Positions 1-64,000 of a stretch of 64,000 nucleotides of DNA are shown here, piece after piece. Below the pieces are notes generated by a model. The model did not search any database and was not told the origin of the DNA. It saw only the letters and a list, made by a program, of their open reading frames with translations. The first letter of the stretch is position 1. Every line of letters starts with the position of its first letter. The DNA comes from Pseudarthrobacter sulfonivorans (GTDB lineage Bacteria; Actinomycetota; Actinomycetes; Actinomycetales; Micrococcaceae). The stretch lies in assembly GCF_014712225.1 (NCBI RefSeq), contig NZ_JACXBW010000010.1, forward strand, positions 62,001 to 126,000, read 5' to 3'. Position numbers and translations under genes: made by a program.

Positions 1-95
1 AGACAAGCGTAGCGTTGAACAGGCGGCGTCCGTCAGCTGGATTGAGGAGTCCGCTGGACGCGGCCCTGTGTCGTTTCCGTTGAAGGAGTCTCAGG

Positions 96-2261
96 ATGGC
101 TGGATGGAATGCCGACACGGCGGCCGGGCCGTTAGGGGCCGGGACGGTCACTTTGGTGGAGGGATCCTCCTTCTGTATTTCCTTGCCGAACGGGGATATC
201 CATCCCGAGTATCCGCACGGGGTTTTCCATGAGGACACGCGCACCCTGTCCCGCTGGAGCCTGGCTATTAACGGCCACGCGCTGGAGCCGCTGGCAGCGG
301 AGACGAAGGAGCCGTACCGGGCGCTGTTTGTCGGGCGCGTGCCCCGATCAGACGGGCACGCGGACAGCCCGCTGATTGTGGAGCGGCTGCGAGAAGTGGG
401 GGCCGGGATAGTGGAGGAGATCACGGTCCGGAACTACTCCTTGGTCGCCGCTGAATGCGTGATCTCCCTCAGCGTCGAATCGGATTTCGCGGACCTCTTC
501 GAGGTGAAGGAGGCGCGAATCCAGCAGCGCTGGGAAGAGACCCGCCAGCCCGACGGCAATTCGCTGGCCATCCTGGCCATCCTTGCCGTCTGGCAGGACG
601 CGCGGAAGGGCGTCATCGTGAAGGCAGACGGCGCAGACGTCGCAGCGGACACCTTGACGTACCGGCCGGTCATCCCGCCGCACGGTCAGTGGAGCACCGT
701 CCTTAGCGTGGTGCCCACCGTGGACGGAGAGGCTCGCGGGGCGCCGTTCGCCCATCCGGCGCCGGGCGAAATGTCTCCGCGCGACCGGCGACGCCAGGAG
801 TGGGTGGCGAAGATTCCTAAGCTGCAGATGGGCAACCGCTCCATCGAACGGACCCTGCGGCGCAGCTACGACGATTTGGGCGCGCTGCGCATCGAGGATC
901 CGAACCATCCGGACCGGGTGGTGGTGGCCGCCGGGGCGCCTTGGTTTATGACCTTGTTCGGCAGGGACTCGCTGTGGGCTTCCGTCATGGCGTTGCCGGT
1001 GGATCCGTCCCTGGCCCTGGGCACCCTGCAGACGCTGGCCGACCGTCAGGGAACCGTGGTGGATCCGATGACCGAGGAAGAGCCGGGCAAGATCCTCCAC
1101 GAGGTCAGGCTCGATGTCTCCAGCGGGCTGGCACTTGGCGGCAAGTCCGCCTATTACGGCAGCGTCGACGCGACGCCGCTGTTCGTGGCCCTGTTCGGGG
1201 AGGTCAGCCGCTGGGGCTTTGCCCCGGAGACCATCGCCGCCCTGCTGCCCCATGCAGACCGCCCTCTGAAGTGGATCCGGGACTACGGGGACAAGGACGG
1301 CGACGGATTCGTCGAGTACGAGCGCCTCAACGACCGGGGCCTGGTCAACCAAGGCTGGAAGGACTCCTGGGACGGAATCAACTTCGCGGACGGCAGCCTG
1401 GCCGAGCCGCCCATCGCCTTATGCGAGGTGCAGGCCTACGTCTACGGCGCGTATCTGGGCCGCTCGTGGATGGCGAGCGATGTCGGTGACGCGGCCTTGG
1501 CGGCCGAGTTCCGGGACCGTGCAGCACAGTTGAAAAGACGGTTCAACGACCAATTCTGGATGCCAGACCGCGGCTACTACGCCATCGCACTGGATGGCAA
1601 GAAGAGGCAGGTCGACGCCTGCGCGTCCAATATGGGCCATTGCCTGTGGAACGGCCTCATCGATGAGGACAAGGCGCCGCTCGTGGCTGAACGCCTGATG
1701 TCTCCGGAAATGTTCAGCGGCTGGGGAGTGCGCACCCTGGCCAGCGACATGGGAGCCTACAATCCCGCCAGCTACCACAATGGGTCCGTGTGGCCCCATG
1801 ACAATGCGATCATCCAGGCAGGACTCCTCCGCTACGGCTTCGTGCAGGAGGCGCAGCGGCTCTCCACGGCACTGCTGGAAGCGGCCGAGTACTCGGACGG
1901 ACGGCTGCCCGAGCTGTTCTGCGGCTTCCGCCGGGACCGCTTCGCCGCGCCCGTACCCTACCCGACGGCGTGCTCTCCGCAGGCATGGGCCGCCACAACA
2001 CCGATCCAGCTGATCAAGAGCCTGATGGGCTACTATGCGGACGTTGCCCGCGGGGGGCTCTGGATGGATCCCGTGCTCCCGGAATCCTACGGCGACCTGC
2101 ACATCACCAACGCGCCCATGGCCGGCGGCCGGATCACCATCGACATTTCCGGCTCCACCGCATCCATCCAGGGACTGCCCGAACGGATGGTGTTTCACCA
2201 CGGGATCCGGCCATGGGCGGCGGACCTGGTGGAGCGGGGGCACCTTCCGCCGACGCGCTGA
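96..2261 (+). CDS. Glycogen debranching-type glycosidase (amylo-alpha-1,6-glucosidase-like)
   Basis: A 721-residue cytoplasmic protein with no signal peptide. Residues about 20-205 resemble the N-terminal beta-sandwich of bacterial glycogen-debranching N-terminal-domain proteins (motif HEDTRTLSRW near 46). Residues about 255-690 resemble the alpha/alpha toroid of GH-type glucosidases, with FGRDSLWAS near 287 and HNGSVWPHDNAI near 556. Family members are thought to hydrolyse alpha-1,6 or other alpha-glucosidic bonds in glycogen or related glucans, but most of this subgroup has no tested substrate. The ATG is preceded by GAAGGAG at a normal distance. In Arthrobacter-like genomes this family often lies beside a group-4 glycosyltransferase, and a broken one lies downstream on the opposite strand. 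It looks like host-type metabolism rather than part of the catabolic island. Confidence 0.85.
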   Translation: MAGWNADTAAGPLGAGTVTLVEGSSFCISLPNGDIHPEYPHGVFHEDTRTLSRWSLAINGHALEPLAAETKEPYRALFVGRVPRSDGHADSPLIVERLREVGAGIVEEITVRNYSLVAAECVISLSVESDFADLFEVKEARIQQRWEETRQPDGNSLAILAILAVWQDARKGVIVKADGADVAADTLTYRPVIPPHGQWSTVLSVVPTVDGEARGAPFAHPAPGEMSPRDRRRQEWVAKIPKLQMGNRSIERTLRRSYDDLGALRIEDPNHPDRVVVAAGAPWFMTLFGRDSLWASVMALPVDPSLALGTLQTLADRQGTVVDPMTEEEPGKILHEVRLDVSSGLALGGKSAYYGSVDATPLFVALFGEVSRWGFAPETIAALLPHADRPLKWIRDYGDKDGDGFVEYERLNDRGLVNQGWKDSWDGINFADGSLAEPPIALCEVQAYVYGAYLGRSWMASDVGDAALAAEFRDRAAQLKRRFNDQFWMPDRGYYAIALDGKKRQVDACASNMGHCLWNGLIDEDKAPLVAERLMSPEMFSGWGVRTLASDMGAYNPASYHNGSVWPHDNAIIQAGLLRYGFVQEAQRLSTALLEAAEYSDGRLPELFCGFRRDRFAAPVPYPTACSPQAWAATTPIQLIKSLMGYYADVARGGLWMDPVLPESYGDLHITNAPMAGGRITIDISGSTASIQGLPERMVFHHGIRPWAADLVERGHLPPTR

Positions 2262-2278
2262 CTGGCCCAAGTTACGTC

Positions 2279-2640
2279 TGTCGGAGAGGGACTGTGGAAA
2301 TAAAGGTGCATCCGGCTCGACACGCCGGGCGGTGAGGAATCCGAGATCGCCGCAACACTTGAGGCTGTGCCGCGTACCAAACCATAGGAAAACTGATTCT
2401 CCGGCCGTGCCAGTCGGTAACCCGGCGCATGGCGCAGCGCAAGGTAGTCAGCCCATTCCTCACGCAGAAGCCGGCTCACGACACACCCCCGGCCGGGTCG
2501 ACGGGCCGGGCGGGCCAGTTATCCCCGTAGAACGCCCGGTCATAGGCCCGCTCCAGGACTTCGAAGAGTTGCGCGAACACGCCGTTCATTTGGTAGGTGT
2601 ACGACAGGGTCGCCGCTGGCGGACCCCGCATTGATCAGAT
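2279..2640 (-). pseudogene. Tyrosine recombinase/integrase remnant
   Basis: On the minus strand, translation from GTG at about 2479 gives SRLLREEWADYLALRHAPG followed by more sequence that resembles the N-terminus of tandem-type XerC/D-like integrases, then frameshifts near 2390. The GTG overlaps the TGA of a preceding reading frame (gtga) whose last residues (about 2485-2600) also look coding. Tandem gtga-linked integrase genes are typical of recombinase-trio (RIT-like) elements, so this may be the end of one recombinase and the start of the next. No catalytic R/H/R/Y region remains. Everything beyond 2640 is too degraded to assign. Confidence 0.4.
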
Positions 2641-3065
2641 GCAGTGCGATCGGGGCGGGTAACGGCTCATCGATGGGGTTGTTGACAAAGTGCATCACCT
2701 CAAGAGCGCATATCCGGAGCGAGCGGTCGGAACCCCAAAAATGAATTGGGTAAGCCCAACAATTCGCACCGGCAAGGCAGGCACAAAGGGGACGCTTCAG
2801 AAACGGAAAAAAATACTACGCCAACCCTTGGCCAGTGGTGGTAATGGCCTGAACTTGCCTGTGCGGACCCCGGCCGCCCGCATAGGACCAGCGCGTTGAT
2901 CGGCAGATGTCAACTGCCTGGAGAATGCGGACACCTCACCTGACTCATCGGTTACGGTCGGCCCACGTGGGAGACGTCTGTTATCCCGGCTGATGGCGTA
3001 CTCCTTCGCCGAACGCGCGGCACGGGGCTGCTTCCCCGCCTTGCATCAGCGGCGGACCTTCCTGT
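2641..3065. other. Intergenic stretch without recognisable gene
   Basis: No reading frame here has convincing coding character; a 69-codon plus-strand frame at 2690-2899 has no clear ribosome-binding site and no recognisable homology. A GTTGAC-type palindrome (TTGTTGACAA, about 2679-2688) and an interrupted repeat GGCAG/CTGCC around 2902-2918 are present but cannot be assigned. Confidence 0.4.
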
Positions 3066-3774
3066 TCAGACGAGGGAGCTTGCGTCCAGCGGTGCGCGGG
3101 CGTCGGACGGGGCCGGAACGCCGGTGAGGGCTTCCTCGTAGAGCCGAAGGTGTTCGGAGACCATTCGTTTGGCGCTGAAGCGAGTTGCGGCCACGCCGGC
3201 ATCCGTTGCGGTCCAGGGTCCCGCCTCGTTGAGGGCTGCCGCGAGTTCGCCGATTCCGCCGCGCAGGAACCCGGTTGCGCTGTCGTCGATGATTTCCAGG
3301 CGGAGCCCCGGGGTGTCGCGATCACCGGGGTGCCGGCGGCCAGGGACTCGATCATGACCATGCCGAAGGGCTCGGGCCACTGAATGGGATTCAGAAGGGC
3401 CGCCGCGCCTCCGAGCAGCGCGTACTTGTCCGCTGTGTTCATTTTGCCCAGATACTCCGCGTCCGGCCCGAGCAGCGGCTTGATGACGGTGCGGAAATAC
3501 TCGTGCTCGTCCCTGTTGTGCATTTTCGCCGCGATCCGCAGCGGCATCCGGGCAAGCGGTGCGGCCCCGATGCCCAGGGGCAGGCCCTAGCCGGGGTGCA
3601 TCCGGCCCAGATGCATACGTAGCCCCCTCGCCGCGTCCCACCGGAACCGCGCCGGTGGGCATGCCGTGGTGGATGACCCGGCTGATCCTGAGATCTGGGG
3701 CGGAGCGGGCCTGGTGGTGTGAGATGGCAATGAGCGAGGCTTCGGCAGTCATGGCGTGGTAGATCCCGCGCACG
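3066..3774 (-). pseudogene. Broken glycosyltransferase (GT4/GT1 type)
   Basis: Three pieces of one glycosyltransferase can be read on the minus strand. The first piece (about 3774-3625) contains ISHHQARSAPDLRISRVIHHG, split here as two motifs, ISHHQARSAP and RISRVIHHG, typical of the middle of group-4 transferases. The reading then shifts, contains an in-frame TAG near 3590 (MHLGRMHPG then stop), and continues as MPLRIAAKMHNRDEHEYF and PEPFGMVMIESLAAGTPVI, the nucleotide-sugar-binding EX7E region. A second shift near 3290 is needed to recover the C-terminal tail ending at 3066. The N-terminal acceptor-binding half is absent. At least two frameshifts plus one stop make it a pseudogene unless the assembly is wrong here. 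Confidence 0.75.
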
Positions 3775-4212
3775 CAAGGTGCTTCCGGAGTAGGTGGTGC
3801 TCTTCTTGGATCTCCTCGCCGGGAATCACATCGCGGTCGACGAAAAATCCTTGACGCCAACTTGCAGCCCGACAGGTAGCGGGTAGAGCCGTCCCCGTGC
3901 GCGCTCCGAACTACGAATAAGTCAAGGTCTCTTTGACAAGGTGGATTAGTCGCTACCTATTCAAAGAAACCCTGACTTCCGTCTTCTGCGGCCATCCGTA
4001 CTGCTCCAAACCCTGAAACGCGGCTGGACCGAACCATGCTTAGAGGCGAAGGGTCGGATTGCCTCATCACCGACCCTGACAGGGGCTGCCCGAGCTGCCG
4101 GTGTTGGGGCGGGCGTTCCGTGGAACACACTGACCGCCGCCTGGCAACTTTGACGGGCCTCCGCTCCGCTGAGCAGCAGCCTGCGACCCCAAGGCGGTAC
4201 AAGTGCCCGTCG
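3775..4212. other. Gene-free stretch with a long imperfect hairpin
   Basis: No gene is supported here. The stretch lies between the broken glycosyltransferase and the end of the alpha/beta hydrolase gene. Its only clear structure is the inverted repeat listed separately at 3919-3978. Frames at 3957-4221 on either strand resemble nothing I recognise. Confidence 0.5.
3919..3978. repeat. 24-bp imperfect inverted repeat (hairpin)
   Basis: Positions 3919-3942 and 3955-3978 are inverted copies matching at about 20 of 24 positions, with a 12-base loop. The core is TCTTTGA/TCAAAGA. It lies about 235 bases downstream of the minus-strand hydrolase gene, so it could be a terminator, but neither side has a T-run. 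It could equally be an insertion-sequence end or an operator. Confidence 0.5.
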
Positions 4213-4998
4213 TTAGTTTGAGATGTTCGCCAGGAACTCTTTTATGGCCTCGTTCACGATCTTGGGATGCGTGAGGTTGGGACTGTGGCGTGCGCCATCG
4301 ATCTTCACGAAGGTCTTCCGCCCGGGGAGGGCGCGGAACAGTTGTTCGGCATGGACCATGTTGATGGCTTCATCTGCAGTTCCGTGCACCTGCAGCACGG
4401 GACAGGTGATCTCGCCAAGGCGATCGAGGACGGAGTCGCGTTCCATTAGAGTGACGTTTGCGCGAGCAATTCGGCGCGGATCCATTGCCTCCCACCTCTT
4501 AATCCAGTGGGCCTCGAGCGCAGGGTCTCCGAGCATCTTGCCGGCAAGGGCAGGTCCGTTGACACCCGGTCCGTTGGCGATCCAGTCCTTGAAACGTTCG
4601 ACACGCCCCACCTTGTGTTCATCAGGCATATCACGGGCCTCGGTGTTGAGCAATATCAGGCCGAGCACCCGCCCGGGGTGCGCGAGGGCGATTCGCTGGA
4701 CGACGAAGCCGCCCTGCGACATGCCTACGAAAGCTGCGCTGCCGATACCGAGATGGTCGAGCAGTGCAATGGCATCGTCGGCGAGATTCCAAAAGGTGAA
4801 CGTCTCGTCGGACTCCTGAGTCCGGCCATGGCATCTTTCGTCCAGCGTTATGCTGCGGAAAGTGGCTCCCAAGGCGGCTACCTGGAAGTCGAACATGGTC
4901 CCATCCATGAGGAAGCCGTGAAGGAACACCACAGGGATGCCATCACCTCCGGTGTCAGTGAACCAGAGTCGCTGTCCGTTTACTTCGACAAAAGGCAT
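4213..4998 (-). CDS. Alpha/beta hydrolase
   Basis: A 261-residue alpha/beta-hydrolase of the esterase/lactonase/3-oxoadipate enol-lactonase-like group. The oxyanion HGF lies at 27-29, the nucleophile elbow GMSQGG has Ser94, the acid is probably Asp210 in HGTAD, and the catalytic His is probably His239 in GARHS. It is cytoplasmic with no signal peptide. It is transcribed divergently from the flavin monooxygenase operon, with about 145 bases between the starts, and an operator-like palindrome lies at 5068-5081. That arrangement suggests it hydrolyses an ester or lactone made by the monooxygenases, but the substrate is inferred from context only. The start is supported by GAAAGGA upstream of ATG. 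Confidence 0.85.
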   Translation of the reverse strand: MPFVEVNGQRLWFTDTGGDGIPVVFLHGFLMDGTMFDFQVAALGATFRSITLDERCHGRTQESDETFTFWNLADDAIALLDHLGIGSAAFVGMSQGGFVVQRIALAHPGRVLGLILLNTEARDMPDEHKVGRVERFKDWIANGPGVNGPALAGKMLGDPALEAHWIKRWEAMDPRRIARANVTLMERDSVLDRLGEITCPVLQVHGTADEAINMVHAEQLFRALPGRKTFVKIDGARHSPNLTHPKIVNEAIKEFLANISN

Positions 4999-5067
4999 GT
5001 GCCGATCCTTTCTCGTTGACTACCCGTCATCGTTCCACTATGAAACACCAGTTACAAGTCAGCAGAA

Positions 5068-5081
5068 AACTGTTGACAGTT
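5068..5081. promoter_or_regulatory. GntR-type operator candidate, hydrolase/monooxygenase divergent promoter
   Basis: The sequence AACTGTTGACAGTT is a palindrome with 6-bp arms around TG. It carries a -35-like TTGACA at 5073-5078 facing the monooxygenase and sits between two divergent starts (4998 and 5143). The GT-N2-AC core fits the general GntR operator consensus. It is the clearest copy of a motif found at several promoters in this window. Confidence 0.6.
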
Positions 5082-5142
5082 GAAAGATTGAGGTGCATGC
5101 TGGAGGAAATAGCTACAGTACAGATGCAGGAGAACGCCCACG

Positions 5143-6987
5143 ATGAATGAGCAGAATGCCTCGATGTTCCAGAAGGCACAGGAGTGGCTCAAAGATTTTT
5201 CGTCCGCTCTGGAGCAGGGGAACGCACTCGACCTAACGGAACTCTTCTTCGAGGAGTCCTTCTGGCGTGACTTGGTAGCTTTCACGTGGGACGTGAAGCA
5301 GGTCCACGGGTTGAGCGCCATCAGCGAGGAACTCTCCCGGGCGGCGGTTGCCGTGCGCCCTCGTGACTTTGCCGTACATCCGGACCGCACGCCGCCGCGT
5401 GTGGTGCCCGAGACAGATTCCCGTCAGGCAGAGTTTTTCTTCCGCTTCGCCACGGACGCGGGGCATGGCGAGGGGTATGTGATCCTGCGGATGGACCAGC
5501 AAGCCCGCCACGGCATGCGCGCCTACATGTTGGGGACCAACCTGACTGACCTGGTAGGTCGGCCGGAGAAGGTTCCGGGAAGCCGGGAGCAGCTGTTCGG
5601 GTTCGAGCCCACGGAGCCTGGCCAGAACTGGGCCGAGTACGTCGAGAAGCGGTCCTCGTTTGATGACAGGGACCCGGAGGTACTGATCGTCGGGGGAGGC
5701 CAGGCGGGCCTCTCCGTCGGGGCCGAGCTGGAGCGGCTCGGAGTCGACTACCTGATCATCGACAAGGGCGAGCGACCCGGCGACAGCTGGCGTGAGCGTT
5801 ACCACTCCCTCAGCCTGCACACGGCACTGTCGCGCAACAAGCTTCCCTACATGGACCTGTCTGCCAATTTCCCCCCGTATATCTCGAAGGACAAGTGGGC
5901 CAACTGGGTCGAGTCGTACGCGCGCACCATGGATCTGAACTACTGGTCCTCGACGGAGTTCCTTGAGGGTTCATTCGACGACGAGACAGCAAGCTGGGTA
6001 GCACAGGTCAGATTGGCCGATGGTGTCATCCGCACGATGCGGCCGAAGCACCTGGTCATGGCCAAGGGGATCGTCGGGCGCCCCAGGATCCCGGACCTCC
6101 CGGGTCTCAATGACTTCGCGGGCGAGATCGTCCACTCTTCGCAGTTCAAGCACGGGGAGGACTACCGGGGCAAGAACGTCATGGTGGTCGGCGTCGGGAC
6201 GAGCGCTCATGACATTGCCCTGGACCTGTACAACCATGGTGCGACCACCAAGATGCTGCAGCGGGGTCCTGTCACCGTGGTAGACATCGCGGTGGCCAAC
6301 AGGGCGTATGATTTCCACGTTCCTCGGATGACGGTCCCCGAGGCCGACCAGCGCACCGACGCGATGCTGGTCCTTCCGGTGTTCACGGAGAACATGAAGG
6401 CCTACACCCAAAAGGCGAATGAGTGGAGCGCTGAGCTGCATGCGGGGCTGAGGAAAGCCGGCATGAAGATCTCCGGAGCCGAGAACGAGACCGGGTGGCT
6501 GTACATGGTGTACAGCAGCCGCTCCGGCTACTACCTTGACCAGGGGTGCTCGCCGGTCATCATTGACGGTGGCATCAAGGTCCTGCACATGGAGCACGTC
6601 GACCGCTTCGTGCCCGAAGGTCTCCGTTTTATCGACGGTACCGTGCTGCCGCTGGACGCGCTCGTTATGGCGACCGGATTCCAGAACCTCCAGGTCGAAG
6701 TTGAAGCGATGGTGGGCTCAGAGATCGCAGAGCGGGTCGGCCCGGTGGGTGGATTTGGCGAGGATGGTGAGGTTCGCAACTTCTGTCGCCCCACTGCCCA
6801 GCAGCAGTTCTGGATCGTCTTCGGTGGCGTGATGGACTGCCGTAAGGGTGCAAAGCAGATGGCCTTCCAGATCAAGGCGCAGCTCGGCGGCCTGGTCCCG
6901 GCGCTGTCTCGGAGCTCCGACGGGAGGCTGGATCCGTGTCCGTATGACGCGATTGTCCAGGCCCGTGACGTGAGCTTGTTGGTGTAG
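5143..6987 (+). CDS. Flavin-containing monooxygenase with N-terminal NTF2-like domain
   Basis: A 614-residue protein. Residues 1 to about 150 resemble an NTF2/SnoaL-like domain. Residues about 178-600 form a class B flavoprotein monooxygenase: FAD-binding VLIVGGGQAG near 180, an FMO-type signature FAGEIVHSSQF near 325, and NADPH-binding VMVVGVGTSAHD near 347. The signature ends in F rather than the W expected for type I Baeyer-Villiger enzymes, so N-, S- or C-oxygenation of the YUCCA/FMO type is at least as likely as lactone formation. It starts an operon with the P450 system. The start codon follows AGGAG about ten bases upstream. The substrate is unknown; the divergent hydrolase would fit an ester or lactone intermediate. 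Confidence 0.85.
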   Translation: MNEQNASMFQKAQEWLKDFSSALEQGNALDLTELFFEESFWRDLVAFTWDVKQVHGLSAISEELSRAAVAVRPRDFAVHPDRTPPRVVPETDSRQAEFFFRFATDAGHGEGYVILRMDQQARHGMRAYMLGTNLTDLVGRPEKVPGSREQLFGFEPTEPGQNWAEYVEKRSSFDDRDPEVLIVGGGQAGLSVGAELERLGVDYLIIDKGERPGDSWRERYHSLSLHTALSRNKLPYMDLSANFPPYISKDKWANWVESYARTMDLNYWSSTEFLEGSFDDETASWVAQVRLADGVIRTMRPKHLVMAKGIVGRPRIPDLPGLNDFAGEIVHSSQFKHGEDYRGKNVMVVGVGTSAHDIALDLYNHGATTKMLQRGPVTVVDIAVANRAYDFHVPRMTVPEADQRTDAMLVLPVFTENMKAYTQKANEWSAELHAGLRKAGMKISGAENETGWLYMVYSSRSGYYLDQGCSPVIIDGGIKVLHMEHVDRFVPEGLRFIDGTVLPLDALVMATGFQNLQVEVEAMVGSEIAERVGPVGGFGEDGEVRNFCRPTAQQQFWIVFGGVMDCRKGAKQMAFQIKAQLGGLVPALSRSSDGRLDPCPYDAIVQARDVSLLV

Positions 6988-7072
6988 GGCCTGCCACATG
7001 CGGCCGACGACGACAGTCGATAACACTACCGGGGCGCAGGCCCAACAAAACGTTCGAGACCAGGAGGTTGTA

Positions 7073-8320
7073 ATGACGCAGGAATCAGTGACGCAGGAAA
7101 GAGTGACGCAGGACGCGATGGATGTGCAGCCGTTCCCGCTGCCCCGCCCCTCGGGATGTCCGTTTGACCCGGCCAATGAGCACCGGGCACTTCACGAGCA
7201 GGGCCCGATTTCACGTGTGGAGATCTGGAACAAAAGCACGCCTTGGTTTGTCACAGGGCACGAGGAGCATAAGGCGCTGCTTAGCGACCCCGCGCTGAGC
7301 TCCGACGTCCACCGGGCTGGGTTTCCCCACTTCAGCGAGGCGACCAGCCATCGCCAGACGGATGACGTGACCTTCCTGCACATGGACGATCCGGAGCACG
7401 CGCGACAGCGACGGATGCTGATGCCGCGGTTCACCAAGGCCCGCATGGAAATGATGCGGCCCGGGATCCAGCAGATGGTCGATGAGCATATCGACGCGAT
7501 GCTTGCCGGCCCGAAGCCTGTCGATTTCGTGGACGCGTTCGCACTGTCAATCCCCTCACTGGTGATCGCCGAGCTGCTCGGCGTACCCCACTCGGACCTT
7601 GAGAAGTTCCAGGACCTGACCCGCGTCCTGGTGACACGGACCACCGGGGTCGACGACGCCCGTAATGCCCAGAACAACCTGCTCGACTACCTCGAGGAAC
7701 TCATCAACCGGAAACTCGAGGCGCCTACCGACGACTTGCTTTCCCAGCTCGCCGTGGACCGGGTCCGGACCGGTGAGCTGACGGTGCGCGAGCTGGCAAC
7801 GACAGGATTCCTCGTCCTCGTCGCCGGACACGAGACCACCTCGAACATGATGGCGCTGGCCACCTACGCCTTCCTTCGCGACCAGGAACAGCTCGACAAG
7901 CTGCTCGGCATGGACGATCCCAAGCAGATCGCGGGGGCGGTTGAGGAGTGCCTTCGCATGATCCCGATCTTCCAGATGGGCCGTCGTCGCGTCCTCAAAG
8001 ACGACGTGGAAATCAACGGTCTCACGCTTAAATCAGGCGAGGGGATGATTCTCTCCTCTGAGCTGGCAAACCGGGATCCGAAGGTCTTTGAGAACCCCGA
8101 TGTCTTCGACATCGAACGTGACGCCAGGCGTCACGTGGCATTCGGGTACGGCGTTCACCAGTGCCTGGGCCAGCCGCTGGCGCGCGTGGAACTACAGGTG
8201 GTGCTCGGGACGCTGTTCAAGCGGATCCCCACCCTTCGGCTCGCCGTCGACGAGTCGAAGCTCGAGTTCAAGAACGACGGCCTGTCCTACGGACTGGTCC
8301 GCCTGCCACTGACGTGGTAA
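7073..8320 (+). CDS. Cytochrome P450 (CYP105-like)
   Basis: A 415-residue soluble P450. The I-helix oxygen-binding motif AGHETT lies near 250, the K-helix ExxR is in EECLR, and the haem-binding FGYGVHQCLG places the axial Cys at about 364. The N-terminus (CPFDP, then a substrate-entry region) resembles actinobacterial CYP105-type monooxygenases. An upstream in-frame ATG at 6998 would add 25 residues, but the start at 7073 follows a strong AGGAGG and is preferred. It needs two electrons from the ferredoxin and reductase encoded immediately downstream, giving a classic three-component class I system. The spacing of 85 bases after the flavin monooxygenase fits a single operon. The substrate cannot be read from sequence. 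Confidence 0.92.
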   Translation: MTQESVTQERVTQDAMDVQPFPLPRPSGCPFDPANEHRALHEQGPISRVEIWNKSTPWFVTGHEEHKALLSDPALSSDVHRAGFPHFSEATSHRQTDDVTFLHMDDPEHARQRRMLMPRFTKARMEMMRPGIQQMVDEHIDAMLAGPKPVDFVDAFALSIPSLVIAELLGVPHSDLEKFQDLTRVLVTRTTGVDDARNAQNNLLDYLEELINRKLEAPTDDLLSQLAVDRVRTGELTVRELATTGFLVLVAGHETTSNMMALATYAFLRDQEQLDKLLGMDDPKQIAGAVEECLRMIPIFQMGRRRVLKDDVEINGLTLKSGEGMILSSELANRDPKVFENPDVFDIERDARRHVAFGYGVHQCLGQPLARVELQVVLGTLFKRIPTLRLAVDESKLEFKNDGLSYGLVRLPLTW

Positions 8321-8349
8321 TCATCCAAACCAGAGAAAGTGAGTTCACC

Positions 8350-8544
8350 ATGAAGGTCAGCATTTGCGAAGCAAAGTGCATCGGTGCCGGAGTATGCGTT
8401 GACGCGGCCGAGGAGGTGTTCAGCCAGCGTGACGAGGACGGAATCGCCATTGTCCTCGACGCAGAGCCCCGGGCGGAACTCCACGCAGCAGTCCGGGAAG
8501 CTGCAGTGAACTGCCCGGCCGGCGTTATTGAAATCCAGGAGTGA
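8350..8544 (+). CDS. P450-associated ferredoxin ([3Fe-4S]/[4Fe-4S] type)
   Basis: A 64-residue acidic ferredoxin. Cys10, Cys16 and Cys55 occur in CIGAGVC and NCPAG, the three-cysteine spacing usual for [3Fe-4S] ferredoxins that serve actinobacterial P450s. The residue normally providing a fourth ligand is Ala13, so a 3Fe cluster is likely. An additional Cys6 is present. It would carry electrons from the reductase encoded at 8603 to the P450 encoded just before. It begins 29 bases after the P450 stop, with GTGAG upstream as a weak ribosome-binding site. Longer in-frame starts overlap the P450 gene and are not supported. Confidence 0.9.
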   Translation: MKVSICEAKCIGAGVCVDAAEEVFSQRDEDGIAIVLDAEPRAELHAAVREAAVNCPAGVIEIQE

Positions 8545-8602
8545 CGGGCAGCCATCAGGTTAGTTCGGACTCAACAGCCACAACCAGCAAGGTGACAGTA
8601 AG

Positions 8603-9817
8603 ATGACAGTCTTCGACGTCAATGAGGAAGAGCTTTCCGCGGTCAAGGCCGGATGTGCGGAACAACGAGGCGGCATAGACGTCAAGAACGTCGTGATCGT
8701 GGGTGCCGGCGTCGCCGGGGTCCGCACCGCCGAGCGGCTGCGAAGCAGGGGCTTCGATGGCCGGATCACGCTGCTGTCGGCTGAGCCGCACCTGCCGTAC
8801 GACCGTCCGCCTCTGTCCAAGGACGTCCTGAGTGGCGACAGGGGCCTCCCTGTACTCCGAGCTGAAGAGGACTACCTCGACCTCAAGGTCGAGCTGCAAC
8901 TGGCCCGCAGAGCACTCGGAGTCGACACGGACCGGCGCATCGTCCACACGGACGCACACGACCTGGCGTATGACGCGCTGGTCATCGCCTCCGGCGCCAT
9001 TGTCAGACGGGTGCCCGGGGTCGACGGGCACGTGCTGCGGACCTGGGACGATGCACAGCGAATGCGTCGACTCCTCGGCCCGGGGGTGCGCGTCGGAATC
9101 ATCGGCGCCGGACTGATCGGCTGTGAACTCGCTGCCAGTGCGGTCGCCCTGGGCGCAGAGGTTCATCTGGTCGACATCCTTGATGAACCGCTGATCAGGG
9201 TGGTCGGACCGGAGTTCGCCCAGATCTTCGCCGACATGCATCGCGCGCGGGGCGTACACCTCCATATGGGCCAGGCTGTCGAGGCTGTTGACCCGGGGGG
9301 CATCTCCTTGGTGGGAGGAGTGAGGATTGCAACTGACATGGTGGTCGAGGCCATTGGCGTCATTCCCGATGTCGAATGGCTGGCGGAGAGCGGCCTTTCC
9401 CTTGTCAACGGGGTAGATTGCGACGACGCAGGCCGCGCCAGCGCTGACGGCGTCTATGCAGTGGGCGACGTTGGACGGTGGGATGGTTCGCGTGCGGAGC
9501 ACTGGAGCAGTGCGGTGTGGCAGGCGGATCGAGTTGCAGCAGACATTGTCGGCGGAGCCGTACCCGAACCGGAGATTCCCTACTGGTGGAGCGACCAGTA
9601 CGACGTTAAGCTTCAGGGGGTGGGCACAATCGCCGACGCGGACGAGATCCACATAGGCAGTTTCGGTACGGCCGGCCGCCCGCTCGCTCTCTACGCGCGA
9701 GGCGGCACGGTTATCGGCGCCGTTGGCGTCTCCGTACCCAACGCCATCCGTAAGGCTCGCAACGCCATCAAAGCCGGTGCGATGCTCGAGGATGTGCGGG
9801 TCCTTCTGGACATCTGA
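8603..9817 (+). CDS. Ferredoxin reductase (FAD, NAD(P)H-dependent)
   Basis: A 404-residue member of the putidaredoxin/rhodocoxin-reductase family. FAD-binding VVIVGAGVAG lies near 31, YDRPPLSK near 70, the NAD-binding GIIGAGLIG near 170, and SADGVYAVGDV near 280 is the second FAD contact. It passes electrons from NAD(P)H to the ferredoxin and thus to the P450. The first roughly 28 residues precede the Rossmann strand and are longer than usual, so a start further in is possible, but the ATG at 8603 follows AAGGTGA. It is the last gene of the monooxygenase operon; a convergent regulator gene ends 53 bases beyond. Confidence 0.9.
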   Translation: MTVFDVNEEELSAVKAGCAEQRGGIDVKNVVIVGAGVAGVRTAERLRSRGFDGRITLLSAEPHLPYDRPPLSKDVLSGDRGLPVLRAEEDYLDLKVELQLARRALGVDTDRRIVHTDAHDLAYDALVIASGAIVRRVPGVDGHVLRTWDDAQRMRRLLGPGVRVGIIGAGLIGCELAASAVALGAEVHLVDILDEPLIRVVGPEFAQIFADMHRARGVHLHMGQAVEAVDPGGISLVGGVRIATDMVVEAIGVIPDVEWLAESGLSLVNGVDCDDAGRASADGVYAVGDVGRWDGSRAEHWSSAVWQADRVAADIVGGAVPEPEIPYWWSDQYDVKLQGVGTIADADEIHIGSFGTAGRPLALYARGGTVIGAVGVSVPNAIRKARNAIKAGAMLEDVRVLLDI

Positions 9818-9870
9818 GCTGTGCGTGAACACGTGCGCCTACAGCGCTCCCGTGACGGCCGGGCGCCGGA

Positions 9871-12198
9871 TCAGTTCGGTTGCCTGGAGTCCAGGCTTTC
9901 AAACCAGCTCGCCACCTGCGCTCGGGTATTGAATCCCAGCTTGACGAGTATGTGATCGACATGTGACTCGGCAGTCCGCTGCGATATTACCAGTCGATTT
10001 GCGATCTCCCTGTTGGTCAATCCTTCCGCAATCAACGCTGCTACTTCACGCTCTCGGCGGGTCAGGGTTTCCCGGCGCGGCTCCACGGAGCGCTCCGTCT
10101 GCTCATCAGCACCGGACTCGTCCAGGCCGAACGCGATCCGGGCGTCCTGGGCCAGCCCAAGGCCCTTGTTCACCAGTTTGTGCATTTCCTTAGGGGACAG
10201 GGTCGCTCGCAGGGTCCGTTCGCATGCTTCCAGTCTTTGGCCACGTCCAGGGAGTGCATCGGAGGGAACCCCGATCGCGGCGTAGGCCGCGCGGGCGCTT
10301 CCTAGCAGGACCGCAGCTCGGTGGGGATTCGACGAGGTGGTGATTACTGCCAAGGAGTCCAGACACATCGCTATGCCAAGGCGGTCGTCCAGTAGAAGCT
10401 TGAGCCGAAGACTATCCTGGACATGTCGGGCCGCTTGTATAGGTTCGCCGTTGTGGAAGGCGAGAAGCCCCGCAGTGGCAAGTGAGAACGCCCGGAAGTA
10501 CACATCGGCGGTTCGCTCTGAGACTTCCATGCATTCACGATGAAATGCCATGCCCCGGTCGATGAGCCCGGCCAGGTCGTGGGCTACTCCAAGCGGGCCC
10601 AACGTTTGCAACAAATGGTAGTCGTCGCCCTCGGCACGGAACCCGGCTGCCGCTTCCTCCAGATATTCAAGGGCCCCACCGAGGTTGTCGGAATACAAGG
10701 CGTGGATACCACGCGCCTGGACCGCCAGGGTCCGCGCTGTACCGTCCAGTAAGGTGTCTAACTCTTCCATTTCGTGCAGATACCGCCCCCCCCTTTCATG
10801 GCCACCGCTGATCGAATGCAGCCACACCACTGCATGGAGGGCCTCGAATCGAGGGAGGGTTGGATCCGGGGAGGCCGCAAGGAAGCGTTCCAACCACGCG
10901 ATTCCTTCGCTGACAGGACCGAAAGTGGACCACAGATTCAGCAACCGAGTGGCCATCACCATCCCTGCCTCGGTTCCATCTCCGGAGTCCAGGCAGAAGA
11001 GGAGTGCCGCCCGGAAGTTCGAGTGTTCGCGGTGCATCCGGTGGAACCAGCTGAGCTGCTGGCCTGGGAGCCCCTTCGAGCGGGCGCCTGCCGCCAGGCC
11101 AGCATAGAAGTCGCGATGCAGCCGCTGCAGGGCGTCCCGCCGTTCGGAGGTGGCTACCTTTTGCTCCGCGTACTGCTGAAGCATCCCCAGCATCTGATAC
11201 CGGACTTGACCGGATTGCTCTTCGCGGATGAGGATCGATTTCTCGACCAGCGACAGCAGGCCGTCAACTAGTTCTTCCCTGGATTGGTTCGGGTTGATGG
11301 CGTACACGGCGTCGAGTTCGAATCCGCCCGAAAATACAGCGAGGCTTGTCCATAGCTCTTGCTCACCGCGGGTGCACAGCTCGAAGCTCCAGTCGATACA
11401 GTTCTGTAGCGTACGCTGGCGTTCCGCGCCGCCACGAGGCCCGCTGGTCAGGAGCTGGAATCGATCCTGCAGAAGTCGCAAGATCTGGGCTGGCGCCAGG
11501 CCGCGGAGGCGCACGGCGGCGAGTTCCAGGGCAAGCGGTATCCCTTCGAGGTGGCGACAGATCGCCACCACGTCGTCGACGTTATCTTCGGTGAGATTGA
11601 ACTGGCCGGTGGCTGCCCGTGCTCGATCGACAAACAGGCTCACACTCTCCGTGTGCATCGAGGCGGCAACAGTGGCAGGCCCGTCGTTGGGTACTGAGAG
11701 CGGCGGGACGGACAGGACATGCTCGCCGGCGCAGCCGAGGGCTTGTCGGCTGGTGGCGAGGATGCGCAGGTACGGGCAAGCCCGAAGAAGCGTCGTGAGA
11801 AGCTCGTTGCACCCGTCGATCAGGTGCTCGCAGTTGTCAAGGACCACCAATACCCGACGCTCGGAGAGGAAATCCATGAGGGCGTGGAGGGTGTCCTCAT
11901 GTCCGGTGCCGCGAAGTCCGAGAGCCTTCGAGACGGTGCTCACCAGCAACGCGGGAGTTTTCAGCGCGGCCAGTTCCACGAACCACACGCCGTCAGGAAA
12001 CGCGTTCCGGGCGCTGTTTGCGGCGCGAAGGGCTAAACGGGTTTTTCCTACGCCTCCAGGTCCTGTTAAAGTCACCAGCCTCGCGGAGGTCACCATGCTC
12101 TTCAGGTTTGCGCCGATTTGGCGCCGTCCAACGAAACTCGTCACATCCGAGGGGAGGTTGGAGGGTCGCGGTGCAGCGGCGTCGGGAAGCATCGACAT
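9871..12198 (-). CDS. LuxR-family regulator with NB-ARC/AAA-type ATPase domain
   Basis: A 775-residue regulator. A P-loop TGPGGVGKT lies near 46, a Walker B-like LVVLDNCEH near 118, and a tetratricopeptide-like helical middle follows. The C-terminal LuxR/GerE helix-turn-helix spans about 710-765 (LTRREREVAALIAEGLTNREIA). Such proteins switch transcription in response to a ligand sensed by the central domain. It runs convergently into the P450 operon, so it is a plausible activator of that operon, but the shared motif upstream of the operon fits a GntR operator better. The ATG is preceded by no strong ribosome-binding site; the first residues are variable in the family. Confidence 0.85.
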   Translation of the reverse strand: MSMLPDAAAPRPSNLPSDVTSFVGRRQIGANLKSMVTSARLVTLTGPGGVGKTRLALRAANSARNAFPDGVWFVELAALKTPALLVSTVSKALGLRGTGHEDTLHALMDFLSERRVLVVLDNCEHLIDGCNELLTTLLRACPYLRILATSRQALGCAGEHVLSVPPLSVPNDGPATVAASMHTESVSLFVDRARAATGQFNLTEDNVDDVVAICRHLEGIPLALELAAVRLRGLAPAQILRLLQDRFQLLTSGPRGGAERQRTLQNCIDWSFELCTRGEQELWTSLAVFSGGFELDAVYAINPNQSREELVDGLLSLVEKSILIREEQSGQVRYQMLGMLQQYAEQKVATSERRDALQRLHRDFYAGLAAGARSKGLPGQQLSWFHRMHREHSNFRAALLFCLDSGDGTEAGMVMATRLLNLWSTFGPVSEGIAWLERFLAASPDPTLPRFEALHAVVWLHSISGGHERGGRYLHEMEELDTLLDGTARTLAVQARGIHALYSDNLGGALEYLEEAAAGFRAEGDDYHLLQTLGPLGVAHDLAGLIDRGMAFHRECMEVSERTADVYFRAFSLATAGLLAFHNGEPIQAARHVQDSLRLKLLLDDRLGIAMCLDSLAVITTSSNPHRAAVLLGSARAAYAAIGVPSDALPGRGQRLEACERTLRATLSPKEMHKLVNKGLGLAQDARIAFGLDESGADEQTERSVEPRRETLTRREREVAALIAEGLTNREIANRLVISQRTAESHVDHILVKLGFNTRAQVASWFESLDSRQPN

Positions 12199-12281
12199 GA
12201 GTGTACCCGCATAAGCGCCCGGGCGTTATGGAGATACGTAGCTGTCTCCGTATCCCCACCGATGCCACAAACTGCCGGACC

Positions 12282-12291
12282 TAGTTGACTA
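12282..12291. promoter_or_regulatory. Short GTTGAC palindrome before the truncated ALDH
   Basis: The sequence TAGTTGACTA is a perfect 10-bp palindrome with the same TTGAC core as the operator candidates elsewhere, but without the outer CTG/CAG. It lies about 40 bases before the preferred start at 12333. Assignment as a regulator site is tentative. Confidence 0.3.
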
Positions 12292-12332
12292 TGACTTACA
12301 TCACGGACCGAATCTGTTCATTGGAGAATGGC

Positions 12333-13010
12333 ATGCACCGTACCGCCCCCGACCACCCCAACCTCTTTATCGGAGGGAGGTGGGTCGCGACCTCGTCAAA
12401 CGATCGTTTTGAAATTGCACCTAACCACACCGGCAGCGGGACGGTCTCGTACCTGCTCCCGTCGTTCCTTGACGTCGAGGATGCGGTGGACGTCGCTCAC
12501 CTTGCGTGCCATGGAGCCGCGTGGGTTTCGGCGTCGGCGTGCGAACGGGCCGCAGTTATCACCAAATTGCGCGACACTTGCCATCGCCACAGTCTCCGAT
12601 GGGCGGGGCCGGCATTGGTGGCGGGTGACAAAGGTGCATACGTCTCGGGGGGTGCGGTCGTACGAATGCAGCCCGGGACCGCCGGGGACTGTAAGTCCCT
12701 TGCAGTCCCCGGCGGTCCCGGCGTCGTGGTAGTCGTTCCAACGCCCGGCACCCCGACGATAGATGTGGTGACGGCCATCGCCGCTGGCCTCGCGGATGGA
12801 TGTGCAGTGATCGTGAGCATGCCCGCCGAATCAGTTCTAACCGGACGGCAGATCGGCGACGTACTGGCCGAGGCGGGCGTTCCGGAAGGTCTCGTCAGCG
12901 TCTTGTGTTCTACGAGATCAGTGAGTCGGTATCTGCAGACCCACCAGGATATAGATCACGTAGTCGTCGTTGGTGCCGATACCAGCAGGCCAACAAGCTT
13001 GGTGGCATGA
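12333..13010 (+). pseudogene. Truncated aldehyde dehydrogenase (N-terminal half only)
   Basis: About 225 residues corresponding only to the coenzyme-binding N-terminal part of an aldehyde dehydrogenase: FIGGRW near 11, AAGLADGCAVIV where active enzymes have an AAGNTVV-like strand, and AGVPEGLVSVL. The catalytic Glu and Cys region and the whole C-terminal half are absent, and several conserved positions (for example the PWN loop) are lost. The start at 12333 has GGAGAATGGC upstream; an alternative TTG lies at 12285. A perfect 19-bp inverted repeat interrupts the frame at 12673-12721 without shifting it. The protein, if made, cannot be an active dehydrogenase; it is either a decayed gene or reused for another role. 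Confidence 0.7.
12673..12721. repeat. Perfect 19-bp inverted repeat inside the truncated ALDH
   Basis: Positions 12673-12691 and 12703-12721 are exact reverse complements (arm begins CCGGGACCGCC), separated by 11 bases. The stem is very GC-rich and would fold strongly in RNA. There is no following T-run. It lies where an ALDH gene should encode the conserved Rossmann/PWN region. Confidence 0.85.
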
Positions 13011-13021
13011 ATAGGCATTTA

Positions 13022-13063
13022 AAAACCCAGCAAGTTGTGCTATGAAAACCCAGCAAGTTGTGC
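13022..13063 (+). repeat. Tandem 19-bp direct repeat before a small gene
   Basis: Two exact copies of AAAACCCAGCAAGTTGTGC lie at 13022-13040 and 13045-13063, a 23-base period with TATG between. They sit just after the truncated ALDH and end 16 bases before the start of the small gene at 13080, so they lie in its 5' region. A binding site or a recent slippage duplication are both possible. Confidence 0.85.
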
Positions 13064-13079
13064 CAGGGAAGGAAGTTTC

Positions 13080-13295
13080 ATGGGAGTCCACATAGATTGG
13101 CTGGATTTGGTGGGCAGCCAGGTTCGGGTTCAAAAGGAAGGGCGAACTATCCGGACCGGCCGCGTCGAGGACGTAGCAGTCTCTGCGGGTCTACTCTGGC
13201 TGGAAGCCGACGGGATCGAATCGCGCGCTCTTTTTGGGGATGCACTTGGCCATAAAATTCTGCCAGTACCTGAGCCGGTCGGCAGCCAGCCATGA
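13080..13295 (+). CDS. Small hypothetical protein, SH3/PRC-barrel-like
   Basis: A 71-residue protein with alternating short beta-strand pattern (IDWLDLVGSQVRVQKEG, then RTGRVEDV, then LLWLEADG), reminiscent of small SH3-like or PRC-barrel folds found as hypothetical proteins in actinobacteria. No catalytic motif, signal peptide or membrane segment is seen. The ATG at 13080 follows GGGAAGGAAG closely; a longer start at 13035 lies within the direct repeats and is not favoured. Its function is unknown. It stands alone between the truncated ALDH and the GntR regulator. Confidence 0.6.
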   Translation: MGVHIDWLDLVGSQVRVQKEGRTIRTGRVEDVAVSAGLLWLEADGIESRALFGDALGHKILPVPEPVGSQP

Positions 13296-13460
13296 GGCCC
13301 CTCACCTTCACGGAACAATTCGACCAACCAGCCTGACGGCTGCGGTCATTGTTTTCACTCTCTCCGCATTTAGGGTCCATCTGACGGCAGGCACCCCTTA
13401 TTAGCAGGCATTCGCGGTGACTGTCGGCGAGAGGCTGTCGGCTGGTAACAACTCTGAGTA

Positions 13461-13474
13461 GACTGTAGACAGGG
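13461..13474. promoter_or_regulatory. Candidate autoregulatory operator of the GntR gene
   Basis: The sequence GACTGTAGACAGGG contains CTGT-AG-ACAG, the same palindrome as the other operator candidates apart from the two central bases, and ends 27 bases before the GntR start at 13501. GntR regulators commonly bind their own promoter, so this location supports linking the motif to this gene. Confidence 0.5.
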
Positions 13475-13500
13475 CTACGAGGGCGCGGCCCATCGGAAGG

Positions 13501-14196
13501 ATGAGGAAAATGCCGGCGAGAAGCACAGTAGCTGCGAATTCGACAGACTTGGTCGCGCGGGTCAGTCTGCGGGATCAGGCCGTCGACTTACTGCGAGGCT
13601 GGATCGTCCGCGGCGAGCTCGAGACTGGAACGAGGCTCAACGAAGTCGAGTTGGCCGCGAAGATGGGGATCAGCCGGGGCCCGCTCCGTGAGGCGATCCA
13701 GCGTCTCAGTGCAGAAGGACTGATCGATTTGCAAGGCGGCCGGGGTGCTTTTATCCGAGAGGTCAGCGGTGATGACGTCCGTCAAATGTACGAACTACGT
13801 CAGGTGTTGGAAGTGGCGGCGGTGAAGTTCGCCGCTGAGCGCATCAGTGACAATGATATTGCCAGGATCGAGGAGATGATCTCGGATATGGACCGTCGGT
13901 CCAAGGAGGATCCGCCCACGGCCCATACGGTTGATTCCGATTTCCACCTGAACATTCTTCAGCTCGCGAAGAATTCTTATTTGGAGCAGACCGGAGGTGA
14001 GCTCCAGACGCAGTTCCGGATTGCGCGCCTTCGCACGGGAGTCTCGCCGGGGCTGACGCGGGAGGCGCGCGATGAGCACCGGGCCATCCTCGTCGCCGTA
14101 GCGGCTGGGGACGTTCGAGCCGCGGGCAAGGCAATGACATTGCATCTGCGCAAGTCACTCAGCCGATTTACTGCCATGTCTGGTGATGTCGACTAG
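13501..14196 (+). CDS. GntR-family transcriptional regulator (FadR subfamily, FCD domain)
   Basis: A 231-residue regulator. The winged helix spans about 20-85 (LNEVELAAKMGISRGPLREA is the recognition region) and an all-helical FCD ligand domain spans about 95-220. Likely metal-site residues are Asp/His in DSDFHLN, His in EHRAI and His in MTLHLRK, as in metal-containing FCD proteins that bind small carboxylates. It is the only intact FCD-GntR gene in the window. Sites of the form CTGT-N2-ACAG, which match the GntR consensus, occur just upstream of it and before most catabolic operons here. I infer that it is the common regulator, probably a repressor relieved by a pathway acid. The ATG at 13501 follows GGAAGG; a second ATG at 13510 is possible. 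Confidence 0.85.
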   Translation: MRKMPARSTVAANSTDLVARVSLRDQAVDLLRGWIVRGELETGTRLNEVELAAKMGISRGPLREAIQRLSAEGLIDLQGGRGAFIREVSGDDVRQMYELRQVLEVAAVKFAAERISDNDIARIEEMISDMDRRSKEDPPTAHTVDSDFHLNILQLAKNSYLEQTGGELQTQFRIARLRTGVSPGLTREARDEHRAILVAVAAGDVRAAGKAMTLHLRKSLSRFTAMSGDVD

Positions 14197-14243
14197 CGTC
14201 TATGGCGTTTACTCCTTCGAATGGTCGCCTGATGGTGAAAATC

Positions 14244-14301
14244 GACGCTGCCCTGACCTAGCCCTCGCCGGAGACGCTGCCCTGACCTAGCCCTCGCCGG
14301 A
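14244..14301. repeat. 29-bp perfect tandem duplication
   Basis: The unit beginning GACGCTGCCCTGACC occurs twice without a gap at 14244-14272 and 14273-14301. It lies in noncoding DNA just after the GntR gene. It is probably a recent slippage event with no clear function. Confidence 0.85.
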
Positions 14302-14646
14302 GTGGTGCGTGTGGTTACGGAGGTGTCTCACTGGTGCCGTGCCACGCTTGATGCCTCCTGAAAGCCCTCAGGTGCGTCTGCCGCGGGTTGCTCGAATAAC
14401 GGCAACGCATCAGTATCCGCCCCATCCGCCCAGGCAGAATTGTCCAGCTGGATCAGCCGAGCGCACTGCACCCGGAAGGCGCCTCATGCGGGCGGATCCT
14501 CCTCGGCGTTCGTCGGGCAGTGGGAGGACATAAAGCTATGCTCTGCCTCCTGCCCTCTGCTGCTGGATGGATGCACTCTTCTGAAGCCGCCGTGCCAGCG
14601 AGCGTCAATGTACCTAGGCACCCGACTCATTCGGCAGTTTTCAATT

Positions 14647-14660
14647 AACTGTTGACAATA
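14647..14660. promoter_or_regulatory. Operator/-35 candidate upstream of the MHS transporter
   Basis: AACTGTTGACAATA shares nine or more bases with the site at 5068 and contains TTGACA at 14652-14657; a weak -10 (CATTCT) lies 17 bases on. It is the only promoter-like signal I see before the transporter gene. Confidence 0.45.
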
Positions 14661-15109
14661 CCTCTTCGGACTGACATTCTTCTGCTGTGCCGTGAATCAC
14701 AACAGCTAGCTACATCGCTGACCAGGACGGCGCCTTAGCCGCCTCGATGCAAACGAGGATCATAGAAAGAAGAAGTCGATGACGACTAAACGAGCACAAG
14801 AGCGAGCAACCAGCAGTTGCGGCACGTTGGAGATCTTTAGCTGAACAGCCCGGCGTCTGGACGTCGCAGCGGGGCCGAAAGTTGTCGGACCTGGCGCTCC
14901 GAAATACAAAAAGAGCAGATCCCGCCACGGGCTCGTGGAGCAAAACCCGCGCTCTGAATGTCCACAACTCACAATCGGACCCCGGCGTCGACGGGTGGCA
15001 CCCCTATGGCTGATGCCGTCACTAGCGACGAAATGTGTGCAAGTGAACTCAGGCTGGTACAGCCACCGCCCTTCAGTCAAGCCGTCCCTTACCCCATCTG
15101 GAGAGATTA

Positions 15110-16453
15110 GTGACCATAGAATTAGAACAAACCGGAGATCGTGCAGCATCCATGAAAATGCGCCGCAGGAGCAGCGTCGCGGCCATGCTGGGTACCATGA
15201 TTGATGCCTCCGATCTTGTGATGTATGCATACCTGACGGTCTACACAGCACCGTTATTCTTCCCGAATCAGAATCCGCTGGTTTCGGTGCTCGCGACTCT
15301 TGGGGTCTATGCCGTCGGATTCCTGGCTCGACCTATCGGTGGCATTCTCTTCGGACGAATGGGTGACCGCCGTGGTCGGCGGGCGACCCTGGTAGCCACG
15401 CTTTTGCTCATGGGCGGCTCGACACTTCTGGTGGGACTCATTCCGTCTTACGCAGCCATCGGAATTTTCGCTCCGATACTGGTGTTGCTCGCCAGGATTG
15501 CCCAAGGCATCGCGGCCGGTGGTGAGGTGATGGGTGCAGCTACCTATGCCTTGGAGTCAAGTACGCCTGGGCGGCGTGGCTTCTACAGTTCAATGACGCC
15601 GTTGGGGTCGATCCTTGGCCTGGCCGTGGCTCCTACCGTGATCGGACTAACGACGCTCGCCGTCGGACCTGAGGCGATGGCCGCATGGGGTTGGCGGATC
15701 CCGTTCGTCGTTGCCGCCATCATCACCTTGGGTGTTCTGACCCTTCGGCTGAAAGTCGAGGACAGCGCCGAGTTCGTCGCCCTCGAAAAGACCGGTGGCC
15801 TTTCCCAGACTCCGCTGCGGGAAACCTGGCGCAGCCATAAGGCCACCATCGGATGGACCATCGTCATGGGGGCCGGTGCACTCTACATCGTGTATGCGAT
15901 CCCCGTGTACCTTCCTATCTACTTCACGACATCGACCGAACTATCACCTGCTACAGTTCCGTGGATTACGGCCGGTGTCATGTTGCTTACCGCTCCAATG
16001 GTGGTTGTAGGTGGGCTGTGTGCGGACCGGTTCGGTCGCGTCCGTTTCCTCGTCACCATGCTGGTCATTTTGGGTATCGTCGGCTATCCATTGTTCCTGG
16101 TTCTTTCGAGCCACGGGGCGGGGACGATGACGATCACACTCACCTACTTTGGGGCGATGGTCCTGTCCAATCTGGCGCTCGCAGCCCTCTACCAAGCGTT
16201 TGCCGATGTTTTTCCGGCACGAATCCGATACACAGCAGCGGCCATCGGCTATAACATCGGCAACATGATCGGCGCGGGATTCGGTCCACTGGCATCGACG
16301 GCGCTGATCCAATCAACGGGTAATTCGAGTGCGCCCGGCTTCCTTTTCATTGGAGGTGCCATCCTGGGCATCGTAGGACTGGTAGCGGTAACTCGACTCC
16401 ACAGGGCGCAGCCGCAAACCGAGCCCGTAGGTGAGCTCAACGGCGCCCGCTAG
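15110..16453 (+). CDS. MFS transporter of the metabolite:H+ symporter (MHS) type
   Basis: A 447-residue membrane protein with about twelve hydrophobic segments. The MFS motif GRMGDRRGRRATLV after segment two is characteristic of the MHS family (KgtP/ProP/ShiA/PcaT relatives), which take up carboxylates, quaternary amines or aromatic acids with protons. The GTG start follows CTGGAGAG; about 27 residues precede the first membrane segment. It is followed at 236 bases by the haloalkane dehalogenase gene on the same strand and preceded by the GntR gene, so import of a dehalogenase substrate or product is possible but not shown by sequence. Confidence 0.88.
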   Translation: MTIELEQTGDRAASMKMRRRSSVAAMLGTMIDASDLVMYAYLTVYTAPLFFPNQNPLVSVLATLGVYAVGFLARPIGGILFGRMGDRRGRRATLVATLLLMGGSTLLVGLIPSYAAIGIFAPILVLLARIAQGIAAGGEVMGAATYALESSTPGRRGFYSSMTPLGSILGLAVAPTVIGLTTLAVGPEAMAAWGWRIPFVVAAIITLGVLTLRLKVEDSAEFVALEKTGGLSQTPLRETWRSHKATIGWTIVMGAGALYIVYAIPVYLPIYFTTSTELSPATVPWITAGVMLLTAPMVVVGGLCADRFGRVRFLVTMLVILGIVGYPLFLVLSSHGAGTMTITLTYFGAMVLSNLALAALYQAFADVFPARIRYTAAAIGYNIGNMIGAGFGPLASTALIQSTGNSSAPGFLFIGGAILGIVGLVAVTRLHRAQPQTEPVGELNGAR

Positions 16454-16625
16454 ACAATATGAAGTGGGGCCACGTACGGAGAGTCGGGACTGCAACTTCG
16501 CATTCCGACAGGCTGCGTAGGTTGCGGGTCCTGTTTCCCTTCCTCGACCACAGGGACACAAGGGCGCATTGACGTAAGAGGGCCTCACGGTGAGGTGTGG
16601 CTTGCTGAAGGCTGCACGAATTGCC

Positions 16626-16643
16626 GGAGGCCCTCTGGCCTCC
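16626..16643 (+). repeat. Short hairpin in the dehalogenase 5' region
   Basis: GGAGGCC and GGCCTCC form a 7-bp stem with loop CTCT, about 45 bases before the dehalogenase start. It could affect readthrough from the transporter gene or the dehalogenase leader. There is no T-run. Confidence 0.4.
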
Positions 16644-16689
16644 CAGCATCATTCAACGGCCATGACGACCTCAGAGGAGCAGCAATATT

Positions 16690-17574
16690 ATGGATAACAA
16701 TAAGAAAGCGAAAGTGATTCACGGATCCACCATGGCGTACGTCGAGTCCGGCCAGGGTGACCCCATTGTCTTTATCCACGGCAATCCGTCGTCGTCCTAC
16801 ATCTGGCGGAACATCACACCGCATGTTGATTCTCTCGGACGGTGCATTGCTCCGGACCTCATTGGGATGGGCGATTCGGACAAGCTGGAGCCGAGCGGAC
16901 CCGATCGATACACGTTCGTGGAGCATCGCGACTACCTTGATGCGCTTCTCGAAGCCCTCGGGGTCGACCAAAACGTCACTCTTGTTGGACAGGACTGGGG
17001 CTCAGCGCTCGCGTTCGATTGGGCGAACCGCAATCGTGAAAAGGTCAAAGGGATTGTCCACACAGAAGCGATACTTCGGCCCTGGACCCCTGGCTGGATG
17101 CCCGGAGCCGAATTTCCAATCGAGGGAAACCTCGAAAGCTTTCTCGCGCTCCGGACGCCACTTGGCGAGCAACTCATTCTCGAACAGAACGTCTTTGTAG
17201 AGGGAACCGTAGTTGAAGGAACAATGCGCAAACTTGGGGCCGAGGAATTTGCCGAGTATCGTCGACCCTTCGCTGAACCTGGCGAAGGACGTCGGCCGAC
17301 CCTGACATGGCCGCGGCAGATCCCGTATCAAGGGCAGCCGGCTGACGTCGAGCAGATCATCTCCTCTTACGCGCAATGGCTGCCCAACTCAGACGTCCCG
17401 AAGCTATTTATCAACGCCGAACCCGGGTTCATCATCGATGAGAACACCCGTGAATGGTGCCGGACCTGGAAGAACCAGACCGAAGTGACAGTCAGGGGTA
17501 AGCACTTTGTGCAGGAGGACTCACCTTCGGAGATTGGAAGTGCAATCGCAGATTGGTACCGATCGCTCAATTGA
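16690..17574 (+). CDS. Haloalkane dehalogenase (HLD-II, LinB/DhaA-like)
   Basis: A 294-residue alpha/beta-hydrolase that closely follows the LinB/DhaA pattern. It has HGNPSSSYIWRN with halide-binding Asn32, nucleophile Asp102 in GQDWG with halide-binding Trp103, a probable catalytic Glu126 (HTEAI), and His272 in GKHFVQED. PKLFINAEPG and SWPRQIP-like motifs also match subgroup II. These enzymes hydrolyse carbon-halogen bonds to give an alcohol, halide and proton. The length is normal and no motif is missing, so activity is expected. GAGGAG precedes the ATG. The alcohol product would be a natural substrate for the mycofactocin-dependent alcohol dehydrogenases in this window. Confidence 0.93.
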   Translation: MDNNKKAKVIHGSTMAYVESGQGDPIVFIHGNPSSSYIWRNITPHVDSLGRCIAPDLIGMGDSDKLEPSGPDRYTFVEHRDYLDALLEALGVDQNVTLVGQDWGSALAFDWANRNREKVKGIVHTEAILRPWTPGWMPGAEFPIEGNLESFLALRTPLGEQLILEQNVFVEGTVVEGTMRKLGAEEFAEYRRPFAEPGEGRRPTLTWPRQIPYQGQPADVEQIISSYAQWLPNSDVPKLFINAEPGFIIDENTREWCRTWKNQTEVTVRGKHFVQEDSPSEIGSAIADWYRSLN

Positions 17575-18135
17575 TCGTTATAAGAATCGGCAAGTGGAGG
17601 CGAGATTGCGTCGCCCAAACCGGGCAGAGGAAATCAGACGCACCCGGCGTGGACCAACAGGCCTTCCGCTCTTCATCGTTCGTTCCGTGCTGACCGAAGG
17701 GGGAGGTGTTGTGAATCGTCCGGGCGAGTAATTCCAAGGGGTGCAGCCTGGCGCGGCTTGACGCATTGTAAGCAAAAGGGTGTCCGGAATCAGCGCAATC
17801 GTCGTCGACCTGGGGGCTCACGTGGACACCGATCTGGACATCCTTGCAGATGATTCCCCGGGAAGACCGCTGACCTGCTGGAGGCACATCCCAAACGAAT
17901 TCGCCTGTCTCCGGATCTGTATCGCGCTCAAGATCAGAATCTTGGTCTGCATCGGCGCGGCTGCCCGTTGGGTTCACTCACCGGGGTAAAGCCGAACCTG
18001 GCTGTTGGGCCCAGTCCCGGCTGCGGTGGGCATCGCGTGTTCGACCGCGACGAGGGCTTGGACGGTCCACGCCGGGAGCGATGCGCAGGTATTCAGCGGA
18101 GAAGTGGTGTTGTTCGATCTCGCGGCTGCGGCGAT
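17575..18135. other. Gene-free stretch left of the IS21 element
   Basis: I see no supported gene here. A 136-codon minus-strand frame (17567-17977) overlaps the dehalogenase end and has no recognisable homology. The stretch ends with GGCGAT at 18130-18135, half of the IS21 target duplication. Confidence 0.45.
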
Positions 18136-18305
18136 TGTAAGCGGCCATGAAAAACTGCCCACTGACGGCCACGAAAACTGCCCGTTGGTGGCCATGAGAT
18201 CTGCCCACTTGCTTTAGTTAGCCCTGCTGTTTAAGCGGCGGGAGCCTCTTCCCGGGGTTTGATGACGGTGTCTAGACGCACCAAATCGCCCGGGAAGAGG
18301 CCCTA

Positions 18306-19849
18306 ATGAAGTTTGACGGAGAATCATGGAAATACTTGCTGCCTATGATCTGACCGGATCGTTGCGCGCCGCCGCAGAACTCGCGGGCTGCTCGCACCAC
18401 ACGGTCGCCAGGCACGTCGCTGCCCGGGACGCGGGCCAGCCGATCGCCGTGCCGGTCTACCGGCGCCGGGTCACCGATGCGTACTTGCCCAAGATCGAGG
18501 AGTGGATCGAGCCTTCCAAGGGCAAGATCCGCGCCGACAAAGCCCACGAGAAGCTTCGTGCCCTCGGTTATGAGGGCTCGGAACGCTCGACCCGCCGGGC
18601 CGTAGCGCAGGTCCGCGCCGCCTGGCGGCTGGGCCATGTCCGGGTGCACCGGCCTTGGGTGACCGAGCCGGGCCAATGGATTCAATACGATTTCGGCGAC
18701 GGCCCCCTGATCGAGGGGAAGAAGACCGTGCTGTTCGTGGCGTGGCTGGCATGGGCACGGTTCCGGGTCGTGATCGCCCTGCGAGACAGGACCGCGCCGA
18801 ACGTGTTCGCGGCACTGGACCGCACGTTCCGTGGTCTGGGCGGCGCCCCGACCTACGTCCTGACCGATAACGAGAAAACGGTCACCGTTTCCCATGTTGC
18901 CGGGGTCCCGGTCCGCAACCAGCAGACGGTCGACTTCGCCCGCCATTACGGGGTGACGGTGTTGACCTGCCAGCCGGCCGATCCCGCGTCCAAGGGCGGC
19001 GTGGAGTCCTCGGTGAAACTCGCCAAGGCCGACATCGTTCCCAAGGACACCAACCTGCGCGCCGAATACGCCTCGTTCGGCGAGATCGAGGCAGCCTGCG
19101 AGGCGCTCATGGACGAGGTCAACCACCGTGAACACCGGGCCACCCGCCGCAAACCCGCGGTGATGCTGGCCGAGGGAAGCGCCGCGGTTGCACCGGATCC
19201 CGGACACCGCACACACCGTCGCGTTCGGCCTCTCACGGGCCGTCCCGGAGAACACTCCGATGGTCCACCTTCGAGAACGGCCAGTACTCCGTCCCGGCAT
19301 ATCTCCTCGGCGCGCGGGTCTTCGTCAGATCCCACGGCGCCGGACCCGACGAGCAGGTCATCATCGTCCACCACGGCAGCCAGGGGCCGGTGGAAGTCGC
19401 CCGGCACCGGCGCGCCCGGCCCGGCAGCCCGGCAATCGACGACGCCCACTTTCCGGACCACCGGCCCAGGATTCCGGGCGATTACACGGCAAAAGCCAGG
19501 ACGGCCGCGGAAGCGGAGTTCCTTAGCATCGGTGACGGCGCCCGCACCTGGTTGCTCGAGGCCGCAGCGGCGGGCACGGCCCGGATGAACGTGAAGATGG
19601 CCGAAGCGGTCGCTCTGGCCAAGATCGCCGGGCAGGCCGAAGTTGATCATGCTTTGGGGACCGCGGCCATCCACGGACGCTTCGCGAACAAGGACTTGGC
19701 CTCGATCCTGAACGCCGCGGGTTCACGCACTACAAACCCATGCCGCCGGGGAAAGCCGGTCCCTCACCCAAGGCACCGCGGGGTGGGCGGCGATTGGCCG
19801 CCCACCCATAACCGCCCATGCAGCTACCGCTCTGGAGGAAAGCGCATGA
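18306..19849 (+). pseudogene. istA: IS21 transposase IstA, multiply frameshifted
   Basis: The DDE transposase of IS21. The N-terminal helix-turn-helix (LRAAAELAGCSHHTVARHV) and catalytic core (QYDFGDGP, YVLTDNEKT, then VESSVKLAKADI) read in one frame from 18326 to about 19190. Recovering the rest requires shifts near 18328, 19190, 19263 and 19727. The true C-terminus (LTQGTAGWAA, then ALEESA) ends at TGA 19847-19849, overlapping the istB ATG as in intact relatives. With about four shifts it is a pseudogene. Confidence 0.85.
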
Positions 19850-20598
19850 GCCCGGTCCCGGCCACCGCACCGGCGTTGCCCGCGGAGCTGGAGGCGCTGA
19901 TGCGGCAGTTGAAGATGCCACATGCGCGGGCGCTGGCGCCGGAACTGATCGCGACCGCCCGCGCCCAGCGCTGGGAACCGGCCGAGGTCATCCAAGCCCT
20001 CTTCGTCGAGGAAGTCGCCGGCCGGTCCCGGTCCATGCTCGCCACCAGGCGCAAGGCCGCGGGCTTCCCGACCGGCAAAACCTTCGACACCTGGGACCCT
20101 GCAGCCTCCTCGATCCCCGCCCCGACACAGCAGGCACTGCGGACACTGGAATGGATCGGAAGGAAGGAGAACGTCGTGATCTGCGGCCCCTCCGGCACAG
20201 GCCAAACGTTCTTCCTCGAAGCCCTCGGCCAGCAGGCCGTCGAGGCCGGCATGCGCGTCGCATGGTTCGGGCTCGAGGACCTCGGCGCCCTCATGCGCGC
20301 CCACCGCTCCGATGACAGCGTCACCAAAGTAGTCGCCCGGATCCTGCGAGCAGATTTAGTGGTGGTCGTTGACATCGGCCTATTGCCCGTCGGCACCGAC
20401 GCGGCCGAAGGCCTCTACCGTCTCGTCGACGCCGCCTACGAGAAACGCTCCATCGCGGTCTCCTCAAACCTGCATCCCGCCGGCTTTGACGAGCTCATGC
20501 CAAGGCTCCTGCACCACGCGCACGTATGCCAAACCTGAGGGGAATCAATCCGCCTCAGCCAAGCCCTGGCCGGAAAAGGAGTCACCCCGATGAACTAA
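19846..20598 (+). pseudogene. istB: IS21 helper ATPase IstB, inactivated
   Basis: The AAA+ helper of IS21. The start ATGA overlaps the istA stop. The Walker A reads GPSGTGQT, with Gln in place of the essential Lys, and the Walker B region reads VVVVDIG, where relatives have consecutive acidic residues. About nine residues present in relatives are missing after DELMP, and an in-frame TGA at about 20536 cuts off the tail (GESIRLSQALAGKG) that still reads through to TAA at 20596. Three independent defects make it non-functional. Confidence 0.85.
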
Positions 20599-20736
20599 AC
20601 CAAAAACCCAACATGGCCAACGCCGCCGCACACCTGGTGGGCAGATCTGGTGGCCATGAGTGGGCAGTCTTCATGGCCGCCAGCGGGCATTTTTGCTGGC
20701 CGCCTGTGGGCAGAACGTAATGGCCATTGACAGGCG

Positions 20737-21010
20737 ATGGTGGTGCTGAATCCTGGGATGCTCAGGTGGCCATCCATCCAGCCGCGTCCGGGATGTTGTT
20801 TTGCGTTCCGGGACGTTCCTGGCACCGCGGGCGCTGACCAGCATGATGTCCAGCCCGCCGTCCTGAATCGGTTCCAACAGAAGGTGCCTATGTTCCCGGG
20901 CGGGCGGATAAACAACACCTCTGACATTCGTCCTCGACGGAAACAATCCAGTACTCGAAGCCCGTGTTCATCCCGCCCGCCCCGATACGCCGGCTTCGGG
21001 ACCTGACCCT
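20737..21010 (-). pseudogene. IS110-family transposase fragment
   Basis: Minus-strand frames give REHRHLLLEPIQDGGLD, IMLVSARGARNVP and ERKT, resembling the N-terminal DEDD domain of IS110 transposases (usual form: LLVNARHARNVPGRKTD). The reading shifts on both sides and no complete gene remains. It abuts the IS21 right end, so IS21 may have inserted into or next to an older element. Confidence 0.4.
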
Positions 21011-21254
21011 GTAGCAATTCGACCTTTCAGGGTGCGGACGGTCTGCTGGACGTCGCGTTTTTTAATGACGTGGTCGCCTCGTTGGGTGCGGGCGGCTGCA
21101 TCCCCGTGGGCGTGACCGTAGGCCTCGTCTAACCTCGGCTAGTCGTGACCGTGGCCGTCTGGCACAACGATTGTATGGACAAGCCGTCCGCTGCCCACTG
21201 ACCGCCTACGACACTGACCCCTTGGAATTACTCGTCCAGGCAACCGCCGCAAAG
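21011..21254. other. No gene recognised
   Basis: This is likely further debris of the adjacent IS110-like fragment; minus-strand frames look weakly coding but shifted. The ALDH gene on the minus strand ends at 21255. Confidence 0.35.
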
Positions 21255-22727
21255 TCATGCCAGCAAACTGTGGGTCCCAGGGTCCAAATTGATGGTCTTA
21301 AGCTCGAAGTAGGCCTCGACCCCCTCGCGTCCAGTGTCTCGACCAATGCCCGAGGCCTTGACCCCGCCAAAGGGTGCCTCTGTGTTGTAGGCGAAGGCAT
21401 TGACACTGAATGTCCCCGTCTGGACGGACTGGGCGACATGCAGAGCTGCCACCGGATCCTGGGTGAACACGGCGCCGTGAAGTCCGTAGTCCGAATCGTT
21501 TGCTATAGCGATGGCTTCTTCGAGGGTGTGATACGGCACCAGGGCGACAACCGGGCCGAAGATCTCCTCGCGGCAGATGCGCATCGAGTTGTCGGCCGAG
21601 CCGAAGATTGTCGGCTGGACGAACCATCCACGCTCTTGATCGCGAGGCCGTCCGCCACCGGCAAGAAGTTTCGCGCCCTCCGACAGACCGGAGGCAATGA
21701 ATCCCTCCACAATGTCGCGTTGTCGCCGACTTACAAGCGGGCCGGTAGTCGTGGCAGGATCGAACGGGTTCCCGACGTGTAGCTTGGCAGTTTCCGCCAC
21801 CAGCGCGTCGGCCACCTCGCGGTACCGGTGCGTTGGGATCAGGATACGGGTCAGTGCCGAGCAGATCTGCCCCGAATTCGCGAATCCACCGATTACAAGT
21901 TGGGGGATTGTGACGTTGAGGTCCGCGTCTTCAAGCACGATGGCGGCGGACTTCCCTCCGAGTTCAAGTTGGACGCGGGTGAAGTTTCGTCCGCAGACTG
22001 CCCCAATCTCTCGGCCCGCCGCGGTGGACCCAGTGAAGCTGACCTTGTCGACCTCGGGATGGGCGACCAGCGTCTGGCCGGTCTCGCGGCCGCCGGTCAC
22101 TAGGTTGAATACCCCGTCCGGCACACCAGCCTGGCGCAGCGCCTCGGTGACATGGAACGCGTCGAGTGGGGATTCCGGTGCCGGCTTGTACACAATGCTG
22201 CACCCGGCAGCCAAGGCTGGGACGCTCTTCATCAAGATTGAATTGAAGGGGCTGTTCCATGGCGCAATGGCCGCGACGACGCCGACCGGTTCGCGCACTA
22301 CTGCCGCGACGACCCGGCCCTGGCGAATCTCGGATCGTGGGAGGGCGCCCGCCTGCTCGACGAACCAACGTCCCCGCGCGAGGGAGTCCGGGACCTGCCG
22401 GGCTGCAGCGGTGATTGGCAGTCCCATCTGGGCGGTCACGAGCTGGGCAAGGTCGTCGACCCCTGCATCCAGTATGCGGAATGCCCGCTCCAGCACTGTG
22501 GAACGCTCGTCGTGGGAAAAGTTACGCCAGTCCCCATGGGCAAACGCGGCGCGCGCGGCTCCCACCGCGCGGTCGACGTCGGACTGTCCGGCAGCTGGCA
22601 CCTCCCCGATGATCTCCTCCGTTGACGGGCAGACGACTTGGATGCGCTCGACGGACGCCGGCCGAATCCATCTCCCATCTATGAAGTTTTGATCGTGGCT
22701 GGCGACCATAGATTGCCCGGCCATCAT
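21255..22727 (-). CDS. Aldehyde dehydrogenase (NAD(P)+)
   Basis: A 490-residue ALDH-superfamily enzyme of usual length. AIAPWNSPF near 155 is the coenzyme loop, FTGSTAAG near 230 is the Rossmann turn, LELGGKSAAIV near 255 carries the catalytic Glu, and NSGQICSALTRI near 288 carries the catalytic Cys. It oxidises an aldehyde to the acid. It overlaps the upstream SDR gene by four bases (atga), so the two are translationally coupled: alcohol to aldehyde/ketone by the SDR, then aldehyde to acid here. Two further in-frame ATGs near the start are possible. Confidence 0.92.
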   Translation of the reverse strand: MMAGQSMVASHDQNFIDGRWIRPASVERIQVVCPSTEEIIGEVPAAGQSDVDRAVGAARAAFAHGDWRNFSHDERSTVLERAFRILDAGVDDLAQLVTAQMGLPITAAARQVPDSLARGRWFVEQAGALPRSEIRQGRVVAAVVREPVGVVAAIAPWNSPFNSILMKSVPALAAGCSIVYKPAPESPLDAFHVTEALRQAGVPDGVFNLVTGGRETGQTLVAHPEVDKVSFTGSTAAGREIGAVCGRNFTRVQLELGGKSAAIVLEDADLNVTIPQLVIGGFANSGQICSALTRILIPTHRYREVADALVAETAKLHVGNPFDPATTTGPLVSRRQRDIVEGFIASGLSEGAKLLAGGGRPRDQERGWFVQPTIFGSADNSMRICREEIFGPVVALVPYHTLEEAIAIANDSDYGLHGAVFTQDPVAALHVAQSVQTGTFSVNAFAYNTEAPFGGVKASGIGRDTGREGVEAYFELKTINLDPGTHSLLA

Positions 22728-23548
22728 CGGTTCATGTATCCAGCGTCGACGGACAGGGTTACGCCGGTGATGTACTTTGCGTCATCGGAGGCGAGGAACA
22801 CCATCGTCTGACTGACGTTGATCGGATCCAGGGGCGGCTGGTGCATGGGGTTCTGGAACTTGGGACCGGCAGCGATTTCCGGAAACTCTTCCACGAATGC
22901 GCGGTACCCGTCGTTGATGACCATCGGCGTCGCGGTCCCGCCGGGGTGGACGGTGTTTACGCGGATGCCATGCACGGCTAGCTGCGAGGCATATAGCCGC
23001 ATGAGGCCGACGACGCCGTGCTTCGCTGCGCTATACGCGGCCTGCCCGGGCAGGGTGTTCAGTCCGATGCTACCCAGACCAGCAGCGGAGCTCGTAATGA
23101 GAATCGAGCCCCCCTGGCCGCGCGCAATCATCCCGGGGAGGGCGACTTCCATGGTGTGCCAGACGCCGGTGAGCATGGTGTCGATTCCGTCGAACCAGGC
23201 CTGGCGTTGCGCACCCTCGTTGATGACGGGCATGATTCCTGCATTCGCCAGAACCGTGTCGACGTGACCGAACTCGGCAATGCCGAGCTTGTAGGCCGCC
23301 TCAAGCGCATCCCGGTCCCGCACGTCGGCCACCTCGGCTATGATCCTGCCGCCGACACCCCGCACGAGCTCGACGGTTTCATCGAGGTCCTCCTTGGTGG
23401 ACATCGGGTAAAAGACGCTGGGTATTTGATCGCAAATGTCGACGGCGATGATGGCCGCACCCTCCTCGGCCATCCGAATTGCGTGTGAGCGGCCCTGGCC
23501 GCGTGCAGCGCCAGTGATAAACACGACCTTGTTGTCTAGTCGTCCCAT
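22724..23548 (-). CDS. Mycofactocin-coupled SDR family oxidoreductase
   Basis: A 274-residue short-chain dehydrogenase. The cofactor motif is TGAARGQGRSHA, then VDICDQI, followed by an insertion of about twenty residues before the next strand. That insertion and the GQGRSHA motif are hallmarks of SDRs that keep NAD bound and use mycofactocin as external acceptor (the carveol-dehydrogenase-like group). The catalytic Ser is in ILITSSAAG, with Tyr and Lys in AYSAAKHG. The ATG at 23548 follows AAAAGGA; upstream in-frame starts have no ribosome-binding site. Its promoter region carries an operator-like site and a good -35/-10 pair. It is coupled to the following ALDH gene. Confidence 0.9.
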   Translation of the reverse strand: MGRLDNKVVFITGAARGQGRSHAIRMAEEGAAIIAVDICDQIPSVFYPMSTKEDLDETVELVRGVGGRIIAEVADVRDRDALEAAYKLGIAEFGHVDTVLANAGIMPVINEGAQRQAWFDGIDTMLTGVWHTMEVALPGMIARGQGGSILITSSAAGLGSIGLNTLPGQAAYSAAKHGVVGLMRLYASQLAVHGIRVNTVHPGGTATPMVINDGYRAFVEEFPEIAAGPKFQNPMHQPPLDPINVSQTMVFLASDDAKYITGVTLSVDAGYMNR

Positions 23549-23752
23549 GGTGAGTCCTTTTCTGCAGGTTTCAGATATCGAATACGAGCCCCGGGTGTCC
23601 GGTGTGTGGGACCCATGCGTACATGATTTCGACGGCGGTCGGTTTGTCGGCAATGTGGATCAAGACTGCGATGTTGGCCGTCAAAGTTGGGCCGTTGGTG
23701 GCCTGGTTAGGTTCGTAGCTGACCAGTCCCTGTGGAGCGGGGTGTGATTCAA

Positions 23753-23786
23753 ATGCTATGTTGAGTACTGTAGAATGTCAACAGTA
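23753..23786 (-). promoter_or_regulatory. Promoter with embedded operator, SDR-ALDH operon
   Basis: On the minus strand TTGACA (23776-23781) and TAGCAT (23753-23758) are spaced by exactly 17 bases, a good sigma-70-type promoter facing the SDR-ALDH operon. The -35 lies in TACTGTTGACATTC (23773-23786, reverse strand), a copy of the recurring operator motif. The SDR at 23912 starts on the other side, so both directions may be controlled. Confidence 0.6.
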
Positions 23787-23911
23787 AACAGAAGAGTTGA
23801 ATGACCAACCTGCTGTTGTCAATTTACCTTCGGGCTGGGAAGCCCCGAGGTGCGGATTGAGATCTCACGGCGGGGTTGGTTAACAAAGATGCGCAGAGCG
23901 AGGAGTAGGGC

Positions 23912-24739
23912 ATGGAGCAATCGGACCACGGCAAGGCCCCAGCCATTGGCATGGCGGCCATCAGAGATGCACGGCTCGCCGACAAGGTAATTTTGATTAC
24001 CGGTGTCGGCGGGGCCATTGGCCGGGAGGCAGCCCGGCTGTTTGCTGCGCACGGCGCCACCGTGGTCGGGTGCGATCTGGATTCCGACGCATCCGCGGAA
24101 AGTGTGCGGTCGTTGTATGCCGATGGCCTCGATCTGGATGCGTCCGCGCCGGTCGATCTCCGGGACCGGAGGCAGGTCTCCGCTTGGCTGCAGGCCGCGG
24201 TTGCTAATCATGGCCGGATTGATGCGGTCTACAATAATGCGGTTCGCGCTCGGAAACTGCCGTTCGAGGGCACCAGCGATGACGATCTCGACTTCACTTT
24301 CGGCAACCAGTTTGGGTTGACGTGGAATGTTTGCCAAACGGTGTGGCCCCACTTCGTCGAAAGGGGCCGTGGCACGATCATTAACTCGTCGTCCGTGTCG
24401 GCGGTGCTGGGGTCGAAGGGGCTGCCCTACTCTGCGCATGGCGCCGCCAACGCCGCCATCCTGTCCCTCACCCGACAGCTCGCGGCGGAGGGTGGCCCCC
24501 ACGGCATCCGCGCGAATAGCCTGACCATTGGAATCATCGGCACGCCTCCGGTGTTGCGGCTGACCGCCGAGCTGGGGGAGACTTCTCCCTACGCTGGCCT
24601 CATTAACGCGACGGCCACCGGCGTCGCGGGCACTCCGCTGGACGTTGCCTACGCCGCCCTCTACCTGGCGTCCGACGAGTCGCGCTGGGTTACCGGCACC
24701 AGCCTGACGGTCGACGGCGGGGCGACGGTTCTGTTGTGA
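23912..24739 (+). CDS. SDR-family protein with altered active site
   Basis: A 275-residue short-chain dehydrogenase/reductase fold. The cofactor loop is GVGGAIGRE near 32, with Asp in GCDLDSD suggesting NAD preference. The usual NNAG is NNAV, the catalytic Ser region is NSSSVSAV, and LTRQLAAEG follows. Where active relatives have Tyr-x3-Lys, this protein reads YSAHGAAN: the Lys position is Gly or, with the alternative alignment, Asn. Classical SDR catalysis needs this Lys, so activity is doubtful or unusual. It is divergent from the mycofactocin-coupled SDR-ALDH operon. AGGAGTAGGGC precedes the ATG. Confidence 0.78.
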   Translation: MEQSDHGKAPAIGMAAIRDARLADKVILITGVGGAIGREAARLFAAHGATVVGCDLDSDASAESVRSLYADGLDLDASAPVDLRDRRQVSAWLQAAVANHGRIDAVYNNAVRARKLPFEGTSDDDLDFTFGNQFGLTWNVCQTVWPHFVERGRGTIINSSSVSAVLGSKGLPYSAHGAANAAILSLTRQLAAEGGPHGIRANSLTIGIIGTPPVLRLTAELGETSPYAGLINATATGVAGTPLDVAYAALYLASDESRWVTGTSLTVDGGATVLL

Positions 24740-24975
24740 TCCCGCGAGTGCCAGCGGAACCTTGGCGCCGCAGGCGAAGCGAGGAAGCAGACGCTTGGGC
24801 CAAGCCGCCGTTTGCTGGAGCATGCCAGTGTCGTCGATGGTTCGGTGGCCTGCCGCAGTGATTTGAAGAACCGGGATCCCGCGCAGGGGTGTCTGGTTCC
24901 ACGACATAGTTCACAGGTGAAACTTCACCGGTGAGTCGGGGACATCGTTCACACTGTCGTGGTCGAGCGTGATTC
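24740..24975. other. No gene; probable IS481 end
   Basis: The last part (24930-24955, GGGACATCGTTCACACTGTC) resembles terminal sequences of IS481 elements. The rest is unassigned. Confidence 0.35.
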
Positions 24976-25855
24976 ATGTCGAAGCAGAAAGTCATCGTCC
25001 TCGCCGTCCGTAGTCAGGGCCTGGGAGTCACGGCCGCAACCGGCCGCTGCGGCGTCAGCCGCCGCTGGGTCCACGAACTGCTCAGGCGCGAAGGAGAAGG
25101 GGGCATGGACGCGCCGTCGAGCCGCGGCCCAAACGCTCGCCGAGCAACCCGAAGCGACCACCGAAGCCGCTACCAACCGAATCCTGTCTCTGCGTATCGA
25201 ATTGGCCGCTGCCGGACTGGACGCCAAGACCCGTCACCATCGCCTGGCACCTCGAACGCGAAGGACTGGGCCCGCCCTCGACCTCCACGATCCGCCGGAT
25301 CCTTCACGCCGCAGGCTTCATCACCCCCGAACCGAAGAAACGACCCAAAGCCTCCTTGGACCGCATCGAAACAGACCGGCCCAAGGAGACCTGGCAATCG
25401 GACTTCCCCCCATTGGCCCTCGTCGACGCGGCCGACACCAAGATCCCGAACTTCCTTGGCGACCGCTACCCTTACCTACTCGCCTGCACCACGTTCAGAC
25501 CCGTCACCACCGTCGTGGCCACCGCCGCGGACTGAGGCCTCCCGGCTTCCACTCTGACCGATAACGTCTACACAACCAGCCTCGTCGGCCGGAGCGAAAC
25601 AGGGAGACCACTGGCGCCAACGCATCAACGGCTTCGACAAATTCGGGCAACGCACCCTCCACCACGCCGGCTAGTTCCGCCACATCGGCATTCGCTGCAC
25701 CCGTGCCAGCAAACACGTCCTCATGCTCATCCACGACGCCGACGTCACCGTCAGCGATGCTACCCCCCGAGGGATCATCCGCGAACTCACCATCGACCCA
25801 AATCGGGACTACCCAACCCAGAAACACGGGCAAAAGAAAAACACGCAGGTCTGAA
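24976..25855 (+). pseudogene. IS481-family transposase remnant
   Basis: A decayed DDE transposase. The N-terminal helix-turn-helix reads VTAATGRCGVSRRWVHELL. After shifts it continues with AAGLDAKT, ILHAAGFITPEPKKRPK and ETWQSDF (first catalytic Asp). A large piece around the second and third acidic residues is missing near 25555-25610, and the C-terminal part (KFGQRTLHHAG, HIGIRCTRASKHVL) reads in other frames. Several frameshifts and a deletion rule out function. Confidence 0.75.
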
Positions 25856-25924
25856 GACCGGGGTGTTACTGATGACTCGAGTCGTCCGTGAGGATGTCGG
25901 AAGCGTCCCGGGAATCATGCCGCC

Positions 25925-26870
25925 TGTTTGTTGGCGGCGTCGTCGGGTAACGAGCCGATTAGTAGATCGTAGTATGTCTGTTCATATTCCTCGGGTGTCT
26001 GGTGTTCCAGGGCGGAATGCAGGCGTTCGTTGTTGTACCAGTGGACCCATTCGAAGACGATCTGCGTCACGTCGGTTTCGGTCTAGAACGCCCCGGCGCG
26101 GAACGGTGAATTTTTCGCAATGGCTTCGTTTTTGAACAGCCCATCACGGTCTCGGCGGCGGCATTGTCATAGGCGTCGCCGACGCGGCCGATGCCCTCCA
26201 GGGCCAGGGTGTCGGTGTATCGGATGGAGGTGTACTGGCTGCCGGCGTCTGAGCGATGGATCAGTCCCGCCGGTTGCCGGGCGGCCGGTGTGTTCGCGCC
26301 GCCACAGGGCCATTCGCAGGCAGTGGACGAACGCGGTGTCCTGACGGTGGACGTTTCCCAGCCGACGATCGCCCGGGAGTACAGGTCGATGACCAGCGCG
26401 ACGTGAAGGGATCCGGAGTAGACCGGGACGTAGGTGAATCAGTGACCCAGATCCGGTTCGGGGGGCCTCGGCGGTGAAGTCCCGTTTCAGCAGGTCGCCG
26501 GCGCGGCGGCGTCCTTGCCGGGGATGGTGGTGCGCGTCTTGCGGCCTCTGATGAGGCCGTTCATCCCTTCTTCGCGCATGAGCCGGTCCACAGTGTGTTT
26601 GGAGGCCTCCGGGAAGCCGTTCCGGCGCAGCCACTGCGTCATTTTCCGCCGCCCGTAGATGATCTCGGGCGGCGGACGTCCCTTCGCATCTGGAACTTTC
26701 TGGCTGCGAAGCGTGTCGGTGATACGCGCGTCTTCGATGGTGCGCAGGGCCGCCAGGCGTTTCTTCCACGCCCGGTAGGTTCGTGCGGCGACCTGCACGC
26801 CCTGCTCCCGCAGGACGGCACAGATGACTCGACCGCATAACCAACAGCGCGCATTTCATCGATGAATCGA
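25925..26870 (-). pseudogene. IS3 OrfB integrase-type transposase, frameshifted
   Basis: Pieces in different minus-strand frames: FIDEMRAVGYAVES (about 26860), QVAARTYRAWKKRLAALR and MTQWLRRNGFPEASKHTVDR with MREEGMNGLIRGRKTRTTI (26800-26500), then RDFTAEAPNR-like and IVGWETSTVRT-like segments and a C-terminal integrase core ending near 25930. At least three shifts are needed. The product is not functional. Confidence 0.75.
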
Positions 26871-26874
26871 CAGA

Positions 26875-27186
26875 TCAGCGGCGGCGAGGGTCGAGCTCCC
26901 TCGCGAAGAAAATCGAGGCCTGTTTGAGGATCTCGTTGGACTCCTTCAAGTCCCGCACCTCCGCCCGGAGTCGCTTGATTTCCTCCAACTCATCATTACT
27001 CGGTCCGGTCTTCTCCCCGGCATCGACCTGGGCCTGGACAACCCAGCGGCGCAGCGATTCAGGGCCGACCCCGAGCTTCGGCGCCAAGGCCTTGCTGGCA
27101 GAATAAACAGACGGGTACACGGACAATCGAGCCAAGATCATGCGCACGGCACGGTCACGGACTTCGGGCGGGAACTGCTTGGGCAT
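26875..27186 (-). CDS. IS3-family transposase OrfA
   Basis: About 103 residues. A helix-turn-helix (KQFPPEVRDRAVRMI, then ESLRRWVVQAQVDAG) is followed by a leucine-zipper-like coiled coil (IKRLRAEVRDLKESNEIL), the usual IS3 OrfA layout. The frame is intact, but its partner OrfB is broken. OrfA normally binds the element ends and, by frameshifting with OrfB, makes the full transposase. Confidence 0.85.
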   Translation of the reverse strand: MPKQFPPEVRDRAVRMILARLSVYPSVYSASKALAPKLGVGPESLRRWVVQAQVDAGEKTGPSNDELEEIKRLRAEVRDLKESNEILKQASIFFARELDPRRR

Positions 27187-27426
27187 AGTCACTAACTTTC
27201 AAAGAAGATAGCGGCATCAAGCCCGGGACGGTTCAGTCTCGAATCATCACAGGATTCGGCGGGGTACTCGTCACCGCGCCGATCGGACGTCACAAGACCT
27301 ATATACAGGTTGTGCCTCACCGGCTCCTGCCCAAACGGAATCTACTGCTGCTCTCGACCGGACCACTCCTTTTGCAGTTCACTGTTATGCGGCATCAACA
27401 CCATGCCTCGAGCCGATTCGCGCGCG

Positions 27427-28281
27427 CTAGAGCGAGGCGACGAACCGGGAGGGTTTCAACTTCCGGTCGCGGGGGTGCGAGGCCGGCATCGCTGACAGCA
27501 ACGTCCGCGTGTATTCGTGCTCCGGATTCTGGAAAAGTTCCGCGGTGGGACCGGTCTCCACAAGTTCACCAGCCTTCATCACCGCCACTCGGTCGGCAAT
27601 GACTTGCACTAAGGACAAATCATGGGTGACGAAGAGATACGCGAGATCACGCTCGGATTGAAGTTCGCGGAGAAGGTTGATGACCTGTGCCCGGACCGAC
27701 ATGTCAAGTGCGGCGACGGGCTCGTCACAGACGACGACCTCCGGGTCGGTGGTGAGCGCTCGGGCGATCGCAACGCGTTGCAATTGCCCCCCGGACATCT
27801 CGTAGGTGTACCGGTTGAGATGGGCTTGGGTTAGCCCCACACGCTCAATGAGCGCAGCGACTTTCGCGTCGCGCTCGTCCGCGCTGTAGGTGCCTTGGGC
27901 CAACATCGGCTCGTGCATCGAGTAGCGGATTGAACTGCGGGGATCCAGAGACTTGAAGGGGTCCTGGAAAATCATGGTCGCCCTGGCACGAATTTTCCGC
28001 AGCGCACTTCGCGACAGAGCGGTGATGTCCTCTCCCAGGAGTGAGACTGTGCCCCCCTCGGGCTCCACGAGTCGCAGGGCCATTCGGCCGACTGTAGATT
28101 TCCCCGCTCCGGATTCCCCGACCAGCGCCAGCGTCTCACCGTGAGCGATCGAAAAGTCCACGCCGCGGACGGCCTCATGCCGTGCAGTGGCGCGTCCGAG
28201 AAGATTCCGGCGAATGACAAAACTTTTCTTTAGCCCTGACACTTGGAGGGCTGGAGTCGTGCGAACGTCTGATTCAGTCAT
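27427..28281 (-). CDS. ABC importer ATPase (DppF/OppF-like)
   Basis: A 284-residue ABC ATPase. Walker A is GESGAGKS, the Q-loop is FQDPFKSLDP, the signature is YEMSGGQLQRVAIARAL, Walker B is VVVCDEPVAALD, and the switch His is in VTHDLS. It is one of the paired ATPases of the oligopeptide/dipeptide/nickel importer family. The ATG at 28281 follows GGAGGC and overlaps the end of the upstream ATPase gene by eight bases. It is the last gene of the five-gene operon running leftward from 32810. Confidence 0.92.
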   Translation of the reverse strand: MTESDVRTTPALQVSGLKKSFVIRRNLLGRATARHEAVRGVDFSIAHGETLALVGESGAGKSTVGRMALRLVEPEGGTVSLLGEDITALSRSALRKIRARATMIFQDPFKSLDPRSSIRYSMHEPMLAQGTYSADERDAKVAALIERVGLTQAHLNRYTYEMSGGQLQRVAIARALTTDPEVVVCDEPVAALDMSVRAQVINLLRELQSERDLAYLFVTHDLSLVQVIADRVAVMKAGELVETGPTAELFQNPEHEYTRTLLSAMPASHPRDRKLKPSRFVASL

Positions 28282-29305
28282 AGAAAGCCTCCGATAGATC
28301 AAGAGTGCCGGACCGGATGCACCGGACCTGGCCGCCGCGTGGTGTTGGCTGCAGCGGCACGAAGCCGTCCAGACATTCCGGGGCGGCGTAGGGGCAACGA
28401 GCCGCGAACCGGCAGGCGCTGATGAACTGATCTGGCTGTGGCACTACGCCGGGGATCGCACCCATCTTTTTTTCGTGGCGGACCACGTCAGGCATGGAGT
28501 GGATCAGCCCAGCCGTGTAAGGGTGTTGAGGATTGTCGAAGAGATCGAGCACGGGGCCAGACTCGACGATGCGACCGGCATACATGACTATGGCCCGGTC
28601 ACAGACCTCAGCAACTACGCCTAAATCGTGGGTAATCAGCAGGACCCCGATCCCAGACGCCTCTTGTATTCGGAGGATCAGCTCAAGAACCTGTTTCTGA
28701 ACGGTGGCGTCCAAAGCAGTCGTGGGCTCATCGGCTATGAGCATCTTCGGATCGCAGGCGAGTGCCATGGCAATCATTACGCGTTGGCACATGCCGCCAC
28801 TAAGCTCATGTGGGTATTGGTGGGCGCGTTGGGACGGATCATCGATTTCCACGAGGTCCATCAAATCGACGGCCCTCGCCCACGCTTCCTTGCGCGATGC
28901 CCCCTGATGTTGGCGCACGGATTCCGCAATCTGGTCACCGACGGTGAACGCAGGGTTCAGGCTCCGGCGCGGTTCCTGAAAGATCATGCTCAGCTCCACA
29001 CCGCGGACCTTCCCAAGTTCCCTCCGCGACATCGTGGTGAGTTCCTTGCCGTCGAGTCTGACTGAACCCGACAACTGAGAGTTGTGCGGCAGCAGCTGCA
29101 TGACTGACAGCGATGTAACAGTCTTTCCAGATCCGGATTCACCAACCAGCCCGACGACTTCCCCGGCGCCGACCGAGAACGAGACATCGTCGATCAACGT
29201 GACGTTTCCATGGGGCCCCTGTACCTCCAGGGAAAGATTCTCCACCGTTAAGAGCTCCTGAGTCATGAGAGGGCCCGCACTCCTTAGTGTCATTGCTTCC
29301 GACAT
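28274..29305 (-). CDS. ABC importer ATPase (DppD/OppD-like)
   Basis: A 343-residue ABC ATPase. Walker A is GESGSGKT, the signature is HELSGGMCQRVMIAMAL, Walker B is MLIADEPTTALD, and the switch is ITHDLG. The C-terminal Cys-rich region (CRFAARCPYAAPEC) is typical of OppD-like subunits and may hold an iron-sulphur cluster. An internal start near MTQELL (about 29263) is also possible. It pairs with the ATPase encoded next. Confidence 0.92.
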   Translation of the reverse strand: MSEAMTLRSAGPLMTQELLTVENLSLEVQGPHGNVTLIDDVSFSVGAGEVVGLVGESGSGKTVTSLSVMQLLPHNSQLSGSVRLDGKELTTMSRRELGKVRGVELSMIFQEPRRSLNPAFTVGDQIAESVRQHQGASRKEAWARAVDLMDLVEIDDPSQRAHQYPHELSGGMCQRVMIAMALACDPKMLIADEPTTALDATVQKQVLELILRIQEASGIGVLLITHDLGVVAEVCDRAIVMYAGRIVESGPVLDLFDNPQHPYTAGLIHSMPDVVRHEKKMGAIPGVVPQPDQFISACRFAARCPYAAPECLDGFVPLQPTPRGGQVRCIRSGTLDLSEAFYD

Positions 29306-29314
29306 GTCGACTCC

Positions 29315-30190
29315 TTATCGTCCCGTGGCGTCACGCAGGCTGTCACCAAGCAGGGACAGCATCAGGATTGCCAGAATGAGGATCGTTGATGGGGGAATGA
29401 TGATCCAGCCGTTCTGGGCAAGCCGGTCAAAGCCTTCCTTGGCCATTGATCCCCAACTGGGGTCCGGGGGCTGAATGCCGAGGCCGATAAAACTCAGACT
29501 TGCTTCCGCGACAATCGCAACCGACGCCGCCAGGGACACCTGGATCACGAGCGGTGCAACGATGTTTGGCAAAATGTGGAACCAGACGATGCGAAGTGGT
29601 CCCGCCCCGGAACTCCGTGCGGCCTCCACGAAAGTCTCGTTCTTGACCTCGACTGTTGTAATGCGCGTTAGGCGGAAGAACCGTGGCAGTAGCAGGATGC
29701 CTATGGCGATCATGGCATTTTGCAGGCTCGGGCCCAGCGCGCCGACAATGCCGACTGCGAAGAGGATCGGCGGCAGCGACATCAGTACATCGGTTAGGCG
29801 GCTGAGAAGGCCATCCAGTGGACCCTCCAGATACCCGGCAATGAGACCCAAGCCGACGCCGCCGATAAGCGAAATGGTCAGTGCAAGCACGCACGAGGCC
29901 ACGGCGGTCCAGGTTGCACACATAAGCCGGCTGAAAATATCACGTCCAAGATTGTCGGTGCCCAGCCAGTGAGCCGTTGAGGGCCCTTGCATGCGGGCCA
30001 GCAGATCTTGTGCCGCTGTGTCGTAAGGAGTCCATATCAAGGACAAGACGCCGAACAACACGATGGCAATCAACAGCGCCAAGCTGGCTAGGCCAACCCG
30101 GTCGGCCAGAAACCGCTTTGTTGTCCGACCCATGGGTCGTTTGCGCCTGGCCTGTGGCCGTAGGGGAGTGGTAGAAGCAGAAGTGGTCAT
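29315..30190 (-). CDS. ABC importer permease (DppC/OppC-like)
   Basis: A 291-residue inner-membrane permease with about six membrane segments. The typical N-terminal region (HWLGTDNLGRDIFSRL) and EAA loop (FVEAARSSGAGPLRIVWFHILPN, here in parts FVEAARSSGAG and IVWFHILPN) are present. The ATG at 30190 overlaps the stop of the preceding permease gene (atga); longer in-frame starts fall inside that gene and are rejected. Confidence 0.92.
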   Translation of the reverse strand: MTTSASTTPLRPQARRKRPMGRTTKRFLADRVGLASLALLIAIVLFGVLSLIWTPYDTAAQDLLARMQGPSTAHWLGTDNLGRDIFSRLMCATWTAVASCVLALTISLIGGVGLGLIAGYLEGPLDGLLSRLTDVLMSLPPILFAVGIVGALGPSLQNAMIAIGILLLPRFFRLTRITTVEVKNETFVEAARSSGAGPLRIVWFHILPNIVAPLVIQVSLAASVAIVAEASLSFIGLGIQPPDPSWGSMAKEGFDRLAQNGWIIIPPSTILILAILMLSLLGDSLRDATGR

Positions 30191-31137
30191 TGAGTACGCG
30201 TCCTCGGATTCAAGAAGCCGTACGAAATGTCGACGGCAAGATTGGTGATGATGACTATCAATCCGCTGACGAGGACAACCCCCTGAAGGATTGGCATGTC
30301 GCGCTGGAGCACGGCTTCTACTCCGAGCTGCCCGAACCCACGGATGTTGAAGATTGCCTCGACGATCACAGCTGCACCAATTATCCTGCCTACCTGAAGA
30401 CCGAGAATCGTGATGAATGGGATGGCGGCGTTCTTCATTGCGTGTTTGCCCACGATTCGTAGGCGGTTCAGGCCTTTGGCGTTCGCCGTTCTGATGTAAT
30501 CCTCCTCCAAGGTATCGACCAGCGAGCCGCGCATCATCCGAGTCAACTCGGCAAGGCTGATCGTTGCAATAGCCAAGGCCGGGAGAGCCGCGTACTTGAA
30601 CCATTCACCAAAGCCCTCACTCATGGGCATGTACCCCGTCGGAGGAAAGATACGCAACCCACCCAGGGCGAACCAGCCCACCAGTATGGCTGCGAATACG
30701 AAGGGTGGTACGGCCAATAGGAAGACGGCGAGGCCGGTGATTCCGCGATCGAGCCACGATCCCTTGTTGAGCGCTGCGATGATGCCCAAGGGGATACTCG
30801 CGACCACGGAGACGATCATTGCGAGGACTACCAGCGATAGAGTGCGTGGCAAGCGACGAGAGATGATATCGGTGACGGACTCCTTCGACACGTAAGAGGT
30901 TCCAAGGTCTCCCCTCACCGCGCCGGAAATATAGCTCACCAGACGGTCGAGAAAAGAGCCATCCAGCCCGAGGCTCCGGCGGACCTGTTCGACGGCCTCG
31001 GGCGATGCGTCAGGGCCCGCCGCTATGGCTGCAGGATCTCCCGGGGCCAACTGAACCATCACGAAGACGATGAGGATCAGCAGGAACAGCAGCGGAATCA
31101 GGGAAATCACCCGCTGCGACAAAAATCGCAAAGTCAT
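30187..31137 (-). CDS. ABC importer permease (DppB/OppB-like)
   Basis: A 316-residue membrane permease with six membrane segments. N-terminal MTLRFLSQRVISLIPLL and VQLAPGDPA are standard for DppB-like proteins, and the EAA loop is YIRTANAKGLNRLRI. It forms the channel with the next-encoded permease. It lies 71 bases after the substrate-binding-protein gene. Confidence 0.92.
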   Translation of the reverse strand: MTLRFLSQRVISLIPLLFLLILIVFVMVQLAPGDPAAIAAGPDASPEAVEQVRRSLGLDGSFLDRLVSYISGAVRGDLGTSYVSKESVTDIISRRLPRTLSLVVLAMIVSVVASIPLGIIAALNKGSWLDRGITGLAVFLLAVPPFVFAAILVGWFALGGLRIFPPTGYMPMSEGFGEWFKYAALPALAIATISLAELTRMMRGSLVDTLEEDYIRTANAKGLNRLRIVGKHAMKNAAIPFITILGLQVGRIIGAAVIVEAIFNIRGFGQLGVEAVLQRDMPILQGVVLVSGLIVIITNLAVDISYGFLNPRTRTQ

Positions 31138-31208
31138 AGTTTTCCTAGAGTTGAGTGTTGGGCGGCTGCCGGCGGGGACCGGGAGAGTTTCGGCCCCCGC
31201 CTGGCCTG

Positions 31209-32810
31209 TCAGTCCTTGAGGACCGACACATACCGCATATCGACCGGGCCGTGAGTCGGCGCGAAGTCGGCCTTATCGTTCAACCCCTGAACTTTTTTGT
31301 CGGAGGCCCACAGTGTGCCAAAGCTCGAGAGGGGCACCGACCACGCATTCTCTACGACATACCGGTCGATTGCCCGATATGCCGCCTCGAGCTCCTCCGC
31401 CGAGGCCCCGCTGTTCGCCCCTGTCATCAGCGACTGGAACTTCGGCGTCACCCCGCCCGGGTTGAATGACGGCCGCAGCCAGCGATACTCCGATCCTGTA
31501 TATGGCGAGGTCCCGGAAGTGACAAAGGTGAGCGCGGCAACGTCTTTGCCCTTCGCGAACCGAGACAGGATTCCGTACACATCCACCGTCTCCAGCTTGG
31601 CGGAGATTCCAGCCTCGGCAAGCTGCTGCTGGACCACTTCGGCCACGCCAGGTGTTGAAACGGAACTGACCAAGATGGTGCCCAAGTCGATGCCGTCAGG
31701 GTGCCCGGCCGAGGCCAGAAGCGACTTTGCCTTCGCCGGGTCGTAGGAGTAGGTCTGCCCGACACTGGGATCGTGACCGGCCAAACCCTCACGGTTGTAC
31801 TGCCACTTAGGTTTCGACTTTGGAAAGAAGGCCTGGGTGATGGTGTCCCGGTCGAGAGCGTAATTCAGGGCCTGACGCACCAGCAGATCGTCGAGGGGTG
31901 ATTGCTTCCAGTTCAACACCAGGTCTTGGCCCTTGCCCTGATCGATTTGAATGGTGTTGAGGTTGGGGTCGCCCTCAAGGTCGGCGAGCTGGTTCGGCAT
32001 ATACTGACCAATGTCGATCTGTCGGCCAAGCAACGCGTTGGTGAAGGCTTTGCTGTCACCGATCCCGACGAACACGAACCGTTTGACCTTAGCCGCCTCC
32101 GGGTCCCAGTAGTGGGAGTTCTCCCGTTCCATCGCCAAAGATTCGCCGGGCACGAATGACGACAACTGATAGGGGCCCGAACCATTGACCTCGGTGGCCG
32201 GGTGGCCATGGGCGATAAGATCCGGGTGCATGATCATCCCGGCCGTCTCGGCCAGTACGGCCGGGATGGAAGGCACGGGCGAGGAGAGCGTCAGGGTGAC
32301 CTCGAAAGGGCCGGTCGCCTGCACATCATCGACCATTGCCAGACGCGACTTCACTACAGGTGAGTTCAGGGTTCGCGCACGATCAAGGTTCGCCTTGACC
32401 ACCTTGGCATCCAATGGGGTCCCGTCCTGGAAAACCACGTCCTGACGCAGCTTCATCGCTAGAGTCGTGCCGGCCGCCTCGTAGGACCAATCCGTCACGA
32501 GGTGCCCCTTCACCTCACCGTCGCTACCGATGTGGAACAGGCGGTCGTACAGACCCCAGAGGCCGAAACGTGATGACGAGTCCTCGGACACCGCCATGTG
32601 GGGGTCGAGGGTGTCGGGTGCGCCGGCGTAGCCGACGCGTAGGGTTGCCTCGTTATCGATTGCGCCCGGGTCGGCGCCAGTCGAGCCGCCGCCGCCACCG
32701 CACGCCGCGAGTAATCCCGCCAGTGCCAATGCTATTGCCGTGATCAGTCCCATCGTCATCCGACGCCAGCGGACTCCCGCATACCGATACCGTGTCACTT
32801 TTACGGCCAT
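31209..32810 (-). CDS. Extracellular solute-binding protein, family 5 (lipoprotein)
   Basis: A 533-residue substrate-binding lipoprotein. A basic N-terminus and a hydrophobic segment end in LAAC, with the lipidated Cys37, followed by a Gly-rich linker. The mature part has the family-5 layout (DTLDPH, YDRLF, ALNYALDRDTI, YDPAKAKSLLASAG). It captures a peptide-like or other small solute outside the cell for the permease. The family binds peptides, nickel, opines, sugars and xenobiotic oligomers, so the ligand is unknown. The start at 32810 follows AGGAGC; a longer start at 32897 lacks support. A 38-bp palindrome lies about 150 bases upstream. Confidence 0.92.
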   Translation of the reverse strand: MAVKVTRYRYAGVRWRRMTMGLITAIALALAGLLAACGGGGGSTGADPGAIDNEATLRVGYAGAPDTLDPHMAVSEDSSSRFGLWGLYDRLFHIGSDGEVKGHLVTDWSYEAAGTTLAMKLRQDVVFQDGTPLDAKVVKANLDRARTLNSPVVKSRLAMVDDVQATGPFEVTLTLSSPVPSIPAVLAETAGMIMHPDLIAHGHPATEVNGSGPYQLSSFVPGESLAMERENSHYWDPEAAKVKRFVFVGIGDSKAFTNALLGRQIDIGQYMPNQLADLEGDPNLNTIQIDQGKGQDLVLNWKQSPLDDLLVRQALNYALDRDTITQAFFPKSKPKWQYNREGLAGHDPSVGQTYSYDPAKAKSLLASAGHPDGIDLGTILVSSVSTPGVAEVVQQQLAEAGISAKLETVDVYGILSRFAKGKDVAALTFVTSGTSPYTGSEYRWLRPSFNPGGVTPKFQSLMTGANSGASAEELEAAYRAIDRYVVENAWSVPLSSFGTLWASDKKVQGLNDKADFAPTHGPVDMRYVSVLKD

Positions 32811-32962
32811 GAGGTGCTCCTGTTCTGTGGTTGCTTTTGTGGCGGGGCCGGCCGCATCGCCGCCGAGGTCGCGAAACCGACCTGTCCTAGGGTTCACGGG
32901 AAGGGGTAGCCTCCGCTCCCTGACATGATCTACGACACATCAGGACCAGTCACAGTAAACGC

Positions 32963-33000
32963 TAGTAAGCAGTTATCTGTCAACAGATAACTGCTTACTA
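32963..33000. promoter_or_regulatory. 38-bp perfect palindrome before the ABC operon
   Basis: Positions 32963-32980 and 32983-33000 are exact reverse complements (18 bp) around a central CA. The centre, read on the minus strand, is ATCTGTTGACAGAT, the same motif as the other operator candidates, and provides a -35-like TTGACA facing the ABC operon with a possible -10 (TTTACT) 18 bases on. There is no T-run, so it is more likely an operator than a terminator. Confidence 0.75.
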
Positions 33001-33095
33001 AAGCCACTATCGTTGCGAATATAAAATGGGGGCTGTGGATCTTCTGCCGCGTCTTATGGAGCCCGGTTGGGCCGACCTGGATTGACTGCCCGGGT

Positions 33096-33311
33096 GAGGC
33101 TGTAGGGACGATGGCAAGCACCTGTTCAGTGGCAGGGTTGTGTACCATGATCGGCGTCCCGAGGCCCTAGACGGTTTCACCGTCGATACTCATATCCAGG
33201 CACCACTCAACGCGGGCCGGATCAATTTTGTGCAATGCCGCGGTCATGCGAGGTCCCTGAGGGGGGGCTCGGTATTTCACGCGGCCGGGGATCCGGTTCG
33301 CGGCTAACGGG
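33096..33311 (-). pseudogene. Duplicated 5' fragment of an aldehyde dehydrogenase
   Basis: About 216 bases closely match 42199-42412, the start of the ALDH gene at 42350 with its upstream spacer and the end of the SDR gene next to it. Read on the minus strand from 33247 it gives DPARVEWCLDMSIDGE, then an in-frame TAG, then PIMVHNPATEQV before homology ends near 33096. The copy is a dead fragment produced by duplication, not a gene. Confidence 0.9.
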
Positions 33312-33669
33312 CTAGCCCGAGGTGTCTGTGGCCGGTGATCAACTGTCGGAGGCTCAGCGCGCGGCCCATCCTCAGTGACCGGCAGACGCCCTCGTCGACG
33401 TCGAGACAGGCAAGATGATCGGCACTAAGGGTGTGGAGCTCCAATTGGCCCCGATAATGTCGACCTCGTCGCGTTCGGATACCTGCAGCAACTCGTGGGC
33501 TGGATGGACGCCGCGCATTTCCGTTGAGGTACCTCCCGACACGATGGCCGGCCGTCGTTCCAGGAGGGGCCTCGATGATGTTACGGCCCTGGGCGCGCTG
33601 GGGGTAGGCGACACCGCGATGGAGGAGTCCCCGCCGATAAAGCCCGGCCCTGTCCGTTGATTGGCCGGC
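33312..33669. other. No gene recognised
   Basis: Frames on both strands (for example plus 33415-33660) have no recognisable homology or ribosome-binding site. It is possibly the remains of whatever was moved together with the duplicated ALDH fragment. Confidence 0.4.
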
Positions 33670-34119
33670 TTAAGTGACTTTGGTCGAGAACAGCTCTTGT
33701 TGCACGTGCAGGAAGTCGCAGTATTCGCGAATCTCGATGATCTGACCGCCAGACAGACGAATAGCGAAGTGGAACAGGTTGTTGTACTGCCGCCCATTGG
33801 GAAGATTGGCGAAGCATTCGGTCTCCACCGCAACCCAATCATCCTCCGCGATCATGCCGCAGACCTTGTGCACGATCCCTTCAGGAAGCACTTGGCTCAT
33901 GCCAGGGAACAGATCGAGATATTCGTGCTTGGTGTAGCTCTCGGCAAACGGAAGACCAGAGGCCCGAGACATCAGCATGATCTTGGCGTCTGAGTGCAAC
34001 AGTGGCTCGGACGTGACGCCGGTAAGGTCCGAGTAGGCGGCGATGTACTGCGTGACCACCTTCTTGTTGACAGCAATCGAATTAGCTGCGGTATCAGCGA
34101 CGTTCGGGACTTCGTTCAT
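33670..34119 (-). CDS. NTF2-like / SnoaL-like protein
   Basis: A 149-residue protein with the cone-shaped NTF2-like pattern: an N-terminal helix, FPGMSQVLPEGIVHKV, AVETECFANLPNGRQYNN and a C-terminal IIEIREYCDF. Family members include steroid isomerases, polyketide cyclases and limonene epoxide hydrolase. Length and the LPNG-x-YN motif recall limonene-1,2-epoxide hydrolase, but its Arg-Asp-Asp catalytic residues are not kept at the aligned positions (Glu replaces Asp), so that function is not claimed. AAAGGCA precedes the ATG. It lies 81 bases after the second NTF2-like gene in the same direction. Confidence 0.75.
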   Translation of the reverse strand: MNEVPNVADTAANSIAVNKKVVTQYIAAYSDLTGVTSEPLLHSDAKIMLMSRASGLPFAESYTKHEYLDLFPGMSQVLPEGIVHKVCGMIAEDDWVAVETECFANLPNGRQYNNLFHFAIRLSGGQIIEIREYCDFLHVQQELFSTKVT

Positions 34120-34200
34120 GGGAGTGCCTTTCGTGGCGAAGTGGGTAGGAGGGCTGGGGGTGTCGGGGGCCGAGGGGATGCTGGCGACACAAGCTAAGAA

Positions 34201-34671
34201 CTAAGCGGACGGATCCGCCGGCTTGAGCACCGCGGTCCCCGTCGACATGTCGACCGGAACCGAGAGATGCTGGTGCGCGAGCAGCCAGCGGTCGCCTTCC
34301 TTGACGAAAAGGTCGGTCTCGCGAAACACGAAGGTGAGGTCCGGGCCTCCAGTGGGGTTGTCGGCAACAAAGTTCTGAATGCTGAACGCCCACCCGGTGG
34401 ATTGCTCTGCTCGTACGCAGAGCTCGAGGACCTGTGTGCGCAGGTTAGTAACCCCCTTGAACTGCTCTTCGATCTCCGCCCTGGCCTCCTCCCGGCTCCG
34501 GTAGACTCCGGGGCCGAAGTCGAAATATACGGCGTCCTCTGCCCAGTGGTCTGTGATCGAGTCCACTTCCTGAGCCTGAGACATAGCCCTCTCGATCTCG
34601 ATGATCGCTGCCTCGTCACTGCCGGCGACGCTGGTATCGAAGACGGAAGGGCTGCTGTTCTTGATCGTCAT
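34201..34671 (-). CDS. NTF2-like (SnoaL_3/DUF4440-type) protein
   Basis: A 156-residue NTF2-fold protein. ERAMSQAQEVDSITDHW and EDAVYFDFGPGVYRS are followed by a beta-sheet with FVFRETDLFVKEGDRWLLAHQHLS, a strong match to the SnoaL-like/DUF4440 type. The role is unknown; such proteins can be isomerases, hydrolases or dehydratases acting on small ring compounds. It is probably co-transcribed with the following NTF2-like gene. Confidence 0.78.
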   Translation of the reverse strand: MTIKNSSPSVFDTSVAGSDEAAIIEIERAMSQAQEVDSITDHWAEDAVYFDFGPGVYRSREEARAEIEEQFKGVTNLRTQVLELCVRAEQSTGWAFSIQNFVADNPTGGPDLTFVFRETDLFVKEGDRWLLAHQHLSVPVDMSTGTAVLKPADPSA

Positions 34672-35089
34672 GATGTTCCGTTCGTTAGGGAAGTTATTTT
34701 GTCGTTCGACGTGCCTGGGGGAGGCTCTGGTCTGCCGGACTACTGAGTTCGCCTGGTATGGTCGGCGAGGCGATCGTAGAAGGGCCTGCGGAGGGAGTGT
34801 TCGCGTTCGCTCCAGGTGGGGTGGCAGGCCACTTGAGCGGAGCTATTGAGCATGGTAGTTATGCAATGATGCTCACGGCCAAGGAAAAGCTGGCGTACAG
34901 CTCGACGTAGTCAAGTTCTGCTTTTCGGGGCCTTCGATGTGATGTCTAACACTGTAGCGCAACTGCCAACACTTCACAATCATCAGTATTTTGTTGACCG
35001 CAAGGCGCAGGAATCGCCACAAAGGCGATGGCTTGCAAAGGGCGCCAATCAAGCGTCGACGTGCACGCAACAAGTCGATCCACCCGCGC
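34672..35089. other. Gene-free stretch with a duplicated promoter segment
   Basis: No gene is supported. Positions 34936-34999 resemble the mycofactocin/ALDH divergent promoter at 57994-58057 at about three quarters of positions, including TAACACTGTA, CAACACTTCACAAT and CAGTAT. The operator-like core here reads AAGTGTTGGCAGTT on the minus strand, one base different in the GTTGAC core. Confidence 0.55.
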
Positions 35090-35700
35090 AAAAATCATGT
35101 TTTGCTCGAATGCTGACAATCCCACTGCAAACCGGGTCCCATTTGTGCGTCTGCGAACCAGCTGACGTGCGAAAGTCTGCTGTTGCACTGGCGAAGAGGG
35201 AAGCGGTGGGCGACTCATTCCGAGGACATGATGGACAACCGGACAAACCACTCCGGGGACTCCCATCAGTGGAACAGAATTTCGTTACCGGTGAGCCGGA
35301 ACATAGTTCGGTGGAATTCGATGTCGGTTACAACCCGTTCTTCCAAGGATGCTCGCTTGGCCAGGTCCATGGCATCGATTGCCAGGTGCAGGGACCGGAC
35401 AAACGCCTGCGGTCAGGGAGCTCGCAGAGGGCGACCGCAGCCAGAGATTCCAGCGCCACGCGGACGGTAAAAATGTCCTTGGTCTCCTTCTCGTCAAAGT
35501 GCCGGACGGAGAGCTGCCCTCGAGGGCAGGTCGAGGAGACCTTCCTGTACGAACTGGCGGAGGGCTTTCCGAAGGGTGCCGCGGCCTATCTTGACCCTCT
35601 CAGACAGTTCCGTTTCCACCAGATGCCGGCCCGCTTCCACTTCCCCTCTGGTGAACGTCGTTGTCACCGCGCAGGACCTAGACCTTGCCGAGTTCGAACG
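35090..35700 (-). pseudogene. Broken GntR/FCD regulator
   Basis: Minus-strand pieces read as one regulator with several shifts. The winged helix is GEVEAGRHLVETELSE and GRGTLRKALRQFVQEGLLDL (35665-35540). The FCD domain follows in other frames: VRHFDEKETKDIFTVRVALE, then SLHLAIDAMDLAKRASLEE and IEFHRTMFRLTGNE, then an in-frame stop near 35275. The metal-site Asp/His (DIEFH) is still visible. It is probably a former second regulator of the island. Confidence 0.65.
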
Positions 35701-36056
35701 TTCGCAATATTCGTCCATGACGGAGGGCACAGCCGCAGGTAGGGGGCCTCTGAGGGGGTGAGATGGTGCCCGGCCTGTTCGATTTCGATCGAGTCGCAGA
35801 GGTCCGCGATGGTCAGGTAGGGCATAGCCTTCTGGCTGGCGACGGTTTCGATTCGTGCTCCGACGGCTTTTCGCGGCCGTGCGCACGTCGAGGGAGAACG
35901 GGCCGACATGACGCCGGTCAGGGGACTGTTCGCTTCGATCCAGCAGCCATTCCTGTGGTTCCGGACGTGAATGGACTTGATCCGGTAAGGGCCAAAGCGG
36001 ATCTTCGAGAGTGCCGCAGCGGGGGACGACAGCCTTGAATAGGCACCCCGACATTC
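35701..36056. other. Unassigned, possibly fragmentary oxidoreductase
   Basis: Minus-strand translation near 35990-36040 gives FGPYRIKSIHVRNHR, weakly reminiscent of the N-terminus of old-yellow-enzyme-type flavin oxidoreductases, but the rest does not follow. No gene is called. Confidence 0.25.
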
Positions 36057-36842
36057 ATGCATTTAAACGGACAAGCGAGACGCCGGCTTTTGGCGGAAAT
36101 GCTCGCCCTGGGCCAAATCACGGAGGTGCGGGTCCCGACGCGAGAGCAGGAGGACCTGCAGGATTTGTCCCGGCTGCGGGCCACGGCGGCGAAGAACCTG
36201 GCCCATGCCTGCCAGTACGTGAATGCGATCCTGTTCCGCCACGGCATCAGGTATCCCAAGGAGACGAAGTGGACCTAGGAACACCAAGCGTGGCTGCACA
36301 GGCAGCGTTTCGACGCCCCGGTGCTGCAGTTCACCTATCAAGCCGACGTGGAACAGGCAGAACTGCTCGCGGCGCACTCCCATCGCATTGACCAGCGCAT
36401 CGCGGCGGTCGCCAGGGACTGTGAGTACACGCCTGTGGTCGACGGGTTGATGTGCCTGCGCGGCATTCAGGTCACGACCGCGTTCGGGCTCGCCGTGGAG
36501 ATCGGCGACTGGACACGCTTCACCGGCGCCACCATCGGCTCCTACTTCGGTCTAGTGCCTAGTGAGCAGTCCTCGGGCCAATCCCGGCATCAGGGCCCGA
36601 TTACTAAGGCCGGCAGCAGATACGCCCGCAAGCTCCTGGTGGAGGCAGCCTGGCAGCACCGGCGCCCCTATGTCACGCCCGGGCTGCGTCCACTGCGGCA
36701 GCTGGACCTGGTCGGCCCGGCCACCCGCATCCGCGCGCTGGAAGGCAACCACAGGCTCCACCACAAATGGGAAGCGTGCGACGCCCGGAAGAAAAGATCC
36801 GCCACGGCCAACACCGCGGTCGCTAGGGAACTGGCCGGCTAG
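36057..36842 (+). pseudogene. IS110-family transposase, truncated and interrupted
   Basis: The C-terminal two thirds of an IS110 transposase in one frame. LAEMLALGQITEVRVPTREQ (middle region) runs to an in-frame TAG at 36276, then the catalytic-Ser region follows: CLRGIQVTTAFGLAVEIGDW, TRFTGATIGSYFGLVPSE, KAGSRYARKLLVEAAW. A second TAG at 36840 replaces a Trp codon near the end. The N-terminal DEDD domain is missing. It cannot be functional. Confidence 0.85.
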
Positions 36843-37291
36843 TGCTGGTCCCTGGCCGCACCCCTCCAGCAAGGCGACCACGGGCAAGGGGAACGCATGA
36901 ACGCGGTTTAAAGAACGTGTCGGCCGGATGCGTGGCGGGCGTGACGTGGCAGCACTTTGGGGCTAACTCGAGACCCAACTATGAGCACACGGCCCATGCA
37001 GTTGACGCCCGAAACATAGACAGCGATAAGCCCCAGCCGAACAATCGTCATGCGGAAACCAGCCCGCGAAAATCAATCTGACACTGCAGTCGAATACAAG
37101 ACTCGCCAGCACGACCGCCCCACCCTGACAACACCCGAACCAGCGGCGCCCACCAAAGAAGTTGGGAGCCGTTCAGCAATGCCCTTTGACGTTTCCATAT
37201 ATCAGACGGGGCACCAGTCCGGGTCGGCGCCATGTTGGTGGGACCTTGTGAAGTGGACTGCTGGACGAGACGCGTCGGGAGGAGCTTTGCG
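36843..37291. other. No gene recognised
   Basis: The stretch lies between the IS110 remnant and the end of pntB. No frame has a ribosome-binding site or homology, and no terminator-like hairpin with a T-run is obvious. Confidence 0.45.
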
Positions 37292-38766
<1,475 letters not shown>

Positions 38767-38770
<4 letters not shown>

Positions 38771-40320
38771 TTACGGGCCCCGTCTCCGCGGGAGAACATC
38801 GCGAGCATCCGCCGGGTCACGGCGAACCCGCCGAAAATGTTGATGCTGGCCAGCAGCACAGCGACCGCGGCGAGCACCTGCATCACGAGGTTGTCCGAGG
38901 TGACCTGCAGCAGCGCACCGACGACGATGATCCCGGAGATCGCGTTCGTGACGGACATCAGCGGCGTGTGCAGGGCGTGGTGGACTTTCCCGATCACATA
39001 GAATCCGACGACGACCGTAAGCATCAGCACCGTGAAGTGCTGCGGCAGCGGCGCCGGCGCGACCGCGTTGACCAGGAACAGGGCAGCGATGCCGGCGGCA
39101 AAGAGACCTGCCTTACCGGCCGGGCTGAGGCCTTCCTTTTTCTTCGGTGCAGGGGTTTCGGCAACCTCAGTCTGGGTCTTGGCCGCCGGTGCGGCGGAGA
39201 CCTGGACCGGTGGCGGCGGCCAGGTCTTTGCACCGTCCCGCACCACGGTCACCGAGCGCTGCACCACGTCATCAAAATCAATCCGGAGCTGCCCGTCCTT
39301 GTCCGGGGTCAGCAGTTTGAGCAGGTTTAGCATGTTCGTCCCGTACAGCTGGGACGCCTGGGCCGGCAAGCGGGCCGGAAGATCCGTGTAGCCCAGGATC
39401 ACCACACCGTTGTCCGTCACGATCCGTTCTCCGGCGACGGAGCCTTCCACGTTCCCGCCCTGCCCGGCGGCCATGTCCACGATGACACTGCCGGACTTCA
39501 TGCCGGCCACGTCCTCGGCGGTGAGGAGCTTCGGTGCCGGACGCCCCGGGATCAGGGCCGTGGTGATGATGATGTCGACATCCGCCGCCTGCTCCGTGTA
39601 CATCTCTGCGGCGCGGGCGTTGTACGCCTCACTCGTGGCTTTGGCGTACCCGTCGGAGGACTTCATCTCCTCGGCTACCTCAACCTTGAGATAGGTCCCG
39701 CCGATGGACTTCACCTGGTCAGCGACCTCAGGCCGTGGGTCCGTGGCACGCACAATCGCTCCCAGGCTGGACGCGGCACCGATCGCCGCCAGACCGGCCA
39801 CGCCGGCGCCGGCGACCAGGACCTTCGCCGGGACCTTTCCCGCAGCAGTCACCTGACCGGTGAAGAACCGGCCGAACTCATGGGCGGCTTCAATGACGGC
39901 GCGGTATCCGGCAATGTTCGCCATCGAACTCAGCACGTCCATGGACTGAGCGCGCGAGATCCTCGGCACCGCGTCCAGCGCCAATGCCGTAATCGGCCGT
40001 CCCGCCAGCGCCTCTACAAGATCCGGCCGCAGAGCCGGACTCAGCGAACCGATCAACGTTGCGCCGTCGGCGAGGCGGCCGATCTCGTCGTCGGTGGGCG
40101 GATTAATCCGCAGCACCACCTCAGACCCCCACGCCTCATCAGCGCCCACGACCAAGGCACCCGCCGCAGCATAGTCCTCGTCACGGAAGGACGCAGACTC
40201 TCCCGCACCCTTCTCGACCACAACGTCGTAGCCCAACCCCAATAACTTACCTACGGTGGCAGGCGTCGCCGCCACCCGTGCCTCGCGACCCAACTCGGCC
40301 ACAATGCCAATACGTGTCAC
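38767..40320 (-). CDS. pntA: NAD(P) transhydrogenase subunit alpha
   Basis: A 517-residue fused alpha subunit. Residues 1 to about 380 form the NAD-binding domain I ([18 protein letters not shown] near 168, [22 protein letters not shown]). Residues about 405-517 hold four membrane helices of the alpha2 part. Many actinobacteria split this gene; here it is a single chain. The ATG at 40320 lacks a very strong ribosome-binding site (GAAAGAGG). It is the first gene of a two-gene operon. Confidence 0.95.
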
Positions 40321-40862
40321 GTCTATCCTCTTTCATTCATCAACGTGCCGGTGCGGAATTCCGCTTCCGCGCACAACCGGCATTTTGTACAGGAGCGCTG
40401 TCAGCACGACGCGGACGGCCAGGGTTCCATTTCGTGTACCCACACCCCGGGCGAATAAGCCGGAAGGGCGCGTGATTACCTTTGCCGACCAACTTCGGAC
40501 GTTCCTCACACTCGTATCGTTACTCCCCTCGCAGGGCTGCCCGCCGTGCTAACGGCGCTTCCAGCCAAGCTCCCTACAACCCTGTAGAACTGGATGTAGG
40601 GAGCGACACTCGATCTGACCGCGGTGAGGCACCGAATTCGTTGCGATAGGTGATGATCCGAGTGACCATCGGGTGCCTCACCGCAGACTAGTGTCCGCGC
40701 TCCCATTACTGTTCCTTGCCGTCATGGGCGCTCGGGCAAATCGTTGTGTTGGATTCGAGCTGTTCCATGATGTGAGCGGTCCAGCGCATGATCCCGCGGC
40801 ATCAACGCCGTCAGAGTCAAGCCAGCTGCCTTCCGGCTGTTCGACCTCCCGGGCACGAGTTC
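40321..40862. other. Gene-free stretch with a MITE-like inverted repeat
   Basis: No gene is supported. The stretch holds the pntA upstream region, a 10-bp hairpin (GCTCCCTACA/TGTAGGGAGC, about 40569-40604) and the larger inverted repeat listed separately. Confidence 0.5.
40599..40704. repeat. MITE-like inverted repeat, about 106 bp
   Basis: Arms 40599-40633 and 40672-40704 are inverted copies. The inner 13 bp are perfect (GCGGTGAGGCACC at 40621-40633, reverse complement at 40672-40684), and the outer parts share CACT/AGTG and the terminal GGGAGC/GCTCCC with small gaps. The arms flank only 38 bases, so no gene is carried. Confidence 0.65.
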
Positions 40863-42350
40863 CTAGTCGACCGTGTCTTGACTGGTGGCGGGCCAAGCGA
40901 CAAACTGCGTCTCTAGGAACTCCATGATTCCGTCCTCGCCGAGTTCACGACCAATACCACTGAGCTTGAATCCGCCTCCGGCCTTGTCCTGCCGGGGGAG
41001 CCAGCCGTTGATCATCACTGTTCCCACGCGAAGTTTCGGCGCAATGATCTGGGCTGCCTGGGGATCGCCGTAGATGGTCGCAGCCAGCCCGTACGCCGAG
41101 TCGTTTGCCATGTCGATCGCTTCCTGGACCGTCGAGTACGGCAACACGACGCCGACCGGACCAAAAAGTTCCTCACGGGCAATCTCTGCCTGGTTCGTGA
41201 CGCCTCCGATGAGGGTGGAGTTCATGTACCAGCCTTTGTCCATGCTGGGACGACCGCCTCCCGCGACGATGCTGCCACCGTTATCGAGCGCACGCTGAAC
41301 GAACCCCTCGACGGTGTCACGGTGACGGCTGCTGATCAGTGGACCCGCCACGGTGGTCGGGTCCCAGGGGTCACCGGTCTTGATCCCGGCCAGTGCACTG
41401 CGGCTGAGGTCGATGAATTCGTCGTATCTGTCCTGGTGAACCAGGATCCGCGTGGGTGATGAGCAGCCTTGCCCGGCATTGCGCAGGTATCGGGCATGGA
41501 CCTGGGTGGTGATTTGCTGAAGGTCCGCGTCTGGCAGCAGCAGAGAGGGCGATTTTCCTCCCAGCTCGAGAGCTACCCCCTTGAGGCCCGAAGCAGCCTG
41601 CGACATCACCAGTTTGCCGACTCCGACCGAACCAGTGAAGCTCACCTTGTCGACCTCGGGGTGCGTCGTCAGGGCCTTTCCCGTTTCGGCCTCACCCACA
41701 ATGAAGTTGACCACGCCCACTGGAAGGTCGGCCTCCTGCAGGAGCTTCCCGAGCAGCAGGAGCGCCAGGGGTGCCTGGGGGCTCGAAAGCAGCACGGTGG
41801 TGCAACCGGCAGCCACCGCGGCACCGATCTTGATCGCAGCGAACAGTATCGGGTAGTTATAGGCCGCGATGGCCGCCACCACACCGGAGGGCAGGTAGCG
41901 GATAAGCCCCTCACTAGGAGGAGGCCCCGCGGCGTACCCCAGGTTGCGGGTCCGATCCCTGACCGTCAGCTCAGCAAACTTTCGCAGGACCGCAACCGGC
42001 TCGCCGATCTGCAACGACTTCGCCAACGTCACGGGCGTACCGACCTCGGTGACAATCGCGGCCGTGAGGAGTTCAGCGTTGCGTTCGATTGTTTCGGCGA
42101 TAGTTAGGATGACCTGCTTCCGTAGGTGCGGATCCAACCATGACTCCTGCTCGAATGCTCGGCGGGCAGCTCGGACGGCGCGGTCCACCTGCTCTGGCGA
42201 GGCTGTAGGGACGATGGCAACCACCTGTTCAGTGGCAGGGTTGTGTACCATAATCGGCGCCCCGAGGCCCTTGATTGGTTCACCGTCGATACTCATATCC
42301 AGGCACCACTCAACGCGGGCTGGATCAATTGTGTGCACTGCCGTGGTCAT
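40863..42350 (-). CDS. Aldehyde dehydrogenase (NAD(P)+)
   Basis: A 495-residue ALDH. AAIAAYNYPI in the coenzyme loop (Tyr replaces the usual Trp), FTGSVGVG near 245, LELGGKSPSLLL near 267 (catalytic Glu), and NAGQGCSSPTRI near 302 (catalytic Cys) are present. Length and motifs are complete. AGGAG precedes the ATG. It follows the SDR gene at 55 bases in the same direction and probably finishes an alcohol-to-acid step begun by it. Its 5' end was copied to 33096-33311. Confidence 0.92.
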   Translation of the reverse strand: MTTAVHTIDPARVEWCLDMSIDGEPIKGLGAPIMVHNPATEQVVAIVPTASPEQVDRAVRAARRAFEQESWLDPHLRKQVILTIAETIERNAELLTAAIVTEVGTPVTLAKSLQIGEPVAVLRKFAELTVRDRTRNLGYAAGPPPSEGLIRYLPSGVVAAIAAYNYPILFAAIKIGAAVAAGCTTVLLSSPQAPLALLLLGKLLQEADLPVGVVNFIVGEAETGKALTTHPEVDKVSFTGSVGVGKLVMSQAASGLKGVALELGGKSPSLLLPDADLQQITTQVHARYLRNAGQGCSSPTRILVHQDRYDEFIDLSRSALAGIKTGDPWDPTTVAGPLISSRHRDTVEGFVQRALDNGGSIVAGGGRPSMDKGWYMNSTLIGGVTNQAEIAREELFGPVGVVLPYSTVQEAIDMANDSAYGLAATIYGDPQAAQIIAPKLRVGTVMINGWLPRQDKAGGGFKLSGIGRELGEDGIMEFLETQFVAWPATSQDTVD

Positions 42351-42404
42351 GCGAGGTCTCCTGAGGGGTTCGGTATTTCACGCGGCCGGGGATCCGGTTC
42401 GCGG

Positions 42405-43163
42405 CTAACGGGTCATGATGCGGCCGCCGTCGACGACGAAGGTCTGGCCTGTCATGAAACCGGATCCCTCGCCGGCGAGGAAGGCGATCACGGGGACCAG
42501 GTCCTTTCGGACGTCCCCGAGACGGCCGCCCATCGGGATGGTGCGTGCCATCATTTCGTCGTGTGCGGACAATTGCTCGGGCGTCATCTCGGAGCGGGTC
42601 TTGTCGTACATCGGCGTCCAGATCATCGGGCTCACCGCGTTGACACTGATCCCAAAAGGCCCCCATTCGACGGCGCAGGTACGCACCCAGGCCAGAACAG
42701 CACCCTTGCTCGCTGCATAGGCACCCTTTCTGGGGTAGCCGTTCATGCCAGCGCCGGACGCAAAATCTATGATGCGACCACCGTGGCCCTTGAGGTGCCT
42801 GAAAGCCGCCTGGTTGGTTAGGAAGGTGCCGCGGGCATTGATCCGCATCACCCGGTCCCATAAGTCCGCGTCGGTTTCGATTGCCGTGGCGGTCGGGGCG
42901 ATGCCGGCCAGATGCACGAGCACGTCGAGCCCACCCATGACGTCCACAGCAGCGTCGAAAGCGGCAGTCACCGACTGCTCGTCGGAGACATCACACCTGA
43001 CGAAGGTGGCGCCCGCCTCGGCAGCGATCTTGCCGCCGACGGATTCCTCTACGTCGAGAGAAACCACTGACGCTCCCATTTCGGGCAATGCCCGGACCAG
43101 ACCCGCGCCCATTCCGCTTGCCCCCCCCGTCACAATAATGCGTCGTCCTGTCAAGTCACTCAT
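42405..43163 (-). CDS. SDR-family oxidoreductase
   Basis: A 252-residue classical short-chain dehydrogenase. The cofactor motif TGGASGMGAG near 12 and an Asp in SLDVEES suggest NAD. Catalytic residues are Ser in DFASGAGM and Tyr/Lys in AYAASKGA. It lacks the insertion of mycofactocin-coupled SDRs, so ordinary NAD dependence is expected. The ATG at 43163 follows GGAAAG; a longer start at 43208 is less likely. It is the first gene of a leftward operon with the ALDH, and two operator-like sites lie in the divergent promoter upstream. Confidence 0.9.
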   Translation of the reverse strand: MSDLTGRRIIVTGGASGMGAGLVRALPEMGASVVSLDVEESVGGKIAAEAGATFVRCDVSDEQSVTAAFDAAVDVMGGLDVLVHLAGIAPTATAIETDADLWDRVMRINARGTFLTNQAAFRHLKGHGGRIIDFASGAGMNGYPRKGAYAASKGAVLAWVRTCAVEWGPFGISVNAVSPMIWTPMYDKTRSEMTPEQLSAHDEMMARTIPMGGRLGDVRKDLVPVIAFLAGEGSGFMTGQTFVVDGGRIMTR

Positions 43164-43251
43164 GCTTTCCGTCTCCGATCCCAGGCGGCGACAATCCTTG
43201 CCGCGCACCGGCTGTCCTGTATTTATGGTCCAAGCCTATCCGGGTACAGCC

Positions 43252-43265
43252 AACTGTCAACTGTA
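43252..43265. promoter_or_regulatory. Operator/-35 candidate of the SDR-ALDH operon
   Basis: Read on the minus strand it is TACAGTTGACAGTT, with TTGACA facing the SDR gene about 90 bases away. It is one of two copies of the recurring motif in this divergent region. Confidence 0.5.
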
Positions 43266-43494
43266 AACTGAATCAAAGCCGGGCAATTCTCGCAACTGGG
43301 ACCGAAACGTTCATTGTCGAAGACGAGACGCGCCGCACTCTGGGTATCGAAGTGCCCCGCGATCACCAACGACTCCTTCTCGGCTGCCCTGGCCAGCACT
43401 CGGTGGCGACTGCGGGCGGGTTCGTTTCCCCTTGTCGCACGCGCCGGCCGGTCAACCCGCGTCTACGTCAGCCTGATCGTAAGGCGCTTGTGTC

Positions 43495-43508
43495 AAGTGT
43501 TGACAGTT
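43495..43508. promoter_or_regulatory. Operator/-35 candidate of the ALDH-crotonase operon
   Basis: AAGTGTTGACAGTT contains TTGACA (43500-43505) about 75 bases before the GTG start at 43581. A possible -10 (ACGATT) lies about 18 bases on. It pairs with the divergent site at 43252. Confidence 0.5.
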
Positions 43509-43580
43509 CGCAGTTTACGCGCAACGATTAGTGTGCTTGGAATTCAACCTGTTTCACCCACCCAAACCGGAGGCACGCTT

Positions 43581-45080
43581 GTGACTGCAACCTCGTTCGA
43601 TCCGCGTACCGGGACACAAATCAGCACTGCCCCGGCCACCTCTGAGAGTGAAGTCCGTGATTTGTTGAAGCGGGCGAGCGCCAGCGCCGAGCGCGTGGCA
43701 CAGGCAACCCCGGCACAGAGGAGGGACTGGCTGTATTCCATTGCGGATGCGATGGAATTTCAGGCCGACGAGTTGGTCGCGATTGCTGATAGGGAGACTG
43801 GGCTTGGCCGCGCTCGACTCGACGGGGAAGTACTGCGGACGGCAGCCCAGATCCGGTTCTACGGTGATGTCGCAGCGGAAGGGTCCTACCTCAGCGTGAC
43901 ACGCGATGAGGGTGCGGCCGGGACGGACCGCCTGGTTCGCGTCAATCGTCCACTGGGCCCTGTCGCGGTCTTCGGTGCCAGCAATTTCCCATTCGTCTTC
44001 GGGGTCCTGGGGCACGACACCAGCGCCGCCCTTGCAGCCGGTTGCCCTGTCCTCGTCAAGGCACACACCGCGCACATTGCCCTGAGTCACCGGCTGGCCG
44101 AGTTGGCGCAAACGGCACTATCGGAGGCAGGAGCCCCCGAGGGAAGTTTCGGGATGGTCGTTGGTCGTGCCGCTGGCGTGCAGCTTGTAAAGGCTCCGGA
44201 GGTGACCGCTGTCGCTTTTACCGGCTCACAGTCCGGAGGCCTGGCGCTTTGGCGGATCAGCAACGAGCGGGATCGGGTGATCCCCGTGTACGCCGAGATG
44301 GGAACAGTCAATCCCGTGGTGGTGACCGAGGCGGGCGCTACTGACATGCAGCAACTCGCCAAAGACTTTGTCGGATCGTTCACGCTCGGCTCCGGGCAGT
44401 ACTGCACCAAGCCCGGCCTCATGCTTGCGCCCTTCGGATCAGATGCTGCTGCACGCGTCGCCAGCGCGCTCGAGACCCTCGACCCGCGGCCCCTAATGCT
44501 GACCGAGGGGATCGCAGGGTCCGTGAAGCAAGGCCTGGTCGAACTTCGTCACGCCGGCGCCCGGACAGTGGTCGAGCTTGGCGACGTGAACGTTGGATGG
44601 TCGGCGCCTGCAGCTGTCTTGCAGGCCGACATCTCCTCACTTTCACCCGGAAGTCGACTCCTCGAGGAGTGCTTTGGCCCGGTGGTGCTGGTGTGTGAGT
44701 ACTCCTCGCAGGACGAACTACTCGCCGCACTTACAAACTTGCAACCCTCCCTTGCGGCGAGTCTCATCGCAGCAACTGAAGGCGCCGACCCGCAGGCACC
44801 GGCGCTGTTGCAGCGGTTGTCCGAACAGGTTGGGCGAGTGGTTGTCAACGGATGGCCGACCGGCGCTTCCTGTTCCTGGGGCCAGCAGCACGGCGGCCCA
44901 TGGCCTTCCACATCCAATCCGGGCGTGACATCCATCGGGGCTGCGGCACTCAACCGTTTCGTGCGGCCGGTAGCCTTCCAGGATGTTCCTGACGAATGGC
45001 TGCCGCCGGAGGCCCAGCAAACGAATCCGTACAACGTCCCTCGCCGGGTGAACGGCATCTTGACGCCCGCGCCCAACTAA
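43581..45080 (+). CDS. Aldehyde dehydrogenase, ketoglutarate-semialdehyde-dehydrogenase-like
   Basis: A 499-residue ALDH of the NADP-type/alpha-ketoglutaric-semialdehyde branch, clearly different from the other ALDHs here. Motifs are FGASNFPFVFG near 137, FTGSQSGG near 217, YAEMGTVNPVV near 240 (Glu) and GSGQYCTKPGLM near 275 (Cys). The GTG at 43581 follows CCGGAGG; an upstream frame from 43314 crosses the promoter and is rejected. It is probably co-transcribed with the crotonase gene 39 bases downstream. Confidence 0.9.
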   Translation: MTATSFDPRTGTQISTAPATSESEVRDLLKRASASAERVAQATPAQRRDWLYSIADAMEFQADELVAIADRETGLGRARLDGEVLRTAAQIRFYGDVAAEGSYLSVTRDEGAAGTDRLVRVNRPLGPVAVFGASNFPFVFGVLGHDTSAALAAGCPVLVKAHTAHIALSHRLAELAQTALSEAGAPEGSFGMVVGRAAGVQLVKAPEVTAVAFTGSQSGGLALWRISNERDRVIPVYAEMGTVNPVVVTEAGATDMQQLAKDFVGSFTLGSGQYCTKPGLMLAPFGSDAAARVASALETLDPRPLMLTEGIAGSVKQGLVELRHAGARTVVELGDVNVGWSAPAAVLQADISSLSPGSRLLEECFGPVVLVCEYSSQDELLAALTNLQPSLAASLIAATEGADPQAPALLQRLSEQVGRVVVNGWPTGASCSWGQQHGGPWPSTSNPGVTSIGAAALNRFVRPVAFQDVPDEWLPPEAQQTNPYNVPRRVNGILTPAPN

Positions 45081-45119
45081 CAAGTAACCAACAGTCATGA
45101 AGAGCAACAGGAGCGAGTC

Positions 45120-45893
45120 GTGCAACAACCGCAGGAAAACGATCAGCCGATCCTCGTCCACGTGGAGAACGGAATCGCCCGGATCACCCTGAACAACCCC
45201 CGTCGCAAGAACGCGATCACCATCAAGATGTCAGAACAGATAGAGGAGTTCTGCGATCTCGTCGATAATGACTGGTCCATCGGGGGTGTGATTCTGGATG
45301 CCGTTGGAGCCTACTTTTGCAGTGGCGCCGACACTCGTGACCTCGCGTCGTCGTCGGCAAATCCAGCCTCCACCGAGGCCATCGAACGCACTTCGGCAGT
45401 GTACCGAGCGTTCACCCGGGTGGGCAGCATGCCGGTGCCGTCCATCGCCCTGGTCGCTGGAGGGACAGTGGGTGCAGGGCTGAACCTTGCGATGGCGACG
45501 GATCTGCTGCTGGTCACCCCCGATGCAGTGCTCGACTCGGGATTCCTGGCGCGGCGCATCCACCCTGGAGGTGGGCACATCTCCCTCCTTGGCCGATCGC
45601 TGTCCCGGCAGCAAGCGATGGCGTTAGCCGTGCTCGGCGTTGCTGTCTCGGGTGTCGAAGCGGCGCGTATGGGACTGGCGTGGAAGGCGATCGAACAGGA
45701 GGCAATGTTGGCCGAGGCCTGTGGCCTGCTGCGGCTGGCCGCCGCCGATCCTCTGCTGGCGCGGAAGATCAAGCACAGCGCTGATCTTGAGCTCGGTCCG
45801 GGAGCCGTCCGCTGGGACGCCGCTGTCGAGCTCGAGCGAGGCGTACAGATGTGGTCGCTCGGTCGCAAAGGCGAGGCGGGTTGGGACAAGTAA
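45120..45893 (+). CDS. Enoyl-CoA hydratase/isomerase (crotonase family)
   Basis: A 257-residue crotonase-fold enzyme. NNPRRKNAIT near 22, the CoA/oxyanion segment YFCSGADTRDL near 65, and VAGGTVGAGLNLAMATD near 110 are present. The usual second catalytic Glu position is not obvious, so an isomerase- or hydrolase-type member is possible. GTG at 45120 follows AGGAGCGA. It probably acts on the CoA ester of an acid produced by the ALDH encoded before it. Confidence 0.85.
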   Translation: MQQPQENDQPILVHVENGIARITLNNPRRKNAITIKMSEQIEEFCDLVDNDWSIGGVILDAVGAYFCSGADTRDLASSSANPASTEAIERTSAVYRAFTRVGSMPVPSIALVAGGTVGAGLNLAMATDLLLVTPDAVLDSGFLARRIHPGGGHISLLGRSLSRQQAMALAVLGVAVSGVEAARMGLAWKAIEQEAMLAEACGLLRLAAADPLLARKIKHSADLELGPGAVRWDAAVELERGVQMWSLGRKGEAGWDK

Positions 45894-45923
45894 CCTCACT
45901 CAACGGCTGTGTCGGTGCACGGT

Positions 45924-45947
45924 CTTTAGCGCGGTAGGCCGCTAAAG
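45924..45947 (+). terminator. Hairpin after the crotonase gene
   Basis: CTTTAGCG (45924-45931) and CGCTAAAG (45940-45947) form a perfect 8-bp stem about 30 bases after the stop codon. No strong T-run follows, so termination efficiency is uncertain. Confidence 0.45.
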
Positions 45948-46002
45948 GGCCCGGCCGCAGTCCCGACCAATTCCCCATTCTCCAGAAAGTCGGTGGTTCT
46001 CC

Positions 46003-47265
46003 TTGTCCACGACCCGAGTCGTATCTCCGGCACCAGCGCGTTTGTGGAGCCGGGACTTCATCCTGTTGGCCTTGACCAACCTGTTTCTCGCCATGGTGTT
46101 CTACATACTGATGACTGCCCTGGTCCTGTATGCCATGGACCGGTTCCAGACTTCGGATGTGATGTCCGGGCTAGCGGTTGGCGCCTTCGTCTTGGGGGCC
46201 GTGGTTGCCCGGCTGGCCACCGGACAGGCCATGGACCTCATGGGCCGCCGCAGGATCCTGGTCGTCTCCTTGGCCGCCGCCGCCATCACCTCGACGCTTT
46301 ACTTGGTGGCCAACAGTCTAGGCCTGCTGATCGCCGTTCGCTTCGTCCACGGCTTCACCTTCGGCGCTGCCAGCACCGTCCTGGCCGCCGCCGTGATCAG
46401 CCTGATCCCCCCATACCGCCGCAGCGAGGGTACAGGCTGGTTCGGCACGTCCACCACGGCCGGCTCGGCCTTCGGTCCGTTAATAGCCTTCCAGCTGACA
46501 GATGCCTTCGGGTTCAACGCCGTGTTTCTGGCCTGCACTGCCTTCTCCATTTTCGGCCTCATGGCCGGTCTCCTGGTCAAGCTGCCCGAGCCGCCACGGC
46601 ACGAAGACGAGCGCAGGGACTATCCTGCGGACACACGCTCTAACCCCCGTTTCTCCCTTCAAGGGATGCTCTCGCGCAAGGTCCTGCCCGTCTCGTTGGT
46701 CATCCTGCTGGCGGGCATGGCCTACTCGGGAGTGCTGGCGTTCCTCAACGGCTACGCCCAACAAGAGCGCATCAGCCCCTCCGTCGCGAGTTCCTTCTTC
46801 CTTGTGTATGCCGCCGTCCTCGTATTGACCCGATTCATCGTCGGCCCGATCCACGACCGGTTCGGGGACAACGCCGCAGTCATTCCGCTCATTGTGTCCT
46901 TTATGTCCGGACTCGCTGTGTTGTCCTTGTGGCCCACGACCCCAGGGATCTTGATCTCTGCCGCGTTGATCGCACTCGGCTTCGGTGCCCTGCTGACGAG
47001 CCTGCAGGCCATCGCCGTCACGGTGGTGCCACCGAGGCAGATTGGGGTGGCCACCTCCACGTACTTCTTAATGCTCGACATCGGTGTCGGCACTGGGCCC
47101 ATCATCCTCGGCGCCCTAATACCGCTTACCGGCTACTCAGGCATGTACCTGCTGATGTCCGGGATGATGGCTGCCGCGATTGTCATTTACTGGCTGGTCC
47201 ACGGCCACGGGTCTATGGCAGGACTACCCCGACAGGGACGTCGTTGTTCGGCGGCGCAACCGTAG
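46003..47265 (+). CDS. MFS transporter
   Basis: A 420-residue major-facilitator protein with twelve predicted membrane segments. The loop-2/3 motif is ATGQAMDLMGRRRILV, and a central hydrophilic loop spans about 195-220. The start is TTG at 46003. Members of this broad group export drugs or move small metabolites; direction and substrate are unknown. It stands between the crotonase gene and etfB on the same strand. Confidence 0.82.
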   Translation: MSTTRVVSPAPARLWSRDFILLALTNLFLAMVFYILMTALVLYAMDRFQTSDVMSGLAVGAFVLGAVVARLATGQAMDLMGRRRILVVSLAAAAITSTLYLVANSLGLLIAVRFVHGFTFGAASTVLAAAVISLIPPYRRSEGTGWFGTSTTAGSAFGPLIAFQLTDAFGFNAVFLACTAFSIFGLMAGLLVKLPEPPRHEDERRDYPADTRSNPRFSLQGMLSRKVLPVSLVILLAGMAYSGVLAFLNGYAQQERISPSVASSFFLVYAAVLVLTRFIVGPIHDRFGDNAAVIPLIVSFMSGLAVLSLWPTTPGILISAALIALGFGALLTSLQAIAVTVVPPRQIGVATSTYFLMLDIGVGTGPIILGALIPLTGYSGMYLLMSGMMAAAIVIYWLVHGHGSMAGLPRQGRRCSAAQP

Positions 47266-47393
47266 ACGCTTTATTGGTCTCACAATTCAACTACAGATTG
47301 CGTGGCAGCAGCCCGCAAACCACGAAGGTCGTTCGGTTTGGCGCCGGCGCTTCAGCCGACATCCTGCCTCACGCCTCGAAGGAGAAATATCCG

Positions 47394-48173
47394 ATGAAAA
47401 TCGCCGTTCTTGCCAAGCAGGTTCCTGACACCTGGTCCGATCGTAAGCTGGATCTGGTCACCGGGCATTTGGACCGGTCGGCTTCTGATGCCGTGCCGGA
47501 CGAGATCAATGAACGAGCCGCTGAGGTGGCCCTCAAATATAAGGACTCCCACCCGGGGACTGAAATCGTAGCGCTGAGCATGGGGCCTGAGGACGCGGAC
47601 AAAACCCTTCGCAAGCTGCTATCCATGGGCGTGGACTCCGCCGTGTTGGTGACCGACCCGGTCCTGGCTGGCTCAGACTTGGTGCAAACGGCCCGGGTGC
47701 TCCACGCCGCGTTGGAAAAGATCGGGGCAGACCTGGTGCTGGCAGGAAACGTCTCCACGGACGGGAAGTCCGGCGTCCTGCCGGCGATGATCGCCGAGTT
47801 GAGGGGCCAGGCACTGGTCCCCGGCGCGGACAGGCTGGCCATCACCGATACGGACGTCACCGCAACCGTTCAAATTGACGATGCGGTCCTGACGTTGGCC
47901 ACGGCCCTGCCAGCCGTGGTTTCGGTGACGGAAAAAATTGCGGAACCACGATTTCCCAATTTCAAGAACATCATGGCGGCCAAGAAGAAGCCACTGCTGA
48001 CGTGGTCGTTGGACGACTTGGGAATTCAGGCCGGCCCCGAAACAGCTACCGTCCGCTCAGTCATGGTGTCCGCGCAGCAGAAGCCGGCAAGGCGGGCAGG
48101 TCCAAAAATCCTGGACGACGGGACTGCTGCCAGCCAGCTGGCGGCTTTCCTTGCAGAGAGTCGGTTGATTTGA
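47394..48173 (+). CDS. etfB: Electron transfer flavoprotein subunit beta
   Basis: A 259-residue EtfB. N-terminal MKIAVLAKQVPDT, DEINERAAEVAL and ALSMGPEDADKTLR are followed by the AMP-binding region GNVSTDGKSGVLPAMIAEL and PRFPNFKNIMAAKKK. With EtfA it carries electrons from acyl-CoA dehydrogenases or related flavoproteins to a membrane quinone reductase. AAGGAG precedes the ATG; longer frames overlap the MFS gene and are rejected. No acyl-CoA dehydrogenase gene is present in the window. Confidence 0.95.
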   Translation: MKIAVLAKQVPDTWSDRKLDLVTGHLDRSASDAVPDEINERAAEVALKYKDSHPGTEIVALSMGPEDADKTLRKLLSMGVDSAVLVTDPVLAGSDLVQTARVLHAALEKIGADLVLAGNVSTDGKSGVLPAMIAELRGQALVPGADRLAITDTDVTATVQIDDAVLTLATALPAVVSVTEKIAEPRFPNFKNIMAAKKKPLLTWSLDDLGIQAGPETATVRSVMVSAQQKPARRAGPKILDDGTAASQLAAFLAESRLI

Positions 48174-48218
48174 CCACCGAGCACAGAAACCGAGCTTCGA
48201 ACCAAAAGAAGGAAAGTA

Positions 48219-49211
48219 ATGGACATTAGCCAGAACACCGTATTGGTCCTGATTGAGACCACCACCCGAGGCGTCCTCCAGCGAACGTCCTCCGGAATGC
48301 TTGGTGCTGCGTCGCTCGTAGGATCACCCGTTGCTGTGGTGGTCAGCGCATCCGGTTCAGGAGCGAAACTCTCACAGGAGTTAGGGGCACAGGGCGCCGC
48401 CCACGTGGTCGTGGTCGAGTCGGACCGGGCTGCCACGGAACTGGGAACGTTGACTGTCGCCGTTTTGGCCCAATTGATCGGCGAGTTCGCGCCCGTCGCT
48501 GTTATCGTTCCACAGACCGTGGAATCCCGCAGTGTGGCAGGGAGGCTTGCAGTGCGAAGTGGCGGCGGCGTATGTGCGGACGCCGTGGGCCTTCGGTTCC
48601 AGGACGGTGAAGTGATCGTCCAGCACTCCGTTTTCGGCGGGGACTTCGTCACCGAGTCCACTGTGGAGGGCGGCCCCTGCATTGTCAGTGTGCGCCCCGG
48701 AAGCATCGATCAGCGGGCGAGTGCCGTGGATGCTCCTCAGGTGTCCATACTGGATGGCCGGACCTTGGCGCTAGGGGCACCGGGGCCCGTCATCCAGGCC
48801 GTCAGCGAACACCCTCCGGCCGCCGATCGACCTGAACTGCGCACTGCCAAGACTGTGGTCTCCGGAGGTCGCGGTCTGGGTTCTGCTGAAGGTTTCGGGC
48901 TTGCCGGTGACCTCGCAGACGCGCTTGGAGGCGCAGTGGGCGCGTCGCGTGCAGCAGTGGACGCCGGCTATGCGGCACAGGAACTGCAGGTGGGGCAGAC
49001 CGGCGTGACGGTCGCCCCAGACCTCTACATTGCGTTGGGCATTTCCGGAGCGATACAGCATAAGGCCGGCATGCAGACCTCGAAAACCATCGTGGCGATC
49101 GACAAGGATGCGGATGCTCCGATCTTCGAGATCGCGGACTTCGGGGTTGTCGGGAATGCCTTCGACGTGGTCCCCGCGCTGGTCGCCGAACTGCGCGCCC
49201 GACGGGGCTAA
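48219..49211 (+). CDS. etfA: Electron transfer flavoprotein subunit alpha
   Basis: A 330-residue EtfA. The C-terminal FAD domain has [13 protein letters not shown] near 212, SRAAVDAGY near 245, [18 protein letters not shown] and [14 protein letters not shown]. The FAD held here accepts electrons from dehydrogenases. AAGAAGGAAAG precedes the ATG, 45 bases after etfB. The cytochrome-b gene follows 44 bases later, suggesting a functional link. Confidence 0.95.
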
Positions 49212-49255
49212 GCCAAACGACCATCAAGACAGCATCGACCGGAGGAGCCCCCATC

Positions 49256-50494
49256 ATGACTACCGGCCCGCACAAGCAACCACCCGTCCCTGGCAACACG
49301 GCGCCCGAGGGAGAGAAGGTCCCCGCCTTGGCCTCGCGCCAGCGCCAGCGCATGGGCAGTTACACGCAGGCACCAGAGCCGGCCGCGCCGCAGAAGCAAC
49401 GAATAGGATCGACACCATCGATCCATTTGGTCGCCGCCGTACCCCGGCAGCGGCTGGGCGGATCGGCCGGGGCGTCCGATCTATCCGCGGACCGCGCTGC
49501 TGTGGAACCAGTCCCGGCCTCGTCGAGTGGTACGCGATCTTCGGCCTCGGGCACTGCAGTCGAGGAGGGCGCGCTGGCGGCAGGCAGTCGCTCTCACTGG
49601 GTGCGCCCCGTCGTCGCAATACTGGGCACCGTCGTTGTTGGGGTGGTGCTGGTGGTGCTGGCCCGCTGGATCCGCACGATGCCGGCTGTGCAGGAGTTCA
49701 TTGCGACCTACCCGGGGCATTCACGGCTCCCGGAAAGCAGTTCTGAAGGCATTCCCGCCTGGCTGGGGTGGCAGCACTTCCTGAACATGTTCTTCCTGGT
49801 GCTGATCGTGCGCACAGGACTTCAAGTACGGGGGGAGAAACGGGCGCCCGGGTACTGGAAGCCGAAGGTGAATTCTTTCTTCTCGCCCAAGGGGAACACC
49901 CCCAAGAAAGTCTCCCTGTCCCAGTGGCTGCACCAGGTGCTTGACGTGCTGTGGGTAGCCAACGGGGTCGTTTTTATCCTTTTGTTGGCTGTCACGGGGC
50001 ACTGGGCCCGGATCGTGCCAACGAGCTTGGATATCTTCCCGAACATGGTGTCCGCTGCGATTCAGTACGCCTCCCTGGACTGGCCGCTAGAGAAGCGGTG
50101 GGTGCACTACAACGCCCTACAAATGGCTGCGTACTTCCTCACGGTCTTCGTCGCCGCGCCGGTGGCCGTCATTTCCGGACTGCGGATGTCGACGTGGTGG
50201 CCGGCCAAGGCCGGAACGCTGAATAGGATCTATCCGCTGGAGATCGCCCGCGCCCTGCACTTTCCGGTGATGCTCTACTTCGTGGCGTTCACCGTGATCC
50301 ATGTCTTCCTGGTCTTTTTCACCGGTGCGCTGGGCAACCTCAACCACATGTACACCTCCCGTGACGTGGTGGATTGGTGGGGCCTGGGCATCTTTGTGGT
50401 TTCGATCCTCGTGATCGCTGCCGCGTGGTTCCTCACCAAGCCCGTATTCACGACTCCGCTGGCAACCCGGATGGGAACCGTGACCAAGAATTAG
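49256..50494 (+). CDS. b-type cytochrome membrane protein (cytochrome b561/hydrogenase-b-like)
   Basis: A 412-residue protein. Residues 1-110 are Pro/Ala/Gln-rich and probably disordered. About six membrane segments follow (near 116-137, 168-186, 230-252, 285-306, 338-360, 378-395). Likely haem-ligand histidines lie in WQHFLNM, WLHQVLD, WVHYNALQ, RALHFPVM and TVIHVFLV. The layout fits the cytochrome b561/thiosulphate-reductase-b/Ni-Fe-hydrogenase-b superfamily, which moves electrons to or from quinone. Position directly after etfBA suggests it may receive electrons from ETF or a partner, an inference from context only. Confidence 0.82.
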   Translation: MTTGPHKQPPVPGNTAPEGEKVPALASRQRQRMGSYTQAPEPAAPQKQRIGSTPSIHLVAAVPRQRLGGSAGASDLSADRAAVEPVPASSSGTRSSASGTAVEEGALAAGSRSHWVRPVVAILGTVVVGVVLVVLARWIRTMPAVQEFIATYPGHSRLPESSSEGIPAWLGWQHFLNMFFLVLIVRTGLQVRGEKRAPGYWKPKVNSFFSPKGNTPKKVSLSQWLHQVLDVLWVANGVVFILLLAVTGHWARIVPTSLDIFPNMVSAAIQYASLDWPLEKRWVHYNALQMAAYFLTVFVAAPVAVISGLRMSTWWPAKAGTLNRIYPLEIARALHFPVMLYFVAFTVIHVFLVFFTGALGNLNHMYTSRDVVDWWGLGIFVVSILVIAAAWFLTKPVFTTPLATRMGTVTKN

Positions 50495-50551
50495 GTGCCG
50501 GCCGCCGGGCAATCTTATAAAGTAACTTCCGTTTTTCCGAAAGGCACTACC

Positions 50552-51754
50552 TTGAATCCAGAGAGCAGAACACCCGTCATTCTCGGCGGGGCACGCACCC
50601 CGTTCGGCCGTTTCCGGGGCGGCCTGGCCGCGCTGTCCGCCAGCGACCTTGGCGCACACGCCATCCGCGCCGCGCTGGAACGTGCCGGGGTGGCCCCGGA
50701 GCAGATCGAGGCGGTAATCGTCGGGCAGGTCATCCAGGCCGGTGCGGGGCAGGGCCCGGCCCGACAGGCCAGCTTGGGTGCCGGCATCGGTTGGGATGTG
50801 CCCACCGTGACGGTCAACAAACTCTGCCTTTCCGGGCTGACCGCGGTCATCGACGCCGCCCGGATGATTCGCGCCGGGGAGGCAGATATTGTCGTTGCGG
50901 CCGGTCAGGAATCCATGAGCAACGCCCCGCACCTGATCAAGGGGCTGCGCGCCGGCGTCACCATCGGCGACACCCCGATGGTTGACTCGCTGAACTTTGA
51001 CGGGCTGCAGGATCCGTTCAGCGGGGAGCTGATGGGTGCCGCAACCGATGCCGGAAACGCGGCCCGCGGCATCAGCCGCGGGGACCAGGACGAAGTCTCT
51101 GCCCGTTCACACCAGCGCGCCGATGCGGCCCAGGCCGCCGGGATCTTCGATGCCGAGATCGCCCCCGTCGACGTCCCACAGCGCAAAGGTCGCGCGCTGA
51201 CATTCGACGCCGATGAAGGCATCCGCCCCGGAACGACGGAGGAGGCCCTCTCGGCTCTCAGGCCTGCTTTCTCGACGGCGGAGAACGCCACTGTCACCCC
51301 CGGCTCAGCCTCCCCGCTCTCCGACGGTGCCGCCGCCGTCGTGATCGCGAGTAAGGCCGTGGCCGAAGCTGCCGGACTGGAATGGATCGCCGAGATCGGT
51401 GCGCACGGCCAGACCGCCGGCCCGGACGGCTCGCTGCATTCCCAGCCCTCCCGGGCGATCGAGGCCGCGCTCAAGCGCGAGGGCCTGGGCATCGAGGACC
51501 TGGACCTTATTGAGATCAACGAGGCCTTCGCCTCCGTGGTCATCCAGTCGGCCCAGGACTTGGGCATCAAGACGGAGCGGATTAACGCCGAGGGCGGGGC
51601 GATCGCCCTCGGGCATCCGATCGGCGCGTCGGGTGCCCGGCTCGTGCTTCACCAGGCACTGGCCCTGCAGCGCGCGGGCGGTGGGACCGGAGTTGTCGCC
51701 CTCTGTGGCGGCGGCGGGCAGGGCGAAGCCCTGATCCTCAAGGCTGTCCGGTGA
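50552..51754 (+). CDS. Acetyl-CoA C-acyltransferase (thiolase)
   Basis: A 400-residue thiolase. Nucleophile Cys92 in VNKLCLSG, His in GHPIGASGARLVL and the second catalytic Cys in CGGGGQGEA are all present. It cleaves a 3-ketoacyl-CoA in the last step of beta-oxidation. The start is TTG at 50552 after GAAAGG; an earlier GTG (50495) has no spacing support. Its stop overlaps the GTG of the next gene (gtga), so the two act as a FadA/FadB-like pair. Confidence 0.93.
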   Translation: MNPESRTPVILGGARTPFGRFRGGLAALSASDLGAHAIRAALERAGVAPEQIEAVIVGQVIQAGAGQGPARQASLGAGIGWDVPTVTVNKLCLSGLTAVIDAARMIRAGEADIVVAAGQESMSNAPHLIKGLRAGVTIGDTPMVDSLNFDGLQDPFSGELMGAATDAGNAARGISRGDQDEVSARSHQRADAAQAAGIFDAEIAPVDVPQRKGRALTFDADEGIRPGTTEEALSALRPAFSTAENATVTPGSASPLSDGAAAVVIASKAVAEAAGLEWIAEIGAHGQTAGPDGSLHSQPSRAIEAALKREGLGIEDLDLIEINEAFASVVIQSAQDLGIKTERINAEGGAIALGHPIGASGARLVLHQALALQRAGGGTGVVALCGGGGQGEALILKAVR

Positions 51755-53871
51755 ACGCGGCCGTTTCCGGTGCTCCGGATGGCAGCGAGAGCACCAAATA
51801 TTCGTCGCTGGAGGAAATTGAGTTACACGGGCTGGGAACCTTCGCACTGATCACGTTGACCGGTGCGCGCGACCGAAACCCGGCCACCTTCAGCCCCGAG
51901 TCATTGAACGAACTATGCACATTCCTGCGGCACGTCAAAAATCGTGCGGCGGCTGGTGAATTTGCCGGTGTTGGTATCACCGGGCAGGGCAGAAGTTTTG
52001 CGGCCGGCGCGGATCTGAAAGCCATGCGAGTACTCGCCGATGCCGGGGCAGCCCGCGGCTTCGCCGCCCTCGGCCATGAGGTCTTCGGTGTCCTCGCCTC
52101 TATGCCAGTACCGACCTTCGCGTTTATCAACGGTGCAGCAATTGGTGGGGGACTGGAGATCGCCCTCGCGGCCGGTTACCGCACCATCTCCGCCGCAGTC
52201 AGCGCCGTCTCCCTGCCCGAGGCGTACCTCGGCTTGGTCCCGGGGTGGGGCGGTGTGTACCGGCTGCCGAGACTGATTGGGCCGGCCAACGCGGTCAAAG
52301 TCATGATCGAAAACCCCCTGAGCAACAACAGGGTTCTCGACGGAACGACTGCCTTTGAACTAGGGATTGCCGACGCCGTCTTCCAGCCAGGCGATTTCCT
52401 GGAACAGTCCCTGGCCTGGGCGTCCCGGATCATCGGGGCCGATGCAGCCGGCCGGCGACAGCTCGACGAGCGTCGGGGGCGGAAGGCTTCGTACACGCCG
52501 GCGGACTGGGACGACGCCGTCGCCGCCGGCCGCGCCATCGTTGCTTCAAAGACTGCGGATGCGGCACCGGCGCCTGCGCGGGTTCTGGGCCTGCTTGAAC
52601 GTGGCAGGAACCTCAACCAGGCCGAATCCGCCGAGCTGGAAATCGAGGCGGTTGTTGAGCTCCTTCAGACACCGCAGTTCAAGGATTCGGTTTACGCGTT
52701 CCTCGACGTGCTCCAGCACCGGTCCAGGAATCCGTCAGATGCACCTGATCCGGAGCTGGCCCGCCCGGTCAACAAGGTCGGCGTTGTCGGAGCCGGCCTG
52801 ATGGCCGGCCAACTGGCACTCCTCTTCGCGCGGCAGCTGCAGATACCCGTAGTCATGACAGATATCGACCAGGCCCGTGTGGACCGAGGCGTTGGTTACG
52901 TCCACTGCGAGGCCGACAAGCTGCTGGCGAGGAAACGCATCTCTGCCGATGCGGCCAATCGTATCAAGACCCTGGTCAGCGGGTCGGTGTCCAAGGCCGC
53001 CTTCGCCGATGCAGACTTCGTCATTGAGGCGGTCTTCGAAGACCTGCCGGTGAAGAAACAGGTCTTCGCCGAGGTCGAAGCGGTGGTCTCCGACCAATGC
53101 ATCATCGCCACCAACACGTCGTCGCTGTCCGTTACGGAGATGGCGGCGGACCTGCTGCACCCCGAGCGCGTCGTCGGCTTCCACTTTTTCAACCCGGTCG
53201 CTGTCATGCCTCTGGTGGAAATCGTCCGCGCCCCGAAGAGCAGCGAGGACGCGCTGGCCACCGTATTCGTCCTCGGCAAGGCTCTGAGGAAGACCACTGT
53301 GCTGGTCGGGGATGCCGCTGCATTCGTCGTCAACCGGGTCCTGTTGCGCCTGTTGACGGAAGTCTCGAAGGCCTTCGACAACGGCACCCCGGCCGGGATC
53401 GCGGACAACGCGCTCAAACCCATGGGCCTGCCGATGACACCATTTACGCTCCTGGCCATGATCGGCCTCCCGGTCGCCCAGCATGTCACCGAATCCCTCC
53501 ATACTGCATTCGGTGAGCGGTTCACCGTTTCGGCCAACCTGGCGAAGCTCGTCGAACAGGGGATCGCCACGCTTTGGGTCACCGACCACGACGGCGGCCG
53601 GAACGTCCCGCAATCCACACTCGATCTCCTGGAGTTTGGCACGTCCCCGGCTACCTCCGCCCAGCTGCTCGAAAGAGTGCAGGACGCCCTTGCACAAGAG
53701 ATTGGACTGTTGTTAGACGAGGGTGTCGTGGCCTCTCCCGAAGACGTTGACCTTTGTATGATTACCGGCGCCGGATGGCCGCTGCACCTAGGCGGCATCA
53801 CCCCCTATCTGGACCGGACCGGCGCCTCGGAACGGGTCAACGGCATGCGCTTCCACCCTCAAAGGCGCTAG
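51751..53871 (+). CDS. Fused enoyl-CoA hydratase / 3-hydroxyacyl-CoA dehydrogenase (FadB-like)
   Basis: A 706-residue bifunctional enzyme. The crotonase half (about 1-300) shows RSFAAGADLKAM, GGGLEIALAAGY and PEAYLGLVPGWGG. The dehydrogenase half (about 345-700) shows the NAD loop VGVVGAGLMAGQLA, ATNTSSLSVTEMA, VGFHFFNPVAVMPLVE and FVVNRVLLRLL. It hydrates enoyl-CoA and oxidises the 3-hydroxyacyl-CoA. GTG start overlaps the thiolase stop. The NAD loop has LMAGQLA where many relatives have GSGIA, still compatible with binding. Confidence 0.93.
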   Translation: MNAAVSGAPDGSESTKYSSLEEIELHGLGTFALITLTGARDRNPATFSPESLNELCTFLRHVKNRAAAGEFAGVGITGQGRSFAAGADLKAMRVLADAGAARGFAALGHEVFGVLASMPVPTFAFINGAAIGGGLEIALAAGYRTISAAVSAVSLPEAYLGLVPGWGGVYRLPRLIGPANAVKVMIENPLSNNRVLDGTTAFELGIADAVFQPGDFLEQSLAWASRIIGADAAGRRQLDERRGRKASYTPADWDDAVAAGRAIVASKTADAAPAPARVLGLLERGRNLNQAESAELEIEAVVELLQTPQFKDSVYAFLDVLQHRSRNPSDAPDPELARPVNKVGVVGAGLMAGQLALLFARQLQIPVVMTDIDQARVDRGVGYVHCEADKLLARKRISADAANRIKTLVSGSVSKAAFADADFVIEAVFEDLPVKKQVFAEVEAVVSDQCIIATNTSSLSVTEMAADLLHPERVVGFHFFNPVAVMPLVEIVRAPKSSEDALATVFVLGKALRKTTVLVGDAAAFVVNRVLLRLLTEVSKAFDNGTPAGIADNALKPMGLPMTPFTLLAMIGLPVAQHVTESLHTAFGERFTVSANLAKLVEQGIATLWVTDHDGGRNVPQSTLDLLEFGTSPATSAQLLERVQDALAQEIGLLLDEGVVASPEDVDLCMITGAGWPLHLGGITPYLDRTGASERVNGMRFHPQRR

Positions 53872-53890
53872 GTCGAACGGGGCAAAGCTG

Positions 53891-54901
53891 TCAGAACCCG
53901 TCCCGGGTGACCGCGATTTTTCCGAAATGGTTGCCTGAGTTGAGACGGCGGAACCCGTCCGCGAGTGTCTCGAAAGTGAAGGTCGAGTCGATGACCGGCC
54001 TGATCCCGATCGCGTCGAGGGCTTTGACCAGGTCCCGCTGATGGTGCCGGCTTCCCACACAGAGGCCCTGCAGGTGGATTTGCCTGCCGAGCATCCGTGC
54101 AATTGGCACCTTCCCGACAGCCCCTGCCCGGACGCCTACCATCGCGATGTGCCCGCCCACGGAGACCGCTTCGAAGGACTGCGTCAAGGTTTCTGCGCCG
54201 CCGATCTCAATTACGATGTCCGCACCGCGGCCATCGGTGATGTCGCGTACCTTCATGCCCCAGTCAGGGGTCTCGCGGTAGTTGATGAGGTGATCAGCGC
54301 CGAGGGCATGCAAGCGCTCGAGTTTGGTTTGATTTGATGATGTGGAAATTACGGTCGCTCCCATAGCCTTCGCGATCTGCAACCCAAAAACCGCGACGCC
54401 TCCTGAGCCCATGGTCAGAACTACGTCTCCGGCCTTCACACCTCCCTGCTGGAGAGCTCGCCACGCCGTTACCCCCGCTGTTGGCAACGTGGCTGCCTCG
54501 ACGTGGGTCCAGCCGCTCGGAGCCCTTGTGAATGACGTTGCGGACCTCACGACGACCTCTTGTGCGTATCCATCGATTCCGTCGCCGGGAACGGTCCTCA
54601 TATCCGGCAGGACAGGCGGGCCAGCAACCCACCCGGGCCAGAACGTCGAGATGACAGGGTCACCGGCGCGGAACTCGGTGACGCCTGCTCCGACATCTTC
54701 GACGATACCCGCGCCATCGGCAAGAGGAACCTGGCCGTCGTTGCCGAAGGTGCGCACGATTGCCAAATAGTCATGTGCGTTGAGCGAGTTGGCCTCAACG
54801 CGGACGCGGACTTGTCCCGGCCCCGGATTCCCGGGATCTGCAACCGTCTCGGTTGTCAGCCTTTTCAAGCCTGTTGCCGAACTCAATTTGACGGCCTTCA
54901 T
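53891..54901 (-). CDS. Zinc-type/quinone-oxidoreductase-like MDR protein
   Basis: A 336-residue medium-chain dehydrogenase/reductase of the quinone-oxidoreductase type. The NADPH motif is VLTMGSGGVAVFGLQIAKAMG near 160, followed by GADHLINY. It lacks the cysteine-rich structural-zinc lobe, so zinc-independent reduction of an enone or quinone is likely. GGAGGC precedes the ATG at 54901; the longer start at 54949 is not supported. It ends 19 bases from the end of the convergent FadB-like gene. Confidence 0.88.
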   Translation of the reverse strand: MKAVKLSSATGLKRLTTETVADPGNPGPGQVRVRVEANSLNAHDYLAIVRTFGNDGQVPLADGAGIVEDVGAGVTEFRAGDPVISTFWPGWVAGPPVLPDMRTVPGDGIDGYAQEVVVRSATSFTRAPSGWTHVEAATLPTAGVTAWRALQQGGVKAGDVVLTMGSGGVAVFGLQIAKAMGATVISTSSNQTKLERLHALGADHLINYRETPDWGMKVRDITDGRGADIVIEIGGAETLTQSFEAVSVGGHIAMVGVRAGAVGKVPIARMLGRQIHLQGLCVGSRHHQRDLVKALDAIGIRPVIDSTFTFETLADGFRRLNSGNHFGKIAVTRDGF

Positions 54902-54939
54902 GGAGCCTCCTTTGGCTGTAAACGCCGCCGCGAAATGGG

Positions 54940-55176
54940 TCAAGTGCATGCCAAGGTGTCAGTCCTTGAGGTGTGTGGCACCAACAGTTCGTGGCTGTGA
55001 TGGAGCAAGAACTCGTGGCGGGGGTGGAGACCAATCCACGGGCTTGCTGACAGGTCGTCAATGTTGATGGCCTGCCGGGATACCGCTGCTTCCTGTGCGG
55101 GTGGAGGCTGATCCGGCAGGCTCGACCCTAGCGGGCGCTGAACAGTGCGATTAAGAGACACTTCGCGTCTGGGCAT
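54940..55176 (-). CDS. Possible small His-rich protein
   Basis: A 78-codon frame ending 38 bases before the quinone-oxidoreductase gene in the same direction. The C-terminal half is rich in His (GLHPRHEFLLHHSHELL). A weak ribosome-binding site (GAAAG) lies eight bases before the ATG. I do not recognise it. It could be a leader gene of the operon or only an open frame in high-GC DNA. Confidence 0.3.
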   Translation of the reverse strand: MPRREVSLNRTVQRPLGSSLPDQPPPAQEAAVSRQAINIDDLSASPWIGLHPRHEFLLHHSHELLVPHTSRTDTLACT

Positions 55177-55234
55177 GGTTTTTCTTTCGTTGGAGGATAC
55201 AGGAGGATGTCGTTGATTTCACGTTCCCGCAAGT

Positions 55235-55271
55235 AACCGGCCCGGGCAATAAGCCACTGCCCGGGCCGGTT
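55235..55271 (-). terminator. Strong hairpin after the alcohol dehydrogenase gene
   Basis: 55235-55248 (AACCGGCCCGGGCA) and 55258-55271 are exact reverse complements, a 14-bp stem with a 9-base loop, about 80 bases beyond the stop of the minus-strand alcohol dehydrogenase. T-richness after the stem is weak, but stability is high. Confidence 0.7.
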
Positions 55272-55348
55272 CGATTCATTACCTTCAGGGTGCTAGTTGG
55301 CGAAACTTTGACGGCCCCGGGAATTAGCGGGAGGTTGGGTCGCCGTTA

Positions 55349-56455
55349 TCAGTCGTCGTAGACGATGAGGCCGCGGATGTTCCGTCCTTCGAGCATGTCT
55401 TTGAAGCCGGTGTTGATCTCATCGAGGGTGTACTTGCGCGTGATCATCCCGTCCAAGTCCATTTTTCCGGCGCGGGCCAGTTCCAGGAGCCGCGGGACGT
55501 CCACGCGGGGGTTGCAGTCACCGTAGAGGGTGCCGATGATCCGCTTCCCGAACAGGGTGAGCAGCGAGCTCGACAGGTGCATGTTCTCCTCGGCAGCGTC
55601 GTCGGCGACGCCGGTCAGGACGATGGTGCCGCCCTTACGTGTGAGGAAGAAGGCGTCGCGGATGATGTCCCCGGTGACGACACCGGCCGTGACAACGGCC
55701 ACGTCGACTCCAACTCCGTTTGTGCGCTCCCAAAGATCCGCCATGGCTTCTTCACCGGAGGCATAGACGAAGTCGGCGCCCAACTTCTTTGCGAAATCCC
55801 TTTTGCCTTCCACCGGGTCGATCACCGCTACCAGACCCGCGTTCGTCTGTACTGCGGCGTTGACGGCGTTGGCGCCGATGCCGCCGCAGCCGTAGATCGC
55901 CACGACGTCACCCGCGCGCACTTGGCCGGCGTTGATAACCGAACCCCAACCGGTCGCCACACCGCATGTCACAAGTGAGACCCACTCCAACGGAAGGTCC
56001 TTGTCTACCTTGATCACTGAGCGCTGGTCGAGGACAGCGTGTTCGGCGAAGGTCCCGGTGGCTGCGATGGCGCCAACTGGCTGGCCCTCGTAGTGGAACC
56101 GGTAGCCGCCGTTGGCCAGCTCCCCAGACATCATGTTGGCCCCAAGATCGCACAGGTTCCCTTGCCCGGTGACGCAGAAGCGGCACACTCCGCAGCTGGG
56201 AATCCACGAACACGCGACATGATCACCTACCTCCAGTCCGGTGACGCCCTCCCCGACTGCTTCGATGATCCCGGCCCCTTCGTGGCCTCCGACCATTAGC
56301 GGGAGTTCAAGATGCTGCAAGTGTTCGTCGGAGTGGCAGAGTCCGGCTACCTTCAACTTGATTCGCACCTCTCCCGGGCCGGGATCGGCCAGATCGAATT
56401 CGAGTATTTCCCAGTCTTGGCCTACGCCGCGCAGGGCAGCAGCACGTGTCTTCAT
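55349..56455 (-). CDS. NDMA-dependent (mycofactocin-associated) alcohol dehydrogenase
   Basis: A 368-residue zinc alcohol dehydrogenase. Catalytic zinc ligands lie in LCHSDEH, GGHEGAG and TCGVATGWG; structural zinc cysteines in CGVCRFCVTGQGNLC; the NAD loop is YGCGGIGANAV. The sequence closely fits the nicotinoprotein NDMA-dependent alcohol dehydrogenases whose tightly bound NAD is re-oxidised by mycofactocin. It oxidises a primary alcohol to an aldehyde. It lies 67 bases after an ALDH gene in the same direction, which would take the aldehyde onward, and that operon is divergent from the mycofactocin operon. Confidence 0.93.
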   Translation of the reverse strand: MKTRAAALRGVGQDWEILEFDLADPGPGEVRIKLKVAGLCHSDEHLQHLELPLMVGGHEGAGIIEAVGEGVTGLEVGDHVACSWIPSCGVCRFCVTGQGNLCDLGANMMSGELANGGYRFHYEGQPVGAIAATGTFAEHAVLDQRSVIKVDKDLPLEWVSLVTCGVATGWGSVINAGQVRAGDVVAIYGCGGIGANAVNAAVQTNAGLVAVIDPVEGKRDFAKKLGADFVYASGEEAMADLWERTNGVGVDVAVVTAGVVTGDIIRDAFFLTRKGGTIVLTGVADDAAEENMHLSSSLLTLFGKRIIGTLYGDCNPRVDVPRLLELARAGKMDLDGMITRKYTLDEINTGFKDMLEGRNIRGLIVYDD

Positions 56456-56522
56456 CGTTGAATTCCTTGCTTTTATCGGTGGTGGTGGTGGTGGTGCCGG
56501 GACAGACTATTGATATCGGCAC

Positions 56523-57962
56523 TCAGCCGAGTTTGATCGCCTTGTAACGCAAGAACTCCTCGATGCCTTCAATGCCGTTCTCGCGCCCGAGGCCGGACTT
56601 GCGCGTGCCACCGAACGGGGCGAAGAACGAGATACCGGCAGAGTTGATCGCCACCGTGCCCGAATCGATGCGCAACGCGAGGTTCTCGGCGACGGCAGGA
56701 TCGGAGGCGAAGACCGCAGCGGAGAGGCCGTAGTCGGTGCCGTTGGCAATCTCAATGGCCTCGTCTAGGTCGTCGTAGGGCATCACGGCCAGAACGGGGC
56801 CGAAGATCTCTTCCCGGGCGATGTCCATCTCGGGAGTGACGTCCGCGAAGATGGTCGGTTCGACGTAGAAGCCCTCGTCAAGGCCAGCGGGCCGCCCGCC
56901 CCCAGCTACGAGTCGGGCGCCCTGCTCGTGAGCTACCCTGATGTAGTTGGTCACCTTCTGGTACTGCATAGCAGTACCCAGCGGACCTAGCATGCTGGTT
57001 TCCGACAACGGTGACCCGATGGTCCACTGGCCGAACGCCTCGGCCAGACCTGCGATAACTTCCTCTTGGCGTTCGCGCGGCACCAGAACCCTGGAAAGCG
57101 CTACGCAGACCTGCCCCTGGAAAGGAAGGAAGCCAGGGACTATCGCCTCAAGCAGCTTGCCCAGCGGGAAGTCGCCGACAACCAGCGCGGGTGACTTGCC
57201 GCCGAGCTCAAGCGTAACGTCAGTGATATTTGCAGCACAGGATTCCATCACGGCACGACCGGCGCCGACACTTCCCGTAAGACTCACTTTGTCAACGTCC
57301 GGGTGCGAAACCAGGGCCTGACTGACCTCGACGCCACCGGGGACCACGGTGAGCACTCCTTCCGGGAGCCCGGCGTCGGACGCCATCTGCGCAATCACGC
57401 GTGAGGTGATCTGCGATTCCACGGCCGGTTTCATCACCACCGTGCACCCCGCAAGCAGTGCCGGGATCACCTTCGTGACGAGATAAAGACTTGGTCCGTT
57501 CCAGGTGGTGATGATGACCGCGACGCCCGTAGGCTCACGCAGGACACGCACGCGTCCGTCCGGCAGCTCCCGCACCTCGTCCAGTTCGATGGCTCCGCCC
57601 AGGGCAAGGGTGTACCGCCAAATGCCCGGAACGAAGGAGTCCAGGAGCCGGGTGTGGCTCACGGTCGGACCGCTTTCTTCAGTCCACGCGGCCCCAAACT
57701 CTTCGGCACGGGCCTCGTAGGCCTGACAGAAGCGCTCGAGGACCTCGGCACGCTCAGCCATGCTCAGTCGAGGCCAGCCGGAGTGATCGAAGGCCTTGCG
57801 CGCGGCAGCAACGGCGGTATGTGCGTCTTCGACGTTCGGCAAAGGGTAGGTCTTCACCACGCGCTCTGTGGCAGGTGAGATGACGTCGTAGGTTTCCGGT
57901 CCTGAAGCCTGGATCACAGCGGTATCGAGTGCTTCGTTGACGGGCGTGGTGGTAGCGGTCAT
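56523..57962 (-). CDS. Aldehyde dehydrogenase (NAD(P)+)
   Basis: A 479-residue ALDH. VIITTWNGPS near 145, LTGSVGAGR near 225, LELGGKSPALVV near 247 (Glu) and FQGQVCVALSRV near 282 (Cys) are present. Residues and length are complete. The ATG at 57962 follows GGAGGAC; the longer start at 58010 would run into the promoter. It starts the leftward operon with the alcohol dehydrogenase and shares a divergent promoter with mftA. Confidence 0.93.
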   Translation of the reverse strand: MTATTTPVNEALDTAVIQASGPETYDVISPATERVVKTYPLPNVEDAHTAVAAARKAFDHSGWPRLSMAERAEVLERFCQAYEARAEEFGAAWTEESGPTVSHTRLLDSFVPGIWRYTLALGGAIELDEVRELPDGRVRVLREPTGVAVIITTWNGPSLYLVTKVIPALLAGCTVVMKPAVESQITSRVIAQMASDAGLPEGVLTVVPGGVEVSQALVSHPDVDKVSLTGSVGAGRAVMESCAANITDVTLELGGKSPALVVGDFPLGKLLEAIVPGFLPFQGQVCVALSRVLVPRERQEEVIAGLAEAFGQWTIGSPLSETSMLGPLGTAMQYQKVTNYIRVAHEQGARLVAGGGRPAGLDEGFYVEPTIFADVTPEMDIAREEIFGPVLAVMPYDDLDEAIEIANGTDYGLSAAVFASDPAVAENLALRIDSGTVAINSAGISFFAPFGGTRKSGLGRENGIEGIEEFLRYKAIKLG

Positions 57963-58018
57963 GCGTCCTCCGAGGTGGTTTTTCCAAGCATCTGATGTGA
58001 CATGTAACACTGTAATAT

Positions 58019-58032
58019 AATTGTCAACACTT
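58019..58032. promoter_or_regulatory. Operator candidate in the mycofactocin divergent promoter
   Basis: Read on the minus strand it is AAGTGTTGACAATT, with TTGACA facing the ALDH operon; mftA starts at 58156 on the other side. The wider segment 57994-58057 is repeated in diverged form at 34936-34999. It ties the mycofactocin genes to the same regulatory motif as the catabolic operons. Confidence 0.5.
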
Positions 58033-58155
58033 CACAATTGGCAGTATGTTGTTGGCAACGCATTCGCAAAGGAGGACATTCCGGTGTGAATTGCCCACAC
58101 TGCGGTCACACGCCGCAGCCCTCCGAGGTGCAGCTCTAGACAGGAGAAATTTTCC

Positions 58156-58266
58156 ATGGAATACATCAACCCCAGCATCGAAAAGGCCAGTGCGGACGGT
58201 GACGAGCTTGTCATTGAGGACCTTGTTGAAGACATCTCCATCGACGGTATGTGCGGCGTCTACTAG
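58156..58266 (+). CDS. mftA: Mycofactocin precursor peptide
   Basis: A 36-residue peptide ending in IDGMCGVY, the invariant tail of mycofactocin precursors; the last Val-Tyr pair is the part turned into the redox cofactor. The leader is acidic, as required for binding by the MftB chaperone. AGGAGA lies upstream of the ATG. It is below the usual gene-finder length but certain by motif and by the following mftB and mftC. Confidence 0.97.
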   Translation: MEYINPSIEKASADGDELVIEDLVEDISIDGMCGVY

Positions 58267-58282
58267 GCGCCCGGACAAGACC

Positions 58283-58582
58283 ATGAAGATGACCAGCACA
58301 GACACCATGCTCGATGAGGGGTGGGTGCTGTCACCGGCTGTCGCGTTGCGGCCGGAGCCGTTCGGGGCGATGGCTTATCATTTCGGAAACCGCAAGCTCA
58401 CCTTCCTTAAGCGACCTGATCTCGTCAGGGTGATTCGTTCCCTGGAGGACAGCCCAACAGTCCGGGACGCGCTCGTGCAGTCAGGTGTCCCCGAAGCCCA
58501 ATGGCCGGCCTATGTCGGCGCGCTGCGCAGTCTCGCGGCCACCGACATGATCCGTGCCAGCGAAGGAAAAAACAATGACTAA
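58283..58582 (+). CDS. mftB: Mycofactocin precursor-binding chaperone (RRE protein)
   Basis: A 99-residue protein with the PqqD-like winged-helix recognition fold: LSPAVALRPEPFGAMAYHF, LTFLKRPDLVRVI and VPEAQWPAYVGALRSLA. It binds the MftA leader and presents it to the radical SAM enzyme MftC. Start at 58283 is preferred; ATGs at 58289 and 58307 are possible. It overlaps mftC by eight bases. Confidence 0.94.
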   Translation: MKMTSTDTMLDEGWVLSPAVALRPEPFGAMAYHFGNRKLTFLKRPDLVRVIRSLEDSPTVRDALVQSGVPEAQWPAYVGALRSLAATDMIRASEGKNND

Positions 58583-59810
58583 CGGCATCAGCACACCCGT
58601 GGCACGCCCGACCGGAGGCTCTCTGGTGGACCAGTTCGAATTCGGCCTCGACGCCCCGATCTGCCTGACGTGGGAATTGACCTATGCCTGCAATCTGGCC
58701 TGCGTCCACTGCCTATCGTCCTCGGGCCGGAGGGACCCGCGCGAATTGACCACCGAGCAGTGCGAAGCCGTGATCGATGAACTGCAGCGCATGCAGGTCT
58801 TTTACGTCAACATCGGCGGTGGAGAGCCGACCGTCCGCCCGGATTTCTGGCATCTGCTCCAGTACGCCGTAGACCACCAGGTCGGCGTGAAATTCTCCAC
58901 CAATGGGATCCGCATCGATAAGGAAAAAGCGGCGTTCCTAGCGTCCACACCGTATGTGGATGTCCAGATATCGCTCGACGGGGCCACCGCGGAAGTCAAC
59001 GACTACGTCCGCGGTCCCGGATCCTACGACACGGCGATTCGCGCCCTCGAAAACCTCAATGAAGCGGGTTTCAAGGATGCCAAAGTTTCCGTCGTTGTGA
59101 CCCGTCAGAATGTGGGCCAGCTTGATGAATTTAAACGCATTGCCGATGACCACGGTGCCACTCTCCGGTTGACCCGGCTGCGCCCCTCCGGCCGGGGCGC
59201 CGATGTTTGGGATGAGCTGCACCCGCTGCCCGAGCAACAGCGCATCATCTATGACTGGCTGATGGCCAACGGAGACAATGTCCTGACCGGAGATTCCTTC
59301 TTCCATCTGGCGGCCTTCGGTGAAAGCCTGCCGGGCCTGAATCTGTGCGGCGCGGGCCGGGTGGTGTGCCTGATTGACCCGGTGGGCGATGTCTACGCTT
59401 GCCCGTTCGCGATCCACGAAACATTCCTGGCCGGGAATGTGCTTGACGAGGGGGGATTCAAGACGGTCTGGCAGGAATCAGAGCTGTTCACGGAACTCAG
59501 GTCCCCGCAGACGTCGGGGGCGTGCACTAAGTGTGCGTTCTTTGACGCCTGCCGCGGCGGCTGCATGGCAGCGAAGTTCTTTACGGGTCTTCCGCTGGAC
59601 GGACCGGACCCTGAATGCGTCCAGGGCTACGGGGAAACGGCTCTGGCCGGAGACCGCAACCGGCCCCAGCCCAGCCAGGACCACTCACGTTCTGCCCTCC
59701 CGAAGCGTGCACAGCCCGTCATGGTCCAACTCAGCCTGACACGTCCGGACCCCGTAGCGCCGCCCGTGTCAGCCTGCGCCGCCAGCCCGCTGTCCGGATT
59801 CCACCCGTAG
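58575..59810 (+). CDS. mftC: Mycofactocin radical SAM maturase
   Basis: A 411-residue radical SAM/SPASM enzyme. The SAM-cluster motif is CNLACVHC (Cys39, 43, 46), with GGGEPTVRP next. The SPASM region has cysteines in LCGAGRVVC, VYACPF and CTKCAFFDACRGGC. It decarboxylates the C-terminal Tyr of MftA and forms the Val-Tyr cross-link. GAAGGAAAA precedes the ATG. A Cys/Ser-Pro-Leu tail (CAASPL) is kept, as in other family members. Confidence 0.97.
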   Translation: MTNGISTPVARPTGGSLVDQFEFGLDAPICLTWELTYACNLACVHCLSSSGRRDPRELTTEQCEAVIDELQRMQVFYVNIGGGEPTVRPDFWHLLQYAVDHQVGVKFSTNGIRIDKEKAAFLASTPYVDVQISLDGATAEVNDYVRGPGSYDTAIRALENLNEAGFKDAKVSVVVTRQNVGQLDEFKRIADDHGATLRLTRLRPSGRGADVWDELHPLPEQQRIIYDWLMANGDNVLTGDSFFHLAAFGESLPGLNLCGAGRVVCLIDPVGDVYACPFAIHETFLAGNVLDEGGFKTVWQESELFTELRSPQTSGACTKCAFFDACRGGCMAAKFFTGLPLDGPDPECVQGYGETALAGDRNRPQPSQDHSRSALPKRAQPVMVQLSLTRPDPVAPPVSACAASPLSGFHP

Positions 59811-59842
59811 CGAGAGAACCATAACAGTTTCGAAAGGCAAGC

Positions 59843-61045
59843 ATGTTCAAGAATCCCTGGGCACAGAACCCCTGGTTCGAGTCAGTGGCCGAGGCGCAGC
59901 GCCGGGCCAAAAAACGCCTCCCGGCGTCCGTCTATGCGGCCCTTGTGGCAGGCTCGGAACGCGGGCTCACACTCGATGACAACACTGCCGCTTTCGGTGA
60001 ACTCGGCTTCGCACCCCATGTCGTAGGCCACCCCGCAGAGCGCGATCTGGCTACGACGGTGATGGGTCAGCATATTTCCCTCCCGGTCTTGATCTCCCCG
60101 ACAGGTGTCCAGGCCGTCCACCCCGACGGTGAAGTCGCCGTTGCCCGGGCCGCCGCCGCGAGGGGCACCATCGTCGGTCTGAGTTCCTTTGCCTCCAAAC
60201 CCGTGGAGGAAGTGACGGCCGCGAACGAGAAGACGTTCTACCAGATGTACTGGACCGGAACCCGGGAACAGATGGTCAGCCGCATGGATCGTGCGCGTGC
60301 CGCCGGTGCCAAAGGCCTGATCGTCACCACGGATTGGTCCTTCTCTATGGGTCGTGACTGGGGCAGCCCCGAGATCCCCGAGAAGGTGAACCTCAAGGCC
60401 GCCATCAGGCTTGCTCCCGAGGTGATGCTGAAGCCCCGCTGGCTGGCGTCCTTTGCCCGCAGCCTGCCCGACCTGACCGCACCCAATCTCGCCCCCGTGG
60501 GGGAGAAGGGCCCCACCTTCTTCGGCGCATACTACGAATGGATGCAGACCCCGCCGCCCACGTGGGACGACATCGAATGGATCGTCACCGAGTGGGGCGG
60601 CCCCGTCATGCTCAAGGGCGTTTGCCGCGTCGATGACGCGCTGCGCGCCGTCGACGCCGGAGTCACCGCCATCTCCGTCTCCAACCACGGCGGCAACAAC
60701 CTGGACAGCACACCGGCCCCTATCCGCGTCCTGCCGTCGATCGCCAACGCGGTAGGCGATCAGGTAGAGATCGTTCTGGACGGCGGCATCCGCCGCGGCA
60801 GTGACGTCGTCAAGGCCCTGGCACTGGGCGCCCGCGCCGTCATGATCGGTCGCGCCTACCTCTGGGGGCTCTCCGCCAATGGCCAGGCGGGTGTGGAAAA
60901 TGTCCTTGACATCCTGCGGGGGGGCATCGACTCTGCCCTGCTCGGACTCAGCGTCCCGTCAGTGCAGGATCTTCGACCAGAGCACCTGATTATTCCTCCG
61001 GGGTTTGTCCGGGAGTTGGGCGTTCCTGCCGCAGTCCGGTCGTGA
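59843..61045 (+). CDS. mftD: Mycofactocin maturation FMN dehydrogenase
   Basis: A 400-residue FMN-dependent alpha-hydroxy-acid-dehydrogenase-like protein. ISPTGVQAVHPDGEVAVARA, FYQMYWTG, LKGVCRVDDALRAVDAG, SVSNHGGNNLDSTPA and VMIGRAYLWGL form the FMN site. It oxidatively deaminates the released AHDP unit to make premycofactocin. GAAAGGC precedes the ATG. It overlaps mftE by four bases. Confidence 0.96.
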   Translation: MFKNPWAQNPWFESVAEAQRRAKKRLPASVYAALVAGSERGLTLDDNTAAFGELGFAPHVVGHPAERDLATTVMGQHISLPVLISPTGVQAVHPDGEVAVARAAAARGTIVGLSSFASKPVEEVTAANEKTFYQMYWTGTREQMVSRMDRARAAGAKGLIVTTDWSFSMGRDWGSPEIPEKVNLKAAIRLAPEVMLKPRWLASFARSLPDLTAPNLAPVGEKGPTFFGAYYEWMQTPPPTWDDIEWIVTEWGGPVMLKGVCRVDDALRAVDAGVTAISVSNHGGNNLDSTPAPIRVLPSIANAVGDQVEIVLDGGIRRGSDVVKALALGARAVMIGRAYLWGLSANGQAGVENVLDILRGGIDSALLGLSVPSVQDLRPEHLIIPPGFVRELGVPAAVRS

Positions 61046-61794
61046 CTATCAGCCAACACGGGCTGGGCGGTCTTGCCTGGCCCGATGTTCCGCATAGACC
61101 CACGGTGCTCGTACCCGTCGGGTCTACTGAACAGCACGGTCCCCACCTGCCGTTGGACACGGACGCGGCGATAGCAACCGCAGTGGCCGATGCCGTCGCT
61201 CTGAAGGTTAAAGGGCAGGTGGTCGTTGCTCCGGCGGTCAGTTACGGTTCCAGCGGGGAGCACCAGTTCTTCGCAGGCACCGTGTCCATCGGGTCGGAGG
61301 TGCTGCGCCTTTTGATCGTCGAGCTCGTGCGCTCCCTCTCCACCTGGGCGGGCCGCATCGTCCTCATTAACGCCCACGGGGGTAACGTCTCGGCTCTGTC
61401 AGAGGCGGTGCTCCAGTTGAACGCAGAGCGGCACAACGTCGCGTGGTTGCCATGTCTGGTCCCGGGCGCTGACCTGCATGCCGGCAGGACGGAGACTTCC
61501 CTGATGCTTCACCTCAACCCGGCTGCGGTCCGACTGGAACGCTCCGTAGCGGGCGATCTGCGTCCCCTCGATGAACTGTTGCCGGAGCTGCTTACAGGGG
61601 GTGTCGCCGCAGTCTCATCCTCCGGCGTTCTGGGCGACCCAAGCGGGGCAAATGCTTCCGAGGGCGTCCGATTATTTGACCTGATGGTCGATGACGTTGC
61701 ACGCCGAATTGCTGGGGCCGCGCTTGGCCGGAACGGAATGCTTGCCGTCAATGAGCGGCAGGCAATGGGTTGGACTCCGATCAAGCCGCGTTGA
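61042..61794 (+). CDS. mftE: Mycofactocin creatininase-family peptidase
   Basis: A 250-residue creatininase-fold metallopeptidase. LVPVGSTEQHGPHLPLDTDA holds metal ligands (seen here as GSTEQHGPHLPLDT), with NAHGGNVSAL near 112 and GADLHAGRTETSLML near 143. It cuts the matured C-terminal unit from MftA. The GTG start overlaps the mftD stop (gtga). The next coupled gene starts 66 bases further on. Confidence 0.96.
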   Translation: MTISQHGLGGLAWPDVPHRPTVLVPVGSTEQHGPHLPLDTDAAIATAVADAVALKVKGQVVVAPAVSYGSSGEHQFFAGTVSIGSEVLRLLIVELVRSLSTWAGRIVLINAHGGNVSALSEAVLQLNAERHNVAWLPCLVPGADLHAGRTETSLMLHLNPAAVRLERSVAGDLRPLDELLPELLTGGVAAVSSSGVLGDPSGANASEGVRLFDLMVDDVARRIAGAALGRNGMLAVNERQAMGWTPIKPR

Positions 61795-61859
61795 AGCCTC
61801 CCTTGACTGCTTTGCCTCGAACCATGTTATGCAGCTGGCTTCCGAAGAAGGGAATCCCC

Positions 61860-62180
61860 GTGTCGACTGAGTGGATGACGACCGAGCTCATGCCGCCGGA
61901 GAGCCCAGATTGGGCGACGCTTTCCCGGAAATTCGTGGAAGTTCGCCGCGGTAGCGAGATTTACCGCCATGGTCAGGTGGACGACACGATGGCTGACGGG
62001 TCAGGCCTGTGGATGGCAGCAGATGGCATCCTGGGCAGGGAACTCATCTGGCGGGATCAAGGATTCACAGTGGGCAAACTGCATGGGCCCGCTGATGGCG
62101 TCCAAGGTCAGCTGGACGCCGGATTGAGTTACGTACCCGGAGACCAGGAACAGTCTCGTATCGCAGGTGACCGATCGTGA
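61860..62180 (+). CDS. Unnamed small protein in the mycofactocin operon
   Basis: A 106-residue protein between mftE and mftF. GTG at 61860 follows GAAGAAGGGAA, and its TGA overlaps the mftF GTG (gtga), so translation of mftF is coupled to it. The sequence is acidic and soluble, without cysteine, signal peptide or membrane segment. It has a VRRGSEIYRHGQVDDTM segment and ends GDQEQSRIAGDRS. I do not recognise a family. Its position suggests a role in mycofactocin glycosylation or handling; nothing in the sequence shows what. Confidence 0.7.
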   Translation: MSTEWMTTELMPPESPDWATLSRKFVEVRRGSEIYRHGQVDDTMADGSGLWMAADGILGRELIWRDQGFTVGKLHGPADGVQGQLDAGLSYVPGDQEQSRIAGDRS

Positions 62181-63589
62181 CTGTTCAGCGATCTCAACTT
62201 CCCAAGGGTTTCACGGTAAGACTAAACCGACGAGTGAAAATTGCTGGCAGGGGAAGGGAACTCGTCGGAGGTTCCCCCACGCGGGTTCTTTACATCACCG
62301 AACGTGCCAGCGGGATGATTCTGGACAGGACAGCAGTCGTCTCAGACACTCCTACGGGTTTGTTGGTGGACAGGCTATTGGAGAGCGGGATGGCCGATCC
62401 CGTGCTCGAATCGCTGCCTGACCTTGACCCTGCTTCCGTAACAGTCGTCGTCCCCGCCTTCGGGCGCCCTCTCGCCCTGGCCAGGTTGCTGACGAGCATC
62501 GGAAAACAGCACAGGGTTATCGTCGTCGACGACTGCTCCCCGGACCCTGCGGCAATCCGGGCAGTTGTAGAAAAGCACGACGCACACCTGGTGCGCCTCC
62601 CGTCCAACAGTGGCCCGGCCCAGGCCCGCAACGAGGGCCTCAAGCACGTAACTACGCCCTACGTGGCCTTCGCCGATTCCGACATTGTGCTCCACCCGGA
62701 CACCATTTCGCTCCTCCTGAAACACTTTCATGACCAGAGCGTGGCTCTGGCCGGCCCCCGGGTCCTTGGCTGGGACGACGGAAACGGCATGAACTGGATC
62801 GAGCGATACGAAGAGGCAAGATCATCGCTGGATCTGGGTATCTTCCCAGCAACAGTCCGGCCCCGCTCCCCGGTTTCGTGGCTTCCAGGTGCATTTCTCT
62901 TGGCCCGAGCCAACGCACTGGGTGAAGGATTCACCTCCGGCAGCCGTGTAGGAGAGGACGTCGACCTCGTATGGCGCCTGGTCGAACAGGGATGGCGGGT
63001 CCGCTTCGAGCCCGAGGCAAAAGTGTGGCACGAGCACCGGCAAACCATAAGAGAATGGCTGTCCCGGAAAGCGTTCTACGGAACGTCGGCTCACGCCCTC
63101 TCCCTCCGGCACCCGGAGGCAATCGCGCCAGCCGTCTTCGCACCCTGGTCTGTCGCCGTCGTCGCCGCACTCCTGTGCCAGCGCACGTGGTCCATTCCGG
63201 CAGCAGGAGCGATTTCTGCCTTTGCCGCGTGGCAGATCTCCAAGAAACTCGGCCGCAGCACGCATCCGGTCCGGATTGCTGTCAGTCTGACTGCGCGTGG
63301 TGCACTCGCGGCACAAACGCAGACCATAGCCCTCTTTGTCCGCCACTGGTGGCCCCTGGCCATCGCGGGGAGCATCTTCTCCCGCAGGTTACGCCGGGCC
63401 CTCGTCGTGGCTTGCATCGTGGACGCAGTGTGGGAGTACCGCCGCACCCGTCCCCAACTCGATCTTCTTCGGTTTGCCCTCGCACGGCGCCTGGACGATC
63501 TGGCATACGGTACCGGCGTCTGGTCCAGCGCGCTGAGAGGCCGATCTCTCCGTTGCCTGCTGCCCGACGTCCGGAAAAATCCCAACTGA
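62177..63589 (+). CDS. mftF: Mycofactocin system glycosyltransferase
   Basis: A 470-residue GT2-family transferase. The N-terminal part is specific to MftF (FTVRLNRRVKIAGRGRE and RVLYITERASGM). The GT-A core has VVVPAFGRP, VVDDCSPD and FADSDIVLHP (DxD), and the WLPGAFLLAR acceptor region. Two or three hydrophobic C-terminal segments suggest membrane association. It adds a beta-1,4-glucose chain to mycofactocin. GTG start overlaps the preceding small gene. Confidence 0.94.
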   Translation: MTVQRSQLPKGFTVRLNRRVKIAGRGRELVGGSPTRVLYITERASGMILDRTAVVSDTPTGLLVDRLLESGMADPVLESLPDLDPASVTVVVPAFGRPLALARLLTSIGKQHRVIVVDDCSPDPAAIRAVVEKHDAHLVRLPSNSGPAQARNEGLKHVTTPYVAFADSDIVLHPDTISLLLKHFHDQSVALAGPRVLGWDDGNGMNWIERYEEARSSLDLGIFPATVRPRSPVSWLPGAFLLARANALGEGFTSGSRVGEDVDLVWRLVEQGWRVRFEPEAKVWHEHRQTIREWLSRKAFYGTSAHALSLRHPEAIAPAVFAPWSVAVVAALLCQRTWSIPAAGAISAFAAWQISKKLGRSTHPVRIAVSLTARGALAAQTQTIALFVRHWWPLAIAGSIFSRRLRRALVVACIVDAVWEYRRTRPQLDLLRFALARRLDDLAYGTGVWSSALRGRSLRCLLPDVRKNPN

Positions 63590-63744
63590 GCCGAATCTGC
63601 TCGTGGTCAAGCGATCATGTGCTACGGCAAGACCGATAGCCGACCTGGGAGTTCGTACCAGGGCACTGCCAAACTGTCGCAACTAACACCAGGTGTAAAC
63701 AGGATGCGCGATGAGCTCAATTGGACAGGGATAAGGGTGCCGAA
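63590..63744. other. Spacer between mftF and mftG
   Basis: There is no gene in these 155 bases. A loose inverted motif (AACACCAGGTGTAAACA, about 63683-63699) may be a binding site before mftG. Confidence 0.4.
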
Positions 63745-64000
63745 GTGAGATATGACGTCCTCGTGGTGGGAGCCGGCGCCGCTGGAGCTCCCTTGGCGGC
63801 GAGATTAAGTGAAGACCCGCGACGGACCGTGCTGCTGCTCGAAGCGGGCCCAGTCCCAGCGAACACGGAGGACTTCCCGCAGGAGCTGCTCAACGCCGGG
63901 ACCGTGCAAGGCGCCATGCCGGGTCATCCCCACAACTGGTCACTTATGGGATATCTGACGCCAGACCTGCCCTACTCCATAGCCCGGGGCCGCATTCTGG
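63745..64000 (+). CDS. mftG: Mycofactocin GMC-family dehydrogenase (partial)
   Basis: Only the first 85 codons lie in the window. YDVLVVGAGAAGAPLAARLSE is the FAD-binding start of GMC oxidoreductases (seen here as VLVVGAGAAGAPLAARL), LLLEAGP and NWSLMGYLTP follow. MftG passes electrons from reduced mycofactocin to the respiratory chain. GTG at 63745 follows AAGGG. Identification rests on the GMC signature and on position after mftF. Confidence 0.88.
   Translation, partial: MRYDVLVVGAGAAGAPLAARLSEDPRRTVLLLEAGPVPANTEDFPQELLNAGTVQGAMPGHPHNWSLMGYLTPDLPYSIARGRIL

Follow-up and report, generated by a model that had tools for sequence, protein, structure and literature searches.

The mycofactocin (mft) operon near the end of the window, as we call the whole 64,000-nucleotide stretch of Pseudarthrobacter sulfonivorans DNA analysed here, holds a short reading frame (hereafter gene X) between mftE and mftF. 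The locus raises the question of whether X is a gene at all and, if so, whether it provides a general mycofactocin function or is an addition peculiar to this lineage. The excerpts of three papers on the system (PMC3023750, PMC11778925 and PMC7491314) name MftA to MftG, the TetR-like MftR and the methyltransferase MftM, the last of these given in PMC11778925 among the named mycofactocin functions, and the same excerpts say nothing of any small gene in the mftE-mftF interval. Neither the term Arthrobacter nor the stem Micrococc- occurs in the main texts of PMC11778925 and PMC3023750, and no paper on gene X or its protein family was recognised among the open-licence papers listed, a scope outside which most subscription papers fall. 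We consider X to be best explained, with a probability of about 0.6, as a lineage-specific recruit to the mftE-mftF junction of Arthrobacter that was drawn from a family of small-barrel proteins. The joint statement that X codes for a protein, belongs to this family and is optional for mycofactocin is highly probable.

Gene X in the mycofactocin operon

The cluster lies entirely on the forward strand in the order mftA-B-C-D-E-X-F-G, and the products of mftA to mftF all score above their NCBIfam cut-offs. It begins with the mftA precursor gene (58156-58266; TIGR03969, 39.5 bits against a cut-off of 25, and Pfam MftA), followed by mftB (58307-58582, start approximate; TIGR03967, 104.8 bits against 33, scored on the open frame 58046-58582), mftC (58554-59810; TIGR03962, 644.5 bits against 265), mftD (59843-61045; TIGR03966, 693.9 bits against 470.85), mftE as the 5' neighbour of X (61042-61794; TIGR03964, 318.5 bits against 172) and mftF as its 3' neighbour (62177-63589; TIGR03965, 409.6 bits against 280). 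The 5' part of mftG, whose start is uncertain, runs into the window edge (63721-64000), and matches TIGR03970 over 93 residues at E 3.5e-14 (52.6 bits, below the cut-off of 387.45). Gene X itself occupies 61860-62180 of the forward strand, where 106 codons with a GTG start (61860-62177) are closed by a TGA at 62178-62180, 65 nt downstream of mftE. A good ribosome-binding site, GAAGAAGGGA, is read 5' of its start (61844-61853, forward strand), and the four bases GTGA at 62177-62180 both close X and open mftF on that strand.

Of 206 genus genomes, eight, the window's own counted, have an mftF match at E 1e-50 or better, and in seven of these mftE and mftF are found together. X with an intact core is present in five of the seven loci, in the same slot and on the same strand (the window, G252, G376, G240 and G332), so that the window gene has orthologues in four other congener loci. 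Identity to the window protein falls from 71% over X in Pseudarthrobacter siccitolerans and 62% in Arthrobacter sp. OV608 to 52% over residues 12-74 in Arthrobacter pascens and 44% over residues 18-94 in G332, the three named strains having loci with match figures equal to those of three of the numbered ones; the mftA precursor is also variable, its identity to that of the window ranging over 64-73% among the congener loci. An AAGG stands before the start of the reading frame in six of the seven slots, the exception being A. pascens, where the likely X start overlaps the mftE stop, and the 4-nt overlap with mftF (GTGA or ATGA) is present in all seven. A 1-nt indel just 5' of the GTG (CCCC versus CCC) separates congener loci while the X start itself recurs, and any longer X reading frame would thus be broken.

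The two other loci carry shortened frames in the slot. In G323 the frame runs to 52 codons and retains the barrel's N-terminal half, and G382 has one of 45 codons with the same kind of start (MSTD), which shuffling relates to the G323 version (P 0.0045) and scores at P 0.28-0.54 against three others. The domain profile described below matches six of the seven Arthrobacter mft loci and misses G382, and descent of the G382 frame from X, which would be argued mainly from position and start context, is weakly supported. Both genomes keep mftA-F and the start of mftG, and two shortenings that remain in frame would be expected by chance once in nine. The eighth genome with an mftF match, G301, has a relic of the operon (L150, 4569-5928) composed of an mftF that lacks approximately its first 151 residues and of the start of mftG; no mftA-E was found within the 8 kb fetched around this truncated mftF.

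Database searches for X and its surroundings were empty or uninformative. No Pfam family was matched by X at E 1, and its sole NCBIfam match, at E 0.04 and 12.4 bits where the cut-off is 537, was to a model of unrelated FAD-binding proteins. Rfam yielded no element at gathering scores over 57900-64000, promoter and terminator scans gave counts not above those of shuffled sequence and placed no site inside X, and phage records contained no match. One viral match from the X scan (L073) was discarded as chance, being antisense to a large open frame that by eye encodes a DNA polymerase. The first-pass annotation had argued for a real gene from the ribosome-binding site, the gtga overlap with mftF and the position within the mycofactocin operon, and had recognised no named Mft family in its product; each of these observations has held up, and the recurrence of the gene and its start context in the congener loci now adds to them.

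X is a coding gene, and the core of its protein is under purifying selection. For the pairs window-P. siccitolerans, window-OV608 and P. siccitolerans-OV608 the dN/dS of X is 0.58, 0.67 and 0.36, compared with 0.24, 0.23 and 0.39 for mftE and 0.16, 0.14 and 0.23 for mftF, with homologues of X present in other mft loci of the genus at ratios that are not near 1. Full-length X falls below neutral simulation at P<0.05 in one of these three pairs (P 0.111, 0.190 and 0.010, the last for P. siccitolerans-OV608). The 59-codon core has a pN/pS of 0.25-0.66 across the five orthologues and lies below neutral simulation (P<0.05) in nine of ten pairs, which have sequences in common and are not independent; the exception is window versus P. 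siccitolerans (P=0.167), and the constraint holds in pairs with 0.6-0.7 synonymous differences per site. For the C-terminal tail (62085-62177, forward strand), which is weakly conserved, dN/dS in the three close pairs is 0.42, 1.36 and 0.92. Taken together, the core pairs below neutral and the high ratios of the tail indicate that the core is constrained and the tail hardly so, and the protein as a whole evolves faster than MftE or MftF.

Such rapid evolution might suggest that X is a decaying hitchhiker, one copy of a dispersed paralogue that ended up in the operon and is on its way to being lost. Its dN/dS exceeds that of mftF in all three close pairs and that of mftE in two, the tail reaches 0.92 and 1.36 in two of the three, and two shortened versions exist. 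However, the third close pair has X at 0.36, not above mftE, the core is constrained even where synonymous sites differ by 0.6-0.7 per site, and five intact copies persist with start and overlap retained, and we therefore regard decay as quite unlikely.

The mftE-mftF junction as a variable slot

To place X among other mycofactocin loci we examined 74 from outside the genus, ten from the family search (eight over the family cut-off and two just under it) and 64 from a class sample of 296 genomes, 83 of them with a match at E 1e-75; the 64 were taken from the 82 matching genomes other than the window's own, one locus per genome, with two duplicates dropped. X was found by tblastn in none of the 74, and the domain profile likewise had no match in the class and family loci. 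Among the mft loci examined, X is confined to Arthrobacter. The search for homologues co-occurring with mftF that the first-pass annotation had proposed thus produced them beside mftF within the genus, and none at the 74 loci outside it.

The junction takes other forms in these loci. An mftE on the same strand as mftF is present in 55 of the 74. Between its stop and the projected start of mftF lie at most 97 nt in 38 of the 55, and the two often overlap. Another 16 of the 55 carry a reading frame of 198-294 codons between the two genes. The SDR scan covered ten of these 16 frames, nine of which exceed the cut-off of TIGR04504, the mycofactocin-coupled SDR (short of a match at the 1e-70 limit for the tenth). 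This SDR thus occupies the slot equivalent to that of X in other families (loci L112, L116, L121, L125, L133, L135, L136, L138 and L140). A 238-nt gap remains in one locus of the 55, L123 (G491), and by eye resembles a repeat of roughly 110 nt. For the 19 loci in which no same-strand mftE was found, the approximately 0.8-1.6 kb 5' of mftF are free of domain matches. Since junctions may be direct, SDR-holding or X-holding, we view the mftE-mftF junction as a variable slot, and this is what the survey means for mycofactocin: direct overlap, an SDR gene or a small barrel may stand in the same place, with Arthrobacter providing natural shortened versions of the inserted gene for comparison.

The suggestion that X might be an undescribed accessory factor therefore fares poorly when it is taken to mean a general mycofactocin factor. 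X was found at none of the 74 non-genus loci, its core has been lost in two of seven congener loci that keep mftA-F, and the domain to which it belongs occurs in 206 of 206 genus genomes, whereas only eight of the 206 have an mftF match. X is probably not a missing general factor but a local addition to the operon.

How this addition might act is less certain. Deletion of mftF leads to loss of all glycosylated mycofactocin forms, according to the excerpt of PMC7491314, so the output of mftF matters, and a relay of translation to it would matter as well. The X reading frame may pass ribosomes from mftE to mftF, replacing the direct or near-direct junction common in other genera, a role that we hold to be possible at somewhat less than even odds. 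The retention of the overlap in the shortened versions speaks for such a cis role of the reading frame. A stricter version, in which X acts only in cis as a translational relay and its protein is a by-product, would account for the 52- and 45-codon frames keeping ribosome-binding site, start and mftF overlap, and would agree with the overlapping or closely spaced mftE and projected mftF starts of 38 of the 55 non-genus loci. A pure relay has no need, however, of the amino-acid-level selection on the core seen in nine of ten pairs, and a purine-rich stretch precedes several of the mftF starts themselves. Where the core is intact, its constraint favours a role of the protein and counts against a purely cis role, which is improbable.

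A family of predicted small barrels

A domain profile was built from an alignment of 37 rows (A1) that includes X and its orthologues, and it has conserved W, V, R and LW positions to which X conforms. X and its four orthologues match it at E 1.3e-21 or better in the loci searched, X scoring 5.0e-25 in its own genome. The 56-residue core of X corresponds to a domain matched at E 1e-5 in every one of the 206 genus genomes, with between 1 and at least 21 matches per genome among the matches listed. Ten places were found at E 0.01 in the window's own genome, X included, the other nine being away from mft. Outside the genus the domain becomes scarce: 3 of 296 genomes in the class sample carry it, all of X's genus, and 11 of 248 in the order sample, all of X's family (Micrococcaceae). 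Its occurrence outside the genus is patchy, eight of the 19 family members listed in the order sample being without a match. A search with the single X sequence at E 0.01, which found paralogues independently of the profile, had matches in 47 of 197 family genomes.

The family is unnamed in Pfam, NCBIfam and PHROGs for the members tried. In Pfam searches over the 37 domains KOW, GpP-like, biotin-ligase C-terminal and other families were matched here and there, never better than E 0.0045; that value belongs to KOW6, which matched three of the 37 members but not X, and the other families were similarly weak; PHROGs gave no match for three members tried, and the profile found no significant PDB sequence (best E 0.084). 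The family may also be undercounted in annotation. On the plasmids AP024645.1, CP000476.1 and NZ_CP053546.1 domain reading frames have no listed gene at the match, although the PLSDB tables are incomplete, and on CP017422.1 the listed CDS is on the strand opposite to the domain match.

Structure prediction places the core of X (residues 18-75; 61911-62084, forward strand) in a small all-beta fold. The AlphaFold2 model of X, computed with four relatives as input, has five strands (residues 25-30, 33-43, 49-54, 60-64 and 69-75), the last of them preceded by a short helix. Block pLDDT is 80-91 for residues 21-70 and 62 in 71-80, the tail is of low confidence (below 50 over most of residues 82-106), and the overall values are pLDDT 69.0 and pTM 0.54. 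A paralogue within the window (13080-13292, forward strand; profile E about 1e-19) gave a model with the same predicted strand order (pLDDT 81.1, and 74-90 for residues 11-60), computed from the same five sequences and hence with an alignment not independent of that of X. This paralogue lies behind a truncated aldehyde dehydrogenase gene (12285-13010, Pfam Aldedh) and ahead of a gene that is GntR-like by eye (13501-14196). Fold neighbours of X are the Spt5 KOW, Tudor, Sm/Hfq and BirA C-terminal barrels with Z at most 6.7, and Foldseek returned no match at E 0.001 or better (E at least 0.07). On these models X likely adopts the SH3-like barrel superfold, and because the fold matches are to generic barrels only, we assign it to no functional family. 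The ideas that X might be an RRE or a second MftB-like chaperone were dropped, the model being an all-beta barrel with no winged helix.

Given the Sm, Hfq-like and KOW barrels among the best fold neighbours, one might picture a family of RNA-binding proteins that autoregulate the mRNA of their operons, and its genes are positioned behind the genes they would regulate. The fold matches are nevertheless weak and generic, X is acidic (pI 4.61), and by net charge 23 of the 37 domains are negative and two neutral, though 12 are positive. Acidic X and the mostly negative domains lean towards contacts with proteins or small molecules over RNA, and such RNA-binding autoregulation is in our opinion very unlikely.

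A tree of the 37 domains unites the five X sequences and one paralogue in a clade with support 97/94. Within it a branch supported at 97/88 pairs the G332 X with that non-mft paralogue (few columns; bootstrap unsettled), which suggests that X came from one corner of the family, the tree not establishing a strict single origin. The X sequences have RELIW and DGSGLW residues in common that most paralogues lack. These X-specific residues, together with the one supported clade and its single intruding paralogue, the purifying selection on the core, and the slot beside mftF with its 4-nt overlap in all five intact-core loci, are what might be expected of a dedicated, Arthrobacter-only mycofactocin accessory, for example an MftF partner that determines how long the glycan grows or serves to dock MftF onto MftE. 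Against such an accessory are its absence from the 74 other mft loci, the loss of the core in two of seven loci with mftA-F, a dN above those of mftE and mftF in all pairs compared, and the nine further domain matches in its own genome away from mft; we judge it unlikely.

The genomic surroundings of the paralogues were examined at 63 domain places in 62 loci, leaving out the X loci and the weaker own-genome matches L080-L083; gene calls in this set are heuristic, and loci were picked by match score with possible bias. The domain shares its strand with the nearest 5' gene in 54 of 61 places and with the nearest 3' gene in 33 of 63, and after merging by related neighbours the figures become 30 of 34 upstream versus 20 of 35 downstream (Fisher P 0.006). 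X, which follows the same-strand mftE, behaves towards its upstream gene like most paralogues. Thirty of the 31 clusters of same-strand upstream genes were scanned in Pfam, giving 19 metabolic enzymes, four transporters or binding proteins, two regulators, two mobile-element proteins, two others and one unmatched. The enzymes include citrate synthase, acyl-CoA dehydrogenases, zinc alcohol dehydrogenases, alanine dehydrogenase, 3-hydroxyacyl-CoA dehydrogenase, transhydrogenase, PrpD-like and lactate-utilisation LUD proteins, an aminotransferase, an aromatic amino acid lyase and a truncated aldehyde dehydrogenase. By eye the remaining cluster is acyl-CoA-synthetase-like; one possible start of the domain gene overlaps it by 4 nt, and it is right behind this gene that the paralogue of the X clade sits. 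In three plasmid records the match follows same-strand genes, those of the methylcitrate cycle in two records and a single lactate-utilisation gene in the third. Any genome is rich in metabolic genes and the neighbour counts come with no matched control, so the kind of neighbour is only suggestive, and the strand asymmetry is the firmer result. Adjoining two barrel paralogues of the window's own genome is a second kind of small reading frame (L158, 3655-3891, reverse strand, on contig C14; L160, 3280-3537, forward strand, on contig C57) of 78-85 residues with an ILVTR(H)-like stretch in common by eye, which may represent a companion family of the barrels.

Proposed recruitment into the operon and comparison with known systems

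The recruitment that we favour would have begun in an ancestor of these Arthrobacter strains, when a small-barrel gene of the kind usually found behind metabolic genes joined the mft operon. Besides any relay of ribosomes, its product would have a putative activity in modulating the enzymes of the mft operon, as the paralogues would modulate theirs, and X would be optional for the making of mycofactocin. The idea of a small acidic protein that serves the enzymes of its own operon as adaptor or modulator is a tentative proposal and rather doubtful. Since paralogues are rarely coupled to a downstream gene, and X lies within an operon and overlaps mftF, a special role of X is possible. A bolder generalisation would see in Arthrobacter and its near relatives a genus-wide system of SH3-like barrels, as many as 21 or more in a genome, each encoded within or last in a catabolic or redox operon whose enzymes it acts on, with X as the mycofactocin copy tied in by its overlap with mftF; we think that this is unlikely to be true in full.

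As a mycofactocin component X is ordinary, and its greater interest is that it leads to an undescribed family of small barrels. The larger point is indeed the family, in that all genus genomes searched carry these overlooked small genes beside metabolic genes, and the function of one or two members would inform on the whole set.

Compared with the mycofactocin cluster as defined by its NCBIfam families (TIGR03969, 03967, 03962, 03966, 03964, 03965 and 03970), X lies inside the mftA-G order, yet it matches none of these families and is absent from the 74 non-genus loci. With the SH3-like small barrels (the KOW domains of Spt5, Tudor, Sm/LSm/Hfq and the BirA C-terminal domain) the models of X and its paralogue share five strands and the short helix before the last, whereas in sequence the X family matches none of their Pfam or PDB members significantly and its structural scores are generic. 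Finally, the mycofactocin-coupled SDR (TIGR04504 / NF040491) of other actinobacteria occupies the same mftE-mftF junction as X, but belongs to a dehydrogenase family to which X, a small barrel, is unrelated.
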